Assembly (NCBI RefSeq): GCF_016806835.2
Contig: NZ_CP086111.1
Span: 5,511,471-5,575,470 of the forward strand
Direction of reading: 5' to 3'
Length of the DNA stretch: 64,000 nt
Source: Skermanella rosea
Lineage (GTDB): Bacteria > Pseudomonadota > Alphaproteobacteria > Azospirillales > Azospirillaceae
Numbering within the stretch: position 1 is the stretch's first letter; the number at the start of each line of letters is the position of its first letter. Shown piece after piece: positions 1-64,000 of this stretch. Position numbers and translations under genes: made by a program. Below the pieces are notes generated by a model that saw only the letters and a program-made list of their open reading frames with translations, had not been told where the DNA came from and did no database searches.

Positions 1-220
1 GCATCGTCGTCTTCATCACCTCGGACACGACGACGCCGACGCTGCCGCCGTCCTGCCGGAGGATCTTCTTGGTGATCCGGACGCCCGCCGTGGTCGGCTG
101 GAGCATCAGCCGGTCCGCAGCGCTCTTGGCCTGATCCTCGTCATCCAGCAGATGCTCCAGCATCCACTGTTCGTCACGGAAGATCAGAACCTCGTAAGCG
201 GACTTCTTTTTGCGCAGCAT
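1..220 (-). CDS. hypothetical protein, N-terminal part (cut by window edge)
   Basis: An open frame runs from an ATG at 220 off the left edge, giving about 73 residues. It begins MLRKKKSAYEVLIFRDEQW and is rich in charged residues, with an alternating strand-like stretch (TAGVRITKKIL) further on. I see no signal peptide, membrane segment or recognised motif. The base composition and codon use match the other chromosomal genes. The 3' end lies outside the window, so the full length is unknown. I cannot assign a function. Confidence 0.65.
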   Translation of the reverse strand, partial: MLRKKKSAYEVLIFRDEQWMLEHLLDDEDQAKSAADRLMLQPTTAGVRITKKILRQDGGSVGVVVSEVMKTTM

Positions 221-461
221 GGCCGGACAGAAGGAACTGAAACGCCGACCCGGCGCGGAACCCCTCGCATCTTCCCCCGGGAGGTCCCTTCGGCAGATTG
301 CACCGCGACAAGTCGAATCAATTCCAACTTATTGTTCCGGCCTCGAACAGTAAAGCGCGGCGTGACGGAGGCGGCCGACTTTCGCCGATTAGCCGCAGGC
401 GGGACCGGCGATACCCGGACCGGTAATCGCCTTCCGTCGTCGGCGGCCCGCCCGTCTCCGC

Positions 462-641
462 TCAGTGGCCGTGCCCGGCCTTGGCGCCGGGCTTCAGTTC
501 GAAGCGGCGTCCGCAGTACGGGCAGTCGGCCCGGCCCGATTCGGTGAGCGTCAGGTAGACCATGGGATGCCCGAGCGCCCCGCCGCCGCCGTCGCAGCCC
601 ACAGTTTCCGTCTCCACCTGAATTGTTTCTGTCGGCTGCAT
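462..641 (-). CDS. zinc-finger domain protein (zf-CHCC, NDUFS6-like)
   Basis: This encodes a 59-residue protein. C16, H25, C40 and C43 form a C-x8-H-x14-C-x2-C pattern, and the segment GHPMVYLTL lies between the pairs. This is the layout of the small zf-CHCC (PF10276) family, whose mitochondrial relative is the NDUFS6 subunit of complex I. Bacterial members are typically about 60 residues, so the length is normal. The function in bacteria is not established. It is divergent from the ABC ATPase gene at 850, with about 200 bases between them. The tail is His/Gly/Lys rich. Confidence 0.8.
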   Translation of the reverse strand: MQPTETIQVETETVGCDGGGGALGHPMVYLTLTESGRADCPYCGRRFELKPGAKAGHGH

Positions 642-849
642 TACCTATGTCCCTGTCTTGAGTCCGGCGCGCCGCTGGAACGCCGCCCCGGCATGTCCTG
701 ACGGCCGCCGGGATGATACAAGACGGCGCTGCCCGATCAACGCGATTGTTGGTACCCGCGTACCGGGGTCGCAGCCCGCGGCGCGGCCTTGAACGACGCC
801 CGGCGGAAAGAAGCCGCCCCGGCATCCCTGAACTGGAACCGATCAGACC

Positions 850-1887
850 ATGAATTCGCCCTCCCCCTCCCTCCAGGCCGCCGAACCGACGCTCCCGACC
901 ACCCCGTTGCCCGCGCACGCGGTCGAGGTCCGCGGCCTGACCAAGACCTACAAGGCGGCGGGCCGGGCGCCCGCGAAGGAGGCGCTGAAGGGGATCGACC
1001 TGGCGATCCCGCGCGGCTCGCTGTTCGGCCTGCTCGGTCCCAACGGCGCCGGCAAGTCCACCCTGATCAACATCCTGGCCGGGCTGGTCAACAAGACCGG
1101 CGGCGAGGCGCGGATCTGGGGCCGCGACATCGACCGCGAGGCCCGCGCCTCGCGCGCGGCGATCGGCGTGGTGCCCCAGGAGCTGAACATCGACCCGTTC
1201 TTCACGCCGAGGGAGCTGCTGAACCTCCAGGCCGGCCTGTATGGCGTGCCCAAGTCGGAGCGCATCACCGAGGATCTGCTGAAGGCGGTCGGGCTCCAGG
1301 ACAAGGCGGACGCCTATGCCCGGACCCTGTCGGGCGGCATGCGGCGCCGGCTGATGGTCGCCAAGGCGATGGTGCATTCCCCCCCGGTGCTGGTGCTGGA
1401 CGAGCCGACCGCCGGCGTCGACATCGAGCTGCGCCAGATGCTGTGGGAGCAGGTCCGGGCGCTCAACCGCGCCGGCACGACGGTGCTCCTGACCACCCAC
1501 TACCTGCAGGAGGCGGAGGAGCTGTGCGACACCATCGCGATCATCAACCACGGCCAGGTGGTGGCGATGGACAGCACGAAGGCGCTGCTTCGCCGGCTGG
1601 ACAGCAAGGCGCTGGTCATCCAACTCGACCGCGACCTGACGGCGGTGCCCGCCGGGCTGGACGGCTGGCAGATCGAGCTGCCGGAGCCCCGCCGCCTGGT
1701 GGTGCGCTACAAACCGAGCCGCACCCGGGTCGGCGACGTGCTGGCGGCGATCCAGGCGGCCGGGCTGACGATCCAGGACCTGAGCACCGTGGAGACCGAC
1801 CTGGAGGACATCTTCCTCCAGCTGACCCGGGGTTCCCACGATGCCGAAGCCGGCGACCCGTCCCTGGTTCCGGGATCGCGGCGCTGA
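850..1887 (+). CDS. ABC transporter ATP-binding protein (ABC-2/DrrA-like)
   Basis: This 345-residue cytoplasmic ATPase couples ATP hydrolysis to export by a membrane partner. Walker A (GPNGAGKST) lies near residue 67, the signature LSGGMRRRL near 155, Walker B (VLVLDEPTAG) near 177, and the switch His in LLTTHYLQEAEEL follows. The remaining roughly 100 residues form the C-terminal extension typical of ABC-2 ATPases that act in drug, lipid or polysaccharide export. No ABC-2 permease gene adjoins it. The next gene encodes a lipoprotein hydrolase and starts 17 bases downstream, so the two may be co-transcribed. The N-terminal 25 residues are low-complexity (Pro/Ser/Ala). The substrate cannot be told from sequence. 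Confidence 0.9.
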   Translation: MNSPSPSLQAAEPTLPTTPLPAHAVEVRGLTKTYKAAGRAPAKEALKGIDLAIPRGSLFGLLGPNGAGKSTLINILAGLVNKTGGEARIWGRDIDREARASRAAIGVVPQELNIDPFFTPRELLNLQAGLYGVPKSERITEDLLKAVGLQDKADAYARTLSGGMRRRLMVAKAMVHSPPVLVLDEPTAGVDIELRQMLWEQVRALNRAGTTVLLTTHYLQEAEELCDTIAIINHGQVVAMDSTKALLRRLDSKALVIQLDRDLTAVPAGLDGWQIELPEPRRLVVRYKPSRTRVGDVLAAIQAAGLTIQDLSTVETDLEDIFLQLTRGSHDAEAGDPSLVPGSRR

Positions 1888-1903
1888 CCGGGGCCGCGCG
1901 GGA

Positions 1904-2977
1904 ATGGCGCCGCCGTCCGGGGCCGGGCGCCCGCGGGCCCGGATCGCCCTGCTGGCCGCGCTGCTGCTGGCGGCCGGGTGCTCCGCCACCTTCCAGCCGA
2001 GGGGACCGGCGGTGCGGGCGCCGGACCTGACGGCGGAACGGATCGTCGCGCCGGACGGCGTGGCGCTGCCGCTGCGCGCCTGGCTGCCGGAGGCGGACGG
2101 GCCGCCGCTCCGCGCCGTCGTCCTGGCGCTGCACGGGTTCAACGACTATTCCAACGCCTTCGAGGGGACCGGGAGCTTCTTCGCGGCCCGCGGGATCGCG
2201 ACCTACGCCTATGACCAGCGGGGGTTCGGCGCTCACGACAGGCCCGGCATCTGGCCCACCGCGGAGACCCTGATCGCCGACCTGCACACGGCGGCGGCGC
2301 TGGTTCGGCGGCGGCATCCCGGCCTGCCCCTGTACCTGCTGGGGGAGAGCATGGGCGGGGCGGTGATCCTGAGCGCGCTGGCCGGCCCTCCCCCGCCGGG
2401 GGCCGAGCCGCTGGAGCCGGCGGGCACGATCCTGTCGGCCCCGGCGGTATGGGACCGCGACTCGCTCACCACGCTCCAGCGCGCGGCGCTCTGGATCAGC
2501 TACCGCACGGTCCCGTGGCTGCGGCTGACGGCGCCGCGCGAGCTGAAGATCCGGCCGTCGGACAACATCGAGATGCTGCGCGGGCTGAGCCGCGACCCGC
2601 TGGTGATCAAGGGAACACGGGTCGACGCGGTCGAGGGGCTGGTCCGGCTGATGAGCCGCGCCGCGGCGGCGGTGCCGGAACTGTCGGCACCGGCCCTGGT
2701 GCTCTACGGCCTCAACGAGCAGGTGATCCCGCGCGCGCCGATCGAGAAGGCGCTCGCGGCGCTGCCCCGGCACGTGGACGTCGCGGTCTATGACCAGGGC
2801 TACCACATGCTGATGCGGGATCTCCAGGGGGAGACCGTGCTGCGCGACATGGTCAGCTGGATCGGGGATCCCTCGGCCCCCCTGCCCAGCGGCGCCGACC
2901 GGCGACCCTTTACCGGGACGGCGGACTCCCGGACGGCAAACTCCGGCGCGGCGGGCACCGAGATGGCCGGCCCTTGA
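1904..2977 (+). CDS. alpha/beta hydrolase lipoprotein (lysophospholipase-like)
   Basis: I chose the ATG at 1904 because the product then opens with a lipoprotein signal: an Arg-rich start, a Leu/Ala core and a lipobox ending LLAAGC. A longer in-frame start at 1841 would overlap the ABC gene and put 21 extra residues before the signal. The mature part (357 residues in total) has the serine-aminopeptidase/monoglyceride-lipase fold: ALHGFNDYS near the oxyanion hole, nucleophile Ser149 in GESMGG, and the final His in GYHMLMRD. The acid position reads LYGLNEQVIP, with Glu where Asp is usual. It is probably anchored in the envelope, acting on lysophospholipids or monoacylglycerols. The actual substrate is unknown. 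Confidence 0.88.
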   Translation: MAPPSGAGRPRARIALLAALLLAAGCSATFQPRGPAVRAPDLTAERIVAPDGVALPLRAWLPEADGPPLRAVVLALHGFNDYSNAFEGTGSFFAARGIATYAYDQRGFGAHDRPGIWPTAETLIADLHTAAALVRRRHPGLPLYLLGESMGGAVILSALAGPPPPGAEPLEPAGTILSAPAVWDRDSLTTLQRAALWISYRTVPWLRLTAPRELKIRPSDNIEMLRGLSRDPLVIKGTRVDAVEGLVRLMSRAAAAVPELSAPALVLYGLNEQVIPRAPIEKALAALPRHVDVAVYDQGYHMLMRDLQGETVLRDMVSWIGDPSAPLPSGADRRPFTGTADSRTANSGAAGTEMAGP

Positions 2978-3040
2978 ATGGACCCTATCGGCCCGTCGCG
3001 GGTTTTCCCTTGGCGGTGGACATGGATGGGAGGAAGCGGC

Positions 3041-3541
3041 ATGGCTGACACGCTACGCGACGGCACGGGAGCGGCCGGCCGGACTCCGGAGGCGCGATCG
3101 AGGTTCCGGCCGCTGGCCGGGTTCGTCGCCGGGTTCGTCGGGGTCCTGGTGTTCCACCAGGCGATGCTCGGGCTGCTTCACCTCGCCGGTCTTACGGCCG
3201 GCCAGCCCTGGGCGTTGCGGCCGGTGCCGCCGTTGGGTTTGCCCGCCGTGCTGTCGGCGGCGTTCTGGGGCGGCGTCTGGGGCATCGCGCTGTCCGCGGC
3301 GGAGCGGTTCTTCCCGCGCGGGGCCGGCTACTGGCTCGCGGCCTTCCTGTTCGGCGCGGTCCTGCCGACGCTGATCGCCTGGTTCGTCGTCTTCCCGCTG
3401 AAGGGTATGCCGGCCGGGAACGGTTGGCAGCCGGCCGGGATGCTGACCGGCGTGCTGGTCAACGGCGCCTGGGGGCTGGGCACGGCTTTCATCCTCTCGC
3501 GGTTCTCCACCGGGCGGCGGAACCTTACCAAGGCGGTATGA
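3041..3541 (+). CDS. integral membrane protein, unknown function
   Basis: The ATG at 3041 follows a strong ribosome site (GGGAGGAAG, about 6 bases away), so I prefer it to the upstream in-frame ATG at 2978. The product has 166 residues and four hydrophobic segments, roughly at 25-47, 62-83, 95-117 and 128-150. These are separated by short Gly/Pro-rich loops, and the C-terminus is basic. No enzymatic motif is visible. It looks like one of the small uncharacterised four-helix membrane proteins common in Rhodospirillales. Confidence 0.75.
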   Translation: MADTLRDGTGAAGRTPEARSRFRPLAGFVAGFVGVLVFHQAMLGLLHLAGLTAGQPWALRPVPPLGLPAVLSAAFWGGVWGIALSAAERFFPRGAGYWLAAFLFGAVLPTLIAWFVVFPLKGMPAGNGWQPAGMLTGVLVNGAWGLGTAFILSRFSTGRRNLTKAV

Positions 3542-3645
3542 GCGTATCGGATGCTCCGCTCCGAAACCGCTTGGACGGTTGAATAATCAACTGTTTTTCG
3601 GGAAAACTGCGCATACCTTCCAGAACATCCCCGTGCGCCCCCGAC

Positions 3646-4230
3646 ATGATGCATACCGTTACGAGCCTAGGCGACTCCGGGCTGCTGCTGCCCGCCTCCG
3701 TCTGCGTGTTCGCCTACCTGCTGTGGCGGGGTGCCCATTCGGTGGCGCTGCTCTGGGCGGCGACGCTGGCGGTCGGCCTGGGCATCACGGTGGTCGCCAA
3801 GCTGGGCCTCATCGCCTGCGGAAGCTCCGTCGGCCTGGCGGCCCTGGAAAGCCCGAGCGGACATACCAGCTTCGCGGCGATCTTCTTCGGCTGCTGCGCG
3901 CTGATCGCCGGCTTCGGCCGGCCGGCCTGGCAGCGCCTCGCCATCCTGGCGACCGCCGGGACCGTGATCCTGCTGGTGGCGCTCAGCCGGGTCGCCCTGC
4001 GCGCCCACACGGCGGAGGAGGTGGCCGGCGGCCTGGCGATCGGCTGCGCCTGCGTCGGACTGTTCGCCTGGGCCCATGCCCGGCTGCAGCCCCCGGCCGT
4101 GAGGCTGCGCCCGGTCGCCGTGGTCTTCGCGGTGTTGGTGGTCCTGCTGAACGGCCACAGCCTGAGCGCCGAGCCGCTGATCCGCGACATCGCGCACAAG
4201 CTGCGCATCACCATGAATGTCTGCGGCTAG
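3646..4230 (+). CDS. PAP2-family phosphatase-like membrane protein
   Basis: The 194-residue polytopic protein carries the second and third phosphatidic-acid-phosphatase signatures: SPSGHTSFAA (residues about 68-77) and SRVALRAHTAEEVAGG (about 107-122), between hydrophobic helices. In the family the Ser-Gly-His and Arg/His residues form the phosphohistidine active site. The usual last Asp of SRx5HxxxD is Glu here, and motif 1 (KxxxxxxRP) is poor. Activity is therefore likely but not assured. Probable substrates are lipid phosphates or undecaprenyl diphosphate. It converges on greB with only 3 bases between the stop codons. Confidence 0.85.
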   Translation: MMHTVTSLGDSGLLLPASVCVFAYLLWRGAHSVALLWAATLAVGLGITVVAKLGLIACGSSVGLAALESPSGHTSFAAIFFGCCALIAGFGRPAWQRLAILATAGTVILLVALSRVALRAHTAEEVAGGLAIGCACVGLFAWAHARLQPPAVRLRPVAVVFAVLVVLLNGHSLSAEPLIRDIAHKLRITMNVCG

Positions 4231-4233
4231 GAG

Positions 4234-4800
4234 TCACGGGGCCGGCTGCTGCGGCGGCGGATAGCCGATCGCGACGACCTCGATCTGCTCCGGCCCTGCG
4301 GGGGTGCGCAGGTCGACCACGTCGCCGACCCGCGCCTTGAGCAGCGCCTTGGCGACCGGGGAGATCCAGCTGATGCGGCCCCGGTCCAGGTCCGTCTCGT
4401 CGATGCCGACGATGGTGACGGTGCGTTCCTCGTCCCGCTCGTTGGCATAGGTGACGGTGGCGCCGAAGAAGACGCGGTCGCGGTTCTTCTGGGCCGAGGG
4501 GTCGACCACCTGCGCCGCCTCCATCCGCTTGGTCAGGAAGCGGATGCGGCGGTCGATCTCGCGCAGGCGCTTCTTGCCGTAGATGTAGTCGCCGTTCTCC
4601 GACCGGTCGCCGTTGCCGGCGGCCCAGGACACGACCTCGACCGTCTTCGGGCGCTCGACCCGCATCAGGTGCCTGAACTCGTCCTGGAGGCGTTGGAACC
4701 CCTCGGGCGTGATGTAGTTCTTGACGCCCGCCGGCCGGGTTTCCTTCTCGTCCGGCAGATCCTCATCGGCGTCGCTTTCGCGGACGAAGGCCTTGCTCAT
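4234..4800 (-). CDS. greB: transcription elongation factor GreB
   Basis: This encodes 188 residues. After an acidic 30-residue lead comes the Gre start NYITPEGFQRLQDEF, then the N-terminal coiled coil with the tip GDRSENGDYIYGKKRLREID. The acidic residues of that tip place Mg2+ in the RNA polymerase secondary channel for cleavage of backtracked RNA. The C-terminal FKBP-like domain contains TIVGIDETDLDRGRISWISP and ends VVAIGY. The YIYGKKRLREID form and the spacing fit GreB better than GreA. It is divergent from the MFS gene at 4884. Confidence 0.92.
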   Translation of the reverse strand: MSKAFVRESDADEDLPDEKETRPAGVKNYITPEGFQRLQDEFRHLMRVERPKTVEVVSWAAGNGDRSENGDYIYGKKRLREIDRRIRFLTKRMEAAQVVDPSAQKNRDRVFFGATVTYANERDEERTVTIVGIDETDLDRGRISWISPVAKALLKARVGDVVDLRTPAGPEQIEVVAIGYPPPQQPAP

Positions 4801-4883
4801 GGGTCGCGGCTTTTTCCAACTGGTTGCATCGGCGCGGGCGGTGCAGGGTGGCGCCCGACGTCATGCTCATGCAAGGAATAATC

Positions 4884-6107
4884 ATGCCAGGTGGAAAAAT
4901 GCCGGGCGTCCTGGCGCGGATCCTGGTCGGTCGGGGGATGCGGTCGTTCGCCGACGGTTTCGTGGCGCTGCTGCTGCCGATCCACCTGTCGCGGCTGGGA
5001 TACGGCCCGGCGGAGGTCGGGCTGGTGGCGACCGCGACCCTGCTGGGATCGGCGGCGCTGACCCTGGGCCTGGGCTTCGCCGGGCACCGGGTGCCGCTGG
5101 GCCGGGCGCTGGCCGGGGCGGCGCTGCTGATGGCGGCCACCGGAGCCGGGTTCGCCGGGATCGAGGCGTTCTGGCCGCTGCTGCTGGTCGCCTTCGTCGG
5201 GACGATCAATCCGTCCAGCGGCGACGTCAGCGTCTTCCTGCCGCTGGAGCACACGCTGATCGCCCATCTGGCGGACGACGCGGAGCGGACGGCGGTGTTC
5301 GCCCGCTACAGCCTGATCGGATCGGTCGGGTCGGCGCTGGGCGCGCTGTCGATCGGCACGTTGCACTGGTTCGACCGGGCCGTCCCGGAGGGCACGGCCA
5401 CCCAGGTGCTGTTCGCGCTCTACGGCGCCCTCGGGCTCGCCACGCTGCTGCTCTACGCGGGGATGCCGGACGTGGCGCCGGCGGCTGGACCTCGGCGCAG
5501 GGCCTCCCTCGGACCGTCGCGCCGGCGGGTCTGGGGCCTGGCGGCCCTGTTCTCGGTCGATTCGTTCGGCGGCGGCTTCGTCGTGAATTCGCTGCTGGCC
5601 CTGTGGCTGTTCCAGCGGTTCGGGCTGTCGGCCGCCACCACCGGGACGATCTTCTTCCTGACCGGCCTGTGCTCCGCCGTCTCGTACTTGGTGGCGGTCA
5701 GGCTGGCGCGCCGGATCGGGCTGGTCAACACGATGGTCTTCACCCATCTGCCGGCCAACGTCCTGCTGATCCTGGCGGCCTTCGCGCCGACGCTGCCGGT
5801 CGCGGTGGTCTTCCTGGTGCTGCGCAGCCTGCTGTCCCAGATGGACGTGCCGGCCCGCACCTCGTACGTGATGGCGATCGTGGAACCGGCCGAACGGCCG
5901 GCGGCGGCGAGCCTGACCGCGGTGCCGCGCAGCCTGGCCTCCGCCCTGTCGCCCGCCCTGGCGGGAGCGATGCTGGGGGCGGGAACCTTCGGCTGGCCGC
6001 TGGTCTGCGCCGGCGCCCTCAAGATCGCCTACGACCTGACGCTGCTCGCCTGCTTCCGCGCGGTGAAGCCCCCGGAGGAGCGGACCCCTCCGGAGGCTTC
6101 GGGCTAG
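4884..6107 (+). CDS. MFS transporter
   Basis: This encodes 407 residues from the ATG at 4884, which has AAGGA 6 bases upstream. Earlier in-frame ATGs at 4824, 4863 and 4869 lack a good ribosome site. The protein is almost entirely hydrophobic, with about 12 segments arranged as two six-helix halves and a basic central loop (GPRRRASLGPSRRRVW, near residues 195-215). Charged residues typical of MFS loop 2-3 are weak. Relatives are annotated as general efflux permeases. The substrate is unknown, and no regulator adjoins it. Confidence 0.85.
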   Translation: MPGGKMPGVLARILVGRGMRSFADGFVALLLPIHLSRLGYGPAEVGLVATATLLGSAALTLGLGFAGHRVPLGRALAGAALLMAATGAGFAGIEAFWPLLLVAFVGTINPSSGDVSVFLPLEHTLIAHLADDAERTAVFARYSLIGSVGSALGALSIGTLHWFDRAVPEGTATQVLFALYGALGLATLLLYAGMPDVAPAAGPRRRASLGPSRRRVWGLAALFSVDSFGGGFVVNSLLALWLFQRFGLSAATTGTIFFLTGLCSAVSYLVAVRLARRIGLVNTMVFTHLPANVLLILAAFAPTLPVAVVFLVLRSLLSQMDVPARTSYVMAIVEPAERPAAASLTAVPRSLASALSPALAGAMLGAGTFGWPLVCAGALKIAYDLTLLACFRAVKPPEERTPPEASG

Positions 6108-6120
6108 ACGCGCGGCCGGC

Positions 6121-6636
6121 TCAGATCTTGGCCGATTCCCCGCGCGATCCGATCTCGATGTACTTGCGGGTGATCGGCTCGACCAGGTCGGCGACCTGGC
6201 GGGCCATGTTGACTTCCTCGTCCAGCGACTGGCGGAGGCCGGTCAGGTTGCTGAAGCCGGCGGCCTCGCCCATCACCAGGAGGGACTTGTACGAGGCGAT
6301 CTCGTAGTTCTCGAACGCGGTGTTCGCCAGCATGTTCTTGATGATCTCGTCCGACGCGACGGAATGGGCGATCGCGGCGGCGTTGCCCATGAAGCCCTGG
6401 ACGGCCTCCTTCAGCGCGGACGGGCTTTCGGCAAGCTGGCTCATCACTTCTTCGAGGCGGACGCGCTGCTGCTCGGTTTCCTGGATGTGCCGGCGCAGGA
6501 GCTGTTCGAGTTCCGGATAGTTCTCCAGCCGCTCCACCTGCCGGTTCATGATCTGAAGCGCCTGCTGCTCGAGGGCATGGGCATTGTGCAGACCGGTCGT
6601 GAAGATGTTGCGCGCGGCATCCGTAGTCGAAGCCAT
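6121..6636 (-). CDS. DUF892 ferritin-like protein (YciE/YciF family)
   Basis: This is a 171-residue, wholly helical protein. Helix 1 holds GLHNAHALEQQALQIMNRQ and helix 2 ELEQLLRRHIQETEQQ. Later come AFENYEIASYKSLL and the acidic DEEVNMARQV. The four-helix bundle with spaced Glu/His residues is that of DUF892 (PF05974), a ferritin-like group linked to stress in enterobacteria. The ribosome site (GGAGGGTTCC region) is strong. Two tiny membrane-protein genes lie divergently about 190 bases away. Confidence 0.85.
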   Translation of the reverse strand: MASTTDAARNIFTTGLHNAHALEQQALQIMNRQVERLENYPELEQLLRRHIQETEQQRVRLEEVMSQLAESPSALKEAVQGFMGNAAAIAHSVASDEIIKNMLANTAFENYEIASYKSLLVMGEAAGFSNLTGLRQSLDEEVNMARQVADLVEPITRKYIEIGSRGESAKI

Positions 6637-6821
6637 GGTAGGAACCCTCCGTTGGTGTATCTGCGGGCATCAACCGGGCGGGCCGTGCGGTGGTTCCCGA
6701 TCCGGGAGAGTGATTTTAAGTCTTCCGTGCCTGTTCCGATATCTGCGGGCCCGGCCCCTTTCCGGGGCCGGCCGCAGAGATACATCCCTTCTCCTCGACG
6801 ATACCGACAAGGAGGAACACC

Positions 6822-6977
6822 ATGCTGCCGCTTCCCCTGCCGCCGAACCCCATGAACCCGTTCGGCCTCGTGTCCGGCGCCGTCGCCGTCACCGCGACCG
6901 TGGCCGGACTGGGCATCGGGCTGGCGCTCGGCGCCGCGATGCTCGCCGCCGGTTCCGCGATGTCCCGCAGCCGCTGA
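6822..6977 (+). CDS. small membrane protein, 51 aa
   Basis: The ATG at 6822 is preceded by a near-perfect ribosome site, AAGGAGGA, 5 bases away. The product is a Pro-rich head (MLPLPLPPNPMNPFG) followed by one hydrophobic Gly/Ala/Val segment and a short basic tail ending SRSR. No function is assignable. It is followed 11 bases later by a second small membrane-protein gene, so the two form a transcription unit. Confidence 0.65.
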   Translation: MLPLPLPPNPMNPFGLVSGAVAVTATVAGLGIGLALGAAMLAAGSAMSRSR

Positions 6978-6988
6978 GGAGGAATCCC

Positions 6989-7195
6989 ATGATCCGGACC
7001 ATGATGAACAGCGCCGTGCATTTCGGCGGCGGGATCGTCCTGGGCGTGCTGACGATCTTCGCGCTCAAGGGAATGGCCGACCGGGACGAGGGTCGGATGT
7101 CCGCCTCCCTGGGCCGGGGGATGGGCGGAACGGGTTCGGAGCCGCCGCCGGATTCGACCGCGGGCCGCGGCTTCGACAAGGCCGAAGGCATCTGA
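6989..7195 (+). CDS. small membrane protein, 68 aa
   Basis: Translation starts at the ATG at 6989 behind GAGGAAT. The first 30 residues form one transmembrane segment (GGGIVLGVLTIFALKG). The rest is a soluble, Gly/Ser/Pro-rich tail with RGMGGTGSEPPPDS. No known motif is visible. It is coupled to the preceding 51-residue gene, the next translated frame after an 11-base gap. Its job is unknown. Confidence 0.6.
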   Translation: MIRTMMNSAVHFGGGIVLGVLTIFALKGMADRDEGRMSASLGRGMGGTGSEPPPDSTAGRGFDKAEGI

Positions 7196-7284
7196 GGCCG
7201 GGGCTCCGGAACTTCCCGGCTCGTGCTGCCCCGCCCGGCGTAATCCATTGGCGCTGTATCCTGGAGGGAGTCCGGGATGGATTA

Positions 7285-8952
7285 ATGCCGCTCGGATCAA
7301 CGACCGGCGGTTCCCGGAAGCACGCCATGCCGATAGCGGATCTCCTGGCTGAGTATTTCACGGTTACCGGCGACGTCATCATGGTGACGGAGACGGAACG
7401 GCTCGACGAACCCGGCCCGGTCATCACCTATGTGAGCCCGGCCTTCGAGCGCCTGACCGGCTATCCCGCCGAGCACGCCGTCGGCCGGTCGCCCCGGTTC
7501 CTCCAGGGTACCGGGACCGACCGGGCCGCGCTGGCGCGCATCCGGGCCGCGCTGGAGCGGCGCCAGACCATCCGGGAGGACCTGCTCAACTACCGTCGCG
7601 ACGGCACCCCCTTCTGGATCGAGCTGGCCATCCACCCGATCACCGACGCGCGGGGCAAGCTCCGGTGCTTCCTGAGCGTGCTGCACGACATCACGGAGCG
7701 CAAGCGCATCGAGGCCATGCTGCGGGATGCCGAGAGCGAGGCCCGGCAGGCCCGCCGGGCGGCCGAGGAGGCCACGCTGGCGCGGTCGCGGTTCTTCGCC
7801 GCGGCGAGCCACGACCTGCGCCAGCCCTACCAGGCGATCCGGCTGCTCCACCAGCTCCTGGCGGACCGGCTGGCCGACCCCGGCCACCGCGCCCTGGCCG
7901 AGAAGCTGGGGGAGGCGATCCAGGCGGGGGAGTCCCTGCTGAACGTCCTGCTCGACGTCTCCGCGCTGGAGGCGGGGACCATCCGGCCGCGGATGGCCGA
8001 CGTGGCGGTGGACGGCCTGCTGACCCGGCTGGCCCACGAGATGGAACCCCAGGCCCAGGCGGTCGGGCTGCGGTTCCGGGTCCGTCCGTGCCGGGGCACG
8101 GTCCGGAGCGATCCGGTGCTGCTCCAGCGGATGATCTCCAACCTTCTGAGCAACGCCCTGCGCTACACCCCGTCCGGCGGCATCCTGCTCGCCTGCCGGC
8201 GGCGGGGCGGCGCCGTCCGCATCGAGGTCTGGGACACCGGGATCGGGATTCCGGAAGAGCATCTCGGCGAGGTGTTCGAGGATTTCATCCAGCTCGGCAA
8301 TCCCGAGCGCGACCGGAGCCGGGGACTGGGGTTGGGGCTTGCGGTGGTCGCCCGCATGGCGAAGCTGCTGGACCATCCGATCGAGGTGCGGTCCGTGCCG
8401 GGACGGGGCTCGATGTTCGCCGTGACGGTGCCGCTGTCGGAAGGCCGCGGCGGCGCCGGGGTCCGCGCCGAGCCCGCCCCGGGGAGGCGGAGCCTGGAAG
8501 GCGGGACCGCCATCGTGATCGAAGACGACCCCATCGTGCTGGAGAGCCTGGCCCTGGTGGTCGAGAGCTGGGGCATGTCGGCGATCCGGATCGCCAGCCT
8601 GGACGAGCTGCCCGCCGCGCTGGCCCCCGTCGCGCACCCTCCCGACCTGATCCTGGCGGACTACCGGCTGCAGGGCGACCGCAGCGGGTCCGACGCCGTG
8701 GAACTGGTGCGGGGCCGCTACGGGACGCCGGTCTCGGCGCTGCTGCTGACCGGGGACACCCATCCCGACCGGCTCCGGGAGGCGGCGGCCCACGGCTACC
8801 GCATCCTGCACAAGCCGATCCATCCCACCGTGCTGCGGGAACAGGTGGAACTGCTGCTCGATCAGGCCACCTTGCCGAGCGGGAGCGCCGCCGCCCCGGC
8901 CGCACCGGCCTCGGCCGCCGCGCGGGCACTGTCCGAATCGACCGAAACATAG
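7285..8952 (+). CDS. hybrid sensor histidine kinase/response regulator with PAS domain
   Basis: This 555-residue protein has no membrane segment, so the sensor is cytoplasmic. An N-terminal PAS domain (about 15-125) contains GRSPRFLQGTGTD, resembling the LOV core but lacking its flavin-binding Cys. A short coiled coil leads to the H-box AASHDLRQPYQAIRLL (phospho-His near 177). Next come the N-box SNLLSNALRYT, the G1 box DTGIGIPEE and the G2 box GLGLGLAVV. A C-terminal receiver (about 410-530) has acidic pair EDD, phosphoacceptor Asp in ILADYRL and Lys in LHKPIHP. ASHDLRQP is typical of hybrid kinases related to NahK. ATG 7327 is a possible alternative start. The 3' end overlaps the convergent patatin gene by 91 bases. 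Confidence 0.9.
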   Translation: MPLGSTTGGSRKHAMPIADLLAEYFTVTGDVIMVTETERLDEPGPVITYVSPAFERLTGYPAEHAVGRSPRFLQGTGTDRAALARIRAALERRQTIREDLLNYRRDGTPFWIELAIHPITDARGKLRCFLSVLHDITERKRIEAMLRDAESEARQARRAAEEATLARSRFFAAASHDLRQPYQAIRLLHQLLADRLADPGHRALAEKLGEAIQAGESLLNVLLDVSALEAGTIRPRMADVAVDGLLTRLAHEMEPQAQAVGLRFRVRPCRGTVRSDPVLLQRMISNLLSNALRYTPSGGILLACRRRGGAVRIEVWDTGIGIPEEHLGEVFEDFIQLGNPERDRSRGLGLGLAVVARMAKLLDHPIEVRSVPGRGSMFAVTVPLSEGRGGAGVRAEPAPGRRSLEGGTAIVIEDDPIVLESLALVVESWGMSAIRIASLDELPAALAPVAHPPDLILADYRLQGDRSGSDAVELVRGRYGTPVSALLLTGDTHPDRLREAAAHGYRILHKPIHPTVLREQVELLLDQATLPSGSAAAPAAPASAAARALSESTET

Positions 8953-9974
8953 TCGAACCGGCCCCTGGGCGCCGGCCCGGTGCGCAGCAGCGCCAACCCG
9001 GAGTCCATGTCGCGCCGGCCGGCCGCCCGGCGGTCGCGGACCGAGGCGGGCGAGAAGTCCAGCGTCTTGACCGCCAGCTCGTGGGCGGCCGCCTGGTAGG
9101 CCAGATGGAGCAGCCGGACCGACGGGCCGTCCGGGTCCTGCCGCTCCATCAGGGCGAATTCCCGCCGGAGGGCGGCGACGCTGCGCCGGGTGGCGCTGGA
9201 GAACAGGATGTCCTGGGTGCGTTCGAGCACCGCGTCCAGGGAGGCTGGCCGTGGGCTGCGCAGGCTGAACAGGTCGACCGCGACGACGGTCAGGTCGCGG
9301 CGGAGCGGTTCCCGGAACGGGTAGTCGAGCGGCAGGTTGTTGGTGTAGCCGGGATCGCACAGCAGCCGCCCGCCGATCTCGACCGGCGGGAAGGCCGGCG
9401 TGATGGCGGCGCTGGCCAGGATGTGCTCCGGCCCGATCCGGTCGCGGGCGGTGTCGAAATAGACCTCGTCGCCGGTTTCCAGATCGACGCAGGCCACCGT
9501 GAACCGGACCTCCCCGCCGTTCAGCCGGTCGAAGTCCACCAGCCGCTCCAGGGTCGCGCGCAACGGCGCCGTGTCGTAGAGCGCCACGTCGTTCGGGACC
9601 CACGGCAGCGCCGACCACAGCCCGGGATAGCGGTGCCGGAAGATGTTCGGCCGGCCGAACAGCGCCGCCAGGGCCGCGTTCATGCCGTTGTAGATCTGGC
9701 GCGGCTTGACGCCGGGAAGATACGGCATGCGGGAGGTCGGCAGGGTCGCCTCCTCCCAGAAGCGGGTCAGCTTCGCGATCCTGTCCTCCGGAGCGTTGCC
9801 CGCCAGGATGGCGCCCGTGATCGCCCCGACCGAAGCGCCGATGATCCAGTCCGGCCGGACGCCCTGGTCGTGCAGTTCCTCGTAGGCGCCCGCCAGATAG
9901 GCGCCCAGCGCGTTGCCGCCCCCGAGGACGAGCGCGATATCCCGGGTTCCGCCTGGCATGGAGGACAAAGGCAT
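8862..9974 (-). CDS. patatin-like phospholipase
   Basis: This encodes 370 residues from the ATG at 9974. A longer frame to 10085 exists but adds an unrelated lead. The patatin oxyanion loop is GGGNALGAYLAG, the nucleophile elbow is GASVG (Ser near residue 51), and the dyad Asp is in LLCDPGYTNNLPLD, where DPG replaces the usual DGG/DGA. The C-terminal third (RTQDILFSSATRRSV onward) resembles the extension of a proteobacterial patatin subgroup. It probably hydrolyses phospholipid acyl esters. Its last 91 bases overlap the histidine-kinase gene on the other strand. Confidence 0.88.
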   Translation of the reverse strand: MPLSSMPGGTRDIALVLGGGNALGAYLAGAYEELHDQGVRPDWIIGASVGAITGAILAGNAPEDRIAKLTRFWEEATLPTSRMPYLPGVKPRQIYNGMNAALAALFGRPNIFRHRYPGLWSALPWVPNDVALYDTAPLRATLERLVDFDRLNGGEVRFTVACVDLETGDEVYFDTARDRIGPEHILASAAITPAFPPVEIGGRLLCDPGYTNNLPLDYPFREPLRRDLTVVAVDLFSLRSPRPASLDAVLERTQDILFSSATRRSVAALRREFALMERQDPDGPSVRLLHLAYQAAAHELAVKTLDFSPASVRDRRAAGRRDMDSGLALLRTGPAPRGRFDYVSVDSDSARAAAEAGAAGAAALPLGKVA

Positions 9975-10204
9975 GTCGATTTCCTTGTGCGTTTCTGGAA
10001 GGGCGGGGGTGTCGTCCGCGACGCCTCTTCGCACTTGCGAGATGGCATCGGCGGGGAGAACAAACAAGGCAGGGGGTCGTTCCATGGGGCTAGCCCCGAC
10101 GCCACGGCGCTCCGACCTTGTTGCTTAAAAATTTATTCAAATATTGGATTAGCCTCGACGGTGTCGCGGCATTCCTCGAAACGACCAAGGACAGGAGACG
10201 CACG

Positions 10205-10450
10205 ATGGAGAACGGTGAGCTGGGGAAGGACACGGGCGACAGGCTCGAGATGGAACGGCGGAAGTTCCTGGGGCGGTGCGGGCGCTTCGCGATCGCCACG
10301 CCGCCGGCCATCACCCTGCTGATGTCGACCAGCCTGACCTCGCAGGCGATCGCCAAGTCCGGCGGCAAGGGCCACCCGGGCAACGGCTACGGCCCGCGCG
10401 GCGGCGCTCCGGGACGGTCCTGGAAGAGCCACGCCGAAAAGTACCGCTGA
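10205..10450 (+). CDS. small leader-like peptide, candidate precursor of a PqqD/HprK-linked cassette
   Basis: The ATG at 10205 has AGGAG about 8 bases upstream, which decides the start against an in-frame codon at 10118. The 81-residue product has a charged head (MENGELGKDTGDRLEMER), then RRKFLGRCGRFAIATPPAIT, a hydrophobic stretch LLMSTSLTS, and a Gly/Lys/Ser/His-rich tail ending KYR. The twin Arg and hydrophobic core resemble a Tat signal or a leader peptide. Small proteins with this RRxFL...TPPA pattern occur next to PqqD-type genes in other alphaproteobacteria. A PqqD-HprK fusion follows 30 bases downstream. A precursor role is inference. The tail has no obvious core-peptide repeat. Confidence 0.7.
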   Translation: MENGELGKDTGDRLEMERRKFLGRCGRFAIATPPAITLLMSTSLTSQAIAKSGGKGHPGNGYGPRGGAPGRSWKSHAEKYR

Positions 10451-10480
10451 AGCCCGCGGGCCTCGTTGGAGATTGCACCG

Positions 10481-11578
10481 GTGCAGGAAAACCGACCGAC
10501 GATCGCCGAAGGCGTCTCGCTCGCCTTCATCGGGGAGCACGGGGTGCTCTTCGACGAGGCCCGGCAGGAACTGTTCCAACTGGACGGCGGGATGGCGTTC
10601 GTCTGGAGCCGCCTGGCCGAGGGAGCGGCGATCGACCGCATCGCCGAAGAGGTGGCCGGCCGCGGCCTGCCCGCCGGGCCGGTGCGGGCCTGCCTGGACC
10701 ATGCCGTCTCGGAATGGACCCGGCTGGGGCTGATCCGGCCCCCGGCGATCCGCCAGCGCCTGGATGTCGGCGGCGCCCGCATCGAGATCCGCTACGCGAC
10801 CGCCGCCCTGGCCGAACACGTCGCGCCGGGCTTCCGGAATTTGGAAATACTGCCCGGACCGGTGGATGACGCGCCGGACAGCCGCCTCGACGTGGGGGAG
10901 GAGGACGGCGCGGTGGTGATCCGCCGCGGCGCGCTCGCCCTGGCGACCTGCCAACCGGACGAGATCATCCCCGCCCTGAGGGGCGCGCTGACCCTGGAGG
11001 CGGTAGGCCTGGGCCGCCACGAGGTGGCGCTGCACGCCGCGACGGTGGCGGCGGACGGCCATGCCCTGCTGCTCAGCGGCTGCCCGGGCGCCGGCAAATC
11101 GACGCTGGCCGTCGGGCTGGCCCAATCCGGTTTCGGCCTCGCCGGGGACGACGTGGCCCTGCTCGGCGCCGACGGGCGGGTGACGGCGCTGCGGTTCGCG
11201 CCGGCGCTCAAACCCGGGTCCTGGCCGCTGCTGGCGGGGATGCGTCCCGACCTGCTCGACCTGCCGGTCCATGTCCGCTACGACAGCCAGCAGGTCCGTT
11301 TCCTGGACGGGGTGCCTTCCGCCGGCGGGGGACCGCTTCCGGTCCGCTGGATCGTCGGCCTCGACCGCCGCGACGGGGCCGGACCGGCGCTCGACCGGCT
11401 CGACCCGCTGGAGACGCTACGCGACCTGATCGGCGGCGCCGCCTCCGCCGACGACCGCCTGGGCACCGGCGCCTTCCAGGCCCTGGCCCGCATGCTGGAC
11501 GGCGCCGGGTGCTATCGGCTCACCTATGCGCGGCTCGACGACGCCGTGGCCCTGCTGGCCGGATTGCGCGGATCATGA
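10481..11578 (+). CDS. PqqD-like domain fused to HprK-related kinase
   Basis: I take the GTG at 10481, which has GGAG 9 bases upstream. TTG 10466 is the other candidate. Residues about 5-88 form a PqqD-like winged-helix peptide-binding domain, with LFDEARQELFQLDGG followed by FVWSRLAEG. Residues from about 185 onward resemble HPr kinase: HAATVAADG, Walker A GCPGAGKST (200-208) and GDDVALLG. The pairing recalls the HPr-rel-A systems, in which PqqD-type chaperones and HprK-like kinases occur together, usually as separate genes. Here they are one polypeptide of 365 residues. The stop overlaps the start of the next gene (ATGA), so translation is coupled. The substrate is unknown; the small upstream protein is the obvious candidate. 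Confidence 0.82.
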   Translation: MQENRPTIAEGVSLAFIGEHGVLFDEARQELFQLDGGMAFVWSRLAEGAAIDRIAEEVAGRGLPAGPVRACLDHAVSEWTRLGLIRPPAIRQRLDVGGARIEIRYATAALAEHVAPGFRNLEILPGPVDDAPDSRLDVGEEDGAVVIRRGALALATCQPDEIIPALRGALTLEAVGLGRHEVALHAATVAADGHALLLSGCPGAGKSTLAVGLAQSGFGLAGDDVALLGADGRVTALRFAPALKPGSWPLLAGMRPDLLDLPVHVRYDSQQVRFLDGVPSAGGGPLPVRWIVGLDRRDGAGPALDRLDPLETLRDLIGGAASADDRLGTGAFQALARMLDGAGCYRLTYARLDDAVALLAGLRGS

Positions 11579-12558
11579 GGATGGCGCCCTCCCATTCCCG
11601 GTTCGACGCCCTGGTCTCCTGCCTGCGGGGACGGCCGCCGGCCGATGCCGACTGGGTCGGCGTGATCGGGGAGGCGAACCGCTACCTTGTCGTTCCCGCC
11701 GTCCGCGCCGCGCTGGCCGGATGGGCCGGGCCGGAGGTTCCGCAGGACGTGCGGGAGTACCTGGACTTCATCCACGGGCGGAACCACGAGCGGAACCTGC
11801 TGCTGCGCGCCCAGGCGGTGGAGGCCGTCGAGGCGCTGAACCGGCACGGCATCCTGCCGACCCTGCTGAAGGGGGCCTGCACGCTGCTGACGGCCGCCGA
11901 GGACCGGCTGGGCGACCGCATCCTGTGCGACCTGGACATCCTCGTGGCGGCGGGCGAGGTTCCGGCGGCGCTGTCCTGCCTGTCGGCGCTCGGCTACGAA
12001 GTCCAGCCCGGCGAGGCGCAGGACCATGCGCCCGCGGCGCTGGCGCGGCGCCGCGATGCCGGCATGATCGACCTGCATGTCCGGCCGCCGGGGCCGAGGA
12101 GGTTCCACCATCCCGACAGGCTCGCCCGGAGCGGGAGCATCCTGGCGATCGGCGAAGCGGGGCAGGCCCTGCTGCCGAGCCCGGAATTCCGGGCGCTGCA
12201 CCTGATCGCGCACGACATGTTCCACGACAAGCTCTACCTGCGCGGCGATTTCGAGCTGAGGCGCCTCGTCGATCTGGCCGGGATCGCCAAGGCCCATCCG
12301 GGCCTCGACTGGGACGAGGTCGCCGCCCTGCTGGACGGACGGGAGGCCCGGCACGCCCTGGAGTCCCAACTGGTGGCGCTGAGATCCCTGTTCGGCGCCG
12401 ACGTCCCCGCCGTCCCGTTCAGCCACCCCGTTCCCCATTTCCAGCACTGGCGCCGCCTGCTACAGGCGCGGCACCCGGGCCTCCGGACCCTGCTGCGCGG
12501 GATCTACCGGTCGTCGCGGCGGCTGGGCGGCGCCGAGACGGCGGTGACCGCGGGCTGA
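11575..12558 (+). CDS. nucleotidyltransferase family protein (NTP_transf_5-like)
   Basis: The start at 11575 overlaps the previous stop as ATGA. The product has 327 residues. The catalytic core LLKGACTLL followed by DRILCDLDILV supplies the acidic pair (Asp-Leu-Asp) of the uncharacterised nucleotidyltransferase family PF14907. A His-rich region LIAHDMFHDKLYL and helical repeats follow. Members sit beside PqqD, lasso-peptide-B-like and HprK-like genes in many genomes. Their reaction is unproven but should transfer a nucleotidyl group. It is the third and last gene of the cassette. No transporter, protease or asparagine-synthetase-like gene follows. Confidence 0.82.
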   Translation: MRMAPSHSRFDALVSCLRGRPPADADWVGVIGEANRYLVVPAVRAALAGWAGPEVPQDVREYLDFIHGRNHERNLLLRAQAVEAVEALNRHGILPTLLKGACTLLTAAEDRLGDRILCDLDILVAAGEVPAALSCLSALGYEVQPGEAQDHAPAALARRRDAGMIDLHVRPPGPRRFHHPDRLARSGSILAIGEAGQALLPSPEFRALHLIAHDMFHDKLYLRGDFELRRLVDLAGIAKAHPGLDWDEVAALLDGREARHALESQLVALRSLFGADVPAVPFSHPVPHFQHWRRLLQARHPGLRTLLRGIYRSSRRLGGAETAVTAG

Positions 12559-12562
12559 GCAC

Positions 12563-12671
12563 CCCCGGGGGAATGTCAGCAAACGTCTACAAGCGTCGCG
12601 GCGCCGAAACCGGTCCGGCGCTTTCCCCCGCGCAGCGATGCCGACATCACATCCCCGGGGGAATGTCAGCA
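12563..12671. repeat. two 19-base direct repeats with CCCCGGGG core
   Basis: The same 19 bases, beginning CCCCGGGGGAATGTCAGCA, occur at 12563-12581 and 12653-12671, exactly 90 bases apart. The next bases are also similar (AACGT against TTCGT). The CCCCGGGG part is self-complementary. The repeats fall in the 300-base gap after the nucleotidyltransferase gene, where I see no open frame worth calling. They could be protein-binding sites or the residue of a duplication. Confidence 0.6.
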
Positions 12672-12816
12672 TTCGTCATGATGTTGGACGGCAATCCCGA
12701 CGGCTCGGGAACATCGACCGTCGGTGCCGACGAGGGATACCGGCGGTATCGCTGGCTTTCTTATTCACGCTGCAAAGATCCGGCACCGGAGTGCGGAGCG
12801 GAGTCTGGCATGAAGT

Positions 12817-12840
12817 CATGAAGGAATACTTTCCTTCATG
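12817..12840. terminator. 10-bp perfect hairpin, possible terminator
   Basis: CATGAAGGAA at 12817-12826 pairs with TTCCTTCATG at 12831-12840 across a TACT loop. It lies about 20 bases past the stop of the minus-strand gene ending at 12862 and 260 bases past the plus-strand cassette. There is no T-run on either strand, so intrinsic termination would be weak. An mRNA-stabilising hairpin is equally possible. Confidence 0.4.
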
Positions 12841-12861
12841 CGGAAAGATGTGAGGCGTCCG

Positions 12862-13993
12862 TCAAGACGCCTTGATGCGCTCGATGATCCAGGACCACAC
12901 GGCGAGGAGCTGGGCCATGACGGCGGGATCGCCCAGTTGCTTCAGCGAGACGCCGGGTTCCCCCTTGATGGCGCTCGCTGTCATCTGCATGCCGGGAATC
13001 AGCTTGAAGCGGTCCAGCAGTTCCTGGCGCAGTTCCTCGCTGTCGAAGGGAGGTTTTTCCTTGAGCCAGGCGAGGCTGGTGGCGGCCCGGTCGTGTGGTT
13101 TCAGGAAGACGGGGTAATATGTGCGCTGGCCATGGTTCACGCGCATCAGGACGGAGGGGTCGTTGGCGGTCGTCGTGGTGACATCGTCGGCATGCTCCAC
13201 CATCCAGTCCACCAGGAGGCGCGCGGTCCGGACATGCTCGTCGCCATGGCGGACCCGCTGCCGGTCGAACCATTCCTCCACCGAAATCTTCCGGATGACG
13301 TCCTTGCCCTTGCGCCGCTGCGCCTCCGGCGGTGCGTCCGACGACGCGCGGGACGAGGGTGCGCATGCCCTCCGCGACGAACTGCCGGATTTCGAGTGCC
13401 AGCACCTCGGCCGGATTCATCTGGACGTTCAGGAATTCCACGATGCGCTGGAGTTCCGGATGGATCTCGTCGGCGATGAAGACCATGCGGATACGGCCGG
13501 CACGGAGATTGGCGTCGGCCTGCCGCCAGAAGGCCTCCGGGTCGGCATCGGCCCCGAGAAAGCGGGCGAGGATGCCGGCGGCCTCTTCCTCCGGCTGCTG
13601 GGCAGCGCAGGTCCGCTCGAACTGGAGCTTCAGCTCGTCCACCGGCCAATAGACGACTCCATTGGCGGCATAGTCCAGCATCTGGGCGACCACTTCCCGC
13701 CGGCTCCGGGTGTCGGTGGCGCGCTTTACCTCGACCAGCGTCGGCACGGCGTCCTGGTCGATGAACAGGTGGTCGAGCGACCAACGTCCTTCACCGCCGT
13801 CTTCGCCCGGCACCGCCTGCTCGCGCGCGATGAGAAGCCAGCGCCGCGGGTGGTCGGGGTCGACCTGATCGCCGGCGATGAGGCTGGGGTGTGTAGCCAG
13901 CAGGCGCTGGAGCAGATCTTCGGTAGCGTAGGGAGCCGCCCGCATTTCAGTGAGGCCGCCGTCGTCCCGGACGAGATAGATGCCGTTGCCCAT
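12862..13993 (-). pseudogene. PD-(D/E)XK nuclease-like protein, broken by one frameshift
   Basis: The first part reads from ATG 13993 (MGNGIYLVRDDGG) to about 13330. The rest continues in another frame to the stop at 12862 (EEWFDRQRVRHGDEHVRT to IIERIKAS). The joint lies near RVVGRTA/EAQRRKGKDVIRK. Together they would make about 375 residues. The N-terminal half holds LDHLFIDQDAVPTLVEVKR, in which D, E and VEVKR match a PD-(D/E)XK nuclease core. The function of the family is unproven. Either the gene is dead or one base was lost or gained in sequencing. Both halves keep good coding character, so decay would be recent. Confidence 0.7.
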
Positions 13994-14156
13994 GGCGTCT
14001 TGTATTCTTTTGTCGTGGCTGCGCAGCCGACCGAAGTGACCGGCCGCGCAACATGACCCATAAGGCGTTAAGATTCCGCCGATACCGCGGTGGACAACCG
14101 TCGGCGGCGGTTCCAACCTTCCTGCCTAGAAGCCGCTACCGAACAGGAGCCCGGAC

Positions 14157-14510
14157 ATGACGGAACCGATCAACCTCGCCACGAAGCTGAGCCTGTTCCA
14201 GGATCGCTGGTCGCCCAGGATCGTCGCCGGCTTCAACGGGCACGACGTCATGGTGGTGAAGGCCGAGGGGGAGTTCGTCTGGCACTCCCATCCGGACACC
14301 GACGACTTCTTCCTGGTCCTCCAGGGCGATCTCACGATCGAGCTCCGGGATTCGGAGGTCAGGCTGGGTCCCGGCGATCTCTACATCGTCCCGAAGGGCG
14401 TGGAACACCGGCCGGTCGCCCATGGCGAGGTCCATCTGCTGCTCATCGAGCCGCGCGGCACCCCCAACACGGGCGATGAAGCCACCGCCGCGAAGAAGGT
14501 GCCGGTCTAG
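14157..14510 (+). CDS. cupin-domain protein
   Basis: This encodes 117 residues forming one small beta barrel. Cupin motif 1 is WHSHPDTDDFFLVLQG and motif 2 is LGPGDLYIVPKGVEHRP. These supply the His, His, Glu/Asp and His positions that hold a metal. There is no signal peptide. Such single-domain cupins range from sugar isomerases to stress proteins, and nothing here narrows it. An ACAGGAGCC ribosome site precedes the start. Confidence 0.85.
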   Translation: MTEPINLATKLSLFQDRWSPRIVAGFNGHDVMVVKAEGEFVWHSHPDTDDFFLVLQGDLTIELRDSEVRLGPGDLYIVPKGVEHRPVAHGEVHLLLIEPRGTPNTGDEATAAKKVPV

Positions 14511-14557
14511 AGCTGTACCCGATCAGGTCGATCCACCCGAGACAGCTGATCCGATGC

Positions 14558-14641
14558 GTTGCGCCATGGGCGCAACCTACGATCGTCAGCCCGCATCACC
14601 TCCGCCCTGCATCGAGCCGTAGGTTGCGCCCGTGGCGCAAC
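14558..14641. repeat. REP/MITE-like inverted repeat, 24-bp arms
   Basis: The arm at 14558-14581 is repeated in reverse at 14618-14641 with one difference, an A against G that would still pair as G-U in RNA. Each arm is itself a small palindrome (GTTGCGCC ATG GGCGCAAC), so the unit is nested. It sits precisely where a minus-strand hydratase relic stops making sense, which suggests insertion or recombination there. I found no second copy in this window. Confidence 0.65.
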
Positions 14642-14817
14642 ATAGTGCGGCGAGTGGAGCGGCCGGCTGCGAGGACCGGCCCGGTGACCCCGAAGCGTTC
14701 CTGGAGCGGCTTGCTGGTCAGTCCGGCCTTGTAGCCGACCACGTCTCCCAGGTCGGGCTTGAGCCCCCGTCGTGCCGAACCGGGCAGCTTCCCTGCAAAC
14801 CAAATTCCCGGCCCCAT
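14641..14817 (-). pseudogene. relic of a 2-keto-4-pentenoate hydratase / FAH-family gene
   Basis: The minus frame from 14817 reads GPGIWFAGKLPGSARR, then LGDVVGYKAGLTSKPLQERF, then GVTGPVLAAG. VVGYK-GLTSK-QERFGV is the characteristic early part of hydratases related to MhpD. The frame loses similarity at the inverted repeat at 14641 and has no continuation. About three quarters of the gene is missing at the C-terminal side, and the extreme N-terminus is uncertain. Confidence 0.5.
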
Positions 14818-14912
14818 GTCACACGCGGATGTTCCGACTCGTCCTGAACTCGAAGCCGGACATACCCGCCATATGCCGGGTTACTTGCGGCTGATGAACT
14901 TGGGGATGAACC

Positions 14913-15320
14913 ATGAAGCAGCTCTTTTACGCCCTCATCGGCGTGATCATCAGTGTGGGCGCGGCAGCAGCCCACGACGACAACGCCAAGGTGACGCTGG
15001 TCTACGAGCACACACTCCCCAACGTCCCCGGCAAGAGCATCAAGGGCGTGCTGGTCGAATACGGACCCGGCGGATCCTCGCCGGCGCACACGCACGCCAG
15101 TTCCGCCTTCATCTATGCGACCGTGCTCGAAGGGGCGATCCGCAGCGCCGTCAACGACGGACCAGTCGTTACCTATCATGCCGGGCAGAGCTTCTCGGAG
15201 AACCCCGGAGACCGCCACGGCGTCAGTGAGAACGCGAGCGACACGGAGCCGGCGCGGCTGCTTGCCGTGTTCGTGGTCGACACCGGCGAGACGGAACTGA
15301 CCACGCCGTATGGCCAGTAA
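14913..15320 (+). CDS. exported cupin-domain protein
   Basis: This encodes 135 residues. A signal peptide (MKQLFYALIGVIISVGAAAA, cut after AHA/AAA near residue 20) is followed by one cupin barrel. Motif 1 is AHTHASSAFIYATVLEG and motif 2 is HAGQSFSENPGDRHGV. Similar periplasmic cupins accompany carboxymuconolactone decarboxylase-like genes, as one does here 90 bases downstream. The reaction is unknown. Confidence 0.85.
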   Translation: MKQLFYALIGVIISVGAAAAHDDNAKVTLVYEHTLPNVPGKSIKGVLVEYGPGGSSPAHTHASSAFIYATVLEGAIRSAVNDGPVVTYHAGQSFSENPGDRHGVSENASDTEPARLLAVFVVDTGETELTTPYGQ

Positions 15321-15411
15321 CCTCGGGCGCGAAAAATCCCCATGCCATGTCACAATCCGTCCGCATCACCTCGTCTTTTCCGCGGACACTGACCATCCAA
15401 CTCCGGAGATA

Positions 15412-15879
15412 ATGATGACCCCTCGCTTGGCGGAACCTCACAAGGCTGCTCCCGCAGCGATCAAGGCGATGATGGCGCTGGAATCAGCCCTCGGCGCCAG
15501 CGGGCTCGACCACGGCCTGCTCGAACTCGTGAAGTTGCGTGCCTCTCAGATCAACGGCTGCGCCTTCTGCATCCACATGCACGCCACATATCTGCGCAAG
15601 CACGGCGAGACCGAAATGCGCCTTTACATGCTGAACGCCTGGCGCGAATCCTCGTTCTACAGCGCGCGGGAGAGGGCGGCGCTCGGTTGGACCGAGGCGC
15701 TCACCCGACTGGCCGAAACCGGCGCGCCGGATGCGGACTACGCGTTGCTCAGGGCGGAGTTCTCGGAGGAGGAGCAGGTGAACCTGACCCTGGCGATCGG
15801 CGCCATCAACACCTGGAACCGATTGCAGGTCGGCTTCCGGGCAGCCCACCCGGTGGATGGCGCCCGTGACCGGGCCTAG
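15412..15879 (+). CDS. carboxymuconolactone decarboxylase family protein (AhpD-like)
   Basis: This encodes 155 residues from ATG 15412 (15415 also fits the GGAG site). The CMD core carries NGCAFCIHMH, the CxxC-x3-H redox/proton-relay motif of AhpD-type proteins, in the all-helical fold. The gene overlaps the ECF sigma gene by 23 bases. ECF41 sigma factors are known to be linked to, and to control, carboxymuconolactone decarboxylase, oxidoreductase or epimerase genes, so this is the probable target of that sigma factor. It is unlikely to act in the catechol pathway at 47-58 kb. Confidence 0.88.
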   Translation: MMTPRLAEPHKAAPAAIKAMMALESALGASGLDHGLLELVKLRASQINGCAFCIHMHATYLRKHGETEMRLYMLNAWRESSFYSARERAALGWTEALTRLAETGAPDADYALLRAEFSEEEQVNLTLAIGAINTWNRLQVGFRAAHPVDGARDRA

Positions 15880-16753
15880 CAGCTCCGCCTGCTCGTTCGA
15901 GACGCACCGGCCACGGCTGGTGCGTCTCGCCTATCGCATGCTCGGATCATGGTCCGATGCCGAGGATATCGTGCAGGACGCTTGGCTGCGCTGGCGGCAG
16001 GTCGATGAGGCCACCGTGGGCGAACCCGCCGCCTATCTCAGCCGAACCGTGACGCGCCTGTGCCTCGATGTCATGAAGTCCGCCCGCGCCCAGCGGGAGA
16101 TCTATGTGGGCTCCTGGCTCCCCGAGCCGATCGTCGAGGCGGAGGACGAGGAGATCCGGTCCGACGAGCTGACGCTGACCCTGATGCTCGCCCTGGAGCG
16201 GCTTTCACCGCTGGAACGCGCCGCCTTCCTGCTGCACGACGTGTTCGGCGTTCCGCTGGACGAGATCGCCGGCACACTCGACCGCGATCCCGCGGCCGTG
16301 CGTCAGCTCGCCGTCCGCGCACGCAAGCACGTCCAGGAGGCGCGCCCGCGCTACAAAGTCGAGCGCGAGGAAGGCGATCGCCTTGCCCAAGCCTTCTTCA
16401 CCGCCTCGACGACGGGCGACATTGCCGGCCTGCGCGCCATGCTGGCGCATAACGTTGTGATGAAAGCGGACGGCGGCGGCAAGGTGCTCGCTTTCCTCAA
16501 CCCCATCGTCGGCATCGAGCGGGTGGTGCGCCTCTTCGCCGGCCTGTACCGCAAGCTCACAGCGCAGCCGGCGGTATTCATCAGGACGATGTGGATCGAC
16601 GGGCTGCCTGGCTATCTGAGTCGCGAGCGCGACAACGTATTGCAGACCACCGCGGTCGAGATCGAGGACGGACGCATCACCGCCGTCTACATCACCCGCA
16701 ATCCGGACAAGCTCAGGCACATCGCGGAGGCTGTCGGCGAGGACGGAAGGTAA
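15857..16753 (+). CDS. ECF41-type RNA polymerase sigma factor (SigJ-like)
   Basis: This encodes 298 residues. Region 2 includes RLAYRMLGSWSDAEDIVQDAWLRW and region 4 includes LSPLERAAFLLHDVFGVPLDEIA. A SnoaL-like C-terminal domain of about 110 residues follows. Two signatures of the ECF41 group are present: DGGGK (in KADGGGKVLAF) and NPDKL near the end. In that group the C-terminal domain, not a separate anti-sigma factor, controls activity. The neighbouring CMD gene overlaps it and is the usual partner. Confidence 0.92.
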   Translation: MAPVTGPSSSACSFETHRPRLVRLAYRMLGSWSDAEDIVQDAWLRWRQVDEATVGEPAAYLSRTVTRLCLDVMKSARAQREIYVGSWLPEPIVEAEDEEIRSDELTLTLMLALERLSPLERAAFLLHDVFGVPLDEIAGTLDRDPAAVRQLAVRARKHVQEARPRYKVEREEGDRLAQAFFTASTTGDIAGLRAMLAHNVVMKADGGGKVLAFLNPIVGIERVVRLFAGLYRKLTAQPAVFIRTMWIDGLPGYLSRERDNVLQTTAVEIEDGRITAVYITRNPDKLRHIAEAVGEDGR

Positions 16754-16764
16754 CATGCCATCCA

Positions 16765-16963
16765 CTGACGTGGCCAGGACCAGCGGGTCGATCCCATGTC
16801 GCTCGCGAAGGCGGCCCGTGTAGAAGCCCTGCTCCATGGTGAAGCGGGTCGCCGGCAGCGCGGGGCGTGTCACGCCAGCCGCCTTCATCCGACCGGCGGT
16901 GGCATCCAAGATGTGGATCAGCGGCAGGTCGACAGCTGCTTCCAGCGTTGGCGCCATCTTCAT
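16765..16963 (-). pseudogene. relic of an aspartate/glutamate racemase gene
   Basis: The minus frame begins MKMAPTLEAAVDLPLIHI, then LDATAGRMKAAG, LPATRFTMEQGFYTGRL and RERHGIDPLV. IPLLHIADATA and GTRFTMEQ-FY are hallmarks of the central part of these racemases. The first third and the last third are absent, and the frame runs on into the antisense of the sigma gene. A GGAGG before the ATG may be coincidence. Confidence 0.55.
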
Positions 16964-17060
16964 GGTTCCTCCCGTTCAGGTGAGCTTTCTGCGGCGCCGG
17001 CGATCCGACAATGCCGCAAACGGGTAGCCCCGCGCGCAGCCCGGCCGCCGTCCGGCCGCC

Positions 17061-17840
17061 TCAGGCGTTCCGGAGAACCTGGGGCAGGATCTGTTCCAGC
17101 GCTTCAATGCGCGCCCTGGGCGCCGGGTGGGTGGAGATGAAGGCGGGCGCGGTTCGTCCCCCGACGCGCTCCATCCGCCGCCACAGCTCCACCGCTTCCC
17201 GGGGGTCGAAGCGCGCCCTGGCCATGGTCAGCAGCCCGAGCTCGTCGGCCTCCAGCTCCTGGCGGCGCGAATAGGGCAGTTCCAGCCCGAACTCCACCCC
17301 GACGCCGAGCAGCGCCGCGATCTCGTTGGCATAGGCGACGTCCCCGATCTGGAGGGCGGCGCTGACCAGCCGCAGGCCCAGCTGCTTGGCCGCCGCGACG
17401 CTCAGCCGTTCCTGGGAATGCTCGGCCTGGTTATGCCCGATCTCGTGGCCGATCACGGCGGCGAGCTGGTCCTCGTTGGCGGCGACCCGGAACATGCCTT
17501 CGAACACGCCGATCTTGCCGCCTGGGAGCGCGAAGGCGTTGGGTTCGTCGCGGGCGAAGACGACCATTTCCCACCGGGCGGGGTCCTCGCCGGCCGCCTG
17601 GAGCAGGCGCCGGCCGACCGCCTGGAGGGCCTGCTGCAGGTCCCGCGCCTGCGACACCGGCGTCTGCGCCCGGATGCGCTGCCAGCTTTCCACCCCGAGC
17701 TGGCGGACGGTCTCGTCGGAAACGAGCTGGATCGGGAAACCGCCGATCTCGTCGCAGCCGGCGACCAGCGGCGCCGCGGCGACGCCGGCAAGAAGGCCGA
17801 GCATGCGGCGGCGGTTCAGCGGCGGGGAACAGGAGCACAT
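17061..17840 (-). CDS. M48-family zinc metalloprotease, lipoprotein
   Basis: I start at ATG 17840 because the product then opens with MCSCSPPLNRRRMLGLLAG and a lipobox ending PLVAGC. The remaining frame upstream to 17987 looks random. The mature domain has HEIGH (in VIGHEIGHNQAEHSQ) and the third zinc ligand in RRQELEADELGL. At 259 residues it is a minimal M48 (Oma1/BepA-like) protease. It probably degrades misfolded envelope proteins. It is divergent from the SGNH hydrolase gene. Confidence 0.9.
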   Translation of the reverse strand: MCSCSPPLNRRRMLGLLAGVAAAPLVAGCDEIGGFPIQLVSDETVRQLGVESWQRIRAQTPVSQARDLQQALQAVGRRLLQAAGEDPARWEMVVFARDEPNAFALPGGKIGVFEGMFRVAANEDQLAAVIGHEIGHNQAEHSQERLSVAAAKQLGLRLVSAALQIGDVAYANEIAALLGVGVEFGLELPYSRRQELEADELGLLTMARARFDPREAVELWRRMERVGGRTAPAFISTHPAPRARIEALEQILPQVLRNA

Positions 17841-18010
17841 GGGGAATAGATAGCCTGACGGTGGAGCGGAGCCAAGCCACCAACGGGCGGACGGGCATGC
17901 GGGTTGCGTGGGTCCGGTCCCGGCGTCCAGGTCCTTCCGGGAGCGTTCGCCCGGACGGACTGTTGGCCCAGGGGCTGAAGCCGTCATCGACCTGGAAGGG
18001 GGACAGGCCC

Positions 18011-18658
18011 ATGGGCCATCTGGTGCTGCTCGGAGATTCCGTGTTCGACAATGCCGCCTATGTCGGGGGCGGCCCCGACGTGGTGGCGCAGCTGCGCGAC
18101 CGTCTGCCGGCCGGGTGGCGGGCGACGCTGCGGGCGGTGGACGGCAGCCTGATCGGCGGCGTGGAACGGCAGCTCGACCGGCTTCCGGCGGATGCGACGC
18201 ACCTGGTCGTCAGCACGGGCGGCAACGACGCGCTGGGCTACGCGAGCGTCCTGGAAGCCGGGGCGCGGTCGGTGGCGGAGGCGGTGGACAGGCTCGCCAC
18301 CATCCGGGAACGGTTCGGCCGGGATTACGAAGCCATGCTCGACCGGGTGCTGGAGCGGGGCCTTCCCACTTCCGTCTGCACGATCTACGACACCCGGATA
18401 CCGGAGCCCCGCCGGCGCCTGGTGGTGGCGGCGCTGTGCCTGCTGAACGACCGCATCACCCGCGCCGCCTTCGCCCGCGGGCTGCCGCTGGTGGACCTGC
18501 GCCTCGTCTGCGACCGGGACGAGGACTATGCCAATCCCATCGAACCGTCGGTGCGCGGCGGAGAGAAGATCGCTGCGGCGATCGCCGGTCTGGCGGTCGG
18601 GCCGATGTCGGGGGAGCCGGGCGGCGGTGGGGAGCGGTCAGTGGTGGCGGCGCGGTGA
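18011..18658 (+). CDS. SGNH/GDSL hydrolase family protein
   Basis: This encodes 215 residues from ATG 18011 (MGHLVLLGDSVFDNAAY), preceded by GGGGGACAGG. Block I is LLGDSVFDN (Ser near residue 9) and block III is STGGNDALG. The usual C-terminal D-x-x-H of block V is replaced by IEPSVRGGEKIA, so I cannot see the catalytic His. There is no signal peptide. It may be an esterase of unknown substrate or a non-catalytic relative. Confidence 0.82.
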   Translation: MGHLVLLGDSVFDNAAYVGGGPDVVAQLRDRLPAGWRATLRAVDGSLIGGVERQLDRLPADATHLVVSTGGNDALGYASVLEAGARSVAEAVDRLATIRERFGRDYEAMLDRVLERGLPTSVCTIYDTRIPEPRRRLVVAALCLLNDRITRAAFARGLPLVDLRLVCDRDEDYANPIEPSVRGGEKIAAAIAGLAVGPMSGEPGGGGERSVVAAR

Positions 18659-18759
18659 AGAGGGGGCGGGCGGGCGGGCCGGTGTTCGGAGGGATGAGAA
18701 AACACGTCCACCAGGCATTGCGCGGCGGCTTGGCATGGGCTATGGTCCGTCCCGTCGCT

Positions 18760-18836
<77 letters not shown>

Positions 18837-18908
18837 CTTTTCCGGCCTTTCCGGGTCTAACATCCCGCTAAAATCCCACTACGATGGGCGAAGCGCCCCC
18901 GTCAGGTG

Positions 18909-19927
18909 TCAGTAAGCGCTGGAGCCTTCCTTGGTGTCCGGATGCGATACGTCCTTGGCGCTGTAGACGGTCAGCTGGGCGGCGATTTTGGTTCTGGCGC
19001 GGTCGCATGGGCTGGGTGTCTGGTAGGCCGGATTGGCGAGCTCAGGTTTTTCCCCGAGACGGGTCTGGACGACCTGGTCGGGTGACTGGCCGTCGAGGAC
19101 GCGCTGTCGTCGTGCGTTGTAGGCAAGGTTGTAGCCGTGGAGCAGGCGTTCGAGGGCGCTGTGGGTGCCGATGCACATGAGCAGCACCTCCTGCCCGATG
19201 CGGCCGTTGAAGCGCTCGACCATGCCGTTGGTCTGGGGCGTGTACGGTTTGGTCTTGCGGTGGTCGATGCCCAGTTTGCGGCAGGCCGCCTCGAAGCCGT
19301 CAGCGGTGAAGCAGCTGCCGCGGTCGGTCAGGACATGGGTCACCTTGAAGGGGAAGGCGGCGGCCGCTTCTCTCAGGAAGGCCGTGGCGCAGGCTTCGGT
19401 TTCCTCGTCCTTGACGGCGAGGTGAACCTGCGCGAGGCACGGTCGATCGCGACGTAGAGGTAGCGCTTGCGCGGTCCGGAGCCGATCACGTGCAGCTTGG
19501 GCAGATGTTTGATGTCGATGTGCACGAAGCCGAGGTCGTACTCCTTGAACGGCTTGGTGACTTTCCTCGGGACGGAGGGAACCGGCAGTCGGCCCAGGCC
19601 TTCGGCTTTGAGGATGCGGTAGATGCTGTCGCGGTTGAGGTGGGGCAGGAAGTGGCGGAGCGTGAAGGTCAGGTCGTCGAGCGCGAAGCCGGTCATACGG
19701 CGCAGGTGGCAGACGATAGCGCGCTCCTCTTCGGTGGCCCGCCAGCGCAGGTGCATGGGACGCGAGGAGTGGTCCCGGCAATCCTCGGCGCCGCGCCTGC
19801 GCCACTTGCGGATGGTCTCGGTGCTGACGCCGTAGCGTTTGGCCAGCTCGCCCGAGGGCTCGGTCGAGCGAGCGATTTCGGCACGCACGGCCGGTGTGGT
19901 TCGGGCATTGGGATGGATCTGATACAT
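18909..19927 (-). pseudogene. IS481-family transposase, frameshifted
   Basis: The N-terminal part starts at 19927 (MYQIHPNARTTPAVR), with a helix-turn-helix (LAKRYGVSTETIRKWR) and the first catalytic stretch FVHIDIKHLP. Near 19435 one base is missing. The rest continues in another frame: HVLTDRGSCF, KPYTPQTNGMVERFNG and a C-terminus at 18909. HIDIK, TDRG and NGMVERF carry the D, D and E of the DDE core. The full protein would be about 335 residues. I could not fix the terminal inverted repeats with confidence. Confidence 0.85.
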
Positions 19928-19980
19928 GGGCAGGCCTCCATGGATCGTTCGACATCCGCCGCATGCCGATGATCAGGGTG

Positions 19981-20072
19981 TTCCGAACGGCGGTGGGCCC
20001 TCAAGCCTGGCCCTGCGGGCCCCCGCCGCTAGCGCGGCGGCTGCGGGCTTGACCGCCCACCGCCGTTCGGAA
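19981..20072. repeat. compound hairpin with 17-bp perfect arms
   Basis: The 17 bases at 19981-19997 (TTCCGAACGGCGGTGGG) recur in reverse complement at 20056-20072. An inner pair, TCAAGCC with GGCTTGA, continues the stem, and the loop holds a CCGCCGC/GCGGCGG palindrome. This 92-base unit lies between the IS481 and IS701 remnants. It could be a MITE, an element end or a structured RNA. No frame crosses it convincingly. Confidence 0.55.
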
Positions 20073-20225
20073 GATCCGGCTCTTCATCGAGTTCGACGGA
20101 CCGGACTGGCTGGTGCTCCCGCGCGCCTAGTGGGCCGGCGAAGTGCCAGGCATAAGCCTCTATCGCCCAACAGACCCGATCCCAACAACGTTCCGCCACT
20201 ACACACTTAGTATTACAGCCGGTCT

Positions 20226-20805
20226 TTATCGGTTTGGGTATGACGCCTCCAGTGGCAGCGGCGAGCGCGTTGTTGATGTCGTCGTCGCCAGAGTGACCAG
20301 GCGATAGCGGCGGTAGGACCGGGGCTTGGCCGGCCGGCGAGACTGGCGAGGAGGGTGCGGATCTCCGGAACGGTGAGCGGCAGAAGGTTGGCCTGAAGAT
20401 CGACAGTCTCCGGCCCCCCCGATGGCCGCCGCTCGCACGACGGTCAGGAACGCCAGGGCCAGCATGGCGAGCGTGACATGGCGGTGCCAGGCCGTCCAGG
20501 TGCGGACCTCGTACTGGTCCAGCCCGACCTCGCCCTTGGCCGCTTCGAAGCAGGATTCAATGGTCCACCGAGTTCCGGCGACATTCACCAGGGCGCTGAC
20601 CGGCGTGGTCTCGGGGGCGAAGGTCAGGTAGTACGTGAGCTTGTCCGGCTCGGTGAGGGAGCGACGGACCAGCAGGCCTCGGTTCCATCCAGGCTGAAGA
20701 GAGGGATACTCCCTGTAGGCCCAGTCGTACAGGCGTGGTCCCTTGCCGCCATCGCCGGCGCTCAGCCACTGCCAGTCCCCGGGTATAATGTGCCAAGCTG
20801 AACAT
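20226..20805 (-). pseudogene. IS701-family transposase, 3' remnant with frameshifts
   Basis: One frame carries [20 protein letters not shown], then [20 protein letters not shown]. This is the strongly conserved C-terminal catalytic region of IS701 transposases. Other frames on the same strand supply further pieces (for example [13 protein letters not shown] and WSLWRRRHQ) that belong to the same protein. The first half of the gene is missing and at least two frameshifts are needed. It is inactive. Confidence 0.7.
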
Positions 20806-20895
20806 AGTCTTAAGAATGTAAGCGTGACCTATTCATGATAAGGCTTTTTAGCATCATCGCTACGCCGTATGCGATGTTCCTGAAAGCTCCTAACC

Positions 20896-21315
20896 TCAAA
20901 TTAAATCTAAATTCTGGCTAATTAGCCAGATTTGGGTTTTGGATTTTTCAATGATGCTTGACCAAGCCAACGCATCTGATCGCGCTGAATCGATCTGGTT
21001 TACAGGCTCATCCAAGAGGATAGCTAATGACGTATGGTCTGCAATCATGATTGTCGCACAAACCAAGCAATTTGATAATCCAGAACTAAATAAATAAGAC
21101 TGCGCTGATTCAAATGGACATAAAATATCTTTCCCATTATTGATCCACCAAGAAGCTTGTTGATTTTCCATAAACATCTGAGCGAGTAGTTGGATTTGGA
21201 CAACATCTTTCGGAAAAACCGATTTTAGAACAAATTCTGTTCTACTTACAATTGGTTTCATGAAGTGGCGAATCACTATCGCTCGTTGTATTTCACTCTC
21301 TTGCCCATTCATCAT
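20896..21315 (-). CDS. hypothetical protein in AT-rich DNA
   Basis: This encodes 139 residues from ATG 21315. It contains FVLKSVFPKDVVQIQLLAQ, a Trp pair (ASWWINNGKD) and IMIADHTSLAILLDEPVNQ. I recognise no domain. The region is markedly richer in A+T than the flanks, so the gene is probably foreign. It lies between the IS701 remnant and an orphan gene. A role in a small toxin or defence unit is possible but unsupported. Confidence 0.45.
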   Translation of the reverse strand: MMNGQESEIQRAIVIRHFMKPIVSRTEFVLKSVFPKDVVQIQLLAQMFMENQQASWWINNGKDILCPFESAQSYLFSSGLSNCLVCATIMIADHTSLAILLDEPVNQIDSARSDALAWSSIIEKSKTQIWLISQNLDLI

Positions 21316-21566
21316 CTATCTCACTCGTATTCGGGATTTTCGATAACCTCACCCGAGCTAACGCTGGTACAAGAAGTCAACATAAAGAAAATATATTATT
21401 GTAATCACAGATTAAGATTTCATTGCGAGTGCGAGAGCGGCTTATTCTATCTTTAAGGTGAACCAGATAGACCGTTTTAGTGAGACCACTTGAAGCCGTT
21501 TTACTTTCTGTTCCTATTGGCTGATAGCGTCATTCGAGCGCCGAGAACCACTCTGCCACACTCCTA

Positions 21567-22073
21567 ATGCAGAACTTGTCGTTTACGCTGGTTCAACCGA
21601 TTTTTGTCCTCATGGATATCACGCCAGACACACGCCTCAGGTTCATGCCCGCCCCTAGGTCACTCGCATGCATGTCCCGCCTAGTTTTAGCAGGCGCAGG
21701 ATACCCGGCAGCCATGAAAGAATTCATAGACCATCTGATCGAAGTAGCGGAGTGGAGTGACGGCCACTTAGTCGTGCCAACTGCTGTTTATGATGAAGAG
21801 CCAGAAGTTTTGGATAATAGTATGCTGCACGCGCATGTTGGTGGCATGGCTGAACACTTGGCGCGGTTGGTGGGCGGCAATGCTCCGCCGTGGTGCGAGA
21901 AGCCCTGCTATTTTCTGCAAGGTACGTACTTCTTGTATGGAGAGCGGTCGCGGCTGTTCCTGCTCGAATCGACCCCGGAAGCTTTTCGCCGTCGCGGACT
22001 TTTCTGTGGCCCCGTTTTGCAAAAGCTGGTCACAGCCTTGAAGATTTCTACCTCTGATGCACACATCCCATAG
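21567..22073 (+). CDS. hypothetical protein
   Basis: The open frame gives 168 residues. Better starts may be ATG 21612 or 21672, since the first 35 residues look unstructured and no ribosome site is clear. Visible features are LVLAGAGYPAAMKEFIDHLI, WSDGHLVVPTAVYDEE and a His-rich MLHAHVGGMAEHL, followed by a Cys pair (PPWCEKPCYF). I see no membrane segment and no known family. Composition is intermediate between core and AT-rich DNA. Confidence 0.45.
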   Translation: MQNLSFTLVQPIFVLMDITPDTRLRFMPAPRSLACMSRLVLAGAGYPAAMKEFIDHLIEVAEWSDGHLVVPTAVYDEEPEVLDNSMLHAHVGGMAEHLARLVGGNAPPWCEKPCYFLQGTYFLYGERSRLFLLESTPEAFRRRGLFCGPVLQKLVTALKISTSDAHIP

Positions 22074-22229
22074 TTGTTGATACGACTAATGGACTAACCA
22101 CAAAACCATCGTCCTGCCCCTTTCTTTTATGCATACGCGCAATAACCTTTGGTTTGGTACGATATAGAAGTTGTATCCTGTATAGTTTTGTCAGAGGCAG
22201 CGTTGTTCCTCGATCCGAAAGAGAGAAGT

Positions 22230-22390
22230 GCTGTAGGTTCCGAAGAGCAACACAGGAATATCTTGCTGTTTGCCTACGTGGACGGCGAATTGGATGCAGC
22301 GCAGCGGCGTCTTGTCGAAGATTTGCTTGCCCGCGATCCGGATGCTCGTCAGCGGATCGCACAGACGCGTCAACTCGATGCCTGGCATTT
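22230..22390 (+). pseudogene. N-terminal relic of an anti-sigma-factor-like gene
   Basis: The plus frame includes SEEQHRNILLFAYVDGELDA and then RLVEDLLARDPDARQRIAQT. The YVDGELD-x-LLA-DP-AR pattern opens many membrane-bound anti-sigma factors. Similarity stops near 22390, immediately before the 3' end of the IS110 gene, so the insertion apparently cut the gene. No start codon of good quality is seen. Confidence 0.45.
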
Positions 22391-22405
22391 ATGCTCCTGT
22401 ATATG

Positions 22406-23383
22406 TCAACCGGCATTTTGGTCAGATGGAGCGGGTTTGGATGAATGGCACAAATGGCCGAAGATTTCCCGCACCACGAAGCGCTTGAGACAGCGCATGA
22501 TCTCGGGCTTGCTCTTTCCTTCCGCGGTTCGGCGCCGGACGTAGTCGATCGTAGGCTGGTGGCCGCGCATGCGCACGACGACCACGCGGTGAAGGGCGGC
22601 GTTGGCCCGCCGGTTGCCACCGCGGTTGAGCCTGTAGCGGGTGACCTTGCGGCTGGAGGCTGGCATCGGGCAGGCGCCGCAGAACTTGGCAAGAGCGCCC
22701 TCGGAGTGGATCCGCTCCGGGTTGTCGCCGACCAGGATCAGCATTTCCGCGGCGGTACCTGACTTGATGCCATAGGCCTTCACCAGCGTCGGGGCGCAGT
22801 GCTCGAACAAGGCCTCGAGGTGAGCGTCGTGGGCCTTGATCTCGGCGTCAAGGTCGAGCCATCGACGCGCGAGGGCGCTCAGGCTGGCCTTGGCCGAAGC
22901 GGTTGGGGACGTCATCGCCCCCGGACGCAGCGCGGCGAGATGACGGACCAGCGCCATCGTGCCCGTGATCGTTTCAAGCTTCTCGCGCAGGCCAGCCGGC
23001 ACGACGATTATGACGGCCTTCAAGGTCAGCATGGCCTGGGTTCGTGCCTTGACGGCCGTGTCTCGGGCAACCTTCAGGTGGCGGATCATCTCGACCCGGC
23101 CAGTGGACGCCTTGGGCAGGCCGGTGGCTTGGCCACCGAGCACGGCGCGGGCGGCGCCCTCCACATCGAGATGATCGGTCTTGCCGTGCTGGCGCCGCAG
23201 CCGCCGGTCGGGGCGGCTGACCTCGTGAACGGTGTAGCCGCCGTCACGAAGGGCGCGGGCGAGACCGGCGCCGTACGAGCCAGTGCCCTCGATGCCGAAG
23301 GCGTGGATGGTTCCGAGCGACGCCGCCCAGGTTTCAAGCTGGCGGTAGCCATGACAGCCGACCTTGATCGTCAGCTCGGCCAC
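22406..23383 (-). mobile_element. IS110-family transposase gene, 5' end damaged
   Basis: This encodes 325 residues. The N-terminal RuvC-like DEDD domain includes FGIEGTGSYGAGLARALRD and HGKTDHLDVEGAA. The C-terminal transposase_20 domain has KAYGIKSGTAAEMLILVGDN and LNRGGNRRANAALH, with the expected Ser near FCGACPMPASSRKVTRY. The usual first motif VDTHKHTHAAVAITGFG is found just upstream (about 23390-23440) but in another frame, so the element lost its proper start. IS110 elements lack long terminal repeats, and I could not set exact ends. Confidence 0.85.
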
Positions 23384-23467
23384 CCGGCGCCGAAGCCGGT
23401 AATCGCCACAGCGGCGTGGGTGTGCTTGTGGGTATCGACACGCTTCGTCTCAATGCATGCCGCCACC

Positions 23468-23572
23468 TACAATACCTTCAACCTGCAGCGCCATCTGATT
23501 TCCCGCCGCACCCTGCGCACCTTCCGGGCCCAGGCCATGGCCGATTGGAATGCTGCTGCCACTGCTGCATGA
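23468..23572 (+). pseudogene. IS6-family transposase, C-terminal fragment
   Basis: The last 34 residues of the frame read YNTFNLQRHLISRRTLRTF and then RAQAMADWNAAATAA before a stop. This matches the conserved tail of IS6-like transposases of Rhodospirillales. Nothing upstream belongs to the same protein because the IS110 remnant intervenes. It is a fragment left by element-on-element insertion. Confidence 0.5.
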
Positions 23573-23978
23573 AAGTTGTCAAAGGTTCAGGGATTCTGCG
23601 CGGTGGCCAAGTTCACGTGACAATGCTCCAATATGGTAAAACACTGCTTTGTTAACTTCTTTCGAAAAACAACATTTGTCGAACGGATTATTATTTTCTC
23701 GAAGAATACCACCGGTTGTCCTTTTGCGGGATAATTTATTCGTTTTCGGAGATAAATCGAAGCTCTAATCGCAAACCGTAATTCATAGAAAAGGACCCGC
23801 ACTCTAAAAGGTTGTACCAGCGCCGCTCTCTCATGCTTTCCGCGATGTCCGCCACTTCTTAAAAAACATGAGGTCTAATCACGGCTTAACCGGCCCTGGA
23901 CATTTTGAGTCGTCCGACCCGCGGGTCTAAGCAGCCTGCGCGGGTGGACGGAGCAAAGCACTTTTCTCGAGGTCTGAC
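23573..23978. other. AT-rich intergenic region with a 12-bp palindrome
   Basis: No convincing gene is seen in these 400 bases. A 71-codon minus frame has no ribosome site or family resemblance. Composition is low in G+C until about 23900. The perfect palindrome GACCCGCGGGTC lies at 23916-23927, followed by TAAG and CCTGCGCGGGTGG. Its GCGGGTCTA word recurs in tandem repeats after the primase gene at 26.8 kb, so both may be replication or regulatory sites of one element. Confidence 0.5.
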
Positions 23979-24536
23979 ATGTCTCTCGTTATTGATACCG
24001 GCTACCAGCAGTTCCGCAGCGCCGACGTTGGTCTCTCTTATTTCAGCGATGCCAGCAAGGACGGCGTCATTCCGGCGCAGAGCTATTCCTTGCGTACCCG
24101 TGACGGCCGCATCGTTTATGACGCCATCAGAACTGACGGCGTCGTTTTCGACATTTACGACGGCGGTCTAAAAACCGGTTGGTGCCGCAGCACCGGCGAA
24201 ATCGGCCTACCGCCCGATTGGCGTTTCAATGCCAGCTTGGGCAAATTCGAGCCGAAGCCCGAAGGCGAGGGCTGGAAGCGCGGCTTCTCGATCCCCGTCG
24301 CGATCACGAAAACCAACTTCGCGCTGTGGGAACAGGCCCAGACCGCCAGCTTCCAGGCGGTGTGCGACGTCGCCGTCAAGATCAGCCGCATGGAGAGGCC
24401 CGATGGCAAGCTGCCAGTCGTGTGCCACACCGGATTCCGCGAGATCCGCCTAGCCAAAGGGCCGCTCCAGGTCCCGGTGCTGGAAGTGGTCAAGTGGACC
24501 CAGCGCCCGACCTGCCTGCCCCCGCTCGGCTACTGA
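23979..24536 (+). CDS. hypothetical protein, partner of the primase-helicase gene
   Basis: This encodes 185 residues from ATG 23979 (GAGG 8 bases upstream). The protein is mixed alpha/beta with many aromatic residues (GYQQFRSADVGLSYF, WCRSTGEIGLPPDWRF). A Cys-containing motif, KLPVVCHTGFREIRL, is followed by a Pro-rich end. The gene stops 3 bases before the primase-helicase start, so the two are co-transcribed. By position it could be a single-strand-binding or other replication accessory protein, but no known fold is recognisable. Confidence 0.65.
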   Translation: MSLVIDTGYQQFRSADVGLSYFSDASKDGVIPAQSYSLRTRDGRIVYDAIRTDGVVFDIYDGGLKTGWCRSTGEIGLPPDWRFNASLGKFEPKPEGEGWKRGFSIPVAITKTNFALWEQAQTASFQAVCDVAVKISRMERPDGKLPVVCHTGFREIRLAKGPLQVPVLEVVKWTQRPTCLPPLGY

Positions 24537-24539
24537 TCC

Positions 24540-26777
24540 ATGAAGCCGTTCTGGACGATCCAGGCAAAGGAGCCGCGGGAAGCAGCTCCTTTGCTTGCTA
24601 AGATGGGTGTCTCGTTCATTCCACTGGGACACAACAAAAAGCCCCTGGGTCCTTGGAAGGAATACCAGAGCCGGCCGCCGAGCGTCGCCGAGGCTCTGAC
24701 CTGGGCAAAAAACCTGAGGCACATGCAGATCGGTCTGGTCACCGGCCGGGTCAACAACATCTCCGTCGTCGATTTCGATCATCCGCAGGCCGAACAGTGG
24801 TGGCTCGACCAGGGCTACCCACTGAGCGAGATCCAGCAACAGACCAGACGCGGCCGGCATCAGATATTCCGTTTTTCCGAAAATACCCGGACCGGCAAGG
24901 GTTTTGGCCCACCGTTCGAGGCCATCGATGAGGAGGGCGAGGTCACTGTCGCCGGCCGGCTCGACATCCGCTCCGAGGGCGGCTACATCGTGTGGGCGCC
25001 GTCGCACATCAACGGCCACACTTATAAGGTGATCACGCCGGATGATCTGCCGGAGGATTTCCAGCCGCGCGCGCTTGACTTCCTGCTAAAGGGGTTTTTC
25101 CAGACGATTGCTCCGGAGCGGGCCCCGCCGCCTCAGGCCAGCCAAAACACGGCGCCGCGCCAAGCCCATGCCCCCGGCGAGGTCGTCGAGGATGGTCTCG
25201 GCCGCGCCACGGAGGGCAGGGAGACCCGCCTGCGTGAGATCGTGCTCAGCCATTTCCGAAATTTTGTCGATCAGCACGGCCGCGCGCCGCTGTCCAACGA
25301 AGAGGTCGGGCAGGTCGCCGCCGATGTATGGGACGAGTTCCAGCTGCGCATGAAGCCGCGGCCGGGCGATGGCAACAAGTACACACTTGACGGTGTCCGG
25401 CGGAAAATCCTCAGCACCCGGAAACGCTATGAATCCGGTGATTTGAAGTTCAGCCGCGACAAACAGGAAGCGCTGGCGGATCCGGCCCAGGCCCTGCTGG
25501 CCCTGGCCAATACCGTCCAGCAGCAGCCCTTCATTGCTTTCGATCCCGAAGCCGGCGACGACGGTGACGATGGCTGGACCGGCTCCGGCGCGCCTGCCCA
25601 GCGGACGGCGACAGTGGCGCTGACGGCAAATTGGTTCGATCCATCCTACATCATTCCGCGACGTAGCTGGCTGATCAAAAATCTTGCCGCCAGGAAATAC
25701 CTGACATTCATCCTGGCGCCTCCCGGCGTCGGAAAAACCACGATTAGCGCCGATCTGCTGGTGACCTACGTTTCCGGCGCCGAGGAGTGGTGTGGCTACG
25801 AGATCACGGCAACGCCCGAAGGCCGCAAGGCGTGGTTGTATAATGGCGAGGATGAAAAGGACGAGTTGTATCGTCGTGTCACCGCAGCCGCGCAAGCGCG
25901 CAAGGTCAAACCGGAATATCTGGCCGGCCGGCTCGCGGTGGACAGCGGCGCCGATCGGCCGATCAAGATCGCCAATCTCGCCCAGGACAGCAAGGTCCGC
26001 AAGCTGGTCAAGACCGGCGACGTCGAGGCCCTGGTCAAGATCATTACCGATCTTGGCATCGATCTGGCAGTTTTCGATCCGCTCCAGGAGGCTCATGAAG
26101 CCAACGAAAATGACAACCTGGAAATGAAGTTTGTTGCAGCAACATTCCGTGAGGTTGCTCAGAAATCGGACTGCGCCATCGTAATCATTCATCATACGCG
26201 CAAGATGAATGACGATGAAGGTGCCGGCAACTTCGATATTGGTCGCGGCGCATCGGCAATATCCGGCGTCGCCCGCTTTATTCTGACCTTGCTCAATGTC
26301 GCTCCCGATGCCGCCGCCATGGTCGGCATTCCTCTGGCAGAACAGCATAAATTCGTCAGACTCGATGAGGCCAAGTCAAATTTGTCAATGGTGACCAAGG
26401 ATACCAGATGGTTCAAGCGCATCGGCATCGATATCGGCAATGGCGCCGACGGCGGCCTGCCGGATGAAGTCGGCTATCTGGAACAGTGGCACCCGCGGCC
26501 GGTCGGCGGCGAGCTGACGCCGGAGATCGTCACGCAAATGCTCGACGAGGTCCAAGCGGCGGCCCGGGAAAACGATCCCTACAGCGCACACCCGCAGGCA
26601 AAACGGAACATCATTGGCATGATGGTCTACCTGTCCAATGACCTGCTCGACAGCAAGCGGGCCAAGCTTTTGTTCCAGAAGTGGATCAAGGAAAAGGTCC
26701 TGCTTTCCGGCGAATCCTACTCGGCATCGAGGAAGTGCCGGGTGCCGGCGATCCTGGTTGGAAAACGCCCCGAGTAG
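24540..26777 (+). CDS. primase-polymerase / RepA-type helicase fusion (replication protein)
   Basis: This encodes 745 residues. The N-terminal about 200 residues are a bifunctional primase-polymerase domain: IPLGHNKKPLGPWKEYQ, then SVVDFDHPQ with the acidic pair, TRRGRHQIFRF, and GGYIVWAPS. A linker of about 170 residues follows. The C-terminal part is a RecA-like ATPase: Walker A APPGVGKTTIS, then DLAVFDPLQEAHE and IVIIHHTRKMNDDE as in RepA-type hexameric helicases, with GRGASAISGVARF. Such fusions start replication of plasmids, phages or integrative elements. A terminator overlaps the stop codon. Confidence 0.88.
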   Translation: MKPFWTIQAKEPREAAPLLAKMGVSFIPLGHNKKPLGPWKEYQSRPPSVAEALTWAKNLRHMQIGLVTGRVNNISVVDFDHPQAEQWWLDQGYPLSEIQQQTRRGRHQIFRFSENTRTGKGFGPPFEAIDEEGEVTVAGRLDIRSEGGYIVWAPSHINGHTYKVITPDDLPEDFQPRALDFLLKGFFQTIAPERAPPPQASQNTAPRQAHAPGEVVEDGLGRATEGRETRLREIVLSHFRNFVDQHGRAPLSNEEVGQVAADVWDEFQLRMKPRPGDGNKYTLDGVRRKILSTRKRYESGDLKFSRDKQEALADPAQALLALANTVQQQPFIAFDPEAGDDGDDGWTGSGAPAQRTATVALTANWFDPSYIIPRRSWLIKNLAARKYLTFILAPPGVGKTTISADLLVTYVSGAEEWCGYEITATPEGRKAWLYNGEDEKDELYRRVTAAAQARKVKPEYLAGRLAVDSGADRPIKIANLAQDSKVRKLVKTGDVEALVKIITDLGIDLAVFDPLQEAHEANENDNLEMKFVAATFREVAQKSDCAIVIIHHTRKMNDDEGAGNFDIGRGASAISGVARFILTLLNVAPDAAAMVGIPLAEQHKFVRLDEAKSNLSMVTKDTRWFKRIGIDIGNGADGGLPDEVGYLEQWHPRPVGGELTPEIVTQMLDEVQAAARENDPYSAHPQAKRNIIGMMVYLSNDLLDSKRAKLLFQKWIKEKVLLSGESYSASRKCRVPAILVGKRPE

Positions 26778-26786
26778 GGGCGTTTT
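26762..26786 (+). terminator. intrinsic terminator of the primase-helicase operon
   Basis: AAAACGCCCC (26762-26771) pairs with GGGGCGTTTT (26777-26786) around GAGTA, and the right arm runs directly into a T-run. The TAG stop codon of the primase-helicase gene lies in the loop (26775-26777). It is a textbook Rho-independent terminator placed unusually tightly against the gene end. Confidence 0.85.
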
Positions 26787-26797
26787 TCATGTCTGCC

Positions 26798-26831
26798 AGG
26801 CGCGGGTCTAGGCGCGGGTCAGGCGCGGACC
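26798..26831. repeat. three tandem 11-12-base repeats, iteron-like
   Basis: AGGCGCGGGTCT (26798-26809), AGGCGCGGGTC (26810-26820) and AGGCGCGGACC (26821-26831) stand head to tail. They are followed by GCGCGGCCCGCGGGT and then an AT-rich stretch (GGATATATAGTAAACTATAAG, about 26847-26867). Short GC-rich direct repeats next to an AT-rich segment, beside a replication gene, resemble a plasmid origin. The remaining gap to about 27258 shows no gene. Confidence 0.5.
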
Positions 26832-27357
26832 GCGCGGCCCGCGGGTAGGATATATAGTAAACTATAAGCACCGTACGCAGGCCTTTAGGGCCCCGCGCCC
26901 CGTGCACTGGTCGGGGTTGGCAGTGGACGGTGCGGCAGCCAGGGATCGAGGCGGGACAAGCCCGCCACTGGCAGATACAAAAGACGACACCGCCTGTTCC
27001 AGCCATTCCATCAAGCGGAACAACCTCAGCGGACCCAATCCGGAAAAACCGATGCCTGTATAACAGGGAATCCGCCACAAAACGGGCACTCTATATATGT
27101 ATGTGCAGGGGTAGCCGCGGAGCCGCCGACAATACCCTCAGAAAAGCCATTTAAAACGATCGGTGATTCCGACCCTGGGATCTCGCCGGGAGCGATCTCA
27201 CTACAATAGAGTCTCATCACATCGCACGCGATGATATGGTGCGATCGAATCCGGCTAAAGCGGGGCGAGGCGGGACATTTCCTGGATCAGGGCGAGCCTG
27301 CTGGACGTCCGTGCGTCTGAGGAGTTCGAAGCCGACCGGCTTCGGGGTGCCGTTCGC

Positions 27358-28050
27358 GTGCCAATCGAAATGTGGGAGGAGAAGGCGAAGATGCCCGGAT
27401 CCGAGCTGGGCGACCCTACCTTTTGGGAGGCCGCCATCGGGGCACTAGGTATCGACGGCGGGCGTCCGGTCGTGATCTACGACGACGGGCGGATGACCGA
27501 GGCAGCTCGGGTATGGTTCATCCTTCAGCATTTCGGTATCCATGCCGCCGTGCTCAACGGCGGGTGGCCGGCGCTCGATACCGTGGCAGGATTTGATATC
27601 GAGGTCGGCCCCGCAGCCCAGCAGGTCCCTGTCAACTTCCAGGCGCGTCCCGGTTCGGGGCCGGTCGGCCTTGCCGACCGAGCGACCGTCCGAGCCGAAC
27701 TCGGCACCTCGACACAGGTCTTTGACGCACGGACTGCGGCGGAGTATGCAGGCACGGATTACAGGAAGAACGCCCGAGGCGGCCACCTGCCCGGGGCGAG
27801 GCACTTCGCGCATGCCGACCTGCTGGACCCTTCCGGTCGTCTCCGAACCTCCGGCGAACTGCGAGCCGTGCTGGAGGCGGCTGGCTTCTCGCCGAGAGCG
27901 CCGATCGTCACCCACTGCGACGGAGGTGGACGGGCAGCTCTCGCCGCCATCGCGGCGCTGCGAGCGGGAATGCCGGACGTCCGGGTCTATTATCTCAGCT
28001 TCGCCGACTGGGCACGTGACGAAATCTGCCCGATCGAGCGCCCGTTTTAG
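27358..28050 (+). CDS. sulfurtransferase (two rhodanese domains), 5'-truncated
   Basis: The family frame begins upstream, at 27259, right after a stop codon. SLLDVRASEEFEADRLRGAV there is the genuine start of rhodanese domain 1, but no ATG, GTG or TTG precedes it. GTG 27358 (VPIEMWEEK) is the first usable start and would omit a core strand. Domain 2 ends with the active-site loop THCDGGGRA, whose Cys would carry the persulfide from thiosulfate or mercaptopyruvate. The gene probably lost its 5' end at the junction with the replication element and may be a pseudogene. Confidence 0.6.
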   Translation: MPIEMWEEKAKMPGSELGDPTFWEAAIGALGIDGGRPVVIYDDGRMTEAARVWFILQHFGIHAAVLNGGWPALDTVAGFDIEVGPAAQQVPVNFQARPGSGPVGLADRATVRAELGTSTQVFDARTAAEYAGTDYRKNARGGHLPGARHFAHADLLDPSGRLRTSGELRAVLEAAGFSPRAPIVTHCDGGGRAALAAIAALRAGMPDVRVYYLSFADWARDEICPIERPF

Positions 28051-28184
28051 TTCCCTTTGCCTCGGCGGGAGGTGCTATTTGGCGGGAATAGTCTCGACAG
28101 TCTTGGTGAGGAGGTGCTCCCGGAATTTTTACCTCCAAACAACGAATCCAACAGCAAAGTCATATTTATCACAAATGATATTGA

Positions 28185-28446
28185 ATGGTAGAAAACCTAG
28201 TCCGAGTTGCCGGGCGGCATGGATGGCAATAAGGCCCGCATCGACAAGGGCGAACGTGGCTAGGAGCTTCTGCTCACCAAGGTTGAAACGCCCCTGCAGA
28301 CTTCTTAGCACATGTGCAGCGGCGACTCCGTCGCACGAGCGCTCCGCGATCAGCCGGCTCTCAAAATGGGCGACGGCTCCGAAGACTTGGAAGACCAGCT
28401 CTTCGGCTGCCGATGCGGTATCGAGCTGCTCCTCAATAGACTTGAA
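28185..28446 (-). pseudogene. serine-resolvase C-terminal remnant
   Basis: The minus frame reads FKSIEEQLDTASAAEELVFQ, then VFGAVAHFESRLIAERS, and later FALVDAGLIAIHAARQLGLG. SLTEQ-DT, VFGALAQFER-LI-ER and LVDAGLS-QAARQLGLG are the conserved second half of Tn3-type resolvases and invertases. The catalytic Ser domain is absent. It faces away from a second, better-kept resolvase tail starting 33 bases to the right. Confidence 0.6.
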
Positions 28447-28478
28447 TGCGAGCACCCGGAACTTAAAACAGATCGACA

Positions 28479-28682
28479 CGAACGAAGGACGGCATCGCCA
28501 CCGCCCGCGCTCGTGGTAAGCACCCGGGCCGTCAGCCTGTCGATCTGGAAAAGATCGGAGCGGCGCTGAAGCTTGTAGAGGCCGGCCTGTCTCCGACAGT
28601 CGCCACAAGACAGTTGGGACTGGAACGGTCAACCGTCTACCGCGAAGCGAAGCTGGCTGGCGCAAGGCAACCACCACCCTGA
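28479..28682 (+). pseudogene. serine-resolvase C-terminal fragment
   Basis: The frame reads RTKDGIATARARGKHPGRQP, then GAALKLVEAGLSPTVATRQL and GLERSTVYRE before the stop at 28682. This is the DNA-binding tail (helix-turn-helix of the Hin type) of a Tn3-family resolvase. The catalytic part is missing. The fragment stands head to head with the remnant at 28185-28446. The following 200 bases contain no gene. Confidence 0.6.
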
Positions 28683-28883
28683 CAGCCCTTGAAATGGTCG
28701 GAAGTTCGTGACAGTTCCCGAAAGGTTCGACCTTAGCGTTGTTTATCTAACAACCGGCGCGCTGCCCTCCAAATGGGCGATATCAGGATATGTTGTTCAT
28801 GACGGTGTTTTCCCCTTACCACACAGATCCAGCGGGCGGCACGGCTGAAGCGCAAAGGCATGGCCGATACGTAGATCCCGGTA

Positions 28884-30593
28884 TCAGGCCACAAGATCCC
28901 CCTCAACCGCCTCATCTTCGTAAAGCGTCTCAGGCAGATCAAGCCGTGCCCTCTGCTCCGCAAGCCAAGCCTGTCTTGCAACTGGGTCGGAGGCGAGGCG
29001 CTGTTCGAGAGCCAGAGTCTCCCGATAGTGGCGTGCTTCCGCCGCCAAGGTCCAGTGGATTGTTCCAACATTCTGCTCCTCAACAACTTTTCGTAGATCG
29101 TCGAGGGAAACGCGGAAAAATTCCTTCCGGAGATTGACTTTGTTCACCTGCTGCAAGAAAAAGCGCTTCTGGAGATCGCGCTCCAGAGCTGGAGCGTTCT
29201 CGGAAAAGATCATGGCGTGGACGTCGAATTCGAAGGGTACGCTGGCATCACCGAGTTCGCGAACACGATCGAACGGCTCAAGACGTCTTGTCATCCCTAT
29301 TTTGAAGATGTCTTCGCCAAATGATCCCACGTTCGATATCACGTAGACGTGGCCGGCCCTAGTCTGCTGGGCCATCGACAGGGCACGCTGGTTTTTGACT
29401 TCCGCCTCTGTCAACCTCTGCTCCATCTCGCGTAACTGCATCTCGTATTTCTGCTTCTGCTCCTGCCCGGCCACTTCATACGCCCCGCGCACCTTTTCCA
29501 TTGCCTTCTTGAGAGCGTCCTCCTCTTTGGCCGCATCTCGCAGGGCGCGCTCGAACTCGCGCTGTGCCCGTTGCTCTTCTCGGATCTGGTCTTTGATGCG
29601 CTTTTGCTCAGCCATGTCGGCCAGCTTCATCTCCTGCAGTACCGTGCCCAGACGCAGCTCTTCGAGTCTCAGTTCCAGGTACCCGGCTTCAACCTGAGCT
29701 GACCGGAAAGCCTGACCGTTGAGGTTGACCAGCGCGAAGGCATCGAGGATCTCCTGGCGGAGCTTGCCGTAGTTGTCATGGCGAAGTCTGGAAAGAGCGG
29801 TCTCTACCTTGCCGTTGAAGGCATCGGCAACGAAGCGAATGGCCGTCTCGCGCCGATTGGCTTCGACATAGTCGCAAGTCGCGGCCCGGCCATCCCTCAT
29901 CATGCGCTTCACCTGCTCCTTGACCAGCTTGTAATCCCGGCTGGCCAGGGAAAAATCATAGTCGTCCGCAAGTTTGTCCAGCAGGGTCACGCCGGGGATC
30001 AGGTACTCGTCCCCATAGCCTTCGATCCGGTTCTTGAGCGCCTTTACCACACCATCCAGCCTCTCGGCTTCACGTATCGCCCTGAGGGCCTGACCTGCGG
30101 TTTCCTCTGCCTTTCGCTCGGCGCTGGTGATCATATTGACAGCTTGGCGACGCGCTGTTTCCAGCAGTTTATCGGCATAGGTTCTGGCCCTGGTCTCCAC
30201 GTCCGCTGCCTGGCTTTTGCCCGCGGCGAGAGTTTCAGCGCGCTCGGCTTTGGCGCCTTCGACGATCCTGCTCGCCTGGATCCGTGCGACATCCATTATG
30301 GCCTTCGCCTGCTCACGCGCGACTGAGACTGCTTCCTGAGCTTCCTGGAGCTGACTTTCAAGTTCCCGCCTCATCCGGGACTCAGCAGTATGTGCGGCGT
30401 CCATGATACGTTTGGCCTCGCCTTCGGCCTCGGCGACCCTGGCGTAGGGCAGGAGGCGGTCGTTCTCTGACCGCAGGCTGGCTGTCATCTCCTTCTGTCG
30501 GCGAAGCCTACGGATTTGGACCAAAAGAGAAATGACGGCGACAAGTGCGACCACGCCAGCCGAAAACGCAATAATATGAAGATAATTTTCCAA
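28884..30593 (-). CDS. membrane-anchored coiled-coil GIY-YIG nuclease (DUF4041 family)
   Basis: This encodes 569 residues. One N-terminal membrane helix (HIIAFSAGVVALVAVISLLV, residues 5-25) leads into a long charged coiled coil (about 30-190). A DUF4041 core (about 195-300) includes LLDKLADDYDF and REILDAFALVN. A second coiled coil follows (about 320-410). The C-terminal domain is T5orf172/GIY-YIG: GHVYVISNVGSFGEDIFKIG with M-TRR and FDVHAMIFSENA. The VYVI and FKIGMTRR pieces supply the Tyr and Arg of the nuclease. It is isolated on its strand, beside resolvase relics and a hipBA module. A defence function is inference. Confidence 0.85.
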   Translation of the reverse strand: MENYLHIIAFSAGVVALVAVISLLVQIRRLRRQKEMTASLRSENDRLLPYARVAEAEGEAKRIMDAAHTAESRMRRELESQLQEAQEAVSVAREQAKAIMDVARIQASRIVEGAKAERAETLAAGKSQAADVETRARTYADKLLETARRQAVNMITSAERKAEETAGQALRAIREAERLDGVVKALKNRIEGYGDEYLIPGVTLLDKLADDYDFSLASRDYKLVKEQVKRMMRDGRAATCDYVEANRRETAIRFVADAFNGKVETALSRLRHDNYGKLRQEILDAFALVNLNGQAFRSAQVEAGYLELRLEELRLGTVLQEMKLADMAEQKRIKDQIREEQRAQREFERALRDAAKEEDALKKAMEKVRGAYEVAGQEQKQKYEMQLREMEQRLTEAEVKNQRALSMAQQTRAGHVYVISNVGSFGEDIFKIGMTRRLEPFDRVRELGDASVPFEFDVHAMIFSENAPALERDLQKRFFLQQVNKVNLRKEFFRVSLDDLRKVVEEQNVGTIHWTLAAEARHYRETLALEQRLASDPVARQAWLAEQRARLDLPETLYEDEAVEGDLVA

Positions 30594-31108
30594 AATTACC
30601 TGCGAGATCCGATCACATCATGGTTCAACCATGACACATCCCAACTAATTCGACAATGAATTGTACTCTTTTCGGTCGCCTGGTGAACGTGAGGCAGAAG
30701 TATACTTGTGTCCACTGGATTTATTTTTCGCATTTTATTCGCATGCCATAGGATGCAGTCTGTCCTGGCATGTGTTTGATTGATCCAAAGACCTCGATGC
30801 GCCAATCGGCCACATACCGGAGTAATCAGCGATATCAAGGTCGTGCCCGTACCAAACGCACGAGGCCGGCGCTGGGTGATCGACAGCTGGTCAGCGTGAG
30901 TCGCTATGATGTCAACTTTCTGTTGCGAGCTTCCATGACCAACGCATCCGGTCAGGGACCAGCGCGGCCCGTCAGAAGCCCGAGTTGGACCCTAAAACGC
31001 TTGCAATCCGATTGCTTCTGCGCAATTCGATAGCGCACCCTGTTGCTGTACCTAGTACACTGACGCAGACAAAAGATTCAGAGAGCAACATGCAAGGCCA
31101 TGAGCAGA
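30594..31108. other. gene-free stretch between two accessory genes
   Basis: These 515 bases hold no frame with a credible start and ribosome site. One half of an inverted pair, CTAGTACACTGA, lies at 31052-31063. Its reverse complement is at 31147-31158, inside the 3' end of the next minus-strand gene. Composition is mixed and no promoter could be assigned confidently. Confidence 0.4.
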
Positions 31109-31405
31109 CTACATTTTTGCCGTTCTCGGTGCATCTCTTGTATGCATCAGTGTACTAGCGATCATATCTGGGACCTCAGGATAAAGATTGCCGATCGGCC
31201 GGCGCTCTTCGGTCAACGTGTGCAGCATCCTTCCGTCCGAGCGGTACTTGTCAATATGGACGAGCCATTCGCATAGGTCGGGGTATGTGTAACACATCCT
31301 ACCTTTCTGCCTCGGCGTGAACTCGGTGGCGAGGATCATATCCTGGTAGTCTTCGGGATAGTGGGCAAACTCCCGTGTGTGGTTCCGCCGTGGTCTTCTC
31401 GTCAT
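31109..31405 (-). CDS. hypothetical protein, 98 aa
   Basis: I start at ATG 31405 because AGGAGA stands 5 bases upstream. An in-frame ATG at 31456 lacks one. The product is basic at the start (MTRRPRRNHTREF) and has PEDYQDMILATEFTPRQKG and CYTYPDLCEWLVHIDKY. It contains no known motif. It sits upstream of, and divergent from, hipBA. The gene may be part of the same accessory block. Confidence 0.5.
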   Translation of the reverse strand: MTRRPRRNHTREFAHYPEDYQDMILATEFTPRQKGRMCYTYPDLCEWLVHIDKYRSDGRMLHTLTEERRPIGNLYPEVPDMIASTLMHTRDAPRTAKM

Positions 31406-31534
31406 GGTCTCTCCTGTGCGGCACGCATACTGGCCGCTTTCAGGCAGAAACTCCACTTATCCCGCTGTCCAGATTTCCTGAGCCAGTTCTGTGGGGCAAG
31501 CGTGCCTTTTGACGGCGACTGGTTGGAGGGGTGA

Positions 31535-31651
31535 TTTTACCGATCGGGAAATATGGACCAAAACAGCGCTTCAGGTTGATCAATTTTACCGGGCGGTAAA
31601 ATTAACTTGCAGCGCGGCCCGCTGAGGTTATATTTTTACCGAGCGGTAAAA
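31535..31651. promoter_or_regulatory. three evenly spaced operators upstream of hipB
   Basis: TTTTACC-N4-GGTAAAA occurs at 31584-31601 and 31634-31651, with a half-degenerate copy (TTTTACCGATCGGGAAAT) at 31535-31552. The start points are 49 and 50 bases apart, close to five helical turns, so all sites face the same side. The last one ends 13 bases before the hipB start and must cover its promoter. HipB proteins bind such palindromes cooperatively to repress their own operon. Confidence 0.8.
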
Positions 31652-31664
31652 TCGGCAGGGCGAA

Positions 31665-31940
31665 ATGTTTGATCATCTTATCACGGATGCGGGAGCGCTC
31701 GGAAAGGTAATCCGCGAACGGCGGCGCGCACTCGGGATGAGACAGGCTGATCTGGCGATGGTCGCCGGAGTTGGTGTGCGCTTCATTGTCGATGCCGAGA
31801 ACGGCAAGTCCACCTGTCAGATAGGCCTCCTGCTGAAGCTGCTGCGCGAACTTGGCATCGACCTGGCAGCCTCAGTTCCGTCCGCCACGGAGACGCACCT
31901 GCCGTCCGGCGGCATCGAGATAGAAGGGTATGAGTTGTGA
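31665..31940 (+). CDS. hipB: HipB-type antitoxin (Xre helix-turn-helix)
   Basis: This encodes 91 residues. The Xre domain covers about 10-65: LGKVIRERRRALGMRQADLA, then VGVRFIVDAENGKSTCQIG. The tail (ATETHLPSGGIEIEGYEL) would contact the toxin. It binds the three palindromes upstream and neutralises HipA. The stop overlaps the GTG start of hipA (GTGA), giving translational coupling and a fixed ratio of the two proteins. Confidence 0.9.
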   Translation: MFDHLITDAGALGKVIRERRRALGMRQADLAMVAGVGVRFIVDAENGKSTCQIGLLLKLLRELGIDLAASVPSATETHLPSGGIEIEGYEL

Positions 31941-33289
31941 GAAGTCCAGTCCCCGGCGACACGCTGGATGTCCGTTATTCTGAATATACCGTTGGACATC
32001 TCGTGCGCCGGTCGGAGAGCGTTCTGGATCTGGAATTCCGCTATTCTGAAGCTTGGCTGGGTCTGAAGGGGGCCTTCCCCGTTTCCCTATCCATGCCGCT
32101 CGACACCCAGGCCTACGGGGCACAGCAGGCATATCCCTGGTTCATGAATCTTCTGCCGGAAGGACGCGCCCTTCAGCTGATCGGCAACGTGCTGTCCATC
32201 GCTGAAATCGATGTCTTCGCCATGATCGAAGAAATGGGCGGCGACCTTCCGGGAGCGCTCGAAGTTCGTCGTCACAGCAGCTCGCGTCGCGGGGAGAAGC
32301 CGTCCATCAGGCCCCTGACCGAAGCCGAGCTGGCGGAGTGCATTCGCGCCCTGCCGGAACGCCCGGTTCTGGTGGGCGGGGAAGGCATCACCATGTCGCT
32401 GGCCGGAGCTCAGGACAAGCTGCCGGTCGTCGCCCTGCGGGATGGCCGCCTTGCATTGCCGCTCCATGGGATGCCGTCCACCCACATTCTGAAGCCGAGA
32501 AACGGGAAGTTCCGGGACAGCGTTCCGAATGAGGCATACTGCCTCAATCTCGCGACGGCCGCCGGGCTTGACGCCGCCCCGGTATCCCTGGGACGGGCGG
32601 AGGACATCGACTACCTTCTGGTGAAACGGTACGATCGCCGGATCAAAGGCAAAACCATCACCCGAATCCACCAGGAGGACCTCTGCCAAGCCACCGGCTT
32701 TCCACCATACCTGAAGTATGAGTGGAACCCTGAAATCAGGCGTCATGGGCCCAAGCTGAAAGACTGCATGGACGTGATCGGCCGCACCAAAACTGCCGGT
32801 ATGGTGAAGATGCGCTTCTTCGATGCGCTGCTGTTCAATATCCTTGCCGGCAACGTGGATGCCCATTCCAAGAATTATTCCCTGCTGCTGCGCGACCCCG
32901 GGACGGTCGAGATGGCGCAGATCTACGACGTCCTGAACGGGGACATCTATCCCCAGGTGACGAGAAACCTCGCCATGAAGATTGCCGGCAAGCAGCGCGG
33001 CGGCCATCTGTATGGCCGACACTGGGACAGGTTCGCCCAGGAAAACGGCTTGTCACCGACGCAGGTCCGACATCGGGTTGCCGCCGTTTCCAAAGCGGTG
33101 CTGGACAAGGCGCCCGAAACGGCGGAATACATGGGCAGCAGGTTCGGGAATGCCGCTGTCCACAGGGAAATCAGTGGCTATGTGGTGGATTACTGCAAGA
33201 ACATGCTGACCAACCTTATCTCCGATCCGGCTCCTGAAGCTGATGTCGATGTCGCTGATGCGCCAGTGCGATCTGGCTCAACCCCATGA
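31937..33289 (+). CDS. hipA: HipA-type serine/threonine kinase toxin
   Basis: This encodes 450 residues from a GTG that overlaps the hipB stop. The N-terminal subdomain (FPVSLSMPL, WFMNLLPEGR) is followed by the phosphorylatable loop TMSLAGAQDKLPVV. In HipA, the first Ser of that loop is autophosphorylated. The catalytic segment NILAGNVDAHSKNYSLL supplies the catalytic Asp and Asn, and IYDVLNGD gives the Mg2+-binding Asp. All key residues are present. In E. coli, HipA phosphorylates GltX and causes persistence. The target here is not known. The last 25 residues are low-complexity. Confidence 0.92.
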   Translation: MRSPVPGDTLDVRYSEYTVGHLVRRSESVLDLEFRYSEAWLGLKGAFPVSLSMPLDTQAYGAQQAYPWFMNLLPEGRALQLIGNVLSIAEIDVFAMIEEMGGDLPGALEVRRHSSSRRGEKPSIRPLTEAELAECIRALPERPVLVGGEGITMSLAGAQDKLPVVALRDGRLALPLHGMPSTHILKPRNGKFRDSVPNEAYCLNLATAAGLDAAPVSLGRAEDIDYLLVKRYDRRIKGKTITRIHQEDLCQATGFPPYLKYEWNPEIRRHGPKLKDCMDVIGRTKTAGMVKMRFFDALLFNILAGNVDAHSKNYSLLLRDPGTVEMAQIYDVLNGDIYPQVTRNLAMKIAGKQRGGHLYGRHWDRFAQENGLSPTQVRHRVAAVSKAVLDKAPETAEYMGSRFGNAAVHREISGYVVDYCKNMLTNLISDPAPEADVDVADAPVRSGSTP

Positions 33290-33595
33290 CCGCCAAGCGC
33301 CGGATGGGCTGAAGGGATCTTCCGGCGATGATGCTGCGACGAAACCCGGCTTGGAGGTGAGCACTCCGCCGGTCTTCAGCCGGCGGAGCGCTCACTGGGA
33401 AGATATAGCTCCAATCGGTGCGGCCGCTGCCGGCGCGGTGGCGGATCCAGGAGACGGCAACACGACAGTGCCCGGAATGCGGGGGTCGGCTGCATTGCCA
33501 ATACATCAGCCGATGCGCCGTGGTGACGAGACCGAGAGCGGCTGGGTCGCAAGACAGCTTGGTACAACGACGTCTCGGGTCAGTTCGGCTCTTGA
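33290..33595. other. no gene seen
   Basis: About 300 bases follow hipA. Short frames contain CPECGGRLHCQYISRC, which looks like a zinc-ribbon piece, but no start, stop or length supports a gene. A GC-rich inverted pair near 33363-33388 (CTCCGCCGG / CCGGCGGAG) could terminate hipBA transcription, but it lacks a T-run. Confidence 0.4.
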
Positions 33596-33907
33596 ATTAT
33601 CCCGATCGATCTGGCGGTTGCGGAAAATTGGGCGGACATCTCCGTCAAGTTCCCCTCTATCAAGGATGGTGACCAAGTCATCGCCGCCAGCGCCATTGCC
33701 AGAGGCTATGGCGTTGCGACGGGGAACATCGGGGATTTCAAGGCCACAGGAATTCCGGAGCTTTCCATCGTAAATCCTTTCGACTCAAATATATGGATCT
33801 ATAATGACAGCGTTAATCCCGTCGATGAGCTGCTCTCTCCAGAATGGAATAGTAAATTACCCGAGCTTTTCCATTCATCGGAGAGAGCTTCAGGTGAGTG
33901 CAGGTGA
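33596..33907 (+). pseudogene. VapC/PIN-domain toxin remnant
   Basis: The frame reads IPIDLAVAENWADISVKF, then DGDQVIAASAIARGYGVATG and NIGDFKATGIPELSIVNPF. IDxAVAExW, D-xx-IAA-A and VT-N--DF--TG are the second half of VapC-type PIN-domain RNases, with the later acidic residues present. The first half, with the leading catalytic Asp, is missing, and a stop precedes the homologous part. The frame continues without homology to 33907. No VapB antitoxin is visible. Confidence 0.5.
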
Positions 33908-34281
33908 GCCGATGATCGAAGTAATCGCCCCAGCGGGCATTCGCGACTCCGTCGCCATTCCCATGCCAGGCGAGACCGAGGAGGAGCGCAAGCGCCGCGA
34001 CGATCTGTTCTTCGCCGTCCTTGACGTGGCCGGCCATCGATGGAGCAGCCGTTCCAGCTCCATCAGTTCATCTGGAGTCAATTCTCTGGCGGTGCGTGCA
34101 GCCAGGCTTCCGGCAGCGCTCGATTACAGCAGCCATGTCGGGATTTGTCGTGGATGATGATGGTCTCCAGGGGAGTTCTGCATGCGCTAGGTGACGCTTC
34201 GGGAGCTTCGAAGCCGCTCGGCCTATCGCATCCCACCTCAACGAAGTTGATGATAATGGTTCACCGGGAAGGGGCATCGAC
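33908..34281. other. no gene called
   Basis: Several overlapping short frames exist on both strands. One minus frame contains RELTPDELMELERLLHRW, which has the look of a helical protein fragment, but neither end is defined. I consider the stretch part of the decayed edge of the accessory region. Confidence 0.35.
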
Positions 34282-34437
34282 GTGACAGAGGGGCAGATCG
34301 GTATTCTGGTATCGGCTGCTGCGATCCTCGCGGCCGCTGGAGTGCTTTGGCGCCAACAGGCCCTGAGTTCGGTGCCGCTCGTCGTCGCCGTGGTTTGCGT
34401 GCTCGTCGTTGCCGGTTTTCTCTTTCTGAGCTTCTGA
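34282..34437 (+). CDS. small two-helix membrane protein, 51 aa
   Basis: This starts at GTG 34282, with GGAAGGGG 8 bases upstream. The product has two hydrophobic segments, QIGILVSAAAILAAAGVLW and PLVVAVVCVLVVAGFLFL, joined by RQQALSSV. It is too short for the usual gene-length cut-off but has a good ribosome site and clean topology. Its function is unknown. Confidence 0.55.
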   Translation: MTEGQIGILVSAAAILAAAGVLWRQQALSSVPLVVAVVCVLVVAGFLFLSF

Positions 34438-34454
34438 TCGGCTGGCGCCGTAGC

Positions 34455-34799
34455 ATGTCGGCCTATGGAATTTGTTGTATGTCATGGTCTGTTGAATGGC
34501 TCCGCCAACGACCCCGCGAACATCTTGACTATCGCAACGGCATCGGCCGGCACCTCGACTCTGTGGTCTGTCTTTCCCTGTACGGCCAACATGAACCGCT
34601 CCGCATTAGCCGGAGACTTGCCGGGACTTTGGGAGCGAGGATCATTCCCATCTCTTCTAGCTTCACTCCGGTCTCAACAGATTATCCAATCGAAGGCTTG
34701 CCTGTCGTCGGCTTCTCGACGACAGGCAAGCCTACCGACGCCCTAACGGCGCTCCTCAGCCATGGCGAGAGTCGCATCTTGCAAGATATCCTGATCTGA
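34455..34799 (+). CDS. hypothetical protein, doubtful
   Basis: This is a possible 114-residue product from ATG 34455 (or 34479). It contains LDSVVCLSLYGQHEPLRIS, TLGARIIPISSSF and GLPVVGFSTTGKPTDA. The later part has sensible coding character but no ribosome site and no family. A perfect 17-base hairpin (34694-34733) lies inside it, so this stretch may be an inserted structural element. Confidence 0.35.
   Translation: MSAYGICCMSWSVEWLRQRPREHLDYRNGIGRHLDSVVCLSLYGQHEPLRISRRLAGTLGARIIPISSSFTPVSTDYPIEGLPVVGFSTTGKPTDALTALLSHGESRILQDILI
34694..34733. repeat. perfect 17-bp hairpin
   Basis: AGGCTTGCCTGTCGTCG (34694-34710) pairs without a mismatch with 34717-34733 across GCTTCT. This is among the most stable small hairpins in the window. 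There is no T-run after it. It falls within a weak reading frame near the right edge of the accessory region. Confidence 0.6.
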
Positions 34800-35006
34800 G
34801 GGTTTGGCGAATCGCCTTTTCTGGGACAGCCAAGGACCAAACGTAACTTTTCATGGTTTCTGGGAGGCATCCTCACTCGCTTCCTTTCCCGGCGCCTGGG
34901 CCCGAATTCCCTTCTGTTTATGGTGCGCTCACTGATGCAACTCCCTGATGAGCGTGCTGTTACATAAGCAAGGGTGAGGCTGGGAATTTCAGGAGGATGA
35001 TATTCA

Positions 35007-35675
35007 ATGTCAAACTCGATGCACCAGGGAAAGTTGAGTGCGTTTGCAGTAGCGATCACCGGTATGGGGCTCGTCATGAACTATCCGGTTCATGCCCAGG
35101 AATCCCCGCCTCAAGCGCAGGAGCAGACCCTTCATATCGACGAGATGCTGGTCCAGGAAGCCATCCAACGGGGCTTGGCGGAGATCGAGATGGCCAGGCT
35201 TGCCGAAGAGCGCGCCGAGGCGGACGCGGTGCATTCCTTCGCCGACCTCATGCTGGAACACCATGGAAAGCTGAACGAACGGCTGGTCCAGGCGGCACGC
35301 GAAATCGGCGCGGAGATACCCTCCGGCCCGAACGAGAGCGAGGCGTCGGTCATCGAGCGGCTGAAGACGCTCCGAGGCGCCGCCTTCGACGAGGTCTACG
35401 CGGTGGGCGTCGCCCAGGACCACATGCGGCACCATAACCTGCACGCGCGCCTGGCGGGGTACGCTTCCGCTCCGGTCCTGCGGCGGATCGGCGCGGAAGC
35501 GGTGCCGGTGCTGGAGGAGCATCTGGCCGCGGCACAGGCGCTGCGGGTCGAGGTCCGGCCGATCGCCCAGGGTCCGCTCGGGGCGGTGCCCGACCAGGCC
35601 GCCGAGCCGAGCGAGGCGACCCCGCAACGGCAGCAGGCCCCTTATTCGGACGAGGCCGAGGGGGCCGAGCCCTGA
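35007..35675 (+). CDS. DUF4142 family exported protein
   Basis: This encodes 222 residues. A signal peptide ends near PVHAQ (residue 30). The helical DUF4142 core follows: MLVQEAIQRGLAEIEMARLA, VHSFADLMLEHHGKLNERLV and DHMRHHNLHARLAGYA. The His-rich pairs (EHH, MRHHN) are typical of this ferritin-like periplasmic family. The tail is Pro/Glu rich. An AGGAGG ribosome site sits upstream. It converges on napC. Confidence 0.85.
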   Translation: MSNSMHQGKLSAFAVAITGMGLVMNYPVHAQESPPQAQEQTLHIDEMLVQEAIQRGLAEIEMARLAEERAEADAVHSFADLMLEHHGKLNERLVQAAREIGAEIPSGPNESEASVIERLKTLRGAAFDEVYAVGVAQDHMRHHNLHARLAGYASAPVLRRIGAEAVPVLEEHLAAAQALRVEVRPIAQGPLGAVPDQAAEPSEATPQRQQAPYSDEAEGAEP

Positions 35676-35703
35676 CGGCCGGCACCCGACCGGCGCGGCG
35701 GTC

Positions 35704-36363
35704 CTACCGTTCCGCTTCCGCCAGCCAGTGGCCCAGCGTTCCCTTGCCGGCGTCCACCTCGCTCCAGCCCGGCGGCACGCCGTCCATGTTGGGCAGCTGG
35801 TGCGCGATGCCCTTGTGGCAGTCGATGCAGGTGCGCTCGCCCGTGAACAGGTACGCCTGGTGAACCCGGGCCGCCCTGGCGCCCTGCTTGGTGATGTCCA
35901 TGGATTCCGCCGAGTGGCAGTTCCGGCATTCCAGCGAGTTGTTGGCCTTCAGCCTGGCCCACTCGTGCTCGGCCAGCTCGCGCCGCATGGCGACGAACTT
36001 GTCGCGCGTGTCGATGGTGCCGAAGATCTTGCCCCAGACCTCCTTGGACGCCTGCATCTTGCGGGCGATCTTGTCCGTCCACTCGTGGGGCACGTGGCAA
36101 TCGGGACAGGTCGCCCGCACGCCGGACCGGTTGGAGAAGTGGATCGTCGTCTTCAGCTCCTCGTAGACGTTGGTGTTCATCTCGTGGCAGCCGACGCAGA
36201 ACGCCTCCCGGTTGGTCGCCTCCAGAGCCGTGTTGAAGCCGCCCCAGAAGATGACGCCGGCGGCGAACCCGCCGAGCGTCAGGAAACCGAGGCTGAGATA
36301 CCGGCTGGGACTGGAGAAGGTGCGCCACGGATGCACCAGGAATCCCGGCAGCTTCATCCTCAT
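35704..36363 (-). CDS. napC: NapC/NirT tetraheme cytochrome c
   Basis: This encodes 219 residues. One N-terminal membrane helix ([19 protein letters not shown]) anchors a periplasmic domain with four CxxCH sites: CVGCH, CPDCH, CRNCH and CIDCH. NapC oxidises membrane quinol and passes electrons to NapB/NapA. The start overlaps the napB stop as ATGA, so the two are coupled. It is the last gene of napEFDABC. Confidence 0.95.
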
Positions 36364-36833
36364 TTGTGCTCACCCCCGCCGGAGGGCCTGCTGATCAGGC
36401 TGTCGATGTCCTTGAACCCGTTCGGCACGACGGGCTGCGCCGCGGTCTGGGGAACGTGGCACTGCATGCAGAAGTACCGGCGCGGCGACACCTGTCCCAG
36501 CATCTGGCCGTCGCGGTCCATGTAGTGGGTGATGCTGATCATCGGCGCCTGCACCGCTTCGGTGAACTGCCGGCTGTGGCAGGTCAGGCAGCGGTTGGTG
36601 TTCAGGTTGATCTGGTAGTCGCGCACATTGTGCGGGATCACCGGGGGCTGCTCCGGATAGTTCCGGGCGACCCGGCGGTCGTCGGTCACGTCCGCCGGGA
36701 TCGGGGGCGCCGGCAGCTCGTCGGTGAACGCGACCGGCGGACGGAACGGGGTCTGGACCGGCTGCTGGGCCGAGATGACCGCGGGCACGAGCACCGGAAG
36801 CGCCGCGAGGACGGCGTAGAAGAAAACTCTCAT
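36360..36833 (-). CDS. napB: periplasmic nitrate reductase diheme subunit NapB
   Basis: This encodes 157 residues with a signal peptide ([19 protein letters not shown]). Two haem sites, CLTCH and CMQCH, lie at about residues 80 and 120, with the distal His ligands in PVIPHN and ITHYMDRDG. NapB receives electrons from NapC and reduces NapA. There are 12 bases between napA and napB. Confidence 0.95.
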
Positions 36834-36845
36834 GGCTGCCGCCCC

Positions 36846-39341
36846 CTACACCGCGGTTATCCTGACCGCGCACTTCTTGAAGTCGGTCTGTTTGGAAATC
36901 GGGTCGGTGGCGTCCAGCGTCACCTTGTTGATCAGGCGGGTGCTGTCGAACCAGGGCACGAAGACCAGGCCGCGCGGCGGCTTGTTGCGCCCCCGGGTCT
37001 CGACGCGCAGGCGGACCTCGCCCCGGCGCGACTGGACCACCACTTCGGAACCCCGGCGCAGCTTGCGGGCCGCGGCGTCGTCCGGGTGCATGTAGACCAG
37101 CGCCATCGGCACCGCCTTGTAGAGCTCCGGCACCCGCATGGTCATGGACCCGGAATGCCAGTGCTCCAGCACCCGGCCGGTGACCAGCCACAGGTCGTAT
37201 TCCGCATCCGGCGCCTCGGCCGGCGGCTCGTACGGGAAACCGAAGATGATCGCGCGGCCGTCGGGGTTGCCGTAGAAGCGGATGCCCTCTCCCGGCTTCA
37301 CGTAGGGGTCCAGGCCCTCCCGGTAGCGCCAGCGGGTCTCCTGGTTGTCCACGACGGGCCAGCGCATGCCGCGGACCTTGTGGTACTCGTCGAAGTCGGC
37401 CAAGTCGTGCCCGTGATGGCGGCCGAACGAGGCGTATTCCTCGAACAGGCCCTTCTGGACATAGAACCCGAAGGCCCGGGACTCCCGGTTCTCGTACTCG
37501 GGGTCCATGTCCTCCAGCGGGAACCTGTTTACCTCACCGTTGGCGAACAGCACGTCGAACAGCGTCTTCCCCCGGTATTCCGGGTTCCGGTCCAGCGTCT
37601 CGGCCGGCCACACCTCGTCGGTCGTGAATCTTTTCGAGAACTCCATCATCTGCCACAGGTCGGAGCGGGCCTCGCCCGGTGCCGGGACGAGCTGGTGCCA
37701 GAAATGGGTGCGCCGCTCGGCATTGCCGTAGGCGCCTTCCTTCTCGACCCACATGGCGGCCGGCAGCACCAGGTCCGCCGCCATCGCGGTCACGGTCGGA
37801 TAGGCGTCCGACACCACGATGAAGTTGTCCGGGTTGCGGTAGCCGACATAGGTCTCGTTGTCGGAGTTGGGTGCCGCCTGGAGGTTGTTGTTGACCTGGA
37901 TCCAGTAGGCGTTGAGCTTGCCGTCCTTCAGCATACGGTCCTGCTGGACCGCGTGGTATCCCGGCTTGTCCGGCAGCAGCCCCGCCGGCAGCTTCCAGAT
38001 CTCCTCGGTCTTCTTCCGGTGCTCCGGGTTGGTCACCTGCATGTCGGCCGGCAGGCGGTGGGAGAAGGTCCCGACCTCGCGCGCGGTGCCGCAGGCCGAG
38101 GGCTGGCCGGTCAGGGAGAACGGGCTGTTGCCCGGCTCCGAGATCTTCCCGGTCAGCAGATGGATGTTGTAGATCATGTGGTTGGCCCAGACGCCGCGGA
38201 CGTGCTGGTTGAACCCCATGGTCCAGAACGACATGACCTTGGTCTTGGGATCGGCGTAGAGCTCGGCCAAGGCCAGCAGGCGCTCCTTGGGAACGCCGGT
38301 CAGCTCCGCCGTGTAGTCCGCCGTGTAGGTGGCGACCAGCTTGGCGAACTCGTCGAAGCTGCTGGGCGTCGAGGCGGTCGCCTCCTTGGCGCCGGTCGCC
38401 CGGACCTCCAGCACGTGCTCCGGCCGCAGGCCGTAGCCGATGTCCGTCTGGCCCATGCGGAAGTTGCAGTGCTTGTCCACGAACTCCCGGTTGACCCGGC
38501 CGGTTTGGATGATGTGGTTGGCGATGAAGTTGAGGATCGCCAGGTCGGTGCCCGGCTTGAACACCATCGGCACGTCGGCCAGCTCGTAGCTGCGGTGCTC
38601 GAAGGTGGACAGAACGGCGACCTTGACGTGGGGCGCCGAGATCCGCCGGTCCGTCACCCGGGTCCACAGGATCGGATGCATCTCCGCCATGTTGGAGCCC
38701 CACAGGACGAAGGCGTCGGCCGCCTCGATGTCGTCGTAGCAGCCCATCGGCTCGTCCATGCCGAAGGTCCGGATGAAGGCGACGGCGGCCGAGGCCATGC
38801 AGTGGCGGGCGTTGGGGTCCAGGTTGTTGGAGCGGAAGCCGGCGCGCATCAGCTTGCTCGCGGTATAGCCTTCCCAGATCGTCCACTGTCCCGATCCGAA
38901 CATGCCGACGGCCGTCGGCCCCTTCTCCTTCAGCACCCGCTTCCACTGGCGGGCCATCTCGTCGAAGGCGCGCTCCCAGGACACCGGCTGGAACTCGCCG
39001 TCCTTGTGGTACTCGCCGTTCCGCATGCGCAGCATCGGCGTCGTCAGGCGGTCCTGCCCGTACATGATCTTGGACAGGAAGTACCCTTTCACGCAGTTCA
39101 GGCCGCGGTTGACCTCCGCCTTGATGTCGCCGTGGGTGGCGACGACGCGGTCGTCCTTGACCGCGACCATGACCCCGCAGCCCGTGCCGCAGAACCGGCA
39201 GGGCGCCTTGGACCATTTGAGCTTCGCGTCCTGTCCGGCGACCAGGGACTGCTGGGCCGCGGCCGGAAGGCTGATCTGCGCCGCGGCCGCGGCCGTCGCG
39301 GCCGCGTGGGCCTTGATATAGTCTCTTCGTGTCAGTTCCAC
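36846..39341 (-). CDS. napA: periplasmic nitrate reductase catalytic subunit NapA
   Basis: I use the GTG at 39341, which has GAGGGGGA 6 bases upstream. This gives 831 residues, the normal NapA length. A longer upstream frame overlaps napD/napF and is artefactual. The Tat signal starts [14 protein letters not shown]. The [4Fe-4S] ligands are in CRFCGTGCG and LNCVKG, and the Mo-ligand Cys is in [13 protein letters not shown]. The enzyme reduces nitrate to nitrite at a Mo-bis-MGD centre in the periplasm. Confidence 0.96.
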
Positions 39342-39357
39342 GATTTCCCCCTCATTA

Positions 39358-39624
39358 TCAATCCGCCGCGTCCGGCCGGTCCATTTGCGCATCCACCTGG
39401 TGGAAGACCATGTTGACCGCCATGACACCGTCCAGCAGGCTGATCTCGCTGATCCGGGCGACGATTTCCCCCTCGTCGGCGGTCTCCAGCGTGACCACCA
39501 TCTTCCCCGCCTCCGCGGCGTGAACCTCAATTCCGGGCATGGCCGAGACGGCTTCCCTGGCATCATCCAGGAACTCCGGCAGAGCCTGGACGACCAGGCT
39601 CGAGATATGGACTTCATCGCACAT
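39358..39624 (-). CDS. napD: NapD, Tat proofreading chaperone for NapA
   Basis: This encodes 88 residues with the ferredoxin-like fold of Nap[16 protein letters not shown], a central [17 protein letters not shown] and [16 protein letters not shown]. It binds the NapA signal peptide to delay export until cofactors are loaded. It overlaps napF by 11 bases and is followed by napA after 16 bases. Confidence 0.93.
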
Positions 39625-40135
39625 TGCTTGTTCCCTTTTGGCCCCCTGCGGAAACGACCGTCACCGCCCCGGCCGGACACGGGGAAACGCACGCGCCGCA
39701 TCCGGTACAGGCTGACGCGTCCACGTCGGGCCGGGACGGTCCGCCCCACCCGATGGTGAAATTGATCGCGCCGGTCGGGCACGCGTCGCGGCAGCTCTGG
39801 CAGACGATCCCCATCCTGGCGAAGCAGGTATCGGCAATGCGCGCCGCCTGGAACCAGGGAGTTTCCTGGGCCAGGTCGAACACGGGAGCCGGGCAGGCCT
39901 CGGCGCAGCCGCCGCAGAAGGTGCATTCGCCGTTCCCGAAATCGACCTCCGGGTACCCCCCGTCGCCCGCCGCGATGATGCCCTCCGGACAGGCGTCCGC
40001 GCAGGCGCCGCACCGCACGCAGGCGTCGAGCACGCGCCGGTCGGAGGCATAGGGCGGCCGGATGGGCGCGGGCGCCCGCCGCAGCCGCCCTCTCAGCAGG
40101 CTGCGCCGACCCGGATCGATCCTGTCGTCGGGCAT
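39614..40135 (-). CDS. napF: NapF ferredoxin-type protein
   Basis: This encodes 173 residues. After a basic head ([13 protein letters not shown]) come Cys clusters for [4Fe-4S] centres: [28 protein letters not shown], the looser [19 protein letters not shown], and [14 protein letters not shown]. NapF is cytoplasmic and aids NapA maturation. The stop of napE is 4 bases upstream. Confidence 0.94.
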
Positions 40136-40139
40136 GATG

Positions 40140-40370
40140 CTAGACCGGCGGCGGCCCCGGAGGTCCGGCGATGAGCTGGTACATCCAGACGATGAACCCG
40201 TAGCCTCCGACGACCGCCACGGCTACGAACGGCCAGATGACGAAGGCGAGAAGCAGGAACATGAGGATCTCCCGGCGCCTTGCCGCAGGATCGACCGATA
40301 TCTCGACAGGCTGAGACTGTGGCGGCAACGCTGTGCCGGCGAGAGGAGAACCGGGTTGAGTGGAGCTCAT
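40140..40370 (-). CDS. napE: NapE small membrane protein
   Basis: This encodes 76 residues: a soluble head, then the NapE signature RRREILMFLLLAFVIWP and a second hydrophobic half (VGGYGFIVWMYQLIAG). It is the first gene of the operon. A small inverted repeat (CTGTTC-CC-GAACAG, 40374-40387) sits directly before the start, and CTAACC-N4-GGTTAG lies at 40452-40467. Either could be regulatory. Confidence 0.9.
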   Translation of the reverse strand: MSSTQPGSPLAGTALPPQSQPVEISVDPAARRREILMFLLLAFVIWPFVAVAVVGGYGFIVWMYQLIAGPPGPPPV

Positions 40371-40686
40371 GATCTGTTCCCGAACAGTGGAGGTACGTGC
40401 TGTCGTCCTAGAGAGACCTTCTTCGAGACAAATTACTCAATTTTTCAATGGCTAACCGGGTGGTTAGTACCTCCGTATATTCACTTCCCAGGATGTCGCG
40501 CAAGATATTTCTACGGGAAAAGCAATCATGCTACACGGCGCGGTCCTCCGACATCCCGGGCCAGTTCGATCTACCGCTATCTAAGGCATCCTGCTGCTCA
40601 CGATCGCAGGCTGTGCCGGCACACGATCCCGACATAGCCGTTCTCCGCAGGACGGTTATCGTTCGAAACCTTTGCCTGCTTCCGAC

Positions 40687-40700
40687 TTGATCGAGGTCAA
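40687..40700. promoter_or_regulatory. FNR/NNR-type box upstream of nnrU
   Basis: TTGATCGAGGTCAA matches the FNR/DNR consensus TTGAT-N4-ATCAA at nine of ten defined positions. It stands 86 bases before the chosen nnrU start, a normal distance for an activator site. It is also about 320 bases from napE, on the side of its promoter. Confidence 0.65.
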
Positions 40701-40772
40701 TACGGCCTCTTCCGTTTCGGGGCCTTATGATGCCACTCCCTGTCGGTATTGTTGGCCGGCCAGTTCGATGCG

Positions 40773-41414
40773 ATGACAATGGAAGCCCTGATCCTCTCCA
40801 CACTCTTTCTGATAAGCAGTCACATCGTTCCCGGATTGCCGGGGGTGCGCTCCTCCCTAGTCCATGCGCTCGGACGCCGGCTGTTTCTCGCTTTCTATTC
40901 GGCGATTTCGCTGGCAGCTCTGGTCCTGGTAGTCTGGAGCTACCGGGCGGCCAATAGCGGGGAGTGGCTGTATTTTCCTCCCGTCGAGGTAAAGATGATC
41001 GCGGTGCTTGCGATGCCGATCGCCCTTTTCCTGCTGGTCGGCCGGCTCACCACGCCGGCCGAAACGCCGGAACCTGTAGGCATCTATCGCATCACCGCCG
41101 TTCCCGGCAGCCTGTCGGTCCTGCTCTGGACGCTGCTGCACCTGGCGGTGCTGGGGGGAGCGCGACAGATGATCGTCTTCGCCGGAATGGCCATCATCGC
41201 CCTGTTCTCCCTGGTCAGGAACTGGCAGGCCGCTTCGGCTGCCCAGCGCCGGGCCGGCATCCTGCCGTTTTCCGGCATCATTCGGGATCGCGAGAGGCTG
41301 GTCTGGAAGGAGATCGGTTGGGGCCGGCTGCTCCTGCCCCTCGCTTTATGGGCGGCGTTGCTTCTGTTCCATCCCGTTGTGATCGGCCCCGATCCTCTCG
41401 CCTATCTATTCTGA
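40773..41414 (+). CDS. nnrU: NnrU family membrane protein
   Basis: This encodes 213 residues from ATG 40773 (ATG 40779 is also possible). Six or so hydrophobic segments are present, with the NnrU starts LFLISSHIVPGLPGVRSSLV and RLFLAFYSAISLAALVLVVW. Family members are linked to nitric-oxide/nitrite metabolism and resemble the isoprenoid-pathway NnrU-like enzymes. The neighbouring nap operon, FNR-type box and DUF2249 genes support a role in nitrogen-oxide respiration. Confidence 0.88.
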   Translation: MTMEALILSTLFLISSHIVPGLPGVRSSLVHALGRRLFLAFYSAISLAALVLVVWSYRAANSGEWLYFPPVEVKMIAVLAMPIALFLLVGRLTTPAETPEPVGIYRITAVPGSLSVLLWTLLHLAVLGGARQMIVFAGMAIIALFSLVRNWQAASAAQRRAGILPFSGIIRDRERLVWKEIGWGRLLLPLALWAALLLFHPVVIGPDPLAYLF

Positions 41415-41461
41415 TCCATTTCGCAACAGCAATATTGTCACAGCAAGAAATTTTCGAAAGC

Positions 41462-41475
41462 TTGATCGGCGTCAA
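41462..41475. promoter_or_regulatory. FNR/NNR-type box upstream of the DUF2249 operon
   Basis: TTGATCGGCGTCAA shares its first seven bases and its GTCAA end with the box before nnrU. It lies 54 bases before the start at 41529, close to the -41.5 position expected for class II activation if transcription starts near 41510. Confidence 0.65.
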
Positions 41476-41528
41476 GAATTGGCCGGGACCCTCCGGCATT
41501 ATTGCGATCAAATCACTTGGAGATGATG

Positions 41529-42356
41529 ATGAACTTGCTGCCCCACCCCCTCACCCCCGATATGCTGCTGGTCGATGTGATAACCGAGCACCCTGGGGCA
41601 ATTGACAGGCTAACCGGCCTCAACCCAGCTTTCGCCGGTCTTCTGGACCAGCCCCGCAGGCACGCCATGGCCGGCCAGATTCGGCTTGGCGAGGCGGCGC
41701 GGGTCGCCGGCGTATCGTTCGAAGCCCTGTGCAGGGTGTTGCAAGGAGAGCTGCCCACATCCGAAATTGCTCACTTGCCTGGGACTGACCGTCCTGTTCC
41801 GATGGAGCGAAAGACCGTCGGCGACTGGTTCGTGCAGGCCGAACGCCTGTCCGCACCGCACCTGGATGTGCGGCCTCTCTTGGCATCAGGGCAGGATCCG
41901 TTCTCTCAGGTGATGTCCATGTCGGCCCGGGTGCCGGCAGGCGGCTTCATGGTGGTGGATGCTCCTTTCGATCCGGCTCCGCTGCGCCGGGTGCTCGCCG
42001 GGAAGGGCTTCACTTCGCAAGGACGTCAGGTCGGACCCACCCACTGGCGCATCTGCTGGCGCCGCGAAGATCCAACCGAGGCCGGCTCGGTGACCGACGA
42101 ACCGATGCCACGGCACGGGCCCGAACCGTGGAATGCCGCCGACGGCACCCATCTCGACGTGCGGGGCCTGCAACCCCCGGAGCCGCTGACCCGGGTGCTC
42201 GACCTGATCGACCGGGGCGAAATCGACCGGCTGACTCTTCACCACGACCGCGAACCGGTCTTCCTCTATCCCATGCTGGGCGAGCGGGGCTGGTCATGCC
42301 TGTCGGTCGAGCATTTGCAGGGTGAAGTCCGGATTGAACTGGCGCGGGATGCGTGA
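41529..42356 (+). CDS. DUF1858/DUF2249 domain protein
   Basis: This encodes 275 residues. I choose the third of three consecutive ATGs because GGAG is 6 bases upstream of it. The N-terminal 65 residues resemble DUF1858 (LTPDMLLVDVITEHPGAIDR). Two DUF2249/SirA-like units follow: LDVRPLLASGQDPFSQVM with VVDAPFDPAPLRRVLAGKGF, and LDVRGLQPPEPLTRVLDLID. Such proteins accompany denitrification and NO-handling genes. Their function is unproven. The stop overlaps the next start (ATGA). Confidence 0.85.
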   Translation: MNLLPHPLTPDMLLVDVITEHPGAIDRLTGLNPAFAGLLDQPRRHAMAGQIRLGEAARVAGVSFEALCRVLQGELPTSEIAHLPGTDRPVPMERKTVGDWFVQAERLSAPHLDVRPLLASGQDPFSQVMSMSARVPAGGFMVVDAPFDPAPLRRVLAGKGFTSQGRQVGPTHWRICWRREDPTEAGSVTDEPMPRHGPEPWNAADGTHLDVRGLQPPEPLTRVLDLIDRGEIDRLTLHHDREPVFLYPMLGERGWSCLSVEHLQGEVRIELARDA

Positions 42357-43633
42357 TGATCGCTCCAGGATCCAAGCTGCTGCCGGCATCCATTCCGTTC
42401 CGCTTTCTGGCGGCGGCCTTGCTGTTTCACCTCTTGGGCTGGACCGCGCTGGCAGCCGGGGCGCCGGTCGTGGCCGGTGCCGAGGGCGGGCTAGGCCTAC
42501 CGGTCGCAGCCCTCCACCTGATCACGCTCGGCGTGCTGACCGTCACGGCCGTCGGAGCCGGGTTCCAGCTGCTGCCAGTGGCGATCCAGGCCGATTTGCC
42601 CGGCGTGTGGCCGTGCAGGATGACTGGGTGGTTGCTGCTCCCGGGGGTCGTGGTGCTGACCTGGGGCATGATGACGGCCGACCTGTGGCTGCTCGGCATA
42701 GGAGGAATTTCCGTCGCACTGGCCCTGCTAGTGTTCGCGGTGGTGGTTGGTATGGCTCTGCTCCGCACCGACCAAACCAATCCGCAGGTCCGGCTGGTCG
42801 TCCGCCACTTGTGGGCGGCACTGGCCTGCCTGATGGCATTGGCCGTCCTGGGTCTTGCCCTGCTCGGCGACTTCGCGCACGGCTACCTGGATGACCACCG
42901 AACCGTGGCCGTAATCCACCTGGCGGTCGCCTGCTACGGCTTCCTGGGCTTGCTGGCCGCCGGGTTCGTACAGGTGCTGGTTCCCATGTTCGCCCTGGTG
43001 GCGCCGCAACGTGAACGCCCAGCCACACTCGTACTTGCTCTTGCTGTCGCTGCCCTCATCCTGGCCGGCGCCGGAGCCCTCATCGGTGCGGCTTCCCTCG
43101 GTCTGGCCGCGGCGTGCCTTCATGTCCATGGCATGGCGGGATTGATGCGCCGGCGGAACCGCCGTGATCTCGGAACCTCATTCCTCCTCGTCCGACTTTC
43201 CTGGGCCATGCTGCCTGCCAGTCTTGTGCTGGGGCTGCTCCTGATTCTGGATCTTCTGCCGGCCTGGGGCCCTGGGCTGTTCGTGCTGACGCTGGTGGGC
43301 GGCTGGCTGCTCAGCCTCGTGCTCGGCATGCTCCAGCGGATTCTGCCGTTCCTGAGTGCTATCCACGCAGCAAGGGCCGGCCGACGCATTCCCAAGGTGT
43401 CCGAGCTTAGCGACAGTCCGCTCCTGCAGATCCAGGCAGCGTGCCACGTCGCCGCACTGGCAGCGGTCGGGATGGGAATGGTGCTCGATCTGGAGGTTTT
43501 GATCCGCGGAGGCGCCCTGACAGGAGCAGGGGGAGCCGTCGCCTTCATCATCTACGCGCTCGATCTTTACCTGCGGATCAGGGCTCTGCCCCAGGTCCGC
43601 CCCGTCGCGGCGAGAGGAAAAACCGCTCCTTGA
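42353..43633 (+). CDS. polytopic membrane protein, nitrogen-oxide associated
   Basis: This encodes 426 residues with about 12 hydrophobic helices and conserved His residues in AALHLITLGVLTVTAVGAGF, VAVIHLAVACYGFLGLL and CLHVHGMAGL. The pattern of helix-embedded His recalls NnrS or haem-copper-oxidase-like membrane proteins that sit beside DUF2249 genes in denitrifiers. It is translationally coupled to the preceding gene and presumably controlled by the same FNR-type box. Haem binding is inference. Confidence 0.8.
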   Translation: MMIAPGSKLLPASIPFRFLAAALLFHLLGWTALAAGAPVVAGAEGGLGLPVAALHLITLGVLTVTAVGAGFQLLPVAIQADLPGVWPCRMTGWLLLPGVVVLTWGMMTADLWLLGIGGISVALALLVFAVVVGMALLRTDQTNPQVRLVVRHLWAALACLMALAVLGLALLGDFAHGYLDDHRTVAVIHLAVACYGFLGLLAAGFVQVLVPMFALVAPQRERPATLVLALAVAALILAGAGALIGAASLGLAAACLHVHGMAGLMRRRNRRDLGTSFLLVRLSWAMLPASLVLGLLLILDLLPAWGPGLFVLTLVGGWLLSLVLGMLQRILPFLSAIHAARAGRRIPKVSELSDSPLLQIQAACHVAALAAVGMGMVLDLEVLIRGGALTGAGGAVAFIIYALDLYLRIRALPQVRPVAARGKTAP

Positions 43634-43791
43634 TCTTCAGCGGGTGATCGTGTTAGTTATGACGCGGAAGGCTATGGCGTGGCACTCGTGCAATCCCTCA
43701 CTTTTCACGGGATTGGGAGTGTCGCTGGAGGCAGAGCCTGCTGCGAAAATTTCATCGATCCAGCAATGCCATTCGCGAAACCCCTCTCCCG

Positions 43792-44670
43792 TCAGTGGGC
43801 CAGCAGAACTGGGCAGTCGATCGGGTGATTGAGCATGTACCTCGTTGCTCCACCCAGGATTATTTCACGGAGGCGGCTATGACCGTATCCGCCCATTACC
43901 AATAATCCAGCATTCATTTCCATGGCTGTCGCGGCCAGCGCCTCGCCGACCGACCGGCCGTCCCGCTTGATGCTCAGAACCGAAGCTTCGACACCATGCC
44001 AGGCGAGATGCTTGACGAGACGTTCGGCGCGTGGGTGCTGATGTCGGGCGATTGCCGCAGGTGAAGGCGCCCTGCCCTCTTCCACGATCAGGATGGTAAC
44101 CACGTCCGCGCGCGCGATGAAGTCCTGAGCGCCTGACACCGCCCGGGCCGCCGCCAAGCTGTCATCCCAGGCGATCACAACGGAACTGCTTAGCCTCGTC
44201 AGATCGCCTGCCCTCAGGAGTACGGGGCGCCCGGACTCGAACAGGGCAGCCTCAAATATTTCCAGGTTCGCGGACTTGTCGGTTGGACGGGACAGCAGCG
44301 TCAGATCAGCCGCACGGGCTTCCGCAACGAAAGCTCGCACCACTGATTGCGTGATCTGTCGCCATTCAGCCGTCACGCCCCCGGCTTCCGTGAGTCTGGT
44401 AGCGACCGGGACCGAAGCAGTGGCCGTGAACTCCTCGAATGTCCTTTTGGCCGCGGAGGCAATCGTGTCAGCTTCGCATTGCGCCTTGCGAAGCATAGTG
44501 TCGAGCGTATCTGGAGAAAAGCCCTTGTCATAGAGCGGCATCTCCTGTCTCGGCTCCCATCCCACGTGCAGAACATCGACATGCGCGGAGAGCGGGGTCG
44601 CAAGCTTGAAGGCGTCCTCCAGAAGGTTTGCTTCCAGGCCGTTCGACGGAACGAGAACATGCTTTATCAT
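43792..44670 (-). CDS. universal stress protein with two UspA domains
   Basis: This encodes 292 residues from ATG 44670 (AAGGAGGGG upstream). The first domain begins MIKHVLVPSNGLEANLLED. The second begins VVIAWDDSLAAARAV and ends with the ATP-binding signature GGYGHSRLREIILGGATRYM and CPVLLAH. The first copy lacks the G-x2-G-x9-G loop. Tandem Usp proteins respond to starvation and low oxygen, which fits the nearby anaerobic respiration genes. Confidence 0.9.
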   Translation of the reverse strand: MIKHVLVPSNGLEANLLEDAFKLATPLSAHVDVLHVGWEPRQEMPLYDKGFSPDTLDTMLRKAQCEADTIASAAKRTFEEFTATASVPVATRLTEAGGVTAEWRQITQSVVRAFVAEARAADLTLLSRPTDKSANLEIFEAALFESGRPVLLRAGDLTRLSSSVVIAWDDSLAAARAVSGAQDFIARADVVTILIVEEGRAPSPAAIARHQHPRAERLVKHLAWHGVEASVLSIKRDGRSVGEALAATAMEMNAGLLVMGGYGHSRLREIILGGATRYMLNHPIDCPVLLAH

Positions 44671-44891
44671 CTGCCCCTCCTTGGTGCTGCCAGGTTGGTA
44701 AGGGCAGCTGCTGCAGAGTATCCGAAGCGGCATGAAACCATGTCAAGGCGCTACGGAAAGTCTATCGAGCCGAACCGAGCCTGAGTGAACTAGGGCCGGC
44801 AGAGACCTAGCCCGATCTCCATCGGCGCCAAACACAGCAGCAGGCATGCCACCTGTTCGAGCCGCAATTAGTCTTTTTTGAAACCTATTAC

Positions 44892-44920
44892 TTGACAGCG
44901 GGCGAGCACTCCCGGATATT
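44892..44920 (+). promoter_or_regulatory. sigma-70-type promoter of the glycine riboswitch
   Basis: TTGACA (44892-44897) and GATATT (44915-44920) are separated by 17 bases. Transcription would start around 44927, immediately before the first aptamer. The -35 box is perfect, and the -10 box matches four of six positions. Confidence 0.65.
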
Positions 44921-44929
44921 CCGCGTATT

Positions 44930-45125
44930 CTGCGGGAGAGAGAGGCGATATCCGCCTCCGCCGAAGGCGCAAACTCCCATAATCGCTCAGGCAGACCGAA
45001 CCGCAGAAACATTGTGCCGACTGGAGAGAGGCCAAGGTGCCGTACCATGCGCGCCCTGGCCCACCGAAGGGGCAGGCTCCGTCCGGAGCCGAAACTCTCA
45101 GGTAAAAGGACAGTGGGAGAGGCGT
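44930..45125 (+). ncRNA. tandem glycine riboswitch
   Basis: Aptamer 1 runs from GCGGGAGAG (about 44932) through CGCCGAAGGCGCAAACTCCC to ATCGCTCAGGCA and ACCG. Aptamer 2 runs from CTGGAGAGAGGCC (45021) through CACCGAAGGGGCAGG to ACTCTCAGGTAAAAGGACAG and GGAGAGG. The CCGAAGG, ACTCTCAGG and AGGACAG blocks are the glycine-riboswitch core, and two copies in series are the usual arrangement. The following gene belongs to PF03458, called glycine transporter/TRIC. The switch therefore probably controls glycine export or uptake. About 110 bases separate it from the start codon. Confidence 0.9.
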
Positions 45126-45237
45126 ACAGGATCCGCAACAGAGCGTGCCCTGTCTCTATCAGGAGTCTCCCCCAAATGTATCCACTGTTACCCTCAGCAT
45201 CCATTCCGCCGCCGCTTCCCATGCTCGGGGAATCGAC

Positions 45238-45852
45238 ATGCTGATCGTCGTCTACCTGATCGCCATCACCGTCGAGGCGATGTCCGGCGCCCTCGCGGCC
45301 GGGCGCCGCAACATGGATGTTTTCGGCGTTGCCGTCATCGCCTTCGTCACTGCGCTGGGCGGCGGCACCATCCGTGACCTGATCCTCGGCCACTTCCCCA
45401 TCCGCTGGACCCAGCACCCGGAATACATTGTCCTGGTGATCTCCGCCGGACTGCTGACCACCGTGCTCGCACGCTACATGCATCATTTGAAGCGTGTTTT
45501 TCTCGTACTCGATGCAATGGGCCTGATCGCGTTCTCGCTGATCGGCTGCAGTGTCGCGCTGGCGATGGATTACTCCATCATCGTCGCCATCATGGCAGGG
45601 ATGATGACCGGCATCTGCGGCGGCATGCTGCGTGACGTGCTGTGCAACCAGGTACCGCTGGTGCTCCGGCGTGAGCTCTATGCCAGCGTCTCACTGATCG
45701 TCTGCGCCCTCTTCATCGGCCTGCGCGAACTCGGCATCGACACCGACCTGAATACCGCAATCAGCTTCATCAGCGGCCTGACGCTCCGCCTGCTGGCCAT
45801 CTGGGGCGGCTGGAAGCTGCCGACCTTCTCCTACCAGCAGCGCTGGGATTGA
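45238..45852 (+). CDS. PF03458 membrane protein (glycine transporter / TRIC channel family)
   Basis: This encodes 204 residues from ATG 45238. Six to seven helices form two repeats, each with the family signature: TALGGGTIRDLILGHFP and GICGGMLRDVLCNQVPL. Bacterial members (YadS/YicG/UPF0126) form trimeric channels, and the family is also annotated as a glycine transporter. The tandem glycine riboswitch just upstream gives independent support for a glycine link. Confidence 0.92.
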   Translation: MLIVVYLIAITVEAMSGALAAGRRNMDVFGVAVIAFVTALGGGTIRDLILGHFPIRWTQHPEYIVLVISAGLLTTVLARYMHHLKRVFLVLDAMGLIAFSLIGCSVALAMDYSIIVAIMAGMMTGICGGMLRDVLCNQVPLVLRRELYASVSLIVCALFIGLRELGIDTDLNTAISFISGLTLRLLAIWGGWKLPTFSYQQRWD

Positions 45853-46012
45853 TAGGCTGACCGGCATGATCGGTACCTCCGGCTGCCTGGCAATCCTGGT
45901 ATCGGGAAACCGAAGTTCCTGGATCAGCAGCCTCACACAGACCGGAGAAGCCAAGCTACGATGGCACTGCTGCGTGGTTCCCATCCATGACTGATTTCCG
46001 GCGCAGGTAAGA

Positions 46013-46933
46013 TCAGGTCTCCAATCCTTCCGGTATCTTCCACCCCCATTCCCGATATGCCTCGATGATTACCCTCGCCATGACCATCGCTTCGTGCGAC
46101 CGGTCATCGGCCCGGCGGCTCATGATGATCGGAGACGTGATGGTCTGCTCGATCAACTCGCGGTAGACCACATCGTCCCGGCGCAGGCGCTGCACCGAAG
46201 TCGGGACGATGCAGATACCGACCTCCGCCGCGACCAGGCCGATCGCCGTCTGAAGCTCGCGGGCCTCGTGGGCGATGTGCGGCTCGAGGCCGCGGTCGCG
46301 GAAGATCGAGATCACCTGATCGGCATAGCTCGGTCGCGGCACCCGGGGGTACAGGATCAGCGGTTCCCCGGCCAATTCCCCGAAGCTCAGCGGCCCCTCC
46401 CGCTGCAGAAGAGGATGGCTGAGCGGCAGGGCCACCACGAGCCGTTCCTCGCGAAGGACGTCCCGGCGGACCGCCGGATCGTCTAGGCGAATGCGGCCGA
46501 AACCGACATTGATCCGGCCATCCTTCAGGGCCGCGATCTGTTCCAGGCTGGCCATCTCGACGAGGCTGACGTCGAGCCCCGGCGTTTCCGCGCGGAAACG
46601 CCGGATCAGTTGCGGCAGGGCCGCGTAGATGGTCGAGGCGACGAAACCGATGACGAACCGAGGTCGCTCCGCCTCGCGAAAGCGCCGCATCATCGTGCGC
46701 AGGTCGTCGAAGCGTTCAAGAACCAGGACGGCATGCTCGAAGAAAAGCCGGCCAGCCTCGGTCAGACGCAGCGGCCTGCTATCCCGGTCGAGAAGCATGA
46801 TACCGACCTCATCCTCGAGCTGCTGGATCTGGCGGCTCAACGGCGGCTGGGCGATATGGAGCTTCTCGGCGGCCCGGGTGAAGTTCCGCTCCCGGGCGAC
46901 GGTGATGAAGTAACGGAGATGGCGGATCTCCAT
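46013..46933 (-). CDS. catR: LysR-family regulator, CatR/CatM/BenM-like
   Basis: This encodes 306 residues from ATG 46933 (GGAGG 6 bases before). The helix-turn-helix is RNFTRAAEKLHIAQPPLSRQ, followed by the LysR effector domain (FVIGFVASTIYAALPQL). The start MEIRHLRYF and the position divergent from catB are those of CatR/CatM, which activate the pathway when cis,cis-muconate (and in BenM benzoate) is bound. An ATAC-N7-GTAT site overlaps its own ribosome site, suggesting autorepression. Confidence 0.88.
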   Translation of the reverse strand: MEIRHLRYFITVARERNFTRAAEKLHIAQPPLSRQIQQLEDEVGIMLLDRDSRPLRLTEAGRLFFEHAVLVLERFDDLRTMMRRFREAERPRFVIGFVASTIYAALPQLIRRFRAETPGLDVSLVEMASLEQIAALKDGRINVGFGRIRLDDPAVRRDVLREERLVVALPLSHPLLQREGPLSFGELAGEPLILYPRVPRPSYADQVISIFRDRGLEPHIAHEARELQTAIGLVAAEVGICIVPTSVQRLRRDDVVYRELIEQTITSPIIMSRRADDRSHEAMVMARVIIEAYREWGWKIPEGLET

Positions 46934-46936
46934 TTC

Positions 46937-46951
46937 ATACCTCCAGGGTAT
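46937..46951. promoter_or_regulatory. CatM/BenM-type operator ATAC-N7-GTAT
   Basis: ATACCTCCAGGGTAT matches the published BenM/CatM recognition form ATAC-N7-GTAT exactly. It covers the ribosome site of the LysR gene and lies 85 bases before catB. It is within the only regulatory gap (46934-47035) shared by the regulator and the catabolic operon. Confidence 0.65.
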
Positions 46952-47035
46952 CACTCAAGACCAATTTAGTATTTCCTTTTCCATAAGCCAAGACTTAGTT
47001 TTCTGGCCATAGGGAGCTCAGGGAGCATCAAAATA

Positions 47036-48190
47036 ATGTTGCAGATCAAAGAGATCGAGACCTTTCTGGTCGATCTTCCGACCATCAGGCCTCATGTTCT
47101 CTCGATGGCGACGATGTATCGCCAGACGATAGTGATCGTTCGCCTCCACTGCTCGGACGGTATCGTCGGCATCGGCGAAGGCACGACTATCGGCGGCCTG
47201 AGCTACGGCGAGGAAAGCCCGGAGAGCATCAAGCTCGCCATCGATACCTACTTCGAACCCATTCTCAGGACTTGCGACCCCTCCCGGGTCGGCCAGACCA
47301 TGGCCAGGATCGGGCGTGTCGTCATCGGCAACCATTTCGCCAAATCGGCGGTGGAAACGGCGCTGCTGGACGCCATGGGCAAGCGCGTCGGCCTGCCGGT
47401 CTCCGAACTGCTGGGCGGACGCCACCGCGATGAGTTGCCGGTCGCCTGGACGCTGGCCAGCGGCGACACCTCCAAAGACATTGAAGAGGCCAAGCGTGTC
47501 CTGAGCCTGCGCCGCCACAACATCTTCAAGCTGAAGATCGGCAAGCGCGCGGTGACCGATGACGTCGCTCATGTGGCATCGATCAAGAAGGCGCTCGGCG
47601 ATAAGGCCAGCGTGCGGGTCGATGTCAACCAGGCCTGGGATGAGGCCAGTGCTTCCCGCGGGTTGGCGATGCTTGAAGATGCCGGTGTGGATCTGGTCGA
47701 GCAGCCGATCTCCAGGGCGAACCGCTCCGGGCTGGCGCGGCTTGCTGCCCGCTTCATCATCCCGATCATGGCCGACGAGTCCCTCCACGGACCGGACGAC
47801 GCCTTCGACCTCGCGATCCAGGCAGCGGCGGATGTTTTCGCGGTTAAGATCGCGCAGTCGGGCGGTTTGCAGGCTGCCGGACGGGTGGGGGCCATCGCGG
47901 ATGCCGCCAGCATCGGGCTTTATGGCGGCACGATGCTCGAGGCCGGCGTCGGCACGATCGCCTCGGCGCACCTGTTCGCGACGTTTCCCCAGCTTGCCTG
48001 GGGTACCGAACTCTTCGGACCACTTCTCCTCACCGAAGAGATTCTGACCGAGCCTTTGGGCTACGGCGATTTCGCCCTGAAGGTACCGGACAAGCCCGGC
48101 CTCGGCGTCGAGTTGGATCCGGACCGTATCGACTTCTTCCGCCGCGACCGGGCCGGCACACGGACGCACAGCTTTCCAGGAAAACTTTAA
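47036..48190 (+). CDS. catB: muconate cycloisomerase CatB
   Basis: This encodes 384 residues of the enolase superfamily, converting cis,cis-muconate to (+)-muconolactone. The catalytic Lys is in FKLKIGKRAV, metal ligands are in RVDVNQAWDE, VEQPI and MADESLHG, and the second Lys is in FAVKIAQSGG. The N-terminal capping domain begins IKEIETFLVDLPTIRPH. The gene opens the operon. Genome context and the FLVDLPTIRPH start favour CatB over other lactonising enzymes. Confidence 0.94.
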   Translation: MLQIKEIETFLVDLPTIRPHVLSMATMYRQTIVIVRLHCSDGIVGIGEGTTIGGLSYGEESPESIKLAIDTYFEPILRTCDPSRVGQTMARIGRVVIGNHFAKSAVETALLDAMGKRVGLPVSELLGGRHRDELPVAWTLASGDTSKDIEEAKRVLSLRRHNIFKLKIGKRAVTDDVAHVASIKKALGDKASVRVDVNQAWDEASASRGLAMLEDAGVDLVEQPISRANRSGLARLAARFIIPIMADESLHGPDDAFDLAIQAAADVFAVKIAQSGGLQAAGRVGAIADAASIGLYGGTMLEAGVGTIASAHLFATFPQLAWGTELFGPLLLTEEILTEPLGYGDFALKVPDKPGLGVELDPDRIDFFRRDRAGTRTHSFPGKL

Positions 48191-48273
48191 GAATACAGCG
48201 TTCTGGAGAAACAATAGAAGCGTATCTGCCCGGTGAAGTGTCAGCAGTCAACTATAACCATGGAGGAACAACA

Positions 48274-48564
48274 ATGCTGTTCCAAGTCGAAATGGAAGTC
48301 CGCCTGCCGCACGACATGGCACCCAGCGCGGCGGACGAGTTGAAGCGCGTCGAGCGCGAGCGGGCCCAGCAGCTGATGCGGGACGGCAAGTGGCGCCATC
48401 TCTGGCGCGTGGTCGGTCACTACTCGAACACCAGCGTCTTCGACGTCGAGAGCCACGACGAGCTGCACGCGATCCTCACGTCGCTGCCGCTCTTCCCCTT
48501 CATGAAGATGAAGGTCACGCCTCTGTGCCGCCACCCCTCGTCCATCCGTGGGGACGACACCTGA
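48274..48564 (+). CDS. catC: muconolactone delta-isomerase CatC
   Basis: This encodes 96 residues from ATG 48274 (TGGAGGAAC upstream). The start MLFQVEMEVRLPHDM and the core KWRHLWRVVGHYSNTSVFDV, with SLPLFPFMKMKVTPL, are those of CatC. It isomerises muconolactone to 3-oxoadipate enol-lactone and normally assembles as a decamer. It lies between catB and catA. Confidence 0.95.
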   Translation: MLFQVEMEVRLPHDMAPSAADELKRVERERAQQLMRDGKWRHLWRVVGHYSNTSVFDVESHDELHAILTSLPLFPFMKMKVTPLCRHPSSIRGDDT

Positions 48565-48613
48565 GTTCGCAACCGGCGAGCAATCCAACAATCAATGCCA
48601 AGGGAGAGAAACC

Positions 48614-49528
48614 ATGCAAAAGGAACAGATCAAGCAGCTCGTTGACCGCATCAGCGGCACCCAGATCAGGGAACCCAACCCGCGGGTCAAGGCGATCGTC
48701 GATCGCATGCTGCTCGACCTCTTCAACGTCATCGACGACTTCGATGTCCAGCCGGAAGAGTTCTGGTCGGCACTGGGCTACCTGACCGAGCTCGGACAGC
48801 GCAACGAGTTCGCCCTGCTCTCGGCCGGCCTCGGCATCGATCACTATTTCGATGTCCGGCTCGACGAGAAGGAGGCGCAGGTCGGCATCGAGCCGGGCAG
48901 CACGCCGCGCACCATCGAGGGGCCGCTCTACGTCGCCGGCGCTCCGGTTTGCCAAGGCGAGGCCCGACTGGACGACGACACGGACAGGGGCGAGATCCTG
49001 TTCATGGACGGCCAGGTGACCGACACGCAAGGCGCGCCGATCGCCGGCGCGCTGGTCGAGGTCTGGCACGCCAACTCGCTCGGCAACTACTCCTACTTCG
49101 ACAAGAGCCAGAGCGCCTTCAACCTGCGGCGCACCATCGTGACCGACGCCGAGGGACGCTACCGCTTCCGCAGCATCATGCCGTCCGGCTACGGCTGTCC
49201 GCCCGATGGCCCGACGCAGAAGCTCCTGAACCTGCTCGGCCGCCACGGCCAGCGCCCGGCGCACATCCATTTCTTCGTCTCGGCACCGGGATTCCGGCAA
49301 CTCACGACCCAGATCAACATCCAGGGCGACAAGTACATCTACGAGGACTTCGCCTTCGCCACGCGGGACGAACTGATCCCCGACGTGACACACCAAACCG
49401 ACGAAGCGGCACTCCGCGATAAGGGCGTGGATCGCCCGTTCGCCACGATCACCTTCAACTTCGCGTTGCCGCATGCCGTCGAAGGCGTGCCCAGCACCCT
49501 GATCGACCGGCCCCGGGCCGCCGCCTGA
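48614..49528 (+). CDS. catA: catechol 1,2-dioxygenase CatA
   Basis: This encodes 304 residues from ATG 48614, since GGGAGAG precedes it. The N-terminal helical dimerisation region leads to [11 protein letters not shown]. The non-haem Fe(III) ligands are expected in GNYSYFD (Tyr), [14 protein letters not shown] (Tyr) and RPAHIHFFV (two His). The enzyme performs intradiol cleavage of catechol to cis,cis-muconate. It is followed by a 68-base gap with a hairpin (49539-49566) before benA. Confidence 0.95.
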
Positions 49529-49596
49529 CCCTTGCACTGCCCCTCCCGCTTTTCGGCGAGAGGGGCGGGACTAACAAAATCAACGGAGGAAGCACC

Positions 49597-50958
49597 ATGG
49601 ACACCCATCTCATGGAACGGATCGACGCGGCCATCGTCGAGGACAAGGAGCACGGCCTCTACCGCGCCAAGCGCGACATCTTCACCGATCCCGAGCTGTT
49701 CGAGCTGGAGATGAAGCACATCTTCGAGGGCAACTGGATCTATCTTGCTCACGAAAGCCAGATCCCCAACAAGAACGACTACTACACGACCCACATGGGC
49801 CGGCAACCGATCTTCATCGCCCGCAACCGCAATGGCGAACTGAACGCCTTCATCAACGCCTGCAGCCACCGCGGCGCCATGCTGTGCCGCCACAAGCGGG
49901 CCAACAAGGCGACCTATACCTGCCCGTTCCACGGCTGGACCTTCAACAACTCCGGTAAGCTGCTCAAGGTCAAGGACCCCGAGGGCGCCGGCTACCCGGA
50001 GCAGTTCAACAAGGACGGCTCGCACGACCTGACCAAGGTGCCCCGGTTCGAATCCTACCGCGGCTTCCTGTTCGGCAGCCTCAATCCCGACGTGCCGCCG
50101 CTGGCCGAGCACCTGGGTGAATCGGCCAAGATCATCGACCTGATCGTGGACCAGTCGCCCGACGGGCTGGAAGTGCTGCGCGGCTCCTCGTCCTACATCT
50201 ATGACGGCAACTGGAAGCTCCAGACCGAGAACGGCGCCGACGGCTACCATGTCAGCGCGGTCCACTGGAACTATGCCGCGACGACCAGCCGGCGCAAGAC
50301 CGCGGTTAACCCGGACACGACCCGCGCCATGGATGCCGGCGGCTGGGCCAAGCAGGGCGGCGGCTTCTACTCGTTCGAGCACGGCCACCTGCTGCTGTGG
50401 ACCCGCTGGTCCAATCCCGAGGACCGGCCGCTCTACGAGCGCCGTGACGAGCTGGTCGCCCAGTACGGGCAGGCACGGGCGGACTGGATGATCGGCATCT
50501 CGCGCAACCTGTGCCTCTACCCCAACGTCTACCTGATGGATCAGTTCGGCTCGCAGATCCGCACGTACCGGCCGATCAGCGTCGATAAGACGGAAGTCAC
50601 GATCTACTGCATCGCGCCGAAGAACGAGAGCGCCTCGGCCCGGGCCCAGCGTATCCGGCAGTACGAGGATTTCTTCAACGCCAGCGGCATGGCGACCCCG
50701 GACGACCTGGAGGAATTCCGCTCTTGCCAGATCGGCTACATGGGCAAGGCGGCCCCCTGGAACGACCTGAGCCGCGGCGCCGAGCACTGGGTTCATGGCG
50801 CCGATCAGAACGCCGAGCAGATTGGCCTGCAGCCGCTGATGAGCGGCAAGCTGACCGAGGACGAGGGTTTGTTCGTCGTCCAGCACCAGTACTGGCAGGA
50901 CACCATGCGGCGCGCCCTTGAGGTCGAAGCCGCTGAAAAGAACGCGAAGAAGTCGTAA
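49597..50958 (+). CDS. benA: benzoate 1,2-dioxygenase large subunit BenA
   Basis: This encodes 453 residues. The Rieske centre is CSHRGAMLC with TCPFHGWTF (C-x-H and C-x2-H). The mononuclear iron site is [16 protein letters not shown] (Asp, His, His). The enzyme cis-dihydroxylates benzoate, with electrons from BenC. GGAGGAAGC precedes the start. The family also includes toluate (XylX) and anthranilate (AntA) dioxygenases. The CatA/BenD context supports benzoate. Confidence 0.94.
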
Positions 50959-50969
50959 GGGAGGCCGAC

Positions 50970-51461
50970 ATGACGATCACGTACGAAAACCTGCTGGCCT
51001 TCCTCTACCGCGAAGCCCGCCTGCTCGACGACAAGCAGTGGGAGGAGTGGCTTCAGCTCTACGCACCGGACGCCGAGTTCTGGATGCCGGCCTGGGACGA
51101 CGACGGCACCCTGGTGACCGATCCGCAGCGCGAGATCTCGCTGATCTGGTACGGAAACCGTGGCGGCCTGGAGGACCGGGTATTCCGCATCAAGACCGAG
51201 CGGTCCAGCGCCACGTCACTGCCGGAGCCGCGGACCTCGCACAACATCAGCAACGTCGAAATCCTGGAGCAGCAGGATGGCGTCTGCAAGCTGCGCTTCA
51301 ACTGGTTCACCCTGAACTTCAGGTACAAGCTGACCGACACATACTTCGGAACCTCGTTCTACACGCTCGACACTTCGGGCGGGCGGCCGCTGATCAAGAA
51401 CAAGAAGGTCGTGCTGAAGAACGACTACATCCATCACGTCATCGATATCTATCACATCTGA
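50970..51461 (+). CDS. benB: benzoate 1,2-dioxygenase small subunit BenB
   Basis: This encodes 163 residues of the ring-hydroxylating beta subunit. It contains FLYREARLLDDKQWEEWLQL, PDAEFWMPAWDDDG and SHNISNVEILEQQ, and ends HHVIDIYHI. It has no cofactor and completes the hexamer with BenA. It starts 11 bases after benA behind GGGAGGCC. Confidence 0.94.
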   Translation: MTITYENLLAFLYREARLLDDKQWEEWLQLYAPDAEFWMPAWDDDGTLVTDPQREISLIWYGNRGGLEDRVFRIKTERSSATSLPEPRTSHNISNVEILEQQDGVCKLRFNWFTLNFRYKLTDTYFGTSFYTLDTSGGRPLIKNKKVVLKNDYIHHVIDIYHI

Positions 51462-51528
51462 TCGGGCATATCCGATCGGCCACATCTGATCAGCATTTTT
51501 TCGGATGCCGTGATCAGGGAGGATGACC

Positions 51529-52548
51529 ATGAGCTTCAACATCGCGCTCAACTTCGAGGACGGGGTCACCCGCTTCATCGAGAGCAATCCCGGCGAGACG
51601 GTGGCGGACGCCGCCTACCGCCAGGGCATCAACATCCCGCTGGACTGCCGCGACGGCGCCTGTGGCACCTGCAAGAGCTTCTGCGAGTCCGGGCGCTACG
51701 ACGGTGGCTCCTACATCGAGGACGCCCTGACCGACGAGGAGGCGGAAGAGGGCTACTGCCTGACCTGCCAGATGAAGCCACAGACCGATCTGGTCCTTCG
51801 CATCGACGCCTCCTCGGAGGTGTGCAAGACCCAGGTCACGGACTTCCAGGCCGAAGTTATCAGCGTTGAGCAACTGTCCGACAGCACGATTAGCCTGTCG
51901 CTCAAGGTGGAGGATGCCGGCCGGCTGCATTTCCTGCCGGGCCAGTATGTCAAGATACTGGTGCCGGGCGAGCAGGACAGCCGTTCCTACTCGTTCAGCT
52001 CGCCGCCGGGCTCGGATGTCGCGACCTTTCTGATCCGCAACGTGCCGGGCGGGATGATGAGCGGCTACCTGACCGGGCGGGCCAAGCCGGGCGACAAACT
52101 GACTCTCAAAGGGCCATTGGGAAGCTTCTATCTCCGCGACACCAAGCGGCCGGTGCTGATGCTGGCCGGCGGCACCGGGCTGGCGCCGTTCCTATCCATG
52201 CTGGGCAAGGTGGCGGAGACCGGCTGCGAGCAGCCGATCCACCTGGTCTACGGTGTCACCACCGACGGTGATCTGGTCGAGGTCGAGACGATTGCCGAGT
52301 ACGTCAAGAAGATCCCGAACCTCACCTTCGCCACCTGCGTCGCCGACAAAGGCAGCAACCATCCTCTCAAAGGCTACGTCACCCATCACCTGGAGGCCAA
52401 GCACCTGAATGCCGGCGATGTGGACGTTTACCTCTGCGGTCCGCCGCCGATGGTCGAGGCGGTCCGGGTGTTCTTCCGAGACCAGGGGGTCAACCCGGTG
52501 AACTTTCACTACGAGAAGTTTACGCCGAGCGAAGGGGGTGCGTCATGA
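51529..52548 (+). CDS. benC: benzoate dioxygenase reductase BenC
   Basis: This encodes 339 residues. I start at ATG 51529 because GGGAGG directly abuts the earlier ATG at 51523. The plant-type [2Fe-2S] domain has CRDGACGTCKSFC and a distant Cys in YCLTCQM. The FAD domain has RSYSFSSPPG, and the NADH domain has LMLAGGTGLAPF and YLCGPPPMVEAV. It carries electrons from NADH to BenAB. Confidence 0.95.
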   Translation: MSFNIALNFEDGVTRFIESNPGETVADAAYRQGINIPLDCRDGACGTCKSFCESGRYDGGSYIEDALTDEEAEEGYCLTCQMKPQTDLVLRIDASSEVCKTQVTDFQAEVISVEQLSDSTISLSLKVEDAGRLHFLPGQYVKILVPGEQDSRSYSFSSPPGSDVATFLIRNVPGGMMSGYLTGRAKPGDKLTLKGPLGSFYLRDTKRPVLMLAGGTGLAPFLSMLGKVAETGCEQPIHLVYGVTTDGDLVEVETIAEYVKKIPNLTFATCVADKGSNHPLKGYVTHHLEAKHLNAGDVDVYLCGPPPMVEAVRVFFRDQGVNPVNFHYEKFTPSEGGAS

Positions 52549-53342
52549 CCGGCACAGGGCAAGCCAGGGGGCGTTTCCAGGGCAAGGTGATGGTCGTGAC
52601 GGGTGCCGCACAGGGCATTGGCCGCACCGTCGCCCTGGGGGCCGCCCGCGAGGGCGCCTCCGTGGTGCTGGTGGATCGGGCGGAGATCGTCCACGAGGTC
52701 CGGGCAGAACTGGAAGGTATTGGTGCGCCGGCTTTGGCAGTGACAACGGATCTGGAGAACTACTCCGGGGCTGATAGCGCCATGGGCCAGGCGCTGGACC
52801 GGTTCGGCCGGATCGACATCCTGGTCAACAATGTCGGCGGCACGATCTGGACCAAGCCCTATGGCGAGTACCGCGAGCCGGAGATCGAGGCCGAGGTCCG
52901 GCGCTCCCTGTTCCCGACGCTGTGGTGTTGCCGGGCGGTGCTTCCCGCCATGCTTAAGCAGGGTGGCGGCGTGATCGTCAACGTCTCCTCGGTCGCCACC
53001 CGCGGCGTCAACCGGGCGCCCTATGCGGCGGCCAAGGGCGGCGTCAACGCGCTCACCGCCTCGCTCGCCTTCGAGTATGCCGAGCACGGCATTAGGGTCG
53101 TCGGCACGGCCCCCGGCGGCACCGAGGCTCCGCCCCGGCGCATCCCGCGCAACCCGACAGTCCAGGACGAGCGCGAGAAGGTCTGGTACCAGGGCATCGT
53201 CGATCAGACGATCTCATCCAGCCTGATGAAGCGCTACGGCACGCTGGAGGAGCAGGCGGCGCCCATCTTGTTCCTGGCCTCCGACGAGGCCTCGTACATC
53301 ACCGGCACGACCCTGCCGGTCGCCGGCGGCGATCTCGGCTGA
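52545..53342 (+). CDS. benD: benzoate cis-diol dehydrogenase BenD (SDR)
   Basis: This encodes 265 residues, with the start overlapping the benC stop (ATGA). The cofactor motif is VVTGAAQGIG, and NNVGG marks strand 4. The catalytic Ser-Tyr-Lys are in VNVSSVATRG and PYAAAKGG. It oxidises and decarboxylates the benzoate diol to catechol with NAD+. It ends the benABCD block. Confidence 0.94.
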   Translation: MTGTGQARGRFQGKVMVVTGAAQGIGRTVALGAAREGASVVLVDRAEIVHEVRAELEGIGAPALAVTTDLENYSGADSAMGQALDRFGRIDILVNNVGGTIWTKPYGEYREPEIEAEVRRSLFPTLWCCRAVLPAMLKQGGGVIVNVSSVATRGVNRAPYAAAKGGVNALTASLAFEYAEHGIRVVGTAPGGTEAPPRRIPRNPTVQDEREKVWYQGIVDQTISSSLMKRYGTLEEQAAPILFLASDEASYITGTTLPVAGGDLG

Positions 53343-53549
53343 AGAAGCTGATCCGACTGTGACCTAAGGGGGCTCTCCAGCCCCACGGATAAGAAGATCT
53401 ACGACAAAAACAAAAAAGCAAATAGTGGATGGCGTCTGAAAATTCATCACGCCAGACAACGTCCAGGGTGAACAGAACCTTGGCGCGCCGTCCGAGGCGC
53501 GCCCGTACGACGCTAAAGATTGCAATAAACGCGTGCAGGGAGAAGGGAC

Positions 53550-54929
53550 ATGGCGCTGACACGCACCATAGACGTCCAGGACTTCATGAATCATCACAAG
53601 CTGTCGTCTTACCAAGTCAGGATCATAGCGCTCTGCTTCCTGATCGTGGCTATCGACGGCTTCGACACCGCCGCGATCGGCTTCATCGCGCCGGCACTGC
53701 GAACCGAGTGGGGGGTTTCAGCGGCGCAGCTGGCGCCGCTGTTCGGCGCAGGCCTGTTCGGCCTGATGGTCGGAGCCTTCGTTTTCGGGCCGCTGGCCGA
53801 CAGGATCGGCCGCAAGCACTCGCTCATCCTGACCGTGCTGTTCTTCGGCGGGGCCAGCCTGGCGTCGGCCTGGTCCACCTCGATCACCGAGCTGACGGTC
53901 CTTCGCTTCCTGACCGGCATGGGCCTGGGCGGGGCGATGCCCAACGCGATCACGCTGACCTCGGAGTTCTGCCCCGAGAAGCGCCGATCGTTCCTGACCA
54001 CCCTGATGTTCTGCGGCTTCACGCTGGGCTCGGCTTTCGGTGGCCTCGCTGCCGCCCAGCTGGTGGCCGGTTACGGCTGGCAGTCGGTCCTGCTGATCGG
54101 CGGCATCCTGCCTCTGGCCCTGGCTCCGGTCCTGTGGCTGACGTTGCCTGAGTCAGTGCGCTTCCTGGTGCTGAGGAACGCTCCCTCGGAGAAGATCACG
54201 GCGGTGCTGCACAGGATAGCTCCCGAGGCCGATCTCACCGACGCCACCTACACCGGCATTGCCAGGCCCAAGGGATCTCCGGTGCGGCAGCTGTTCCAGC
54301 CGGGCTTGGTGACCGGCACTCTGCTGATCTGGCTCACCTTCTTCATGAGTCTGCTTGTCTTCTATCTCCTGGCGAGCTGGCTGCCGACCGTGATCAGCAG
54401 CGCCGGCATGAGCCTCAAGGAAGCCGCGCTGATGGCGATGATGCTGCAGCTCGGCGGCACCGTCGGGGCGCTGCTGATCGGGGCCTTGATGGACCGGGTC
54501 AATCCGCACACCGTGCTTGGCACCTTCTACGCCCTGGCAGCCCTGTTCATCGCCCTGATCGGAAGCTCGACGGCGTCGCCGTGGCTGCTGTCCTTTGCCG
54601 TGTTCGGGGCGGGGTTCTGCCTGGCGGGCTCGCAGGTCGGGGCCAATGCGCTGGCGGCTGGATACTATCCCACGGCCAGCCGCGCCACCGGTGTTGCCTG
54701 GGCGAATGCCATCGGCCGCAGCGGATCGGTGCTGGGCTCTATGTTCGGCGGCGCCGTCCTGGCCAGCGGCCTGGGCCTGCCGGTCGCCTTCGCGATCGTC
54801 GGCATCCCGGTTGTCATCGCCGGCCTGTCCATGTTCCTCAAGGGCCATCTGGCGCCGCAGCCGGTGCACCACACGGCACCGGGCGCTTCCGATGGTCTCG
54901 ATACCGCGAAAGTCGCTTTGCAGCACTAG
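53550..54929 (+). CDS. benK: aromatic acid:H+ symporter, BenK-like MFS
   Basis: This encodes 459 residues and 12 helices. The AAHS-family signatures are present: IDGFDTAAIGFIAPAL in helix 1 and GPLADRIGRKHSL between helices 2 and 3. The location between benD and downstream pathway genes makes benzoate the likely substrate. A second, unrelated benzoate transporter (BenE) is encoded at 58260. Confidence 0.9.
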   Translation: MALTRTIDVQDFMNHHKLSSYQVRIIALCFLIVAIDGFDTAAIGFIAPALRTEWGVSAAQLAPLFGAGLFGLMVGAFVFGPLADRIGRKHSLILTVLFFGGASLASAWSTSITELTVLRFLTGMGLGGAMPNAITLTSEFCPEKRRSFLTTLMFCGFTLGSAFGGLAAAQLVAGYGWQSVLLIGGILPLALAPVLWLTLPESVRFLVLRNAPSEKITAVLHRIAPEADLTDATYTGIARPKGSPVRQLFQPGLVTGTLLIWLTFFMSLLVFYLLASWLPTVISSAGMSLKEAALMAMMLQLGGTVGALLIGALMDRVNPHTVLGTFYALAALFIALIGSSTASPWLLSFAVFGAGFCLAGSQVGANALAAGYYPTASRATGVAWANAIGRSGSVLGSMFGGAVLASGLGLPVAFAIVGIPVVIAGLSMFLKGHLAPQPVHHTAPGASDGLDTAKVALQH

Positions 54930-55009
54930 GAAAACAGCCACGGGGAAGCACCGGGCGTCTTCCAGGCGCCCGGGAAGCCGGGGTTTCGATTAAGAAAGTG
55001 GGGAAGATC

Positions 55010-55837
55010 ATGAGGCCAGTCGTCATCACCGTCGCGATCACCGGATCGGTTCCGCGCAAGAAGGATAATCCTGCCTTGCCGGTGACCGTGTCCGAGCAGA
55101 TCGAATCAACCCACGAGGCCTTCGAAGTAGGCGCCTCGCTCGTTCATATCCACGTCCGCAACCCGGACGAAAGCTCCTCCTCCGACCCGGCATTGTTCGC
55201 CCAGGTTCAGGAAGGGATCCGCAAGCACTGCCCCGGCATGATCGTGCAGTTCTCCACAGGCGGCCGGGGTCGCGATCAGGCGGCACGCGGCAGTGCACTT
55301 TACCTGAAGCCCGACATGGCGTCGCTCTCGACCGGTTCGGTCAATTTCCCGACCATCGTGTACGAGAACTCGCCGGCCCTGGTGGTCGATCTGGCGACAC
55401 GCATGAAGGAAAACGCCATTCTGCCGGAGATCGAGATCTTCGACCTGTCGCATCTTCACGGCGCCCGCCGGCTGGTCGATGCCGGGTTGATGAGCGAGCG
55501 TCCGCACGTGCAGTTCGTCCTGGGCGTCAAGAACGCCATGCCGGCCGAGGAGCACCTGCTCGACATCCTGCTCGCCGAACTGAAGCGTGTCCTGCCCAAG
55601 GCGACCTGGACGGCCGCCGGCATCGGGCGTCATCAGAGCCAGGTCATGCGCTGGGTGCTGGAGCGCGGTGGTGACGGCGTCCGCACGGGTCTGGAAGACA
55701 ACATCCGCATCACCAAGGACCGGCTGGCCGACAGCAATGCCGAACTGGTCAGGGTGGCCGTCGATCTCTGCGCCGAGTACGACGTCCGCCCGGCAACGCC
55801 CGCGGAAGCCCGATCAATGCTGGGACTCGCAGCCTGA
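55010..55837 (+). CDS. beta-keto acid cleavage enzyme (BKACE, DUF849)
   Basis: This encodes 275 residues from ATG 55010 (GGGGAAG upstream). The DUF849 TIM barrel has Zn ligands in SLVHIHVRNPDES (H-x-H) and further signatures QFSTGGRG, FDLSHL, GIGRHQ and GVRTGLEDN. BKACEs transfer the acyl group of a beta-keto acid to acetyl-CoA, releasing acetoacetate. The first one known acts on 3-keto-5-aminohexanoate. Beside catBCA/benABCD/pcaD the natural substrate is probably 3-oxoadipate, giving succinyl-CoA plus acetoacetate. That assignment is inference. Confidence 0.9.
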   Translation: MRPVVITVAITGSVPRKKDNPALPVTVSEQIESTHEAFEVGASLVHIHVRNPDESSSSDPALFAQVQEGIRKHCPGMIVQFSTGGRGRDQAARGSALYLKPDMASLSTGSVNFPTIVYENSPALVVDLATRMKENAILPEIEIFDLSHLHGARRLVDAGLMSERPHVQFVLGVKNAMPAEEHLLDILLAELKRVLPKATWTAAGIGRHQSQVMRWVLERGGDGVRTGLEDNIRITKDRLADSNAELVRVAVDLCAEYDVRPATPAEARSMLGLAA

Positions 55838-55938
55838 CGGTGAGGCAATAGCTGCCTATGAATGGCAGGTCGGATCGGGACATGTCCCCCCACCTGCCCT
55901 GTCCGGCCAACCAACAACAATCACGGGAGAAGCCTGGA

Positions 55939-56640
55939 ATGAAGAAATTGTACCCTAATGCGCCCTCGGCGCTGGCCGGGTTCCTGAAGGACGACATGAC
56001 GATCATGGCCGGCGGCTTCGGCCTGTGCGGCATCCCGGAGGTGCTGATCGAGGCGATCCGCGATTCCGGGGTGAAGGGCCTGACCGTGATCTCCAACAAC
56101 GCGGGCATCGACAATGTCGGCCTGGGCGTCCTGCTGGAGACCCGCCAGATCGCCAAGATGATCTCGTCCTATGTCGGCGAGAACAAGACCTTCGCCAAGC
56201 AGTACCTGGCCGGCGAACTGGAGATCGAGTTCAATCCCCAGGGCACTCTGGCCGAGCGCATCCGCGCCGGCGGCGCCGGCATCCCCGCCTTCTTCACCAA
56301 GACCGGCGTCGGCACCTCGGTCGCGGACGGCAAGGAAGTCCGCGAGTTCGACGGCGAGCAGTACGTGATGGATACCGGGCTGGTCGCCGATCTGGCCGTG
56401 GTCCATGCCTGGAAGGGCGACACCGAAGGCAACCTCGTCTACCGCAAGACCGCGCGCAACTTCAACCCAATGATGGCGACCGCGGGCAAGGTCACCGTGG
56501 CCGAGGTCGAGCACCTCGTGCAGCCCGGCGAGATCGATCCCGACCACATCATCACGCCCGGCATCTTCGTCAAGCGCATCGTCCACGTGCCCGATGCCGA
56601 GAAGCGCATCGAGCAGCGCACCGTCCGCAAGCGCGCCTGA
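55939..56640 (+). CDS. scoA: 3-oxoacid CoA-transferase subunit A (SCOT/ScoA-like)
   Basis: This encodes 233 residues from ATG 55939. It contains MTIMAGGFGLCGIPEVLIEA, SNNAGIDNVGLGVLL, SSYVGENKTFAKQYLAGELE and FNPQGTLAERIRAGGAGIPA. The GENK-F--QYL-GELE block resembles ScoA/SCOT, the succinyl-CoA:acetoacetate transferase, more than PcaI. The alternative call is 3-oxoadipate CoA-transferase subunit A (pcaI). The adjacent BKACE gene would supply its acetoacetate. Confidence 0.85.
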   Translation: MKKLYPNAPSALAGFLKDDMTIMAGGFGLCGIPEVLIEAIRDSGVKGLTVISNNAGIDNVGLGVLLETRQIAKMISSYVGENKTFAKQYLAGELEIEFNPQGTLAERIRAGGAGIPAFFTKTGVGTSVADGKEVREFDGEQYVMDTGLVADLAVVHAWKGDTEGNLVYRKTARNFNPMMATAGKVTVAEVEHLVQPGEIDPDHIITPGIFVKRIVHVPDAEKRIEQRTVRKRA

Positions 56641-56679
56641 AGAGCCGAGCAGCTGAAAATCAAGAAGAGGATAGAGATC

Positions 56680-57321
56680 ATGGCATGGACACGCGAGGAA
56701 ATGGCGGCGCGCGCCGCCAAGGAACTGCAGGACGGCTTCTATGTAAACCTGGGCATCGGTATCCCGACGCTGGTCGCCAACTACATCCCCGACGGCATTG
56801 AGGTGACGCTCCAGAGCGAGAACGGCATGCTCGGCATGGGTCCCTTCCCGTTCGAGGGCGAGGAAGACCCTGATCTGATCAACGCCGGCAAGCAGACCAT
56901 CACCGAGTTGGCCAAGACCAGCTACTTCAGCAGCGCCGACAGCTTCGGAATGATCCGGGGCGGCCATATCGACCTGTCGATCCTGGGCGCCATGCAGGTC
57001 GCCGCCAATGGCGATCTGGCCAACTGGATGGTTCCGGGCAAGATGGTCAAGGGCATGGGCGGCGCCATGGACCTGGTCGCCGGGGTCAAGAAGGTGGTCG
57101 TGGTCATGGAGCATGCCTCCAAGGACGGCGCGCCGAAGATCCTGAAGCAGTGCACCCTGCCGCTGACCGGGGGCGCCGTGGTCGATCTGATCATCACGGA
57201 CATGGGCGTCTTCCAGGTCGATGAGAACGGCGGCGGCCTGACGCTGATCGAGGTCGCCCCCGGCGTCTCAGTTGACGACATCAAGTCCAAGACCGAAGCC
57301 GAGTTCAAGGTCGCGGTCTGA
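56680..57321 (+). CDS. scoB: 3-oxoacid CoA-transferase subunit B (SCOT/ScoB-like)
   Basis: This encodes 213 residues. Signatures are [19 protein letters not shown], the catalytic Glu in [14 protein letters not shown], and [14 protein letters not shown]. It pairs with the A subunit 39 bases upstream. The Glu forms a covalent CoA thioester during transfer. As with subunit A, PcaJ is the competing name. Confidence 0.87.
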
Positions 57322-57413
57322 TGCCCGGTAGTTATTTGAAAAGGCAGACCAGCGGATCATCCAAGGTCTGACCTTCCCGATATCCAGGAAATGCACCCGG
57401 GAAAGGTGGTTCC

Positions 57414-58205
57414 ATGCCTTCGATCACCGTCAAGGACGTCGATCTGCACTACGAGCTGAGTGGTCCCGAGGGAGCGCCCGTCGTGGCCTTTTCCAATTCG
57501 ATCGGCACCACGCTGGAAATGTGGGATGCGCAGGCAGAAGCACTGTCCGGGCAATACCGCTGCCTGCGCTACGACACCCGCGGCCATGGCCGGTCCACGA
57601 CCGTTGACCGTTCCATCACCATCAACGATCTCGCCGATGATCTGGCCGGTCTGCTTGATGCTCTCGGTATGCGAAAGGCGCACATCGTCGGCCTGTCGCT
57701 CGGTGGCATGACGGCGCAGGCCTTCACGCTGCGCTATCCGGAGCGGACCACAAGTCTCACCCTGATGGCGACCGCGGCTTACCTGCCGCCGGCCGAGGCC
57801 TGGGAACAGCGTGCCGTGACGGTGTGCCGGGATGGCATGGCGGCGATCAGCGATGCCGTCATTGCACGCTGGTTCACGCCTCCATACCCGCAGGCCTTCC
57901 CGCAAAAGGTGGCATCGGTGCGCGAGCGCTTCCTGCACATGGATCCGGGCGGCTACGCGGCCTGCTGCCGGGTCATCCGGGACATGGACCTGCGGCAGGA
58001 TATCGGGCTGATCACCACACCGACCCTTATCATCGCCGGGGCCGAGGATCTGGCAACGCCGGTCGCACTGATGGGGGACATCCGCGCTCGCATCGCTGGC
58101 TCGGAACTCGTGATCCTGCCGGATGCTGCGCACATCCTAGCGATTGAGCAGGCCGACCGTGTCAACCGGCACCTGCTCGGCTTCCTCGGTGCCGTAGCGG
58201 CCTAG
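57414..58205 (+). CDS. pcaD: 3-oxoadipate enol-lactonase PcaD
   Basis: This encodes 263 residues with the alpha/beta-hydrolase fold. The oxyanion region is VVAFSNSIGTTLEMWD, the nucleophile Ser is in GLSLGGMTAQ, the acid is in IIAGAEDLATP and the His in PDAAHILAIEQ. It opens 3-oxoadipate enol-lactone to 3-oxoadipate. GGAAAGGTGG precedes the start. Confidence 0.92.
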   Translation: MPSITVKDVDLHYELSGPEGAPVVAFSNSIGTTLEMWDAQAEALSGQYRCLRYDTRGHGRSTTVDRSITINDLADDLAGLLDALGMRKAHIVGLSLGGMTAQAFTLRYPERTTSLTLMATAAYLPPAEAWEQRAVTVCRDGMAAISDAVIARWFTPPYPQAFPQKVASVRERFLHMDPGGYAACCRVIRDMDLRQDIGLITTPTLIIAGAEDLATPVALMGDIRARIAGSELVILPDAAHILAIEQADRVNRHLLGFLGAVAA

Positions 58206-58259
58206 AGCAGACATTCACGCACAAGTGAAACGCACACCCAATCGTGCCAGAGGATGGTC

Positions 58260-59468
58260 ATGCAAAAACCCGCCGCCGGTACCGAAAATACGGAAATTCC
58301 CGGAAAACCGACGCTGAGCCGGGACTGGTCGGTGTCCGCCATCGCGGCCGGGTTTCTCGCCGTGCTGATCTCATACTCAGGCCCGGCGGTGATCTTCTTC
58401 CAGGCGGCGGACGTCGCCCATGTGTCCGGCGACATGATTGCCTCCTGGATATGGGGCATCTCGATCGGAGCCGGAGTGTCGGGCATCCTTCTGAGCTGGG
58501 CCTTGAGGGTGCCGGTCATCACGGCGTGGTCGGCTCCGGGCACGGCATTGCTGATCACACTGTTTCCCGCCATCACGCTCAATCAGGCGGTCGGCGCCTA
58601 CATCACCGCCGCGGTGATTATCTTCCTGATCGGCATCTCCGGCTCCTTCGACAGGATCATGCGGCGTATTCCGCCGGGCATCGCTGCAGGCATGATGGCC
58701 GGCATTCTGTTCCAGTTCGGGGTCAACGCCTTTAAGTCGGCGACCACCATGCCGACGCTGACATTTGGCATGGTGGTCGCCTATGTCGTGTTCCGCCGCC
58801 TGGTGCCGCGCTACTCCATCGTTCTGGTGCTCGCATCCGGCGTCATCCTGGCAATGCTGCTGGGCACCACCAACATCGGCGTCCTCGAACTGCAGCTGAC
58901 GACACCGGTGTTCATCAATCCGGAATGGACCTGGGGCACCACTCTGAGCCTCGCCCTTCCTCTGGTGCTGGTGAGTTTGACGGGGCAGTTTCTGCCCGGC
59001 ATGGCGATCCTGCATCTTTCCGGCTACCGCACGCCGGCGCGGCCGATCATCACCGCCACCAGCCTGGCATCACTTGGGGTGGCGTTTTTCGGCGGCATCA
59101 CCATCGTCGTTGCGGCCATCACCGCCGCGCTGTGTACAGGCAGGGATGCCCATGAGGACCCTGCCAGGCGCTATGTCGCGGGGATCGCCAACGGCGTGTT
59201 CTATCTGATCGGCGGGACCTTCGCCGGCACGATCGTGATGGTCTTCACCGCCCTGCCCAGGGAGTTCATAGCCGTCCTCGCCGGCCTTGCCCTGATCGGC
59301 GCCATCGCCGCCAACATCACCGCGGTGGTGCGGGAGGAGGATCATCGCGAGGCCTCCGTCATCACCTTCCTGGCAACCGCGTCGGGCATGAGCTTCCTGG
59401 GCCTGGGTTCCGCTTTCTGGGGGGTAGTGATCGGCGGTTTTGCTTACCTGGTGCTCAATAAAGCGTAG
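58260..59468 (+). CDS. benE: benzoate:H+ symporter BenE
   Basis: This encodes 402 residues from ATG 58260 (AGAGG 6 bases upstream; the in-frame ATG 58254 abuts it). About 12 helices of the BenE family are present, with WIWGISIGAGVSGILLS, TAWSAPGTALL and GMMAGILFQFGVNAF. It imports benzoate. Its presence alongside BenK suggests two uptake systems of different affinity or context. Confidence 0.92.
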   Translation: MQKPAAGTENTEIPGKPTLSRDWSVSAIAAGFLAVLISYSGPAVIFFQAADVAHVSGDMIASWIWGISIGAGVSGILLSWALRVPVITAWSAPGTALLITLFPAITLNQAVGAYITAAVIIFLIGISGSFDRIMRRIPPGIAAGMMAGILFQFGVNAFKSATTMPTLTFGMVVAYVVFRRLVPRYSIVLVLASGVILAMLLGTTNIGVLELQLTTPVFINPEWTWGTTLSLALPLVLVSLTGQFLPGMAILHLSGYRTPARPIITATSLASLGVAFFGGITIVVAAITAALCTGRDAHEDPARRYVAGIANGVFYLIGGTFAGTIVMVFTALPREFIAVLAGLALIGAIAANITAVVREEDHREASVITFLATASGMSFLGLGSAFWGVVIGGFAYLVLNKA

Positions 59469-59566
59469 CATTGCCGGCCACGGCACTTTGACCTTCGCGG
59501 ACATCGGCTCCGGCATGTCATGGCGAACCTGTTCTTCAAAAACTACGAGCGAGGAGGAAACTTAAT

Positions 59567-60901
59567 ATGCGGTGCGCGCAATATATCTCGACCTTCGCCC
59601 TGGCGGCGGCAGTGTTGCTCGTCTGCCCGCACGCCGGAAAGGCGGATTCCGTCTCCCTGGAGGCGGCTGTCAGGGACAGGACCGCCTCGATCGAGGGAAA
59701 GCTGATCGCTTGGCGCCGGGATATCCACCAGCATCCCGAACTCGGGGACCAGGAGACCAGGACCTCAGGTATCGTAGCCGATCACCTGCGGAGCCTCGGG
59801 CTCGATGTGCGGACCGGCGTCGCCCGGACCGGCGTGGTCGCCGTCCTGAAAGGGGCAAAGCCCGGCCCGACAGTGGCCCTGCGCGCCGACATGGATGCCC
59901 TGCCCGTCAAGGAGCCCGAAGGACTGCCCTTCGCCTCCCGGGCCAAGTCCCGATACCTGGGCAAGGAGGTCGATGTGATGCACGCCTGCGGGCACGACGC
60001 CCATACCGCCATGCTGATGGCGGCGGCCGAGGTGCTTGCAAGTCTCAAAGACCAGCTTCCCGGCACCGTGCAGTTCATCTTCCAGCCGGCCGAGGAGGGC
60101 TCGAGCCTGCACCCACCTGGGTCTGACCAGATCTCGGGCGCCAAGCTGATGGTAAAGGAAGGGATATTCGCTGACACCAGACCGGATGCGGTTTTCGGCC
60201 TGCATGTCATGCTCGGAAAGTCAGGCGAGATCGCCTACCGTCCCGGTGCAGTCCTGGCCAGCAGCGACAATCTCGAAATCAAGGTGACCGGCAAACAGGG
60301 CCATGGCGGCATGCCCTGGCAGACGATAGACCCGATCACGACCTCGGCGCAGATCGTCAACGGCCTGCAGACCATCGTCAGCCGGAAGGTCGATCTGACG
60401 ACTTCCCCTGCCGTGGTCACGATCGGCACCATCAACGGAGGGACCCGCGCCAATATCGTGCCTGAGACGGTGGCGATGACGGGCACGATCCGGACCTACG
60501 ACGAAGCGATCCGCGATCAGGTGCACCGCGACATCACCACTGTCGCTGAGAAGATCGCCGAGAGCGCCGGCGCCTCGGCGGAAGTGTCGATCAGCCGCGG
60601 TTACGACACCACCGTCAACAACGATGAGCTGACCGGGCGCATGCTGCCGGCGCTGGAACGTGCGGCCGATGGCAGGATCCGTCGCTCCCTGCCGGTTGGC
60701 GCGTCGGAGGATTTCTCGGTGTATGCGAGCGAGGCGCCCGGCCTCTTCGTCTTCCTGGGAGTAACGCCGGACGGTCAGGATCCCACAAAAGCCGCTCCCA
60801 ACCACAGCCCCAACTTCTTCGTCGATGAGGCAGCGCTCGTGGTCGGCGCCCGGACCATGGCCTCACTGGCCGTCAACTATCTTGCATCGCCGACCAAGTG
60901 A
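59567..60901 (+). CDS. exported M20 amidohydrolase (hippurate hydrolase-like)
   Basis: This encodes 444 residues. A signal peptide (FALAAAVLLVCPHAGKADS) is followed by the M20D fold. Metal ligands are in MHACGHDAHTAML (Cys/His pair), QPAEEGS (Glu), FGLHVM (His) and PNHSPNFFVDE (His). The lid domain contains GKQGHGGMPWQTIDP. Relatives cleave N-acyl amino acids such as hippurate (benzoylglycine). Being exported and last in the benzoate cluster, it may free benzoate in the periplasm. GGAGGAAAC precedes the start. Confidence 0.88.
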   Translation: MRCAQYISTFALAAAVLLVCPHAGKADSVSLEAAVRDRTASIEGKLIAWRRDIHQHPELGDQETRTSGIVADHLRSLGLDVRTGVARTGVVAVLKGAKPGPTVALRADMDALPVKEPEGLPFASRAKSRYLGKEVDVMHACGHDAHTAMLMAAAEVLASLKDQLPGTVQFIFQPAEEGSSLHPPGSDQISGAKLMVKEGIFADTRPDAVFGLHVMLGKSGEIAYRPGAVLASSDNLEIKVTGKQGHGGMPWQTIDPITTSAQIVNGLQTIVSRKVDLTTSPAVVTIGTINGGTRANIVPETVAMTGTIRTYDEAIRDQVHRDITTVAEKIAESAGASAEVSISRGYDTTVNNDELTGRMLPALERAADGRIRRSLPVGASEDFSVYASEAPGLFVFLGVTPDGQDPTKAAPNHSPNFFVDEAALVVGARTMASLAVNYLASPTK

Positions 60902-60949
60902 CGACGACCTCAAAACAACAAAGCTGACAGGCAGACTTCCTTGACGCGA

Positions 60950-61049
60950 TCATCGGTTTCCCGGCCGAACCTCGGCCGAGGAAGTCACCTTGTTCAAGAA
61001 CGGCGGCGGCGCTTATCTCGACCTGATAAGTCGCCGTCCTGGTTTTTGA
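60950..61049 (+). pseudogene. ornithine cyclodeaminase family, C-terminal relic
   Basis: A short plus frame ends GRTSAEEVTLFKNGGGAY, then LDLI before running to a stop at 61049. GRTS-EEVTLFKNGGGAHLDLM is the near-invariant end of ornithine cyclodeaminase/mu-crystallin proteins. Nothing upstream continues the match. The rest of the gap to 61261 shows no gene. Confidence 0.45.
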
Positions 61050-61261
61050 GATCAGCAGGAGGGGCTGATTGCAGCCTTATGCAGCGCGCGCCGACTGTTT
61101 GGCGTCAAGTGACAGACTCCCGCCAGTTTCTGATGTTGGACTTCCAATGTTGGACGGGGTTTATGGTGGCGAGCGTGCTAAAGAGACAGCACTGCCGAAG
61201 TCCGAAACCCCTAAGGAGTTTGGCCGAATGCCGCCAAATCGTAAATCGTCGTCTAGGACCT

Positions 61262-61489
61262 TCAGGCTCCAGGATCGAGCGTATCATCCAAGGTGAAACC
61301 GACCTTGAGAGTTACTTGATAGTGCGTCACCTTCCCTCCCTCGATCTGCCCGCGGGTTTCGAGAACTTCAAACCAGCGAAGATGTTTCAGATTCTTCGAT
61401 GCCCGCGCGATCGCGTTCTGTATCGCGTCCTCTACGCTGCTCGGCGATGAACCAACGAGCTGAATGATCTTGTAGATGTGGTCGCTCAA
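61262..61489 (-). CDS. dodecin
   Basis: This encodes 75 residues. Typical dodecin segments are [40 protein letters not shown] and [15 protein letters not shown]. Trp39 in RWFEVLE is the residue that stacks on bound flavin. Twelve subunits form a hollow sphere storing riboflavin or FMN. GGAGG precedes the start. It is a single-gene unit. Confidence 0.93.
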
Positions 61490-62286
61490 ATCGGACCTCC
61501 TGTTGATGAAGATTTCTTCAGGATGTTCTGGCTAATCCGCGCGTCAGCCTGGGTAACGTCAGAGGGGGGTCGTGGCGAACGACCAGTATATCCACACGCC
61601 GGGCACTGCCGTTCGACATCCAGACTTGGGGGCCAGGAACTGTCACAAGGATAAATCCAGCCTGTAGACCTGGGGTAACTATAAGTTCGGTGTGAGAACA
61701 AGTCCGGAGAGAGCGGTGGTGGGCTCCCGCCTCACTGCCTATGAACCCTTTGGCTCTCTCCGGGCCGTATCCGTGTCATGCCGCTATTCCGTGATCCGGA
61801 TCTGTATCGCGGAAGTCGAGGCGGCCTCCTGCTGGGGCTTATCCACCTAACCTCCTATGGGCTACGCTCATCCCGATTGCCGCTCTCCGGCCGGTCGGAT
61901 GTTTGCCGACGAGATCTACGCGGCGTTCTGTCCAGGTGGGGTCATCGAACCTCCTGTCACGGCGGACTGCTTCGGCAAGAAAACGTCCTGGGGATACGTG
62001 CCTGCGAGGGTCATGCCGCAGCCGTCAGGAATTATGTTTCCTATGCCTACTAAAATCTATAATAGGATTTCTGCTGTAGCCGTCAAGAGGACAGTTTCCA
62101 CTGGTTGCCGGCTGTCGGCCCTGCTGCGGGCTATACTGCGCTTCTGCAAGAGACCCTCAGCTTGCATACCTGGTGGGTATAAACTTAAACGTATAAAGTA
62201 TTGGCGTCTACTGGATACGAACTGCGATAGTTCTCTCAGAGTACGAACAAATCTATCCAAGAATAATAAAGCTGAGGGAGAGAGCA
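61490..62286. other. 800-base gap without a supported gene
   Basis: Frames of 70-190 codons exist on both strands, but none has a ribosome site, a known motif or consistent codon use. An 11-base inverted pair (CCGGAGAGAGC, 61704-61714, with 61753-61763) encloses 38 bases. The stretch before bfd (62160-62280) is AT-rich and probably contains its promoter. I saw no clear Fur-type box. Confidence 0.4.
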
Positions 62287-62511
62287 GTGTACGTCTGCAT
62301 CTGCAACGCTTTCACGGAAAAGCAAGTTTGCACGGCGATCCGCAAGGGAATATCAACACCGTCCGGCCTGTTTCGTCATCTCGGTTGCGTTCCGCAATGC
62401 GGAAAGTGCGTACCCACCGTGCGGCACATGGTCAAAGATCCTGAAAGTCTTTTGAGCCCGCCCGGGCATCATGACAATATCTATCATGTCGAGCTGCAGG
62501 CTACTGGATGA
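62287..62511 (+). CDS. bfd: bacterioferritin-associated ferredoxin (Bfd-like)
   Basis: This encodes 74 residues from GTG 62287 (GAGGGAGAG upstream). The [2Fe-2S] ligands are in YVCICNAFTEKQV (C-x-C) and LGCVPQCGKCVPTV (C-x3-C-x2-C region). Bfd reduces the haem of bacterioferritin to release stored iron. No bacterioferritin gene is in the window. Confidence 0.9.
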   Translation: MYVCICNAFTEKQVCTAIRKGISTPSGLFRHLGCVPQCGKCVPTVRHMVKDPESLLSPPGHHDNIYHVELQATG

Positions 62512-62760
62512 TGGCGGCAGTTTCCTGGTCATTAGCCCAGGCGCCAAGGACACTCCCCGGTATTACTCGATTGTCTGGAGCACTTGGCTCGATAATCATC
62601 CATACTCCCCCGATCTGGAACGGCTCAGCTCCAGGCGGTGATTGAATTTTCGAGCGTCCACCCCCTGCCCTGGAGGGCCTCTGGACGGGCAGTAAACCAA
62701 GACTTGCAAGGCGCCCCGGTATGAAAGGCGCTCCACTCCTTCTTCACCGAGGATACAACC

Positions 62761-63174
62761 ATGTCGCCTACCAGCTTGAGCAAGCCACCCGCAACTCCCG
62801 GCTCGCCGGCAGAGGAGGCAGATAAGGCGGACACCTTCGACATCGGTCCGAAGCGCAATGTGCCTGGCCTGATTGCCGGCCCCGTGGCTGGACTGCTGCT
62901 GGCATTGGTCCTGCCCGACAACCTGGCCTTCGAGGGCCGCGCTGTGGCCGGCTGCGCACTGTGGATGGCGATCTGGTGGATGACCGAAGCGGCTCCGATC
63001 CCGGTCACTTCCCTGCTGCCGCTGGTGCTCTTCCCGCTGTTCGGCCTGGATACCTTGCGGAATGTCGCGGCACCCTACGCCGATCCGGTGGTTTTCCTGG
63101 TGACGGGTGGCGTTATTCTGGGGCTCGCCAAGGTTTCCTGTTCGGAGGCATTCTCGCCCTGGCTGCCGGCCTGA
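62761..63174 (+). pseudogene. SLC13/DASS anion transporter, truncated
   Basis: This encodes 137 residues. The N-terminal part is that of a dicarboxylate/sulfate transporter: RNVPGLIAGPVAGLLLALVL, LWMAIWWMTEAAPIPVTSLL, PLVLFPLFGLD, PVVFLVTGGVILGLA. Complete members have about 450-500 residues. After about 63125 the frame changes to unrelated sequence, and an LFGGILALAAGLMHWYRAL piece in another frame follows. A deletion joined two different genes. AGGATACAACC precedes the start. Confidence 0.7.
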
Positions 63175-63177
63175 TGC

Positions 63178-63659
63178 ACTGGTACAGGGCGCTGCGGATC
63201 TCTCCTGGCCCAGGATGCCAGCCCTGACACCACCCGTGGTGATTGCCTGAAACTGATGTGGAGAAAATCGTGTCGCATGCCTCTCAGGCGGCTCGTCGAG
63301 CCCACGGGTGGCGCAAGAAGTCCGGAGTCAGTTTTCAAGGTTTGACAAAACATGAAGATGAACTAAGATGATCGGTATGTTTATCATCGTGTCCTTTGAT
63401 CGTCTCCTGCATCGCGCAGGTCACCTCATCGCGGGCAACTAGCCCCGGGCTCGACGCGTGCCGCCGGGTCGCGGGCCCGGGGGCACTTTCAGGACACTAC
63501 AACTCATCCAGTCTTTTGGAAAAGCGGACGTTTAAGGCGTCCGAAGCGGCGGCGTTTCAAAATACTGTGTCTGTTCCGTCTGGCGGAGAGACGCCTTGCA
63601 GGCTGCTGAGCGCCTGCAAGTTCGGCATGCAGTCGCGTATCGTCGAGAGGAGATCCCCG
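63178..63659. other. no gene seen
   Basis: About 480 bases follow the truncated transporter. One frame (LFGGILALAAGLMHWYRALR, ending near 63227) may be the tail of a second membrane protein lost by the same deletion. A GC-rich palindromic area (about 63443-63483) precedes the next small gene. Confidence 0.4.
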
Positions 63660-63827
63660 ATGGCGTTGAAACCGAAGACCCCTGCTAGCGAGTTCAATTC
63701 CGACCCTGGAGTGGTGTTGCCCGATGAAAAGGTGGTGAGACTGGCGCCGAAACTTCGCCCCCGCTCGCAGGACCAGCAGATTGCTCCACAGGGCGACGGG
63801 GACGATTCGGGTCCTGCCGCCGCCTGA
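63660..63827 (+). CDS. hypothetical protein, 55 aa
   Basis: The ATG at 63660 follows GAGGAGATC closely. The product is short and charged (MALKPKTPASEFNSDPG, then EKVVRLAPKLRPRSQDQQ) with a Gly/Asp/Ala tail. No motif is present. It is followed 7 bases later by an Rnk-like gene, so the two may be one unit. Confidence 0.5.
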   Translation: MALKPKTPASEFNSDPGVVLPDEKVVRLAPKLRPRSQDQQIAPQGDGDDSGPAAA

Positions 63828-63834
63828 TAATCAA

Positions 63835-64000
63835 ATGCCGGAAAACCGCACGACGATGGAGGATAAATTGAGGAAGAACATACAGGTCGGATCGCCAGCT
63901 GGTCGAAAGCAGCCCCGCATCACGCTCACGGCGGATGACCATGACCGCCTTTCGGCCCTGGTGCGCGCCGCCACGGGAACGATGCCGGAAGTCGCCTCCT
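63835..64000 (+). CDS. Rnk-like GreA/GreB-family protein (nucleoside diphosphate kinase regulator), start only
   Basis: The frame from ATG 63835 runs off the right edge after 55 residues. RKQPRITLTADDHDRLSALV and TMPEVAS match the opening of Rnk-type proteins, which bind RNA polymerase through a Gre-like C-terminal domain. A TTG at 63868 behind GGAGGAT is another possible start. The C-terminal domain lies outside the window. Confidence 0.65.
   Translation, partial: MPENRTTMEDKLRKNIQVGSPAGRKQPRITLTADDHDRLSALVRAATGTMPEVAS

Follow-up and report, generated by a model that had tools for sequence, protein, structure and literature searches.

The window, by which we mean the whole 64,000-nucleotide stretch of the Skermanella rosea genome analyzed here, carries the three-gene cassette that the initial annotation had claimed: an ORF for an 81-aa protein, a gene for a PqqD/RRE-HprK fusion, and an overlapping gene for a PF14907 nucleotidyltransferase. 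The features are listed below.

10194..10197, + strand: GGAG, resembling a ribosome-binding site, for the small gene; read from the sequence and kept in two same-genus genomes (G001 and G002)
10205..10450, + strand: 81-aa precursor-like protein, with a Tat-type signal (aa 1-50) and a short mature tail (aa 51-81)
10256..10270, + strand: twin-arginine motif RRKFL (aa 18-22); R18, R19, F21, and L22 invariant in 12 aligned homologues
10301..10306, + strand: leader PP motif (P33-P34), candidate RRE-binding motif; invariant in the 12 aligned homologues, with fixed spacing to Ser52
10358..10360, + strand: Ser52, predicted acceptor, two residues past the AIA cleavage-like site; +18 from PP, 74/78 peptides
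10466..11578, + strand: PqqD/RRE-HprK fusion kinase, starting from TTG 10466 or GTG 10481
10511..10729, + strand: PqqD/RRE domain (aa about 16-88), from family matches and a model that superposes on TbiB1 and TfuB1
11015..11566, + strand: HprK-like kinase domain (aa 184-367); HprK_rel_A 75.4 bits; H190, K211, D228, D229
11078..11104, + strand: Walker A GCPGAGKST (aa 205-213), read from the sequence; G208, G210, and K211 invariant in 39 homologues
11575..12558, + strand: PF14907 nucleotidyltransferase, overlapping the kinase gene by ATGA; PF14907 102.9 bits

The small gene begins with ATG, with GGAG 7 bases upstream, and this arrangement is conserved in G001 and G002. Compared across the 37-codon stretch that runs from RR to SGG, three copies of the genus show 3-5 synonymous vs 0-1 nonsynonymous codon differences per pair, a pattern that makes the small ORF more than a chance reading frame. 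The 30-base gap originally annotated between the small gene and the fusion gene holds if the latter starts from GTG 10481, but shrinks to 15 bases if the start is TTG 10466. As for the relatives, TTG 10466 is in neither G001 nor G002, and GTG 10481 is in G002 only. The four same-genus genomes searched comprise G001 and G002, both with the full-length fusion, G004 with just a weak P-loop match, and G003 with no fusion match.

The small protein of the window matched nothing in Pfam or NCBIfam up to E 1, and its family is without a model in either database. In the alignment, the leaders are conserved (consensus RRxFLxxCGKFAVVTPPAxTxLLSTSLxSxAIAxSGG) and the tails are variable; the latter are odd in composition, being Gly/Asn-, His-, or Lys-rich. 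The features of a Tat substrate, namely the twin-arginine motif, a moderately hydrophobic stretch, and an AxA site, are present in both the sequence and the alignment, and the source genome encodes TatC and signal peptidase I. The initial annotation described the protein as leader-like, but overlooked the Tat-type export signal and the near-invariant serine by the cleavage site. As RRxFL and AxA belong to Tat signals in any case, part of the leader conservation reflects export rather than recognition. Known RRE ligands have an aromatic [Y/W]xxP motif, which is absent from the leader. We rejected the idea that the family is a generic Tat signal, because the leader profile matches only 12 of 385 genomes of the class. 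Weak matches turned up among 12 family members scanned: three members hit a radical SAM target with Cxxx repeats (lowest E 0.014), and one each hit MoCoBD_1 (0.00085), a peptidylprolyl isomerase (0.0043), and microcin B17 (0.026), besides a few matches that were weaker still. A search of viral contigs with one family peptide gave no match.

The position of the serine is fixed relative to the PP motif: Ser occurs at +18 in 74 of the 78 non-redundant peptides (95%). Other leader serines are conserved as well, at +7 (90%), +12 (81%), and +9 (74%). In the nine columns past +18, Ser never exceeds 13%, and 13/78 peptides have no Ser at all after the conserved one.

The window fusion protein alone matched PqqD (E 0.034) and Hpr_kinase_C (E 0.00067), both under the Pfam cut-offs. 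Among its 39 homologues, 26 matched PqqD (best 2.1e-10) and 30 matched Hpr_kinase_C at E <= 0.01. Furthermore, the family profile matched solved HPr kinases and RREs, including TbiB1 at 8.7e-8, so the PqqD-HPr kinase fusion of the initial annotation is well supported, and the Walker A motif it reported is present. The predicted model of the RRE domain superposes on TbiB1 and TfuB1 with 1.3-1.4 Å rmsd over 79-84 columns. The catalytic residues are intact: H190, K211, and D228 are invariant in the 39 homologues and D229 is conserved in at least 90%. We read these four residues as the His-Lys-Asp-Asp set that lasso kinases carry (PMC9266682). Searching genome contigs with the kinase alone found no homologue. 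The RiPP anatomy fits in terms of the leader and the RRE fold. A contact between the leader and the PqqD domain, which the initial annotation had named as a check, was not placed with confidence in one read-through model of peptide plus kinase, in which most of the leader was modeled at pLDDT below 50; as residues 22-94 all fall under that value, the model leaves leader docking unsupported. The alignment of kinase and peptide (A7) retained 29/35 kinases and 12/34 peptides, picked for correct alignment.

The third protein scored 102.9 bits against the Pfam cut-off of 31.2 for PF14907, in agreement with its original assignment. Across 34 homologues, K99, D119, and D121 are invariant, and G100, R115, and D166 are conserved in at least 90%. 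Its model adopts a nucleotidyltransferase-type fold, best matched by MenT1 and ANT(2'')-Ia, and shows a weak resemblance to FKRP, whose structure was solved with CDP-ribitol (E no better than about 0.03). The nucleotidyltransferase profile, searched by sequence against solved structures, gave no match.

We assessed the linkage between the peptide and the enzymes in 54 genomes, in which 78 loci were examined out of 131 relatives found, 80 of them retained. Peptide and fusion kinase are both present in 52/54 genomes, at the same locus in 39 and with a full-length fusion elsewhere in 13; the fusion is absent from the remaining two. This outcome favors the initial annotation, which had named small-protein homologues occurring mostly without the fusion gene as evidence against its reading. 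Among the 39 same-locus kinases, 37 are one ORF matched over both domains, one is represented by two domains in adjoining ORFs (L134), and in the last only the kinase part was matched (L177). In the 13 genomes where the two are unlinked, no family peptide was found within 1.5 kb on either side of the kinase (0/13). Among the 385 genomes of the class, the peptide (E <= 1e-4) is in 12, the fusion (E <= 1e-60, a cut placed at the observed gap) in 10, and both in 9 (Fisher p 4.7e-15); three of the 12 peptide matches (G112, G265, and G325) are weak and divergent. The association persists with the strict peptide matches (9, of which 7 are shared with the fusion; p 1.8e-11), with the genus of the window additionally left out (8 and 7 genomes, 5 in common; p 1.7e-8), and when three weaker fusion matches of full or partial length are added (13 and 12 genomes, 9 in common; p 3.3e-13). 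As for the exceptions, the complete genome G147 has the peptide and neither the fusion kinase nor the nucleotidyltransferase, G344 has the fusion kinase with no peptide match, and in G259 and G228 the full-length fusion matches are weaker, again with no peptide match. A kinase-led search of the phylum at E <= 1e-40 yielded 12 loci, 8 of them with the family peptide adjacent, including 3 outside the class.

Both enzymes are in the locus in 38 of the 78 cases, with the peptide within 700 bases in 37 of the 38, and these loci fall into four arrangements (14, 12, 8, and 4 loci). One locus has the kinase only, and 39 have neither enzyme in the stretch examined. When the neighbors of 36 cassette loci were clustered, no third gene family exceeded 6 of the 26 groups; an ABC-transporter-like component that reaches this number lies several kb off. 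Four of the 26 groups share neighbors that, from sequence alone, would be read as polysaccharide genes. Scanning 14 neighbor ORFs in the window detected matches to two peptidase families, S33 and M48, at a distance of several kb, and no signal peptidase, ABC exporter, macrolactam synthetase/cyclase, B2 leader protease, radical SAM enzyme, or member of a known polysaccharide-synthesis family (4/14 had no Pfam match).

We regard it as probable that the three genes constitute a small system for peptide maturation and export, in which a serine is modified and the product leaves through Tat. The most likely course is phosphorylation of Ser52 followed by its further decoration, both ahead of Tat export. 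The 81-aa protein would be the precursor, its conserved N-terminal half doubling as Tat export signal and as the leader that the kinase-fused RRE (PqqD) recognizes. The HprK domain would phosphorylate Ser52 by the signal-cleavage site, possibly more than once, and the PF14907 enzyme would then add a group to the phosphate, perhaps a nucleotidyl, sugar, or sugar-phosphate unit. The modified peptide would exit via the general Tat system and be cut by the general signal peptidase, so that neither a dedicated protease nor a dedicated exporter would be needed.

The small protein could instead be an ordinary Tat-exported protein, with the RRE-kinase and nucleotidyltransferase acting on something else and the genes kept together for regulatory or historical reasons. 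The RR, hydrophobic stretch, and AxA can be found in any Tat signal, many members lie far from a cassette (the 39/78 loci with neither enzyme), and G147 has the peptide alone. We nevertheless consider this explanation unlikely, as the genomes with an unlinked peptide carry the fusion elsewhere (13/13 tested), adjacency is maintained across four different arrangements, the leader profile is restricted to 12/385 genomes of the class, and an RRE domain predicts a peptide substrate.

Alternatively, the kinase might target a Ser/Thr/Tyr of the variable tail, the C-terminus as the paeninodin kinases do, or another leader serine rather than Ser52. The C-terminal Ser is what characterized lasso kinases modify (PMC9266682), many tails contain Ser, and conservation extends to the leader positions +7, +9, and +12. 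Yet 13/78 peptides have no Ser past the conserved one, Ser reaches at most 13% in the next nine columns vs 95% at +18, and the LPP kinase acts at core Ser3 (PMC13381572), all of which render such targets rather improbable. We judge it still less probable that the cassette ties the peptide, as a primer or anchor, to a cell-surface polysaccharide, with the nucleotidyltransferase using a nucleotide donor to transfer a sugar-phosphate or alditol-phosphate. The weak resemblance to FKRP, the installation of hexoses on phospho-Ser by PsmN, the position of LPP loci in capsule loci, and the four groups with polysaccharide-like neighbors would agree with that role, whereas the best fold matches are MenT1 and ANT(2'')-Ia and the 14 scanned neighbor ORFs include no known polysaccharide-synthesis family.

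Returning to serine modification prior to Tat export, the presence of an export-tagged peptide beside an RRE-kinase and a second modifying enzyme points to a possible chemical marking of small proteins ahead of export in rhizobia and other bacteria. We tentatively extend this to a wider proposal, in which phosphate-modified secreted peptides may be widespread in Pseudomonadota, with PF14907 adding a second group; because one sequence would act as both Tat signal and RRE leader, serine modification and export would be coupled. If true, phosphate-modified linear peptides would occur beyond Bacillota, in rhizobia (Sinorhizobium and Bradyrhizobium) and other Pseudomonadota, RiPP-style leader recognition would be linked to the Tat pathway, orphan HprK-like and PF14907 genes in such genomes would gain a substrate, and the existence of small proteins that pair a Tat signal with an odd tail would be explained.

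Several known systems share parts of the cassette. SynChlorMet cassettes are similar in the kinase, as ScmC and ScmD (NCBIfam) match 26/39 and 14/39 fusion kinases at E <= 0.01, respectively. They have radical SAM enzymes, in contrast to the 14 neighbor ORFs scanned in the window. The HPr-rel-A system (NCBIfam TIGR04352/TIGR04353) likewise comprises an HprK-like kinase, a PqqD-family partner, and a PF14907-like nucleotidyltransferase, and in 8 of 10 such loci a neighboring protein whose export signal reads RR...AP...AxA was picked by eye from pattern matches; 6 of these 8 exceed 170 aa as ORFs, with mature parts unrelated. We rejected a true HPr-rel-A system, as the window kinase scores 75.4 bits against the curated TIGR04352 cut-off of 200 and PqqD is fused rather than a separate chaperone (TIGR04353). 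TIGR04353 matches 7/39 fusion-family members and is absent among the matches of the window protein. The tailoring enzymes of paeninodin and pseudomycoidin (PadeK/ThcoK, PsmK, and PsmN) share the HprK-like kinase with His-Lys-Asp-Asp, the nucleotidyltransferase partner, and the RRE, but their target is the C-terminal Ser, as opposed to the leader-adjacent Ser proposed here. A lasso peptide was rejected, given no macrolactam synthetase or B2 protease in the 14 neighbor ORFs and no third gene in more than 6/26 groups.

The linear polyphosphorylated peptides (LPP), described as restricted to Bacillota (Popov et al., 2026; PMC13381572), share with the Pseudomonadota cassette a precursor of conserved leader and variable C-terminus, an RRE, an HprK-like kinase, and an NTP transferase. 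The initial annotation was reasonable in proposing that a kinase and a nucleotidyltransferase supply the chemistry of a peptide-modification system, but missed this close functional parallel, which has been published. The LPP kinase modifies core Ser3, next to the leader cleavage site, and the fixed Ser52 adjoins the predicted cleavage site here. On the other hand, the LPP leader motif YxxPxVLxHQxIxFETxxS was not found in the Tat-type leader, the RRE of LPP is discrete rather than kinase-fused, and LPP loci, which lie in capsule loci (PMC13381572), have their own SpI-like peptidase LppS and MsbA-like exporter, while no dedicated counterpart of either was found here among the recurring neighbors at 36 loci or the 14 window neighbor ORFs scanned. 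By analogy, the cassette may work like LPP, with a different leader, a fused RRE, and the general peptidase and exporter of the cell in place of its own.

The initial annotation's reading of a compact three-gene cassette was borne out: the three ORFs are real and overlap or nearly do so.

10205-10450: small ORF
10466 or 10481 (start) to 11578: PqqD-HprK fusion
11575-12558: PF14907 nucleotidyltransferase (NTase)

The small protein comprises MENGELGKDTGDRLEMERRKFLGRCGRFAIATPPAITLLMSTSLTSQAIAKSGG and a hydrophilic tail of 27 residues, and found no match in Pfam or NCBIfam. By its motifs, the front half is a twin-arginine (Tat)-type signal, as it combines RRKFL and AIA with a stretch of moderate hydrophobicity. 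Among the four same-genus genomes searched, all three genes were found in the same order in G001 and G002, the kinase match was only weak in G004 and none was detected in G003. In the same-genus copies, most codon differences between RR and SGG of the leader are synonymous, and the tail is free to vary.

None of the 14 neighboring ORFs scanned, which include a patatin-like gene, a hybrid histidine kinase, cupins, an MFS transporter, S33 and M48 peptidase families and a sigma factor, had an evident link to the cassette, and four of them lacked a Pfam match. The PAS hybrid histidine kinase (7285-8952) is NahK/ErcS-like in its C-terminal part (352 bits against a cut-off of 400). Directly past the cassette lies a 28-base direct repeat (12560-12587 and 12650-12677; 89% identical, 90 bases apart) with the core CCCCGGGGGAATGTCAGCA, of which no further copy occurs within the window. 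Farther on, 12836-14116 (-) and 12862-13281 (-) are one gene reading in two frames, the first ORF of which matched nothing in Pfam or NCBIfam. At L106, a locus of the same genus, the corresponding pieces begin in one frame (frames assigned by hand), and the gene in the window may be frameshifted or mis-sequenced.

A profile built from four members of the peptide family matched 23 of 385 alphaproteobacterial genomes at E <= 0.01. An alignment-led scan of GTDB genomes recovered 131 relatives, and the family counts below cover 80 of these, in 78 loci. The leader is strongly kept across Sinorhizobium, Bradyrhizobium, Rhodopseudomonas, Tardiphaga, Reyranella, Vineibacter, Tistlia, Dongia and others, and the tails are diverse (GNNGxGNGGGDGxPG, His-rich, Lys-Gly-rich, KPKP, WLERxxxKFF). 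Twelve family members scanned against Pfam/NCBIfam gave a few weak matches. Longer paralogues with Ser/Gly-rich tails occur at L094 (6831-7316), L139 (9971-10483) and L153 (10693-11130), sharing a SFFDND or SIFDND stretch past the leader. At L103 (7427-8338) of G112, a genome with the fusion kinase elsewhere, three small Tat-like proteins with Cys-rich tails (e.g., CEPCSTCTPCD) adjoin one another.

Kinase and NTase are both present at 38 of the 78 peptide loci, the kinase without the NTase at one (L135), and neither at 39, some being short contigs. The peptide lies less than 700 bases away at 37 of the 38 two-enzyme loci; at L157 it is 1.6 kb away, with kinase and NTase on opposite strands. 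Its placement varies: on the opposite strand it lies 5' in 14 loci and 3' in eight, and on the same strand 3' in 12 and 5' in four. One ORF was matched over both domains in 37 of 39 kinases, the others being two adjoining ORFs (L134) and a match to the kinase part only (L177). The co-occurrence of small-protein homologues with the fusion, on which the initial annotation had placed its check, was upheld: the kinase sits in the peptide locus in 39 of 54 genomes, and for 13 of the remaining 15 a whole-genome kinase-profile search gave a full-length match elsewhere (13/13, E 1.2e-103 or better). Neither fusion nor NTase was found in G147, and G155 carries HprK, a PqqD-like protein and an NTase as separate consecutive ORFs (L253, 2-2304), which is a split form of the fusion.

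Across the 385 alphaproteobacterial genomes, the peptide (E <= 1e-4) was found in 12, the fusion (E <= 1e-60, a cut-off placed at the observed gap) in 10 and both in nine (p 4.7e-15), with both profiles including rows originally found side by side. For this reason, we also give the ranking by TIGR04352, a model built without any knowledge of the peptide, in which nine of the 10 fusion genomes fill the nine places directly under its true members and G400 stands four places lower. Adding three weaker fusion matches (G259, G228 and G038, all lacking the peptide) left nine genomes common to 13 and 12 (p 3.3e-13). When three of the 12 peptide genomes with weak, divergent matches (G112, G265 and G325) were left out, seven of nine were shared with the fusion (p 1.8e-11). 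A kinase-led sample of 369 genomes of the phylum yielded 12 loci at E <= 1e-40. The family leader adjoins the kinase at eight (G000, G575, G603, G619, G663, G714, G716 and, by a weak match of 3.4e-5, G457) and was not found within the examined stretch at four (G391, G755, G646 and G573). G457, G714 and G716 are outside the class; in G457 the kinase part alone was matched, and in G716 a stop falls within the match.

The N-terminus of the fusion family matched the PqqD-like peptide-binding domains (RREs) of lasso systems by sequence profile (TbiB1, 8.7e-8; TfuB1, 5e-5; PbaB1, chain 9x90_B, 6.2e-4), and in the AlphaFold2 model it aligns structurally with TbiB1 and TfuB1 (rmsd 1.3-1.4 A, 79-84 columns). 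The modelled C-terminus is PEPCK/HprK-like, with pLDDT >= 90 over most of the kinase. H190, K211 and D228 do not vary among 39 homologues, and at least 90% of these keep D229; we read the four residues as the His-Lys-Asp-Asp set described as essential in lasso kinases (PMC9266682). The NTase model (pLDDT 89) is nearest in fold to MenT1 and ANT(2'')-Ia, and more weakly to FKRP; its K99, D119 and D121 are invariant. Judging from folds and conserved catalytic residues, both enzymes look active.

A serine occurs within four residues past a loosely AxA-like motif in all 78 non-redundant peptides. In 74 of them its distance from the PP motif (P33-P34 in the window protein) is exactly 18 residues, counted from the second proline, or from the proline of AP in peptides lacking PP. 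The residues flanking this serine are less well kept (31% and 79%). Further serines of the leader show conservation as well (+7, 90%; +12, 81%; +9, 74%), and 13 of the 78 peptides have no serine beyond the conserved one. In the 2026 paper on linear polyphosphorylated peptides (LPP), the related kinase adds as many as four phosphates to Ser3 of the core, and phosphorylation is lost in S3A (PMC13381572). Because of this precedent and the conserved placement, we propose Ser52 (+18) as the candidate acceptor.

The RRE would bind the leader, the kinase would phosphorylate Ser52 and the NTase would extend the modification, after which Tat would export the peptide and signal peptidase I would cut at AIA. 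The Skermanella rosea genome encodes both TatC and signal peptidase I. Cytoplasmic modification ahead of export is plausible, since Tat handles finished cargo. The contact with the PqqD domain anticipated in the initial annotation did not emerge: in a model of peptide and kinase read through as one chain, pLDDT is below 50 at residues 22-94, and leader docking is therefore unsupported, a negative outcome of a weak test (unpaired rows, one chain, six-residue linker, output lacking a contact map). The PP motif, [VA]TPPx[VIM], is only loosely like [Y/W]xxPx[L/V/I/F/A].

A protein with an RR...AP...AxA export signal and a diverse mature part adjoins eight of 10 true loci of the HPr-rel-A system (TIGR04352/TIGR04353; L188-L197), the loci being chosen by kinase score and the neighbors picked by eye from pattern matches without a shuffled control. 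This suggests that sets of RRE, HprK and PF14907 generally act on exported proteins, and these neighbors are possibly a general substrate class of HPr-rel-A. In the literature search, no title or abstract opening described the cassette, and in a term search of PMC13381572 the words proteobacteria, Pseudomonadota and twin-arginine did not occur. The cassette would work in a manner similar to LPP, yet by the features given in that paper it is no LPP itself.
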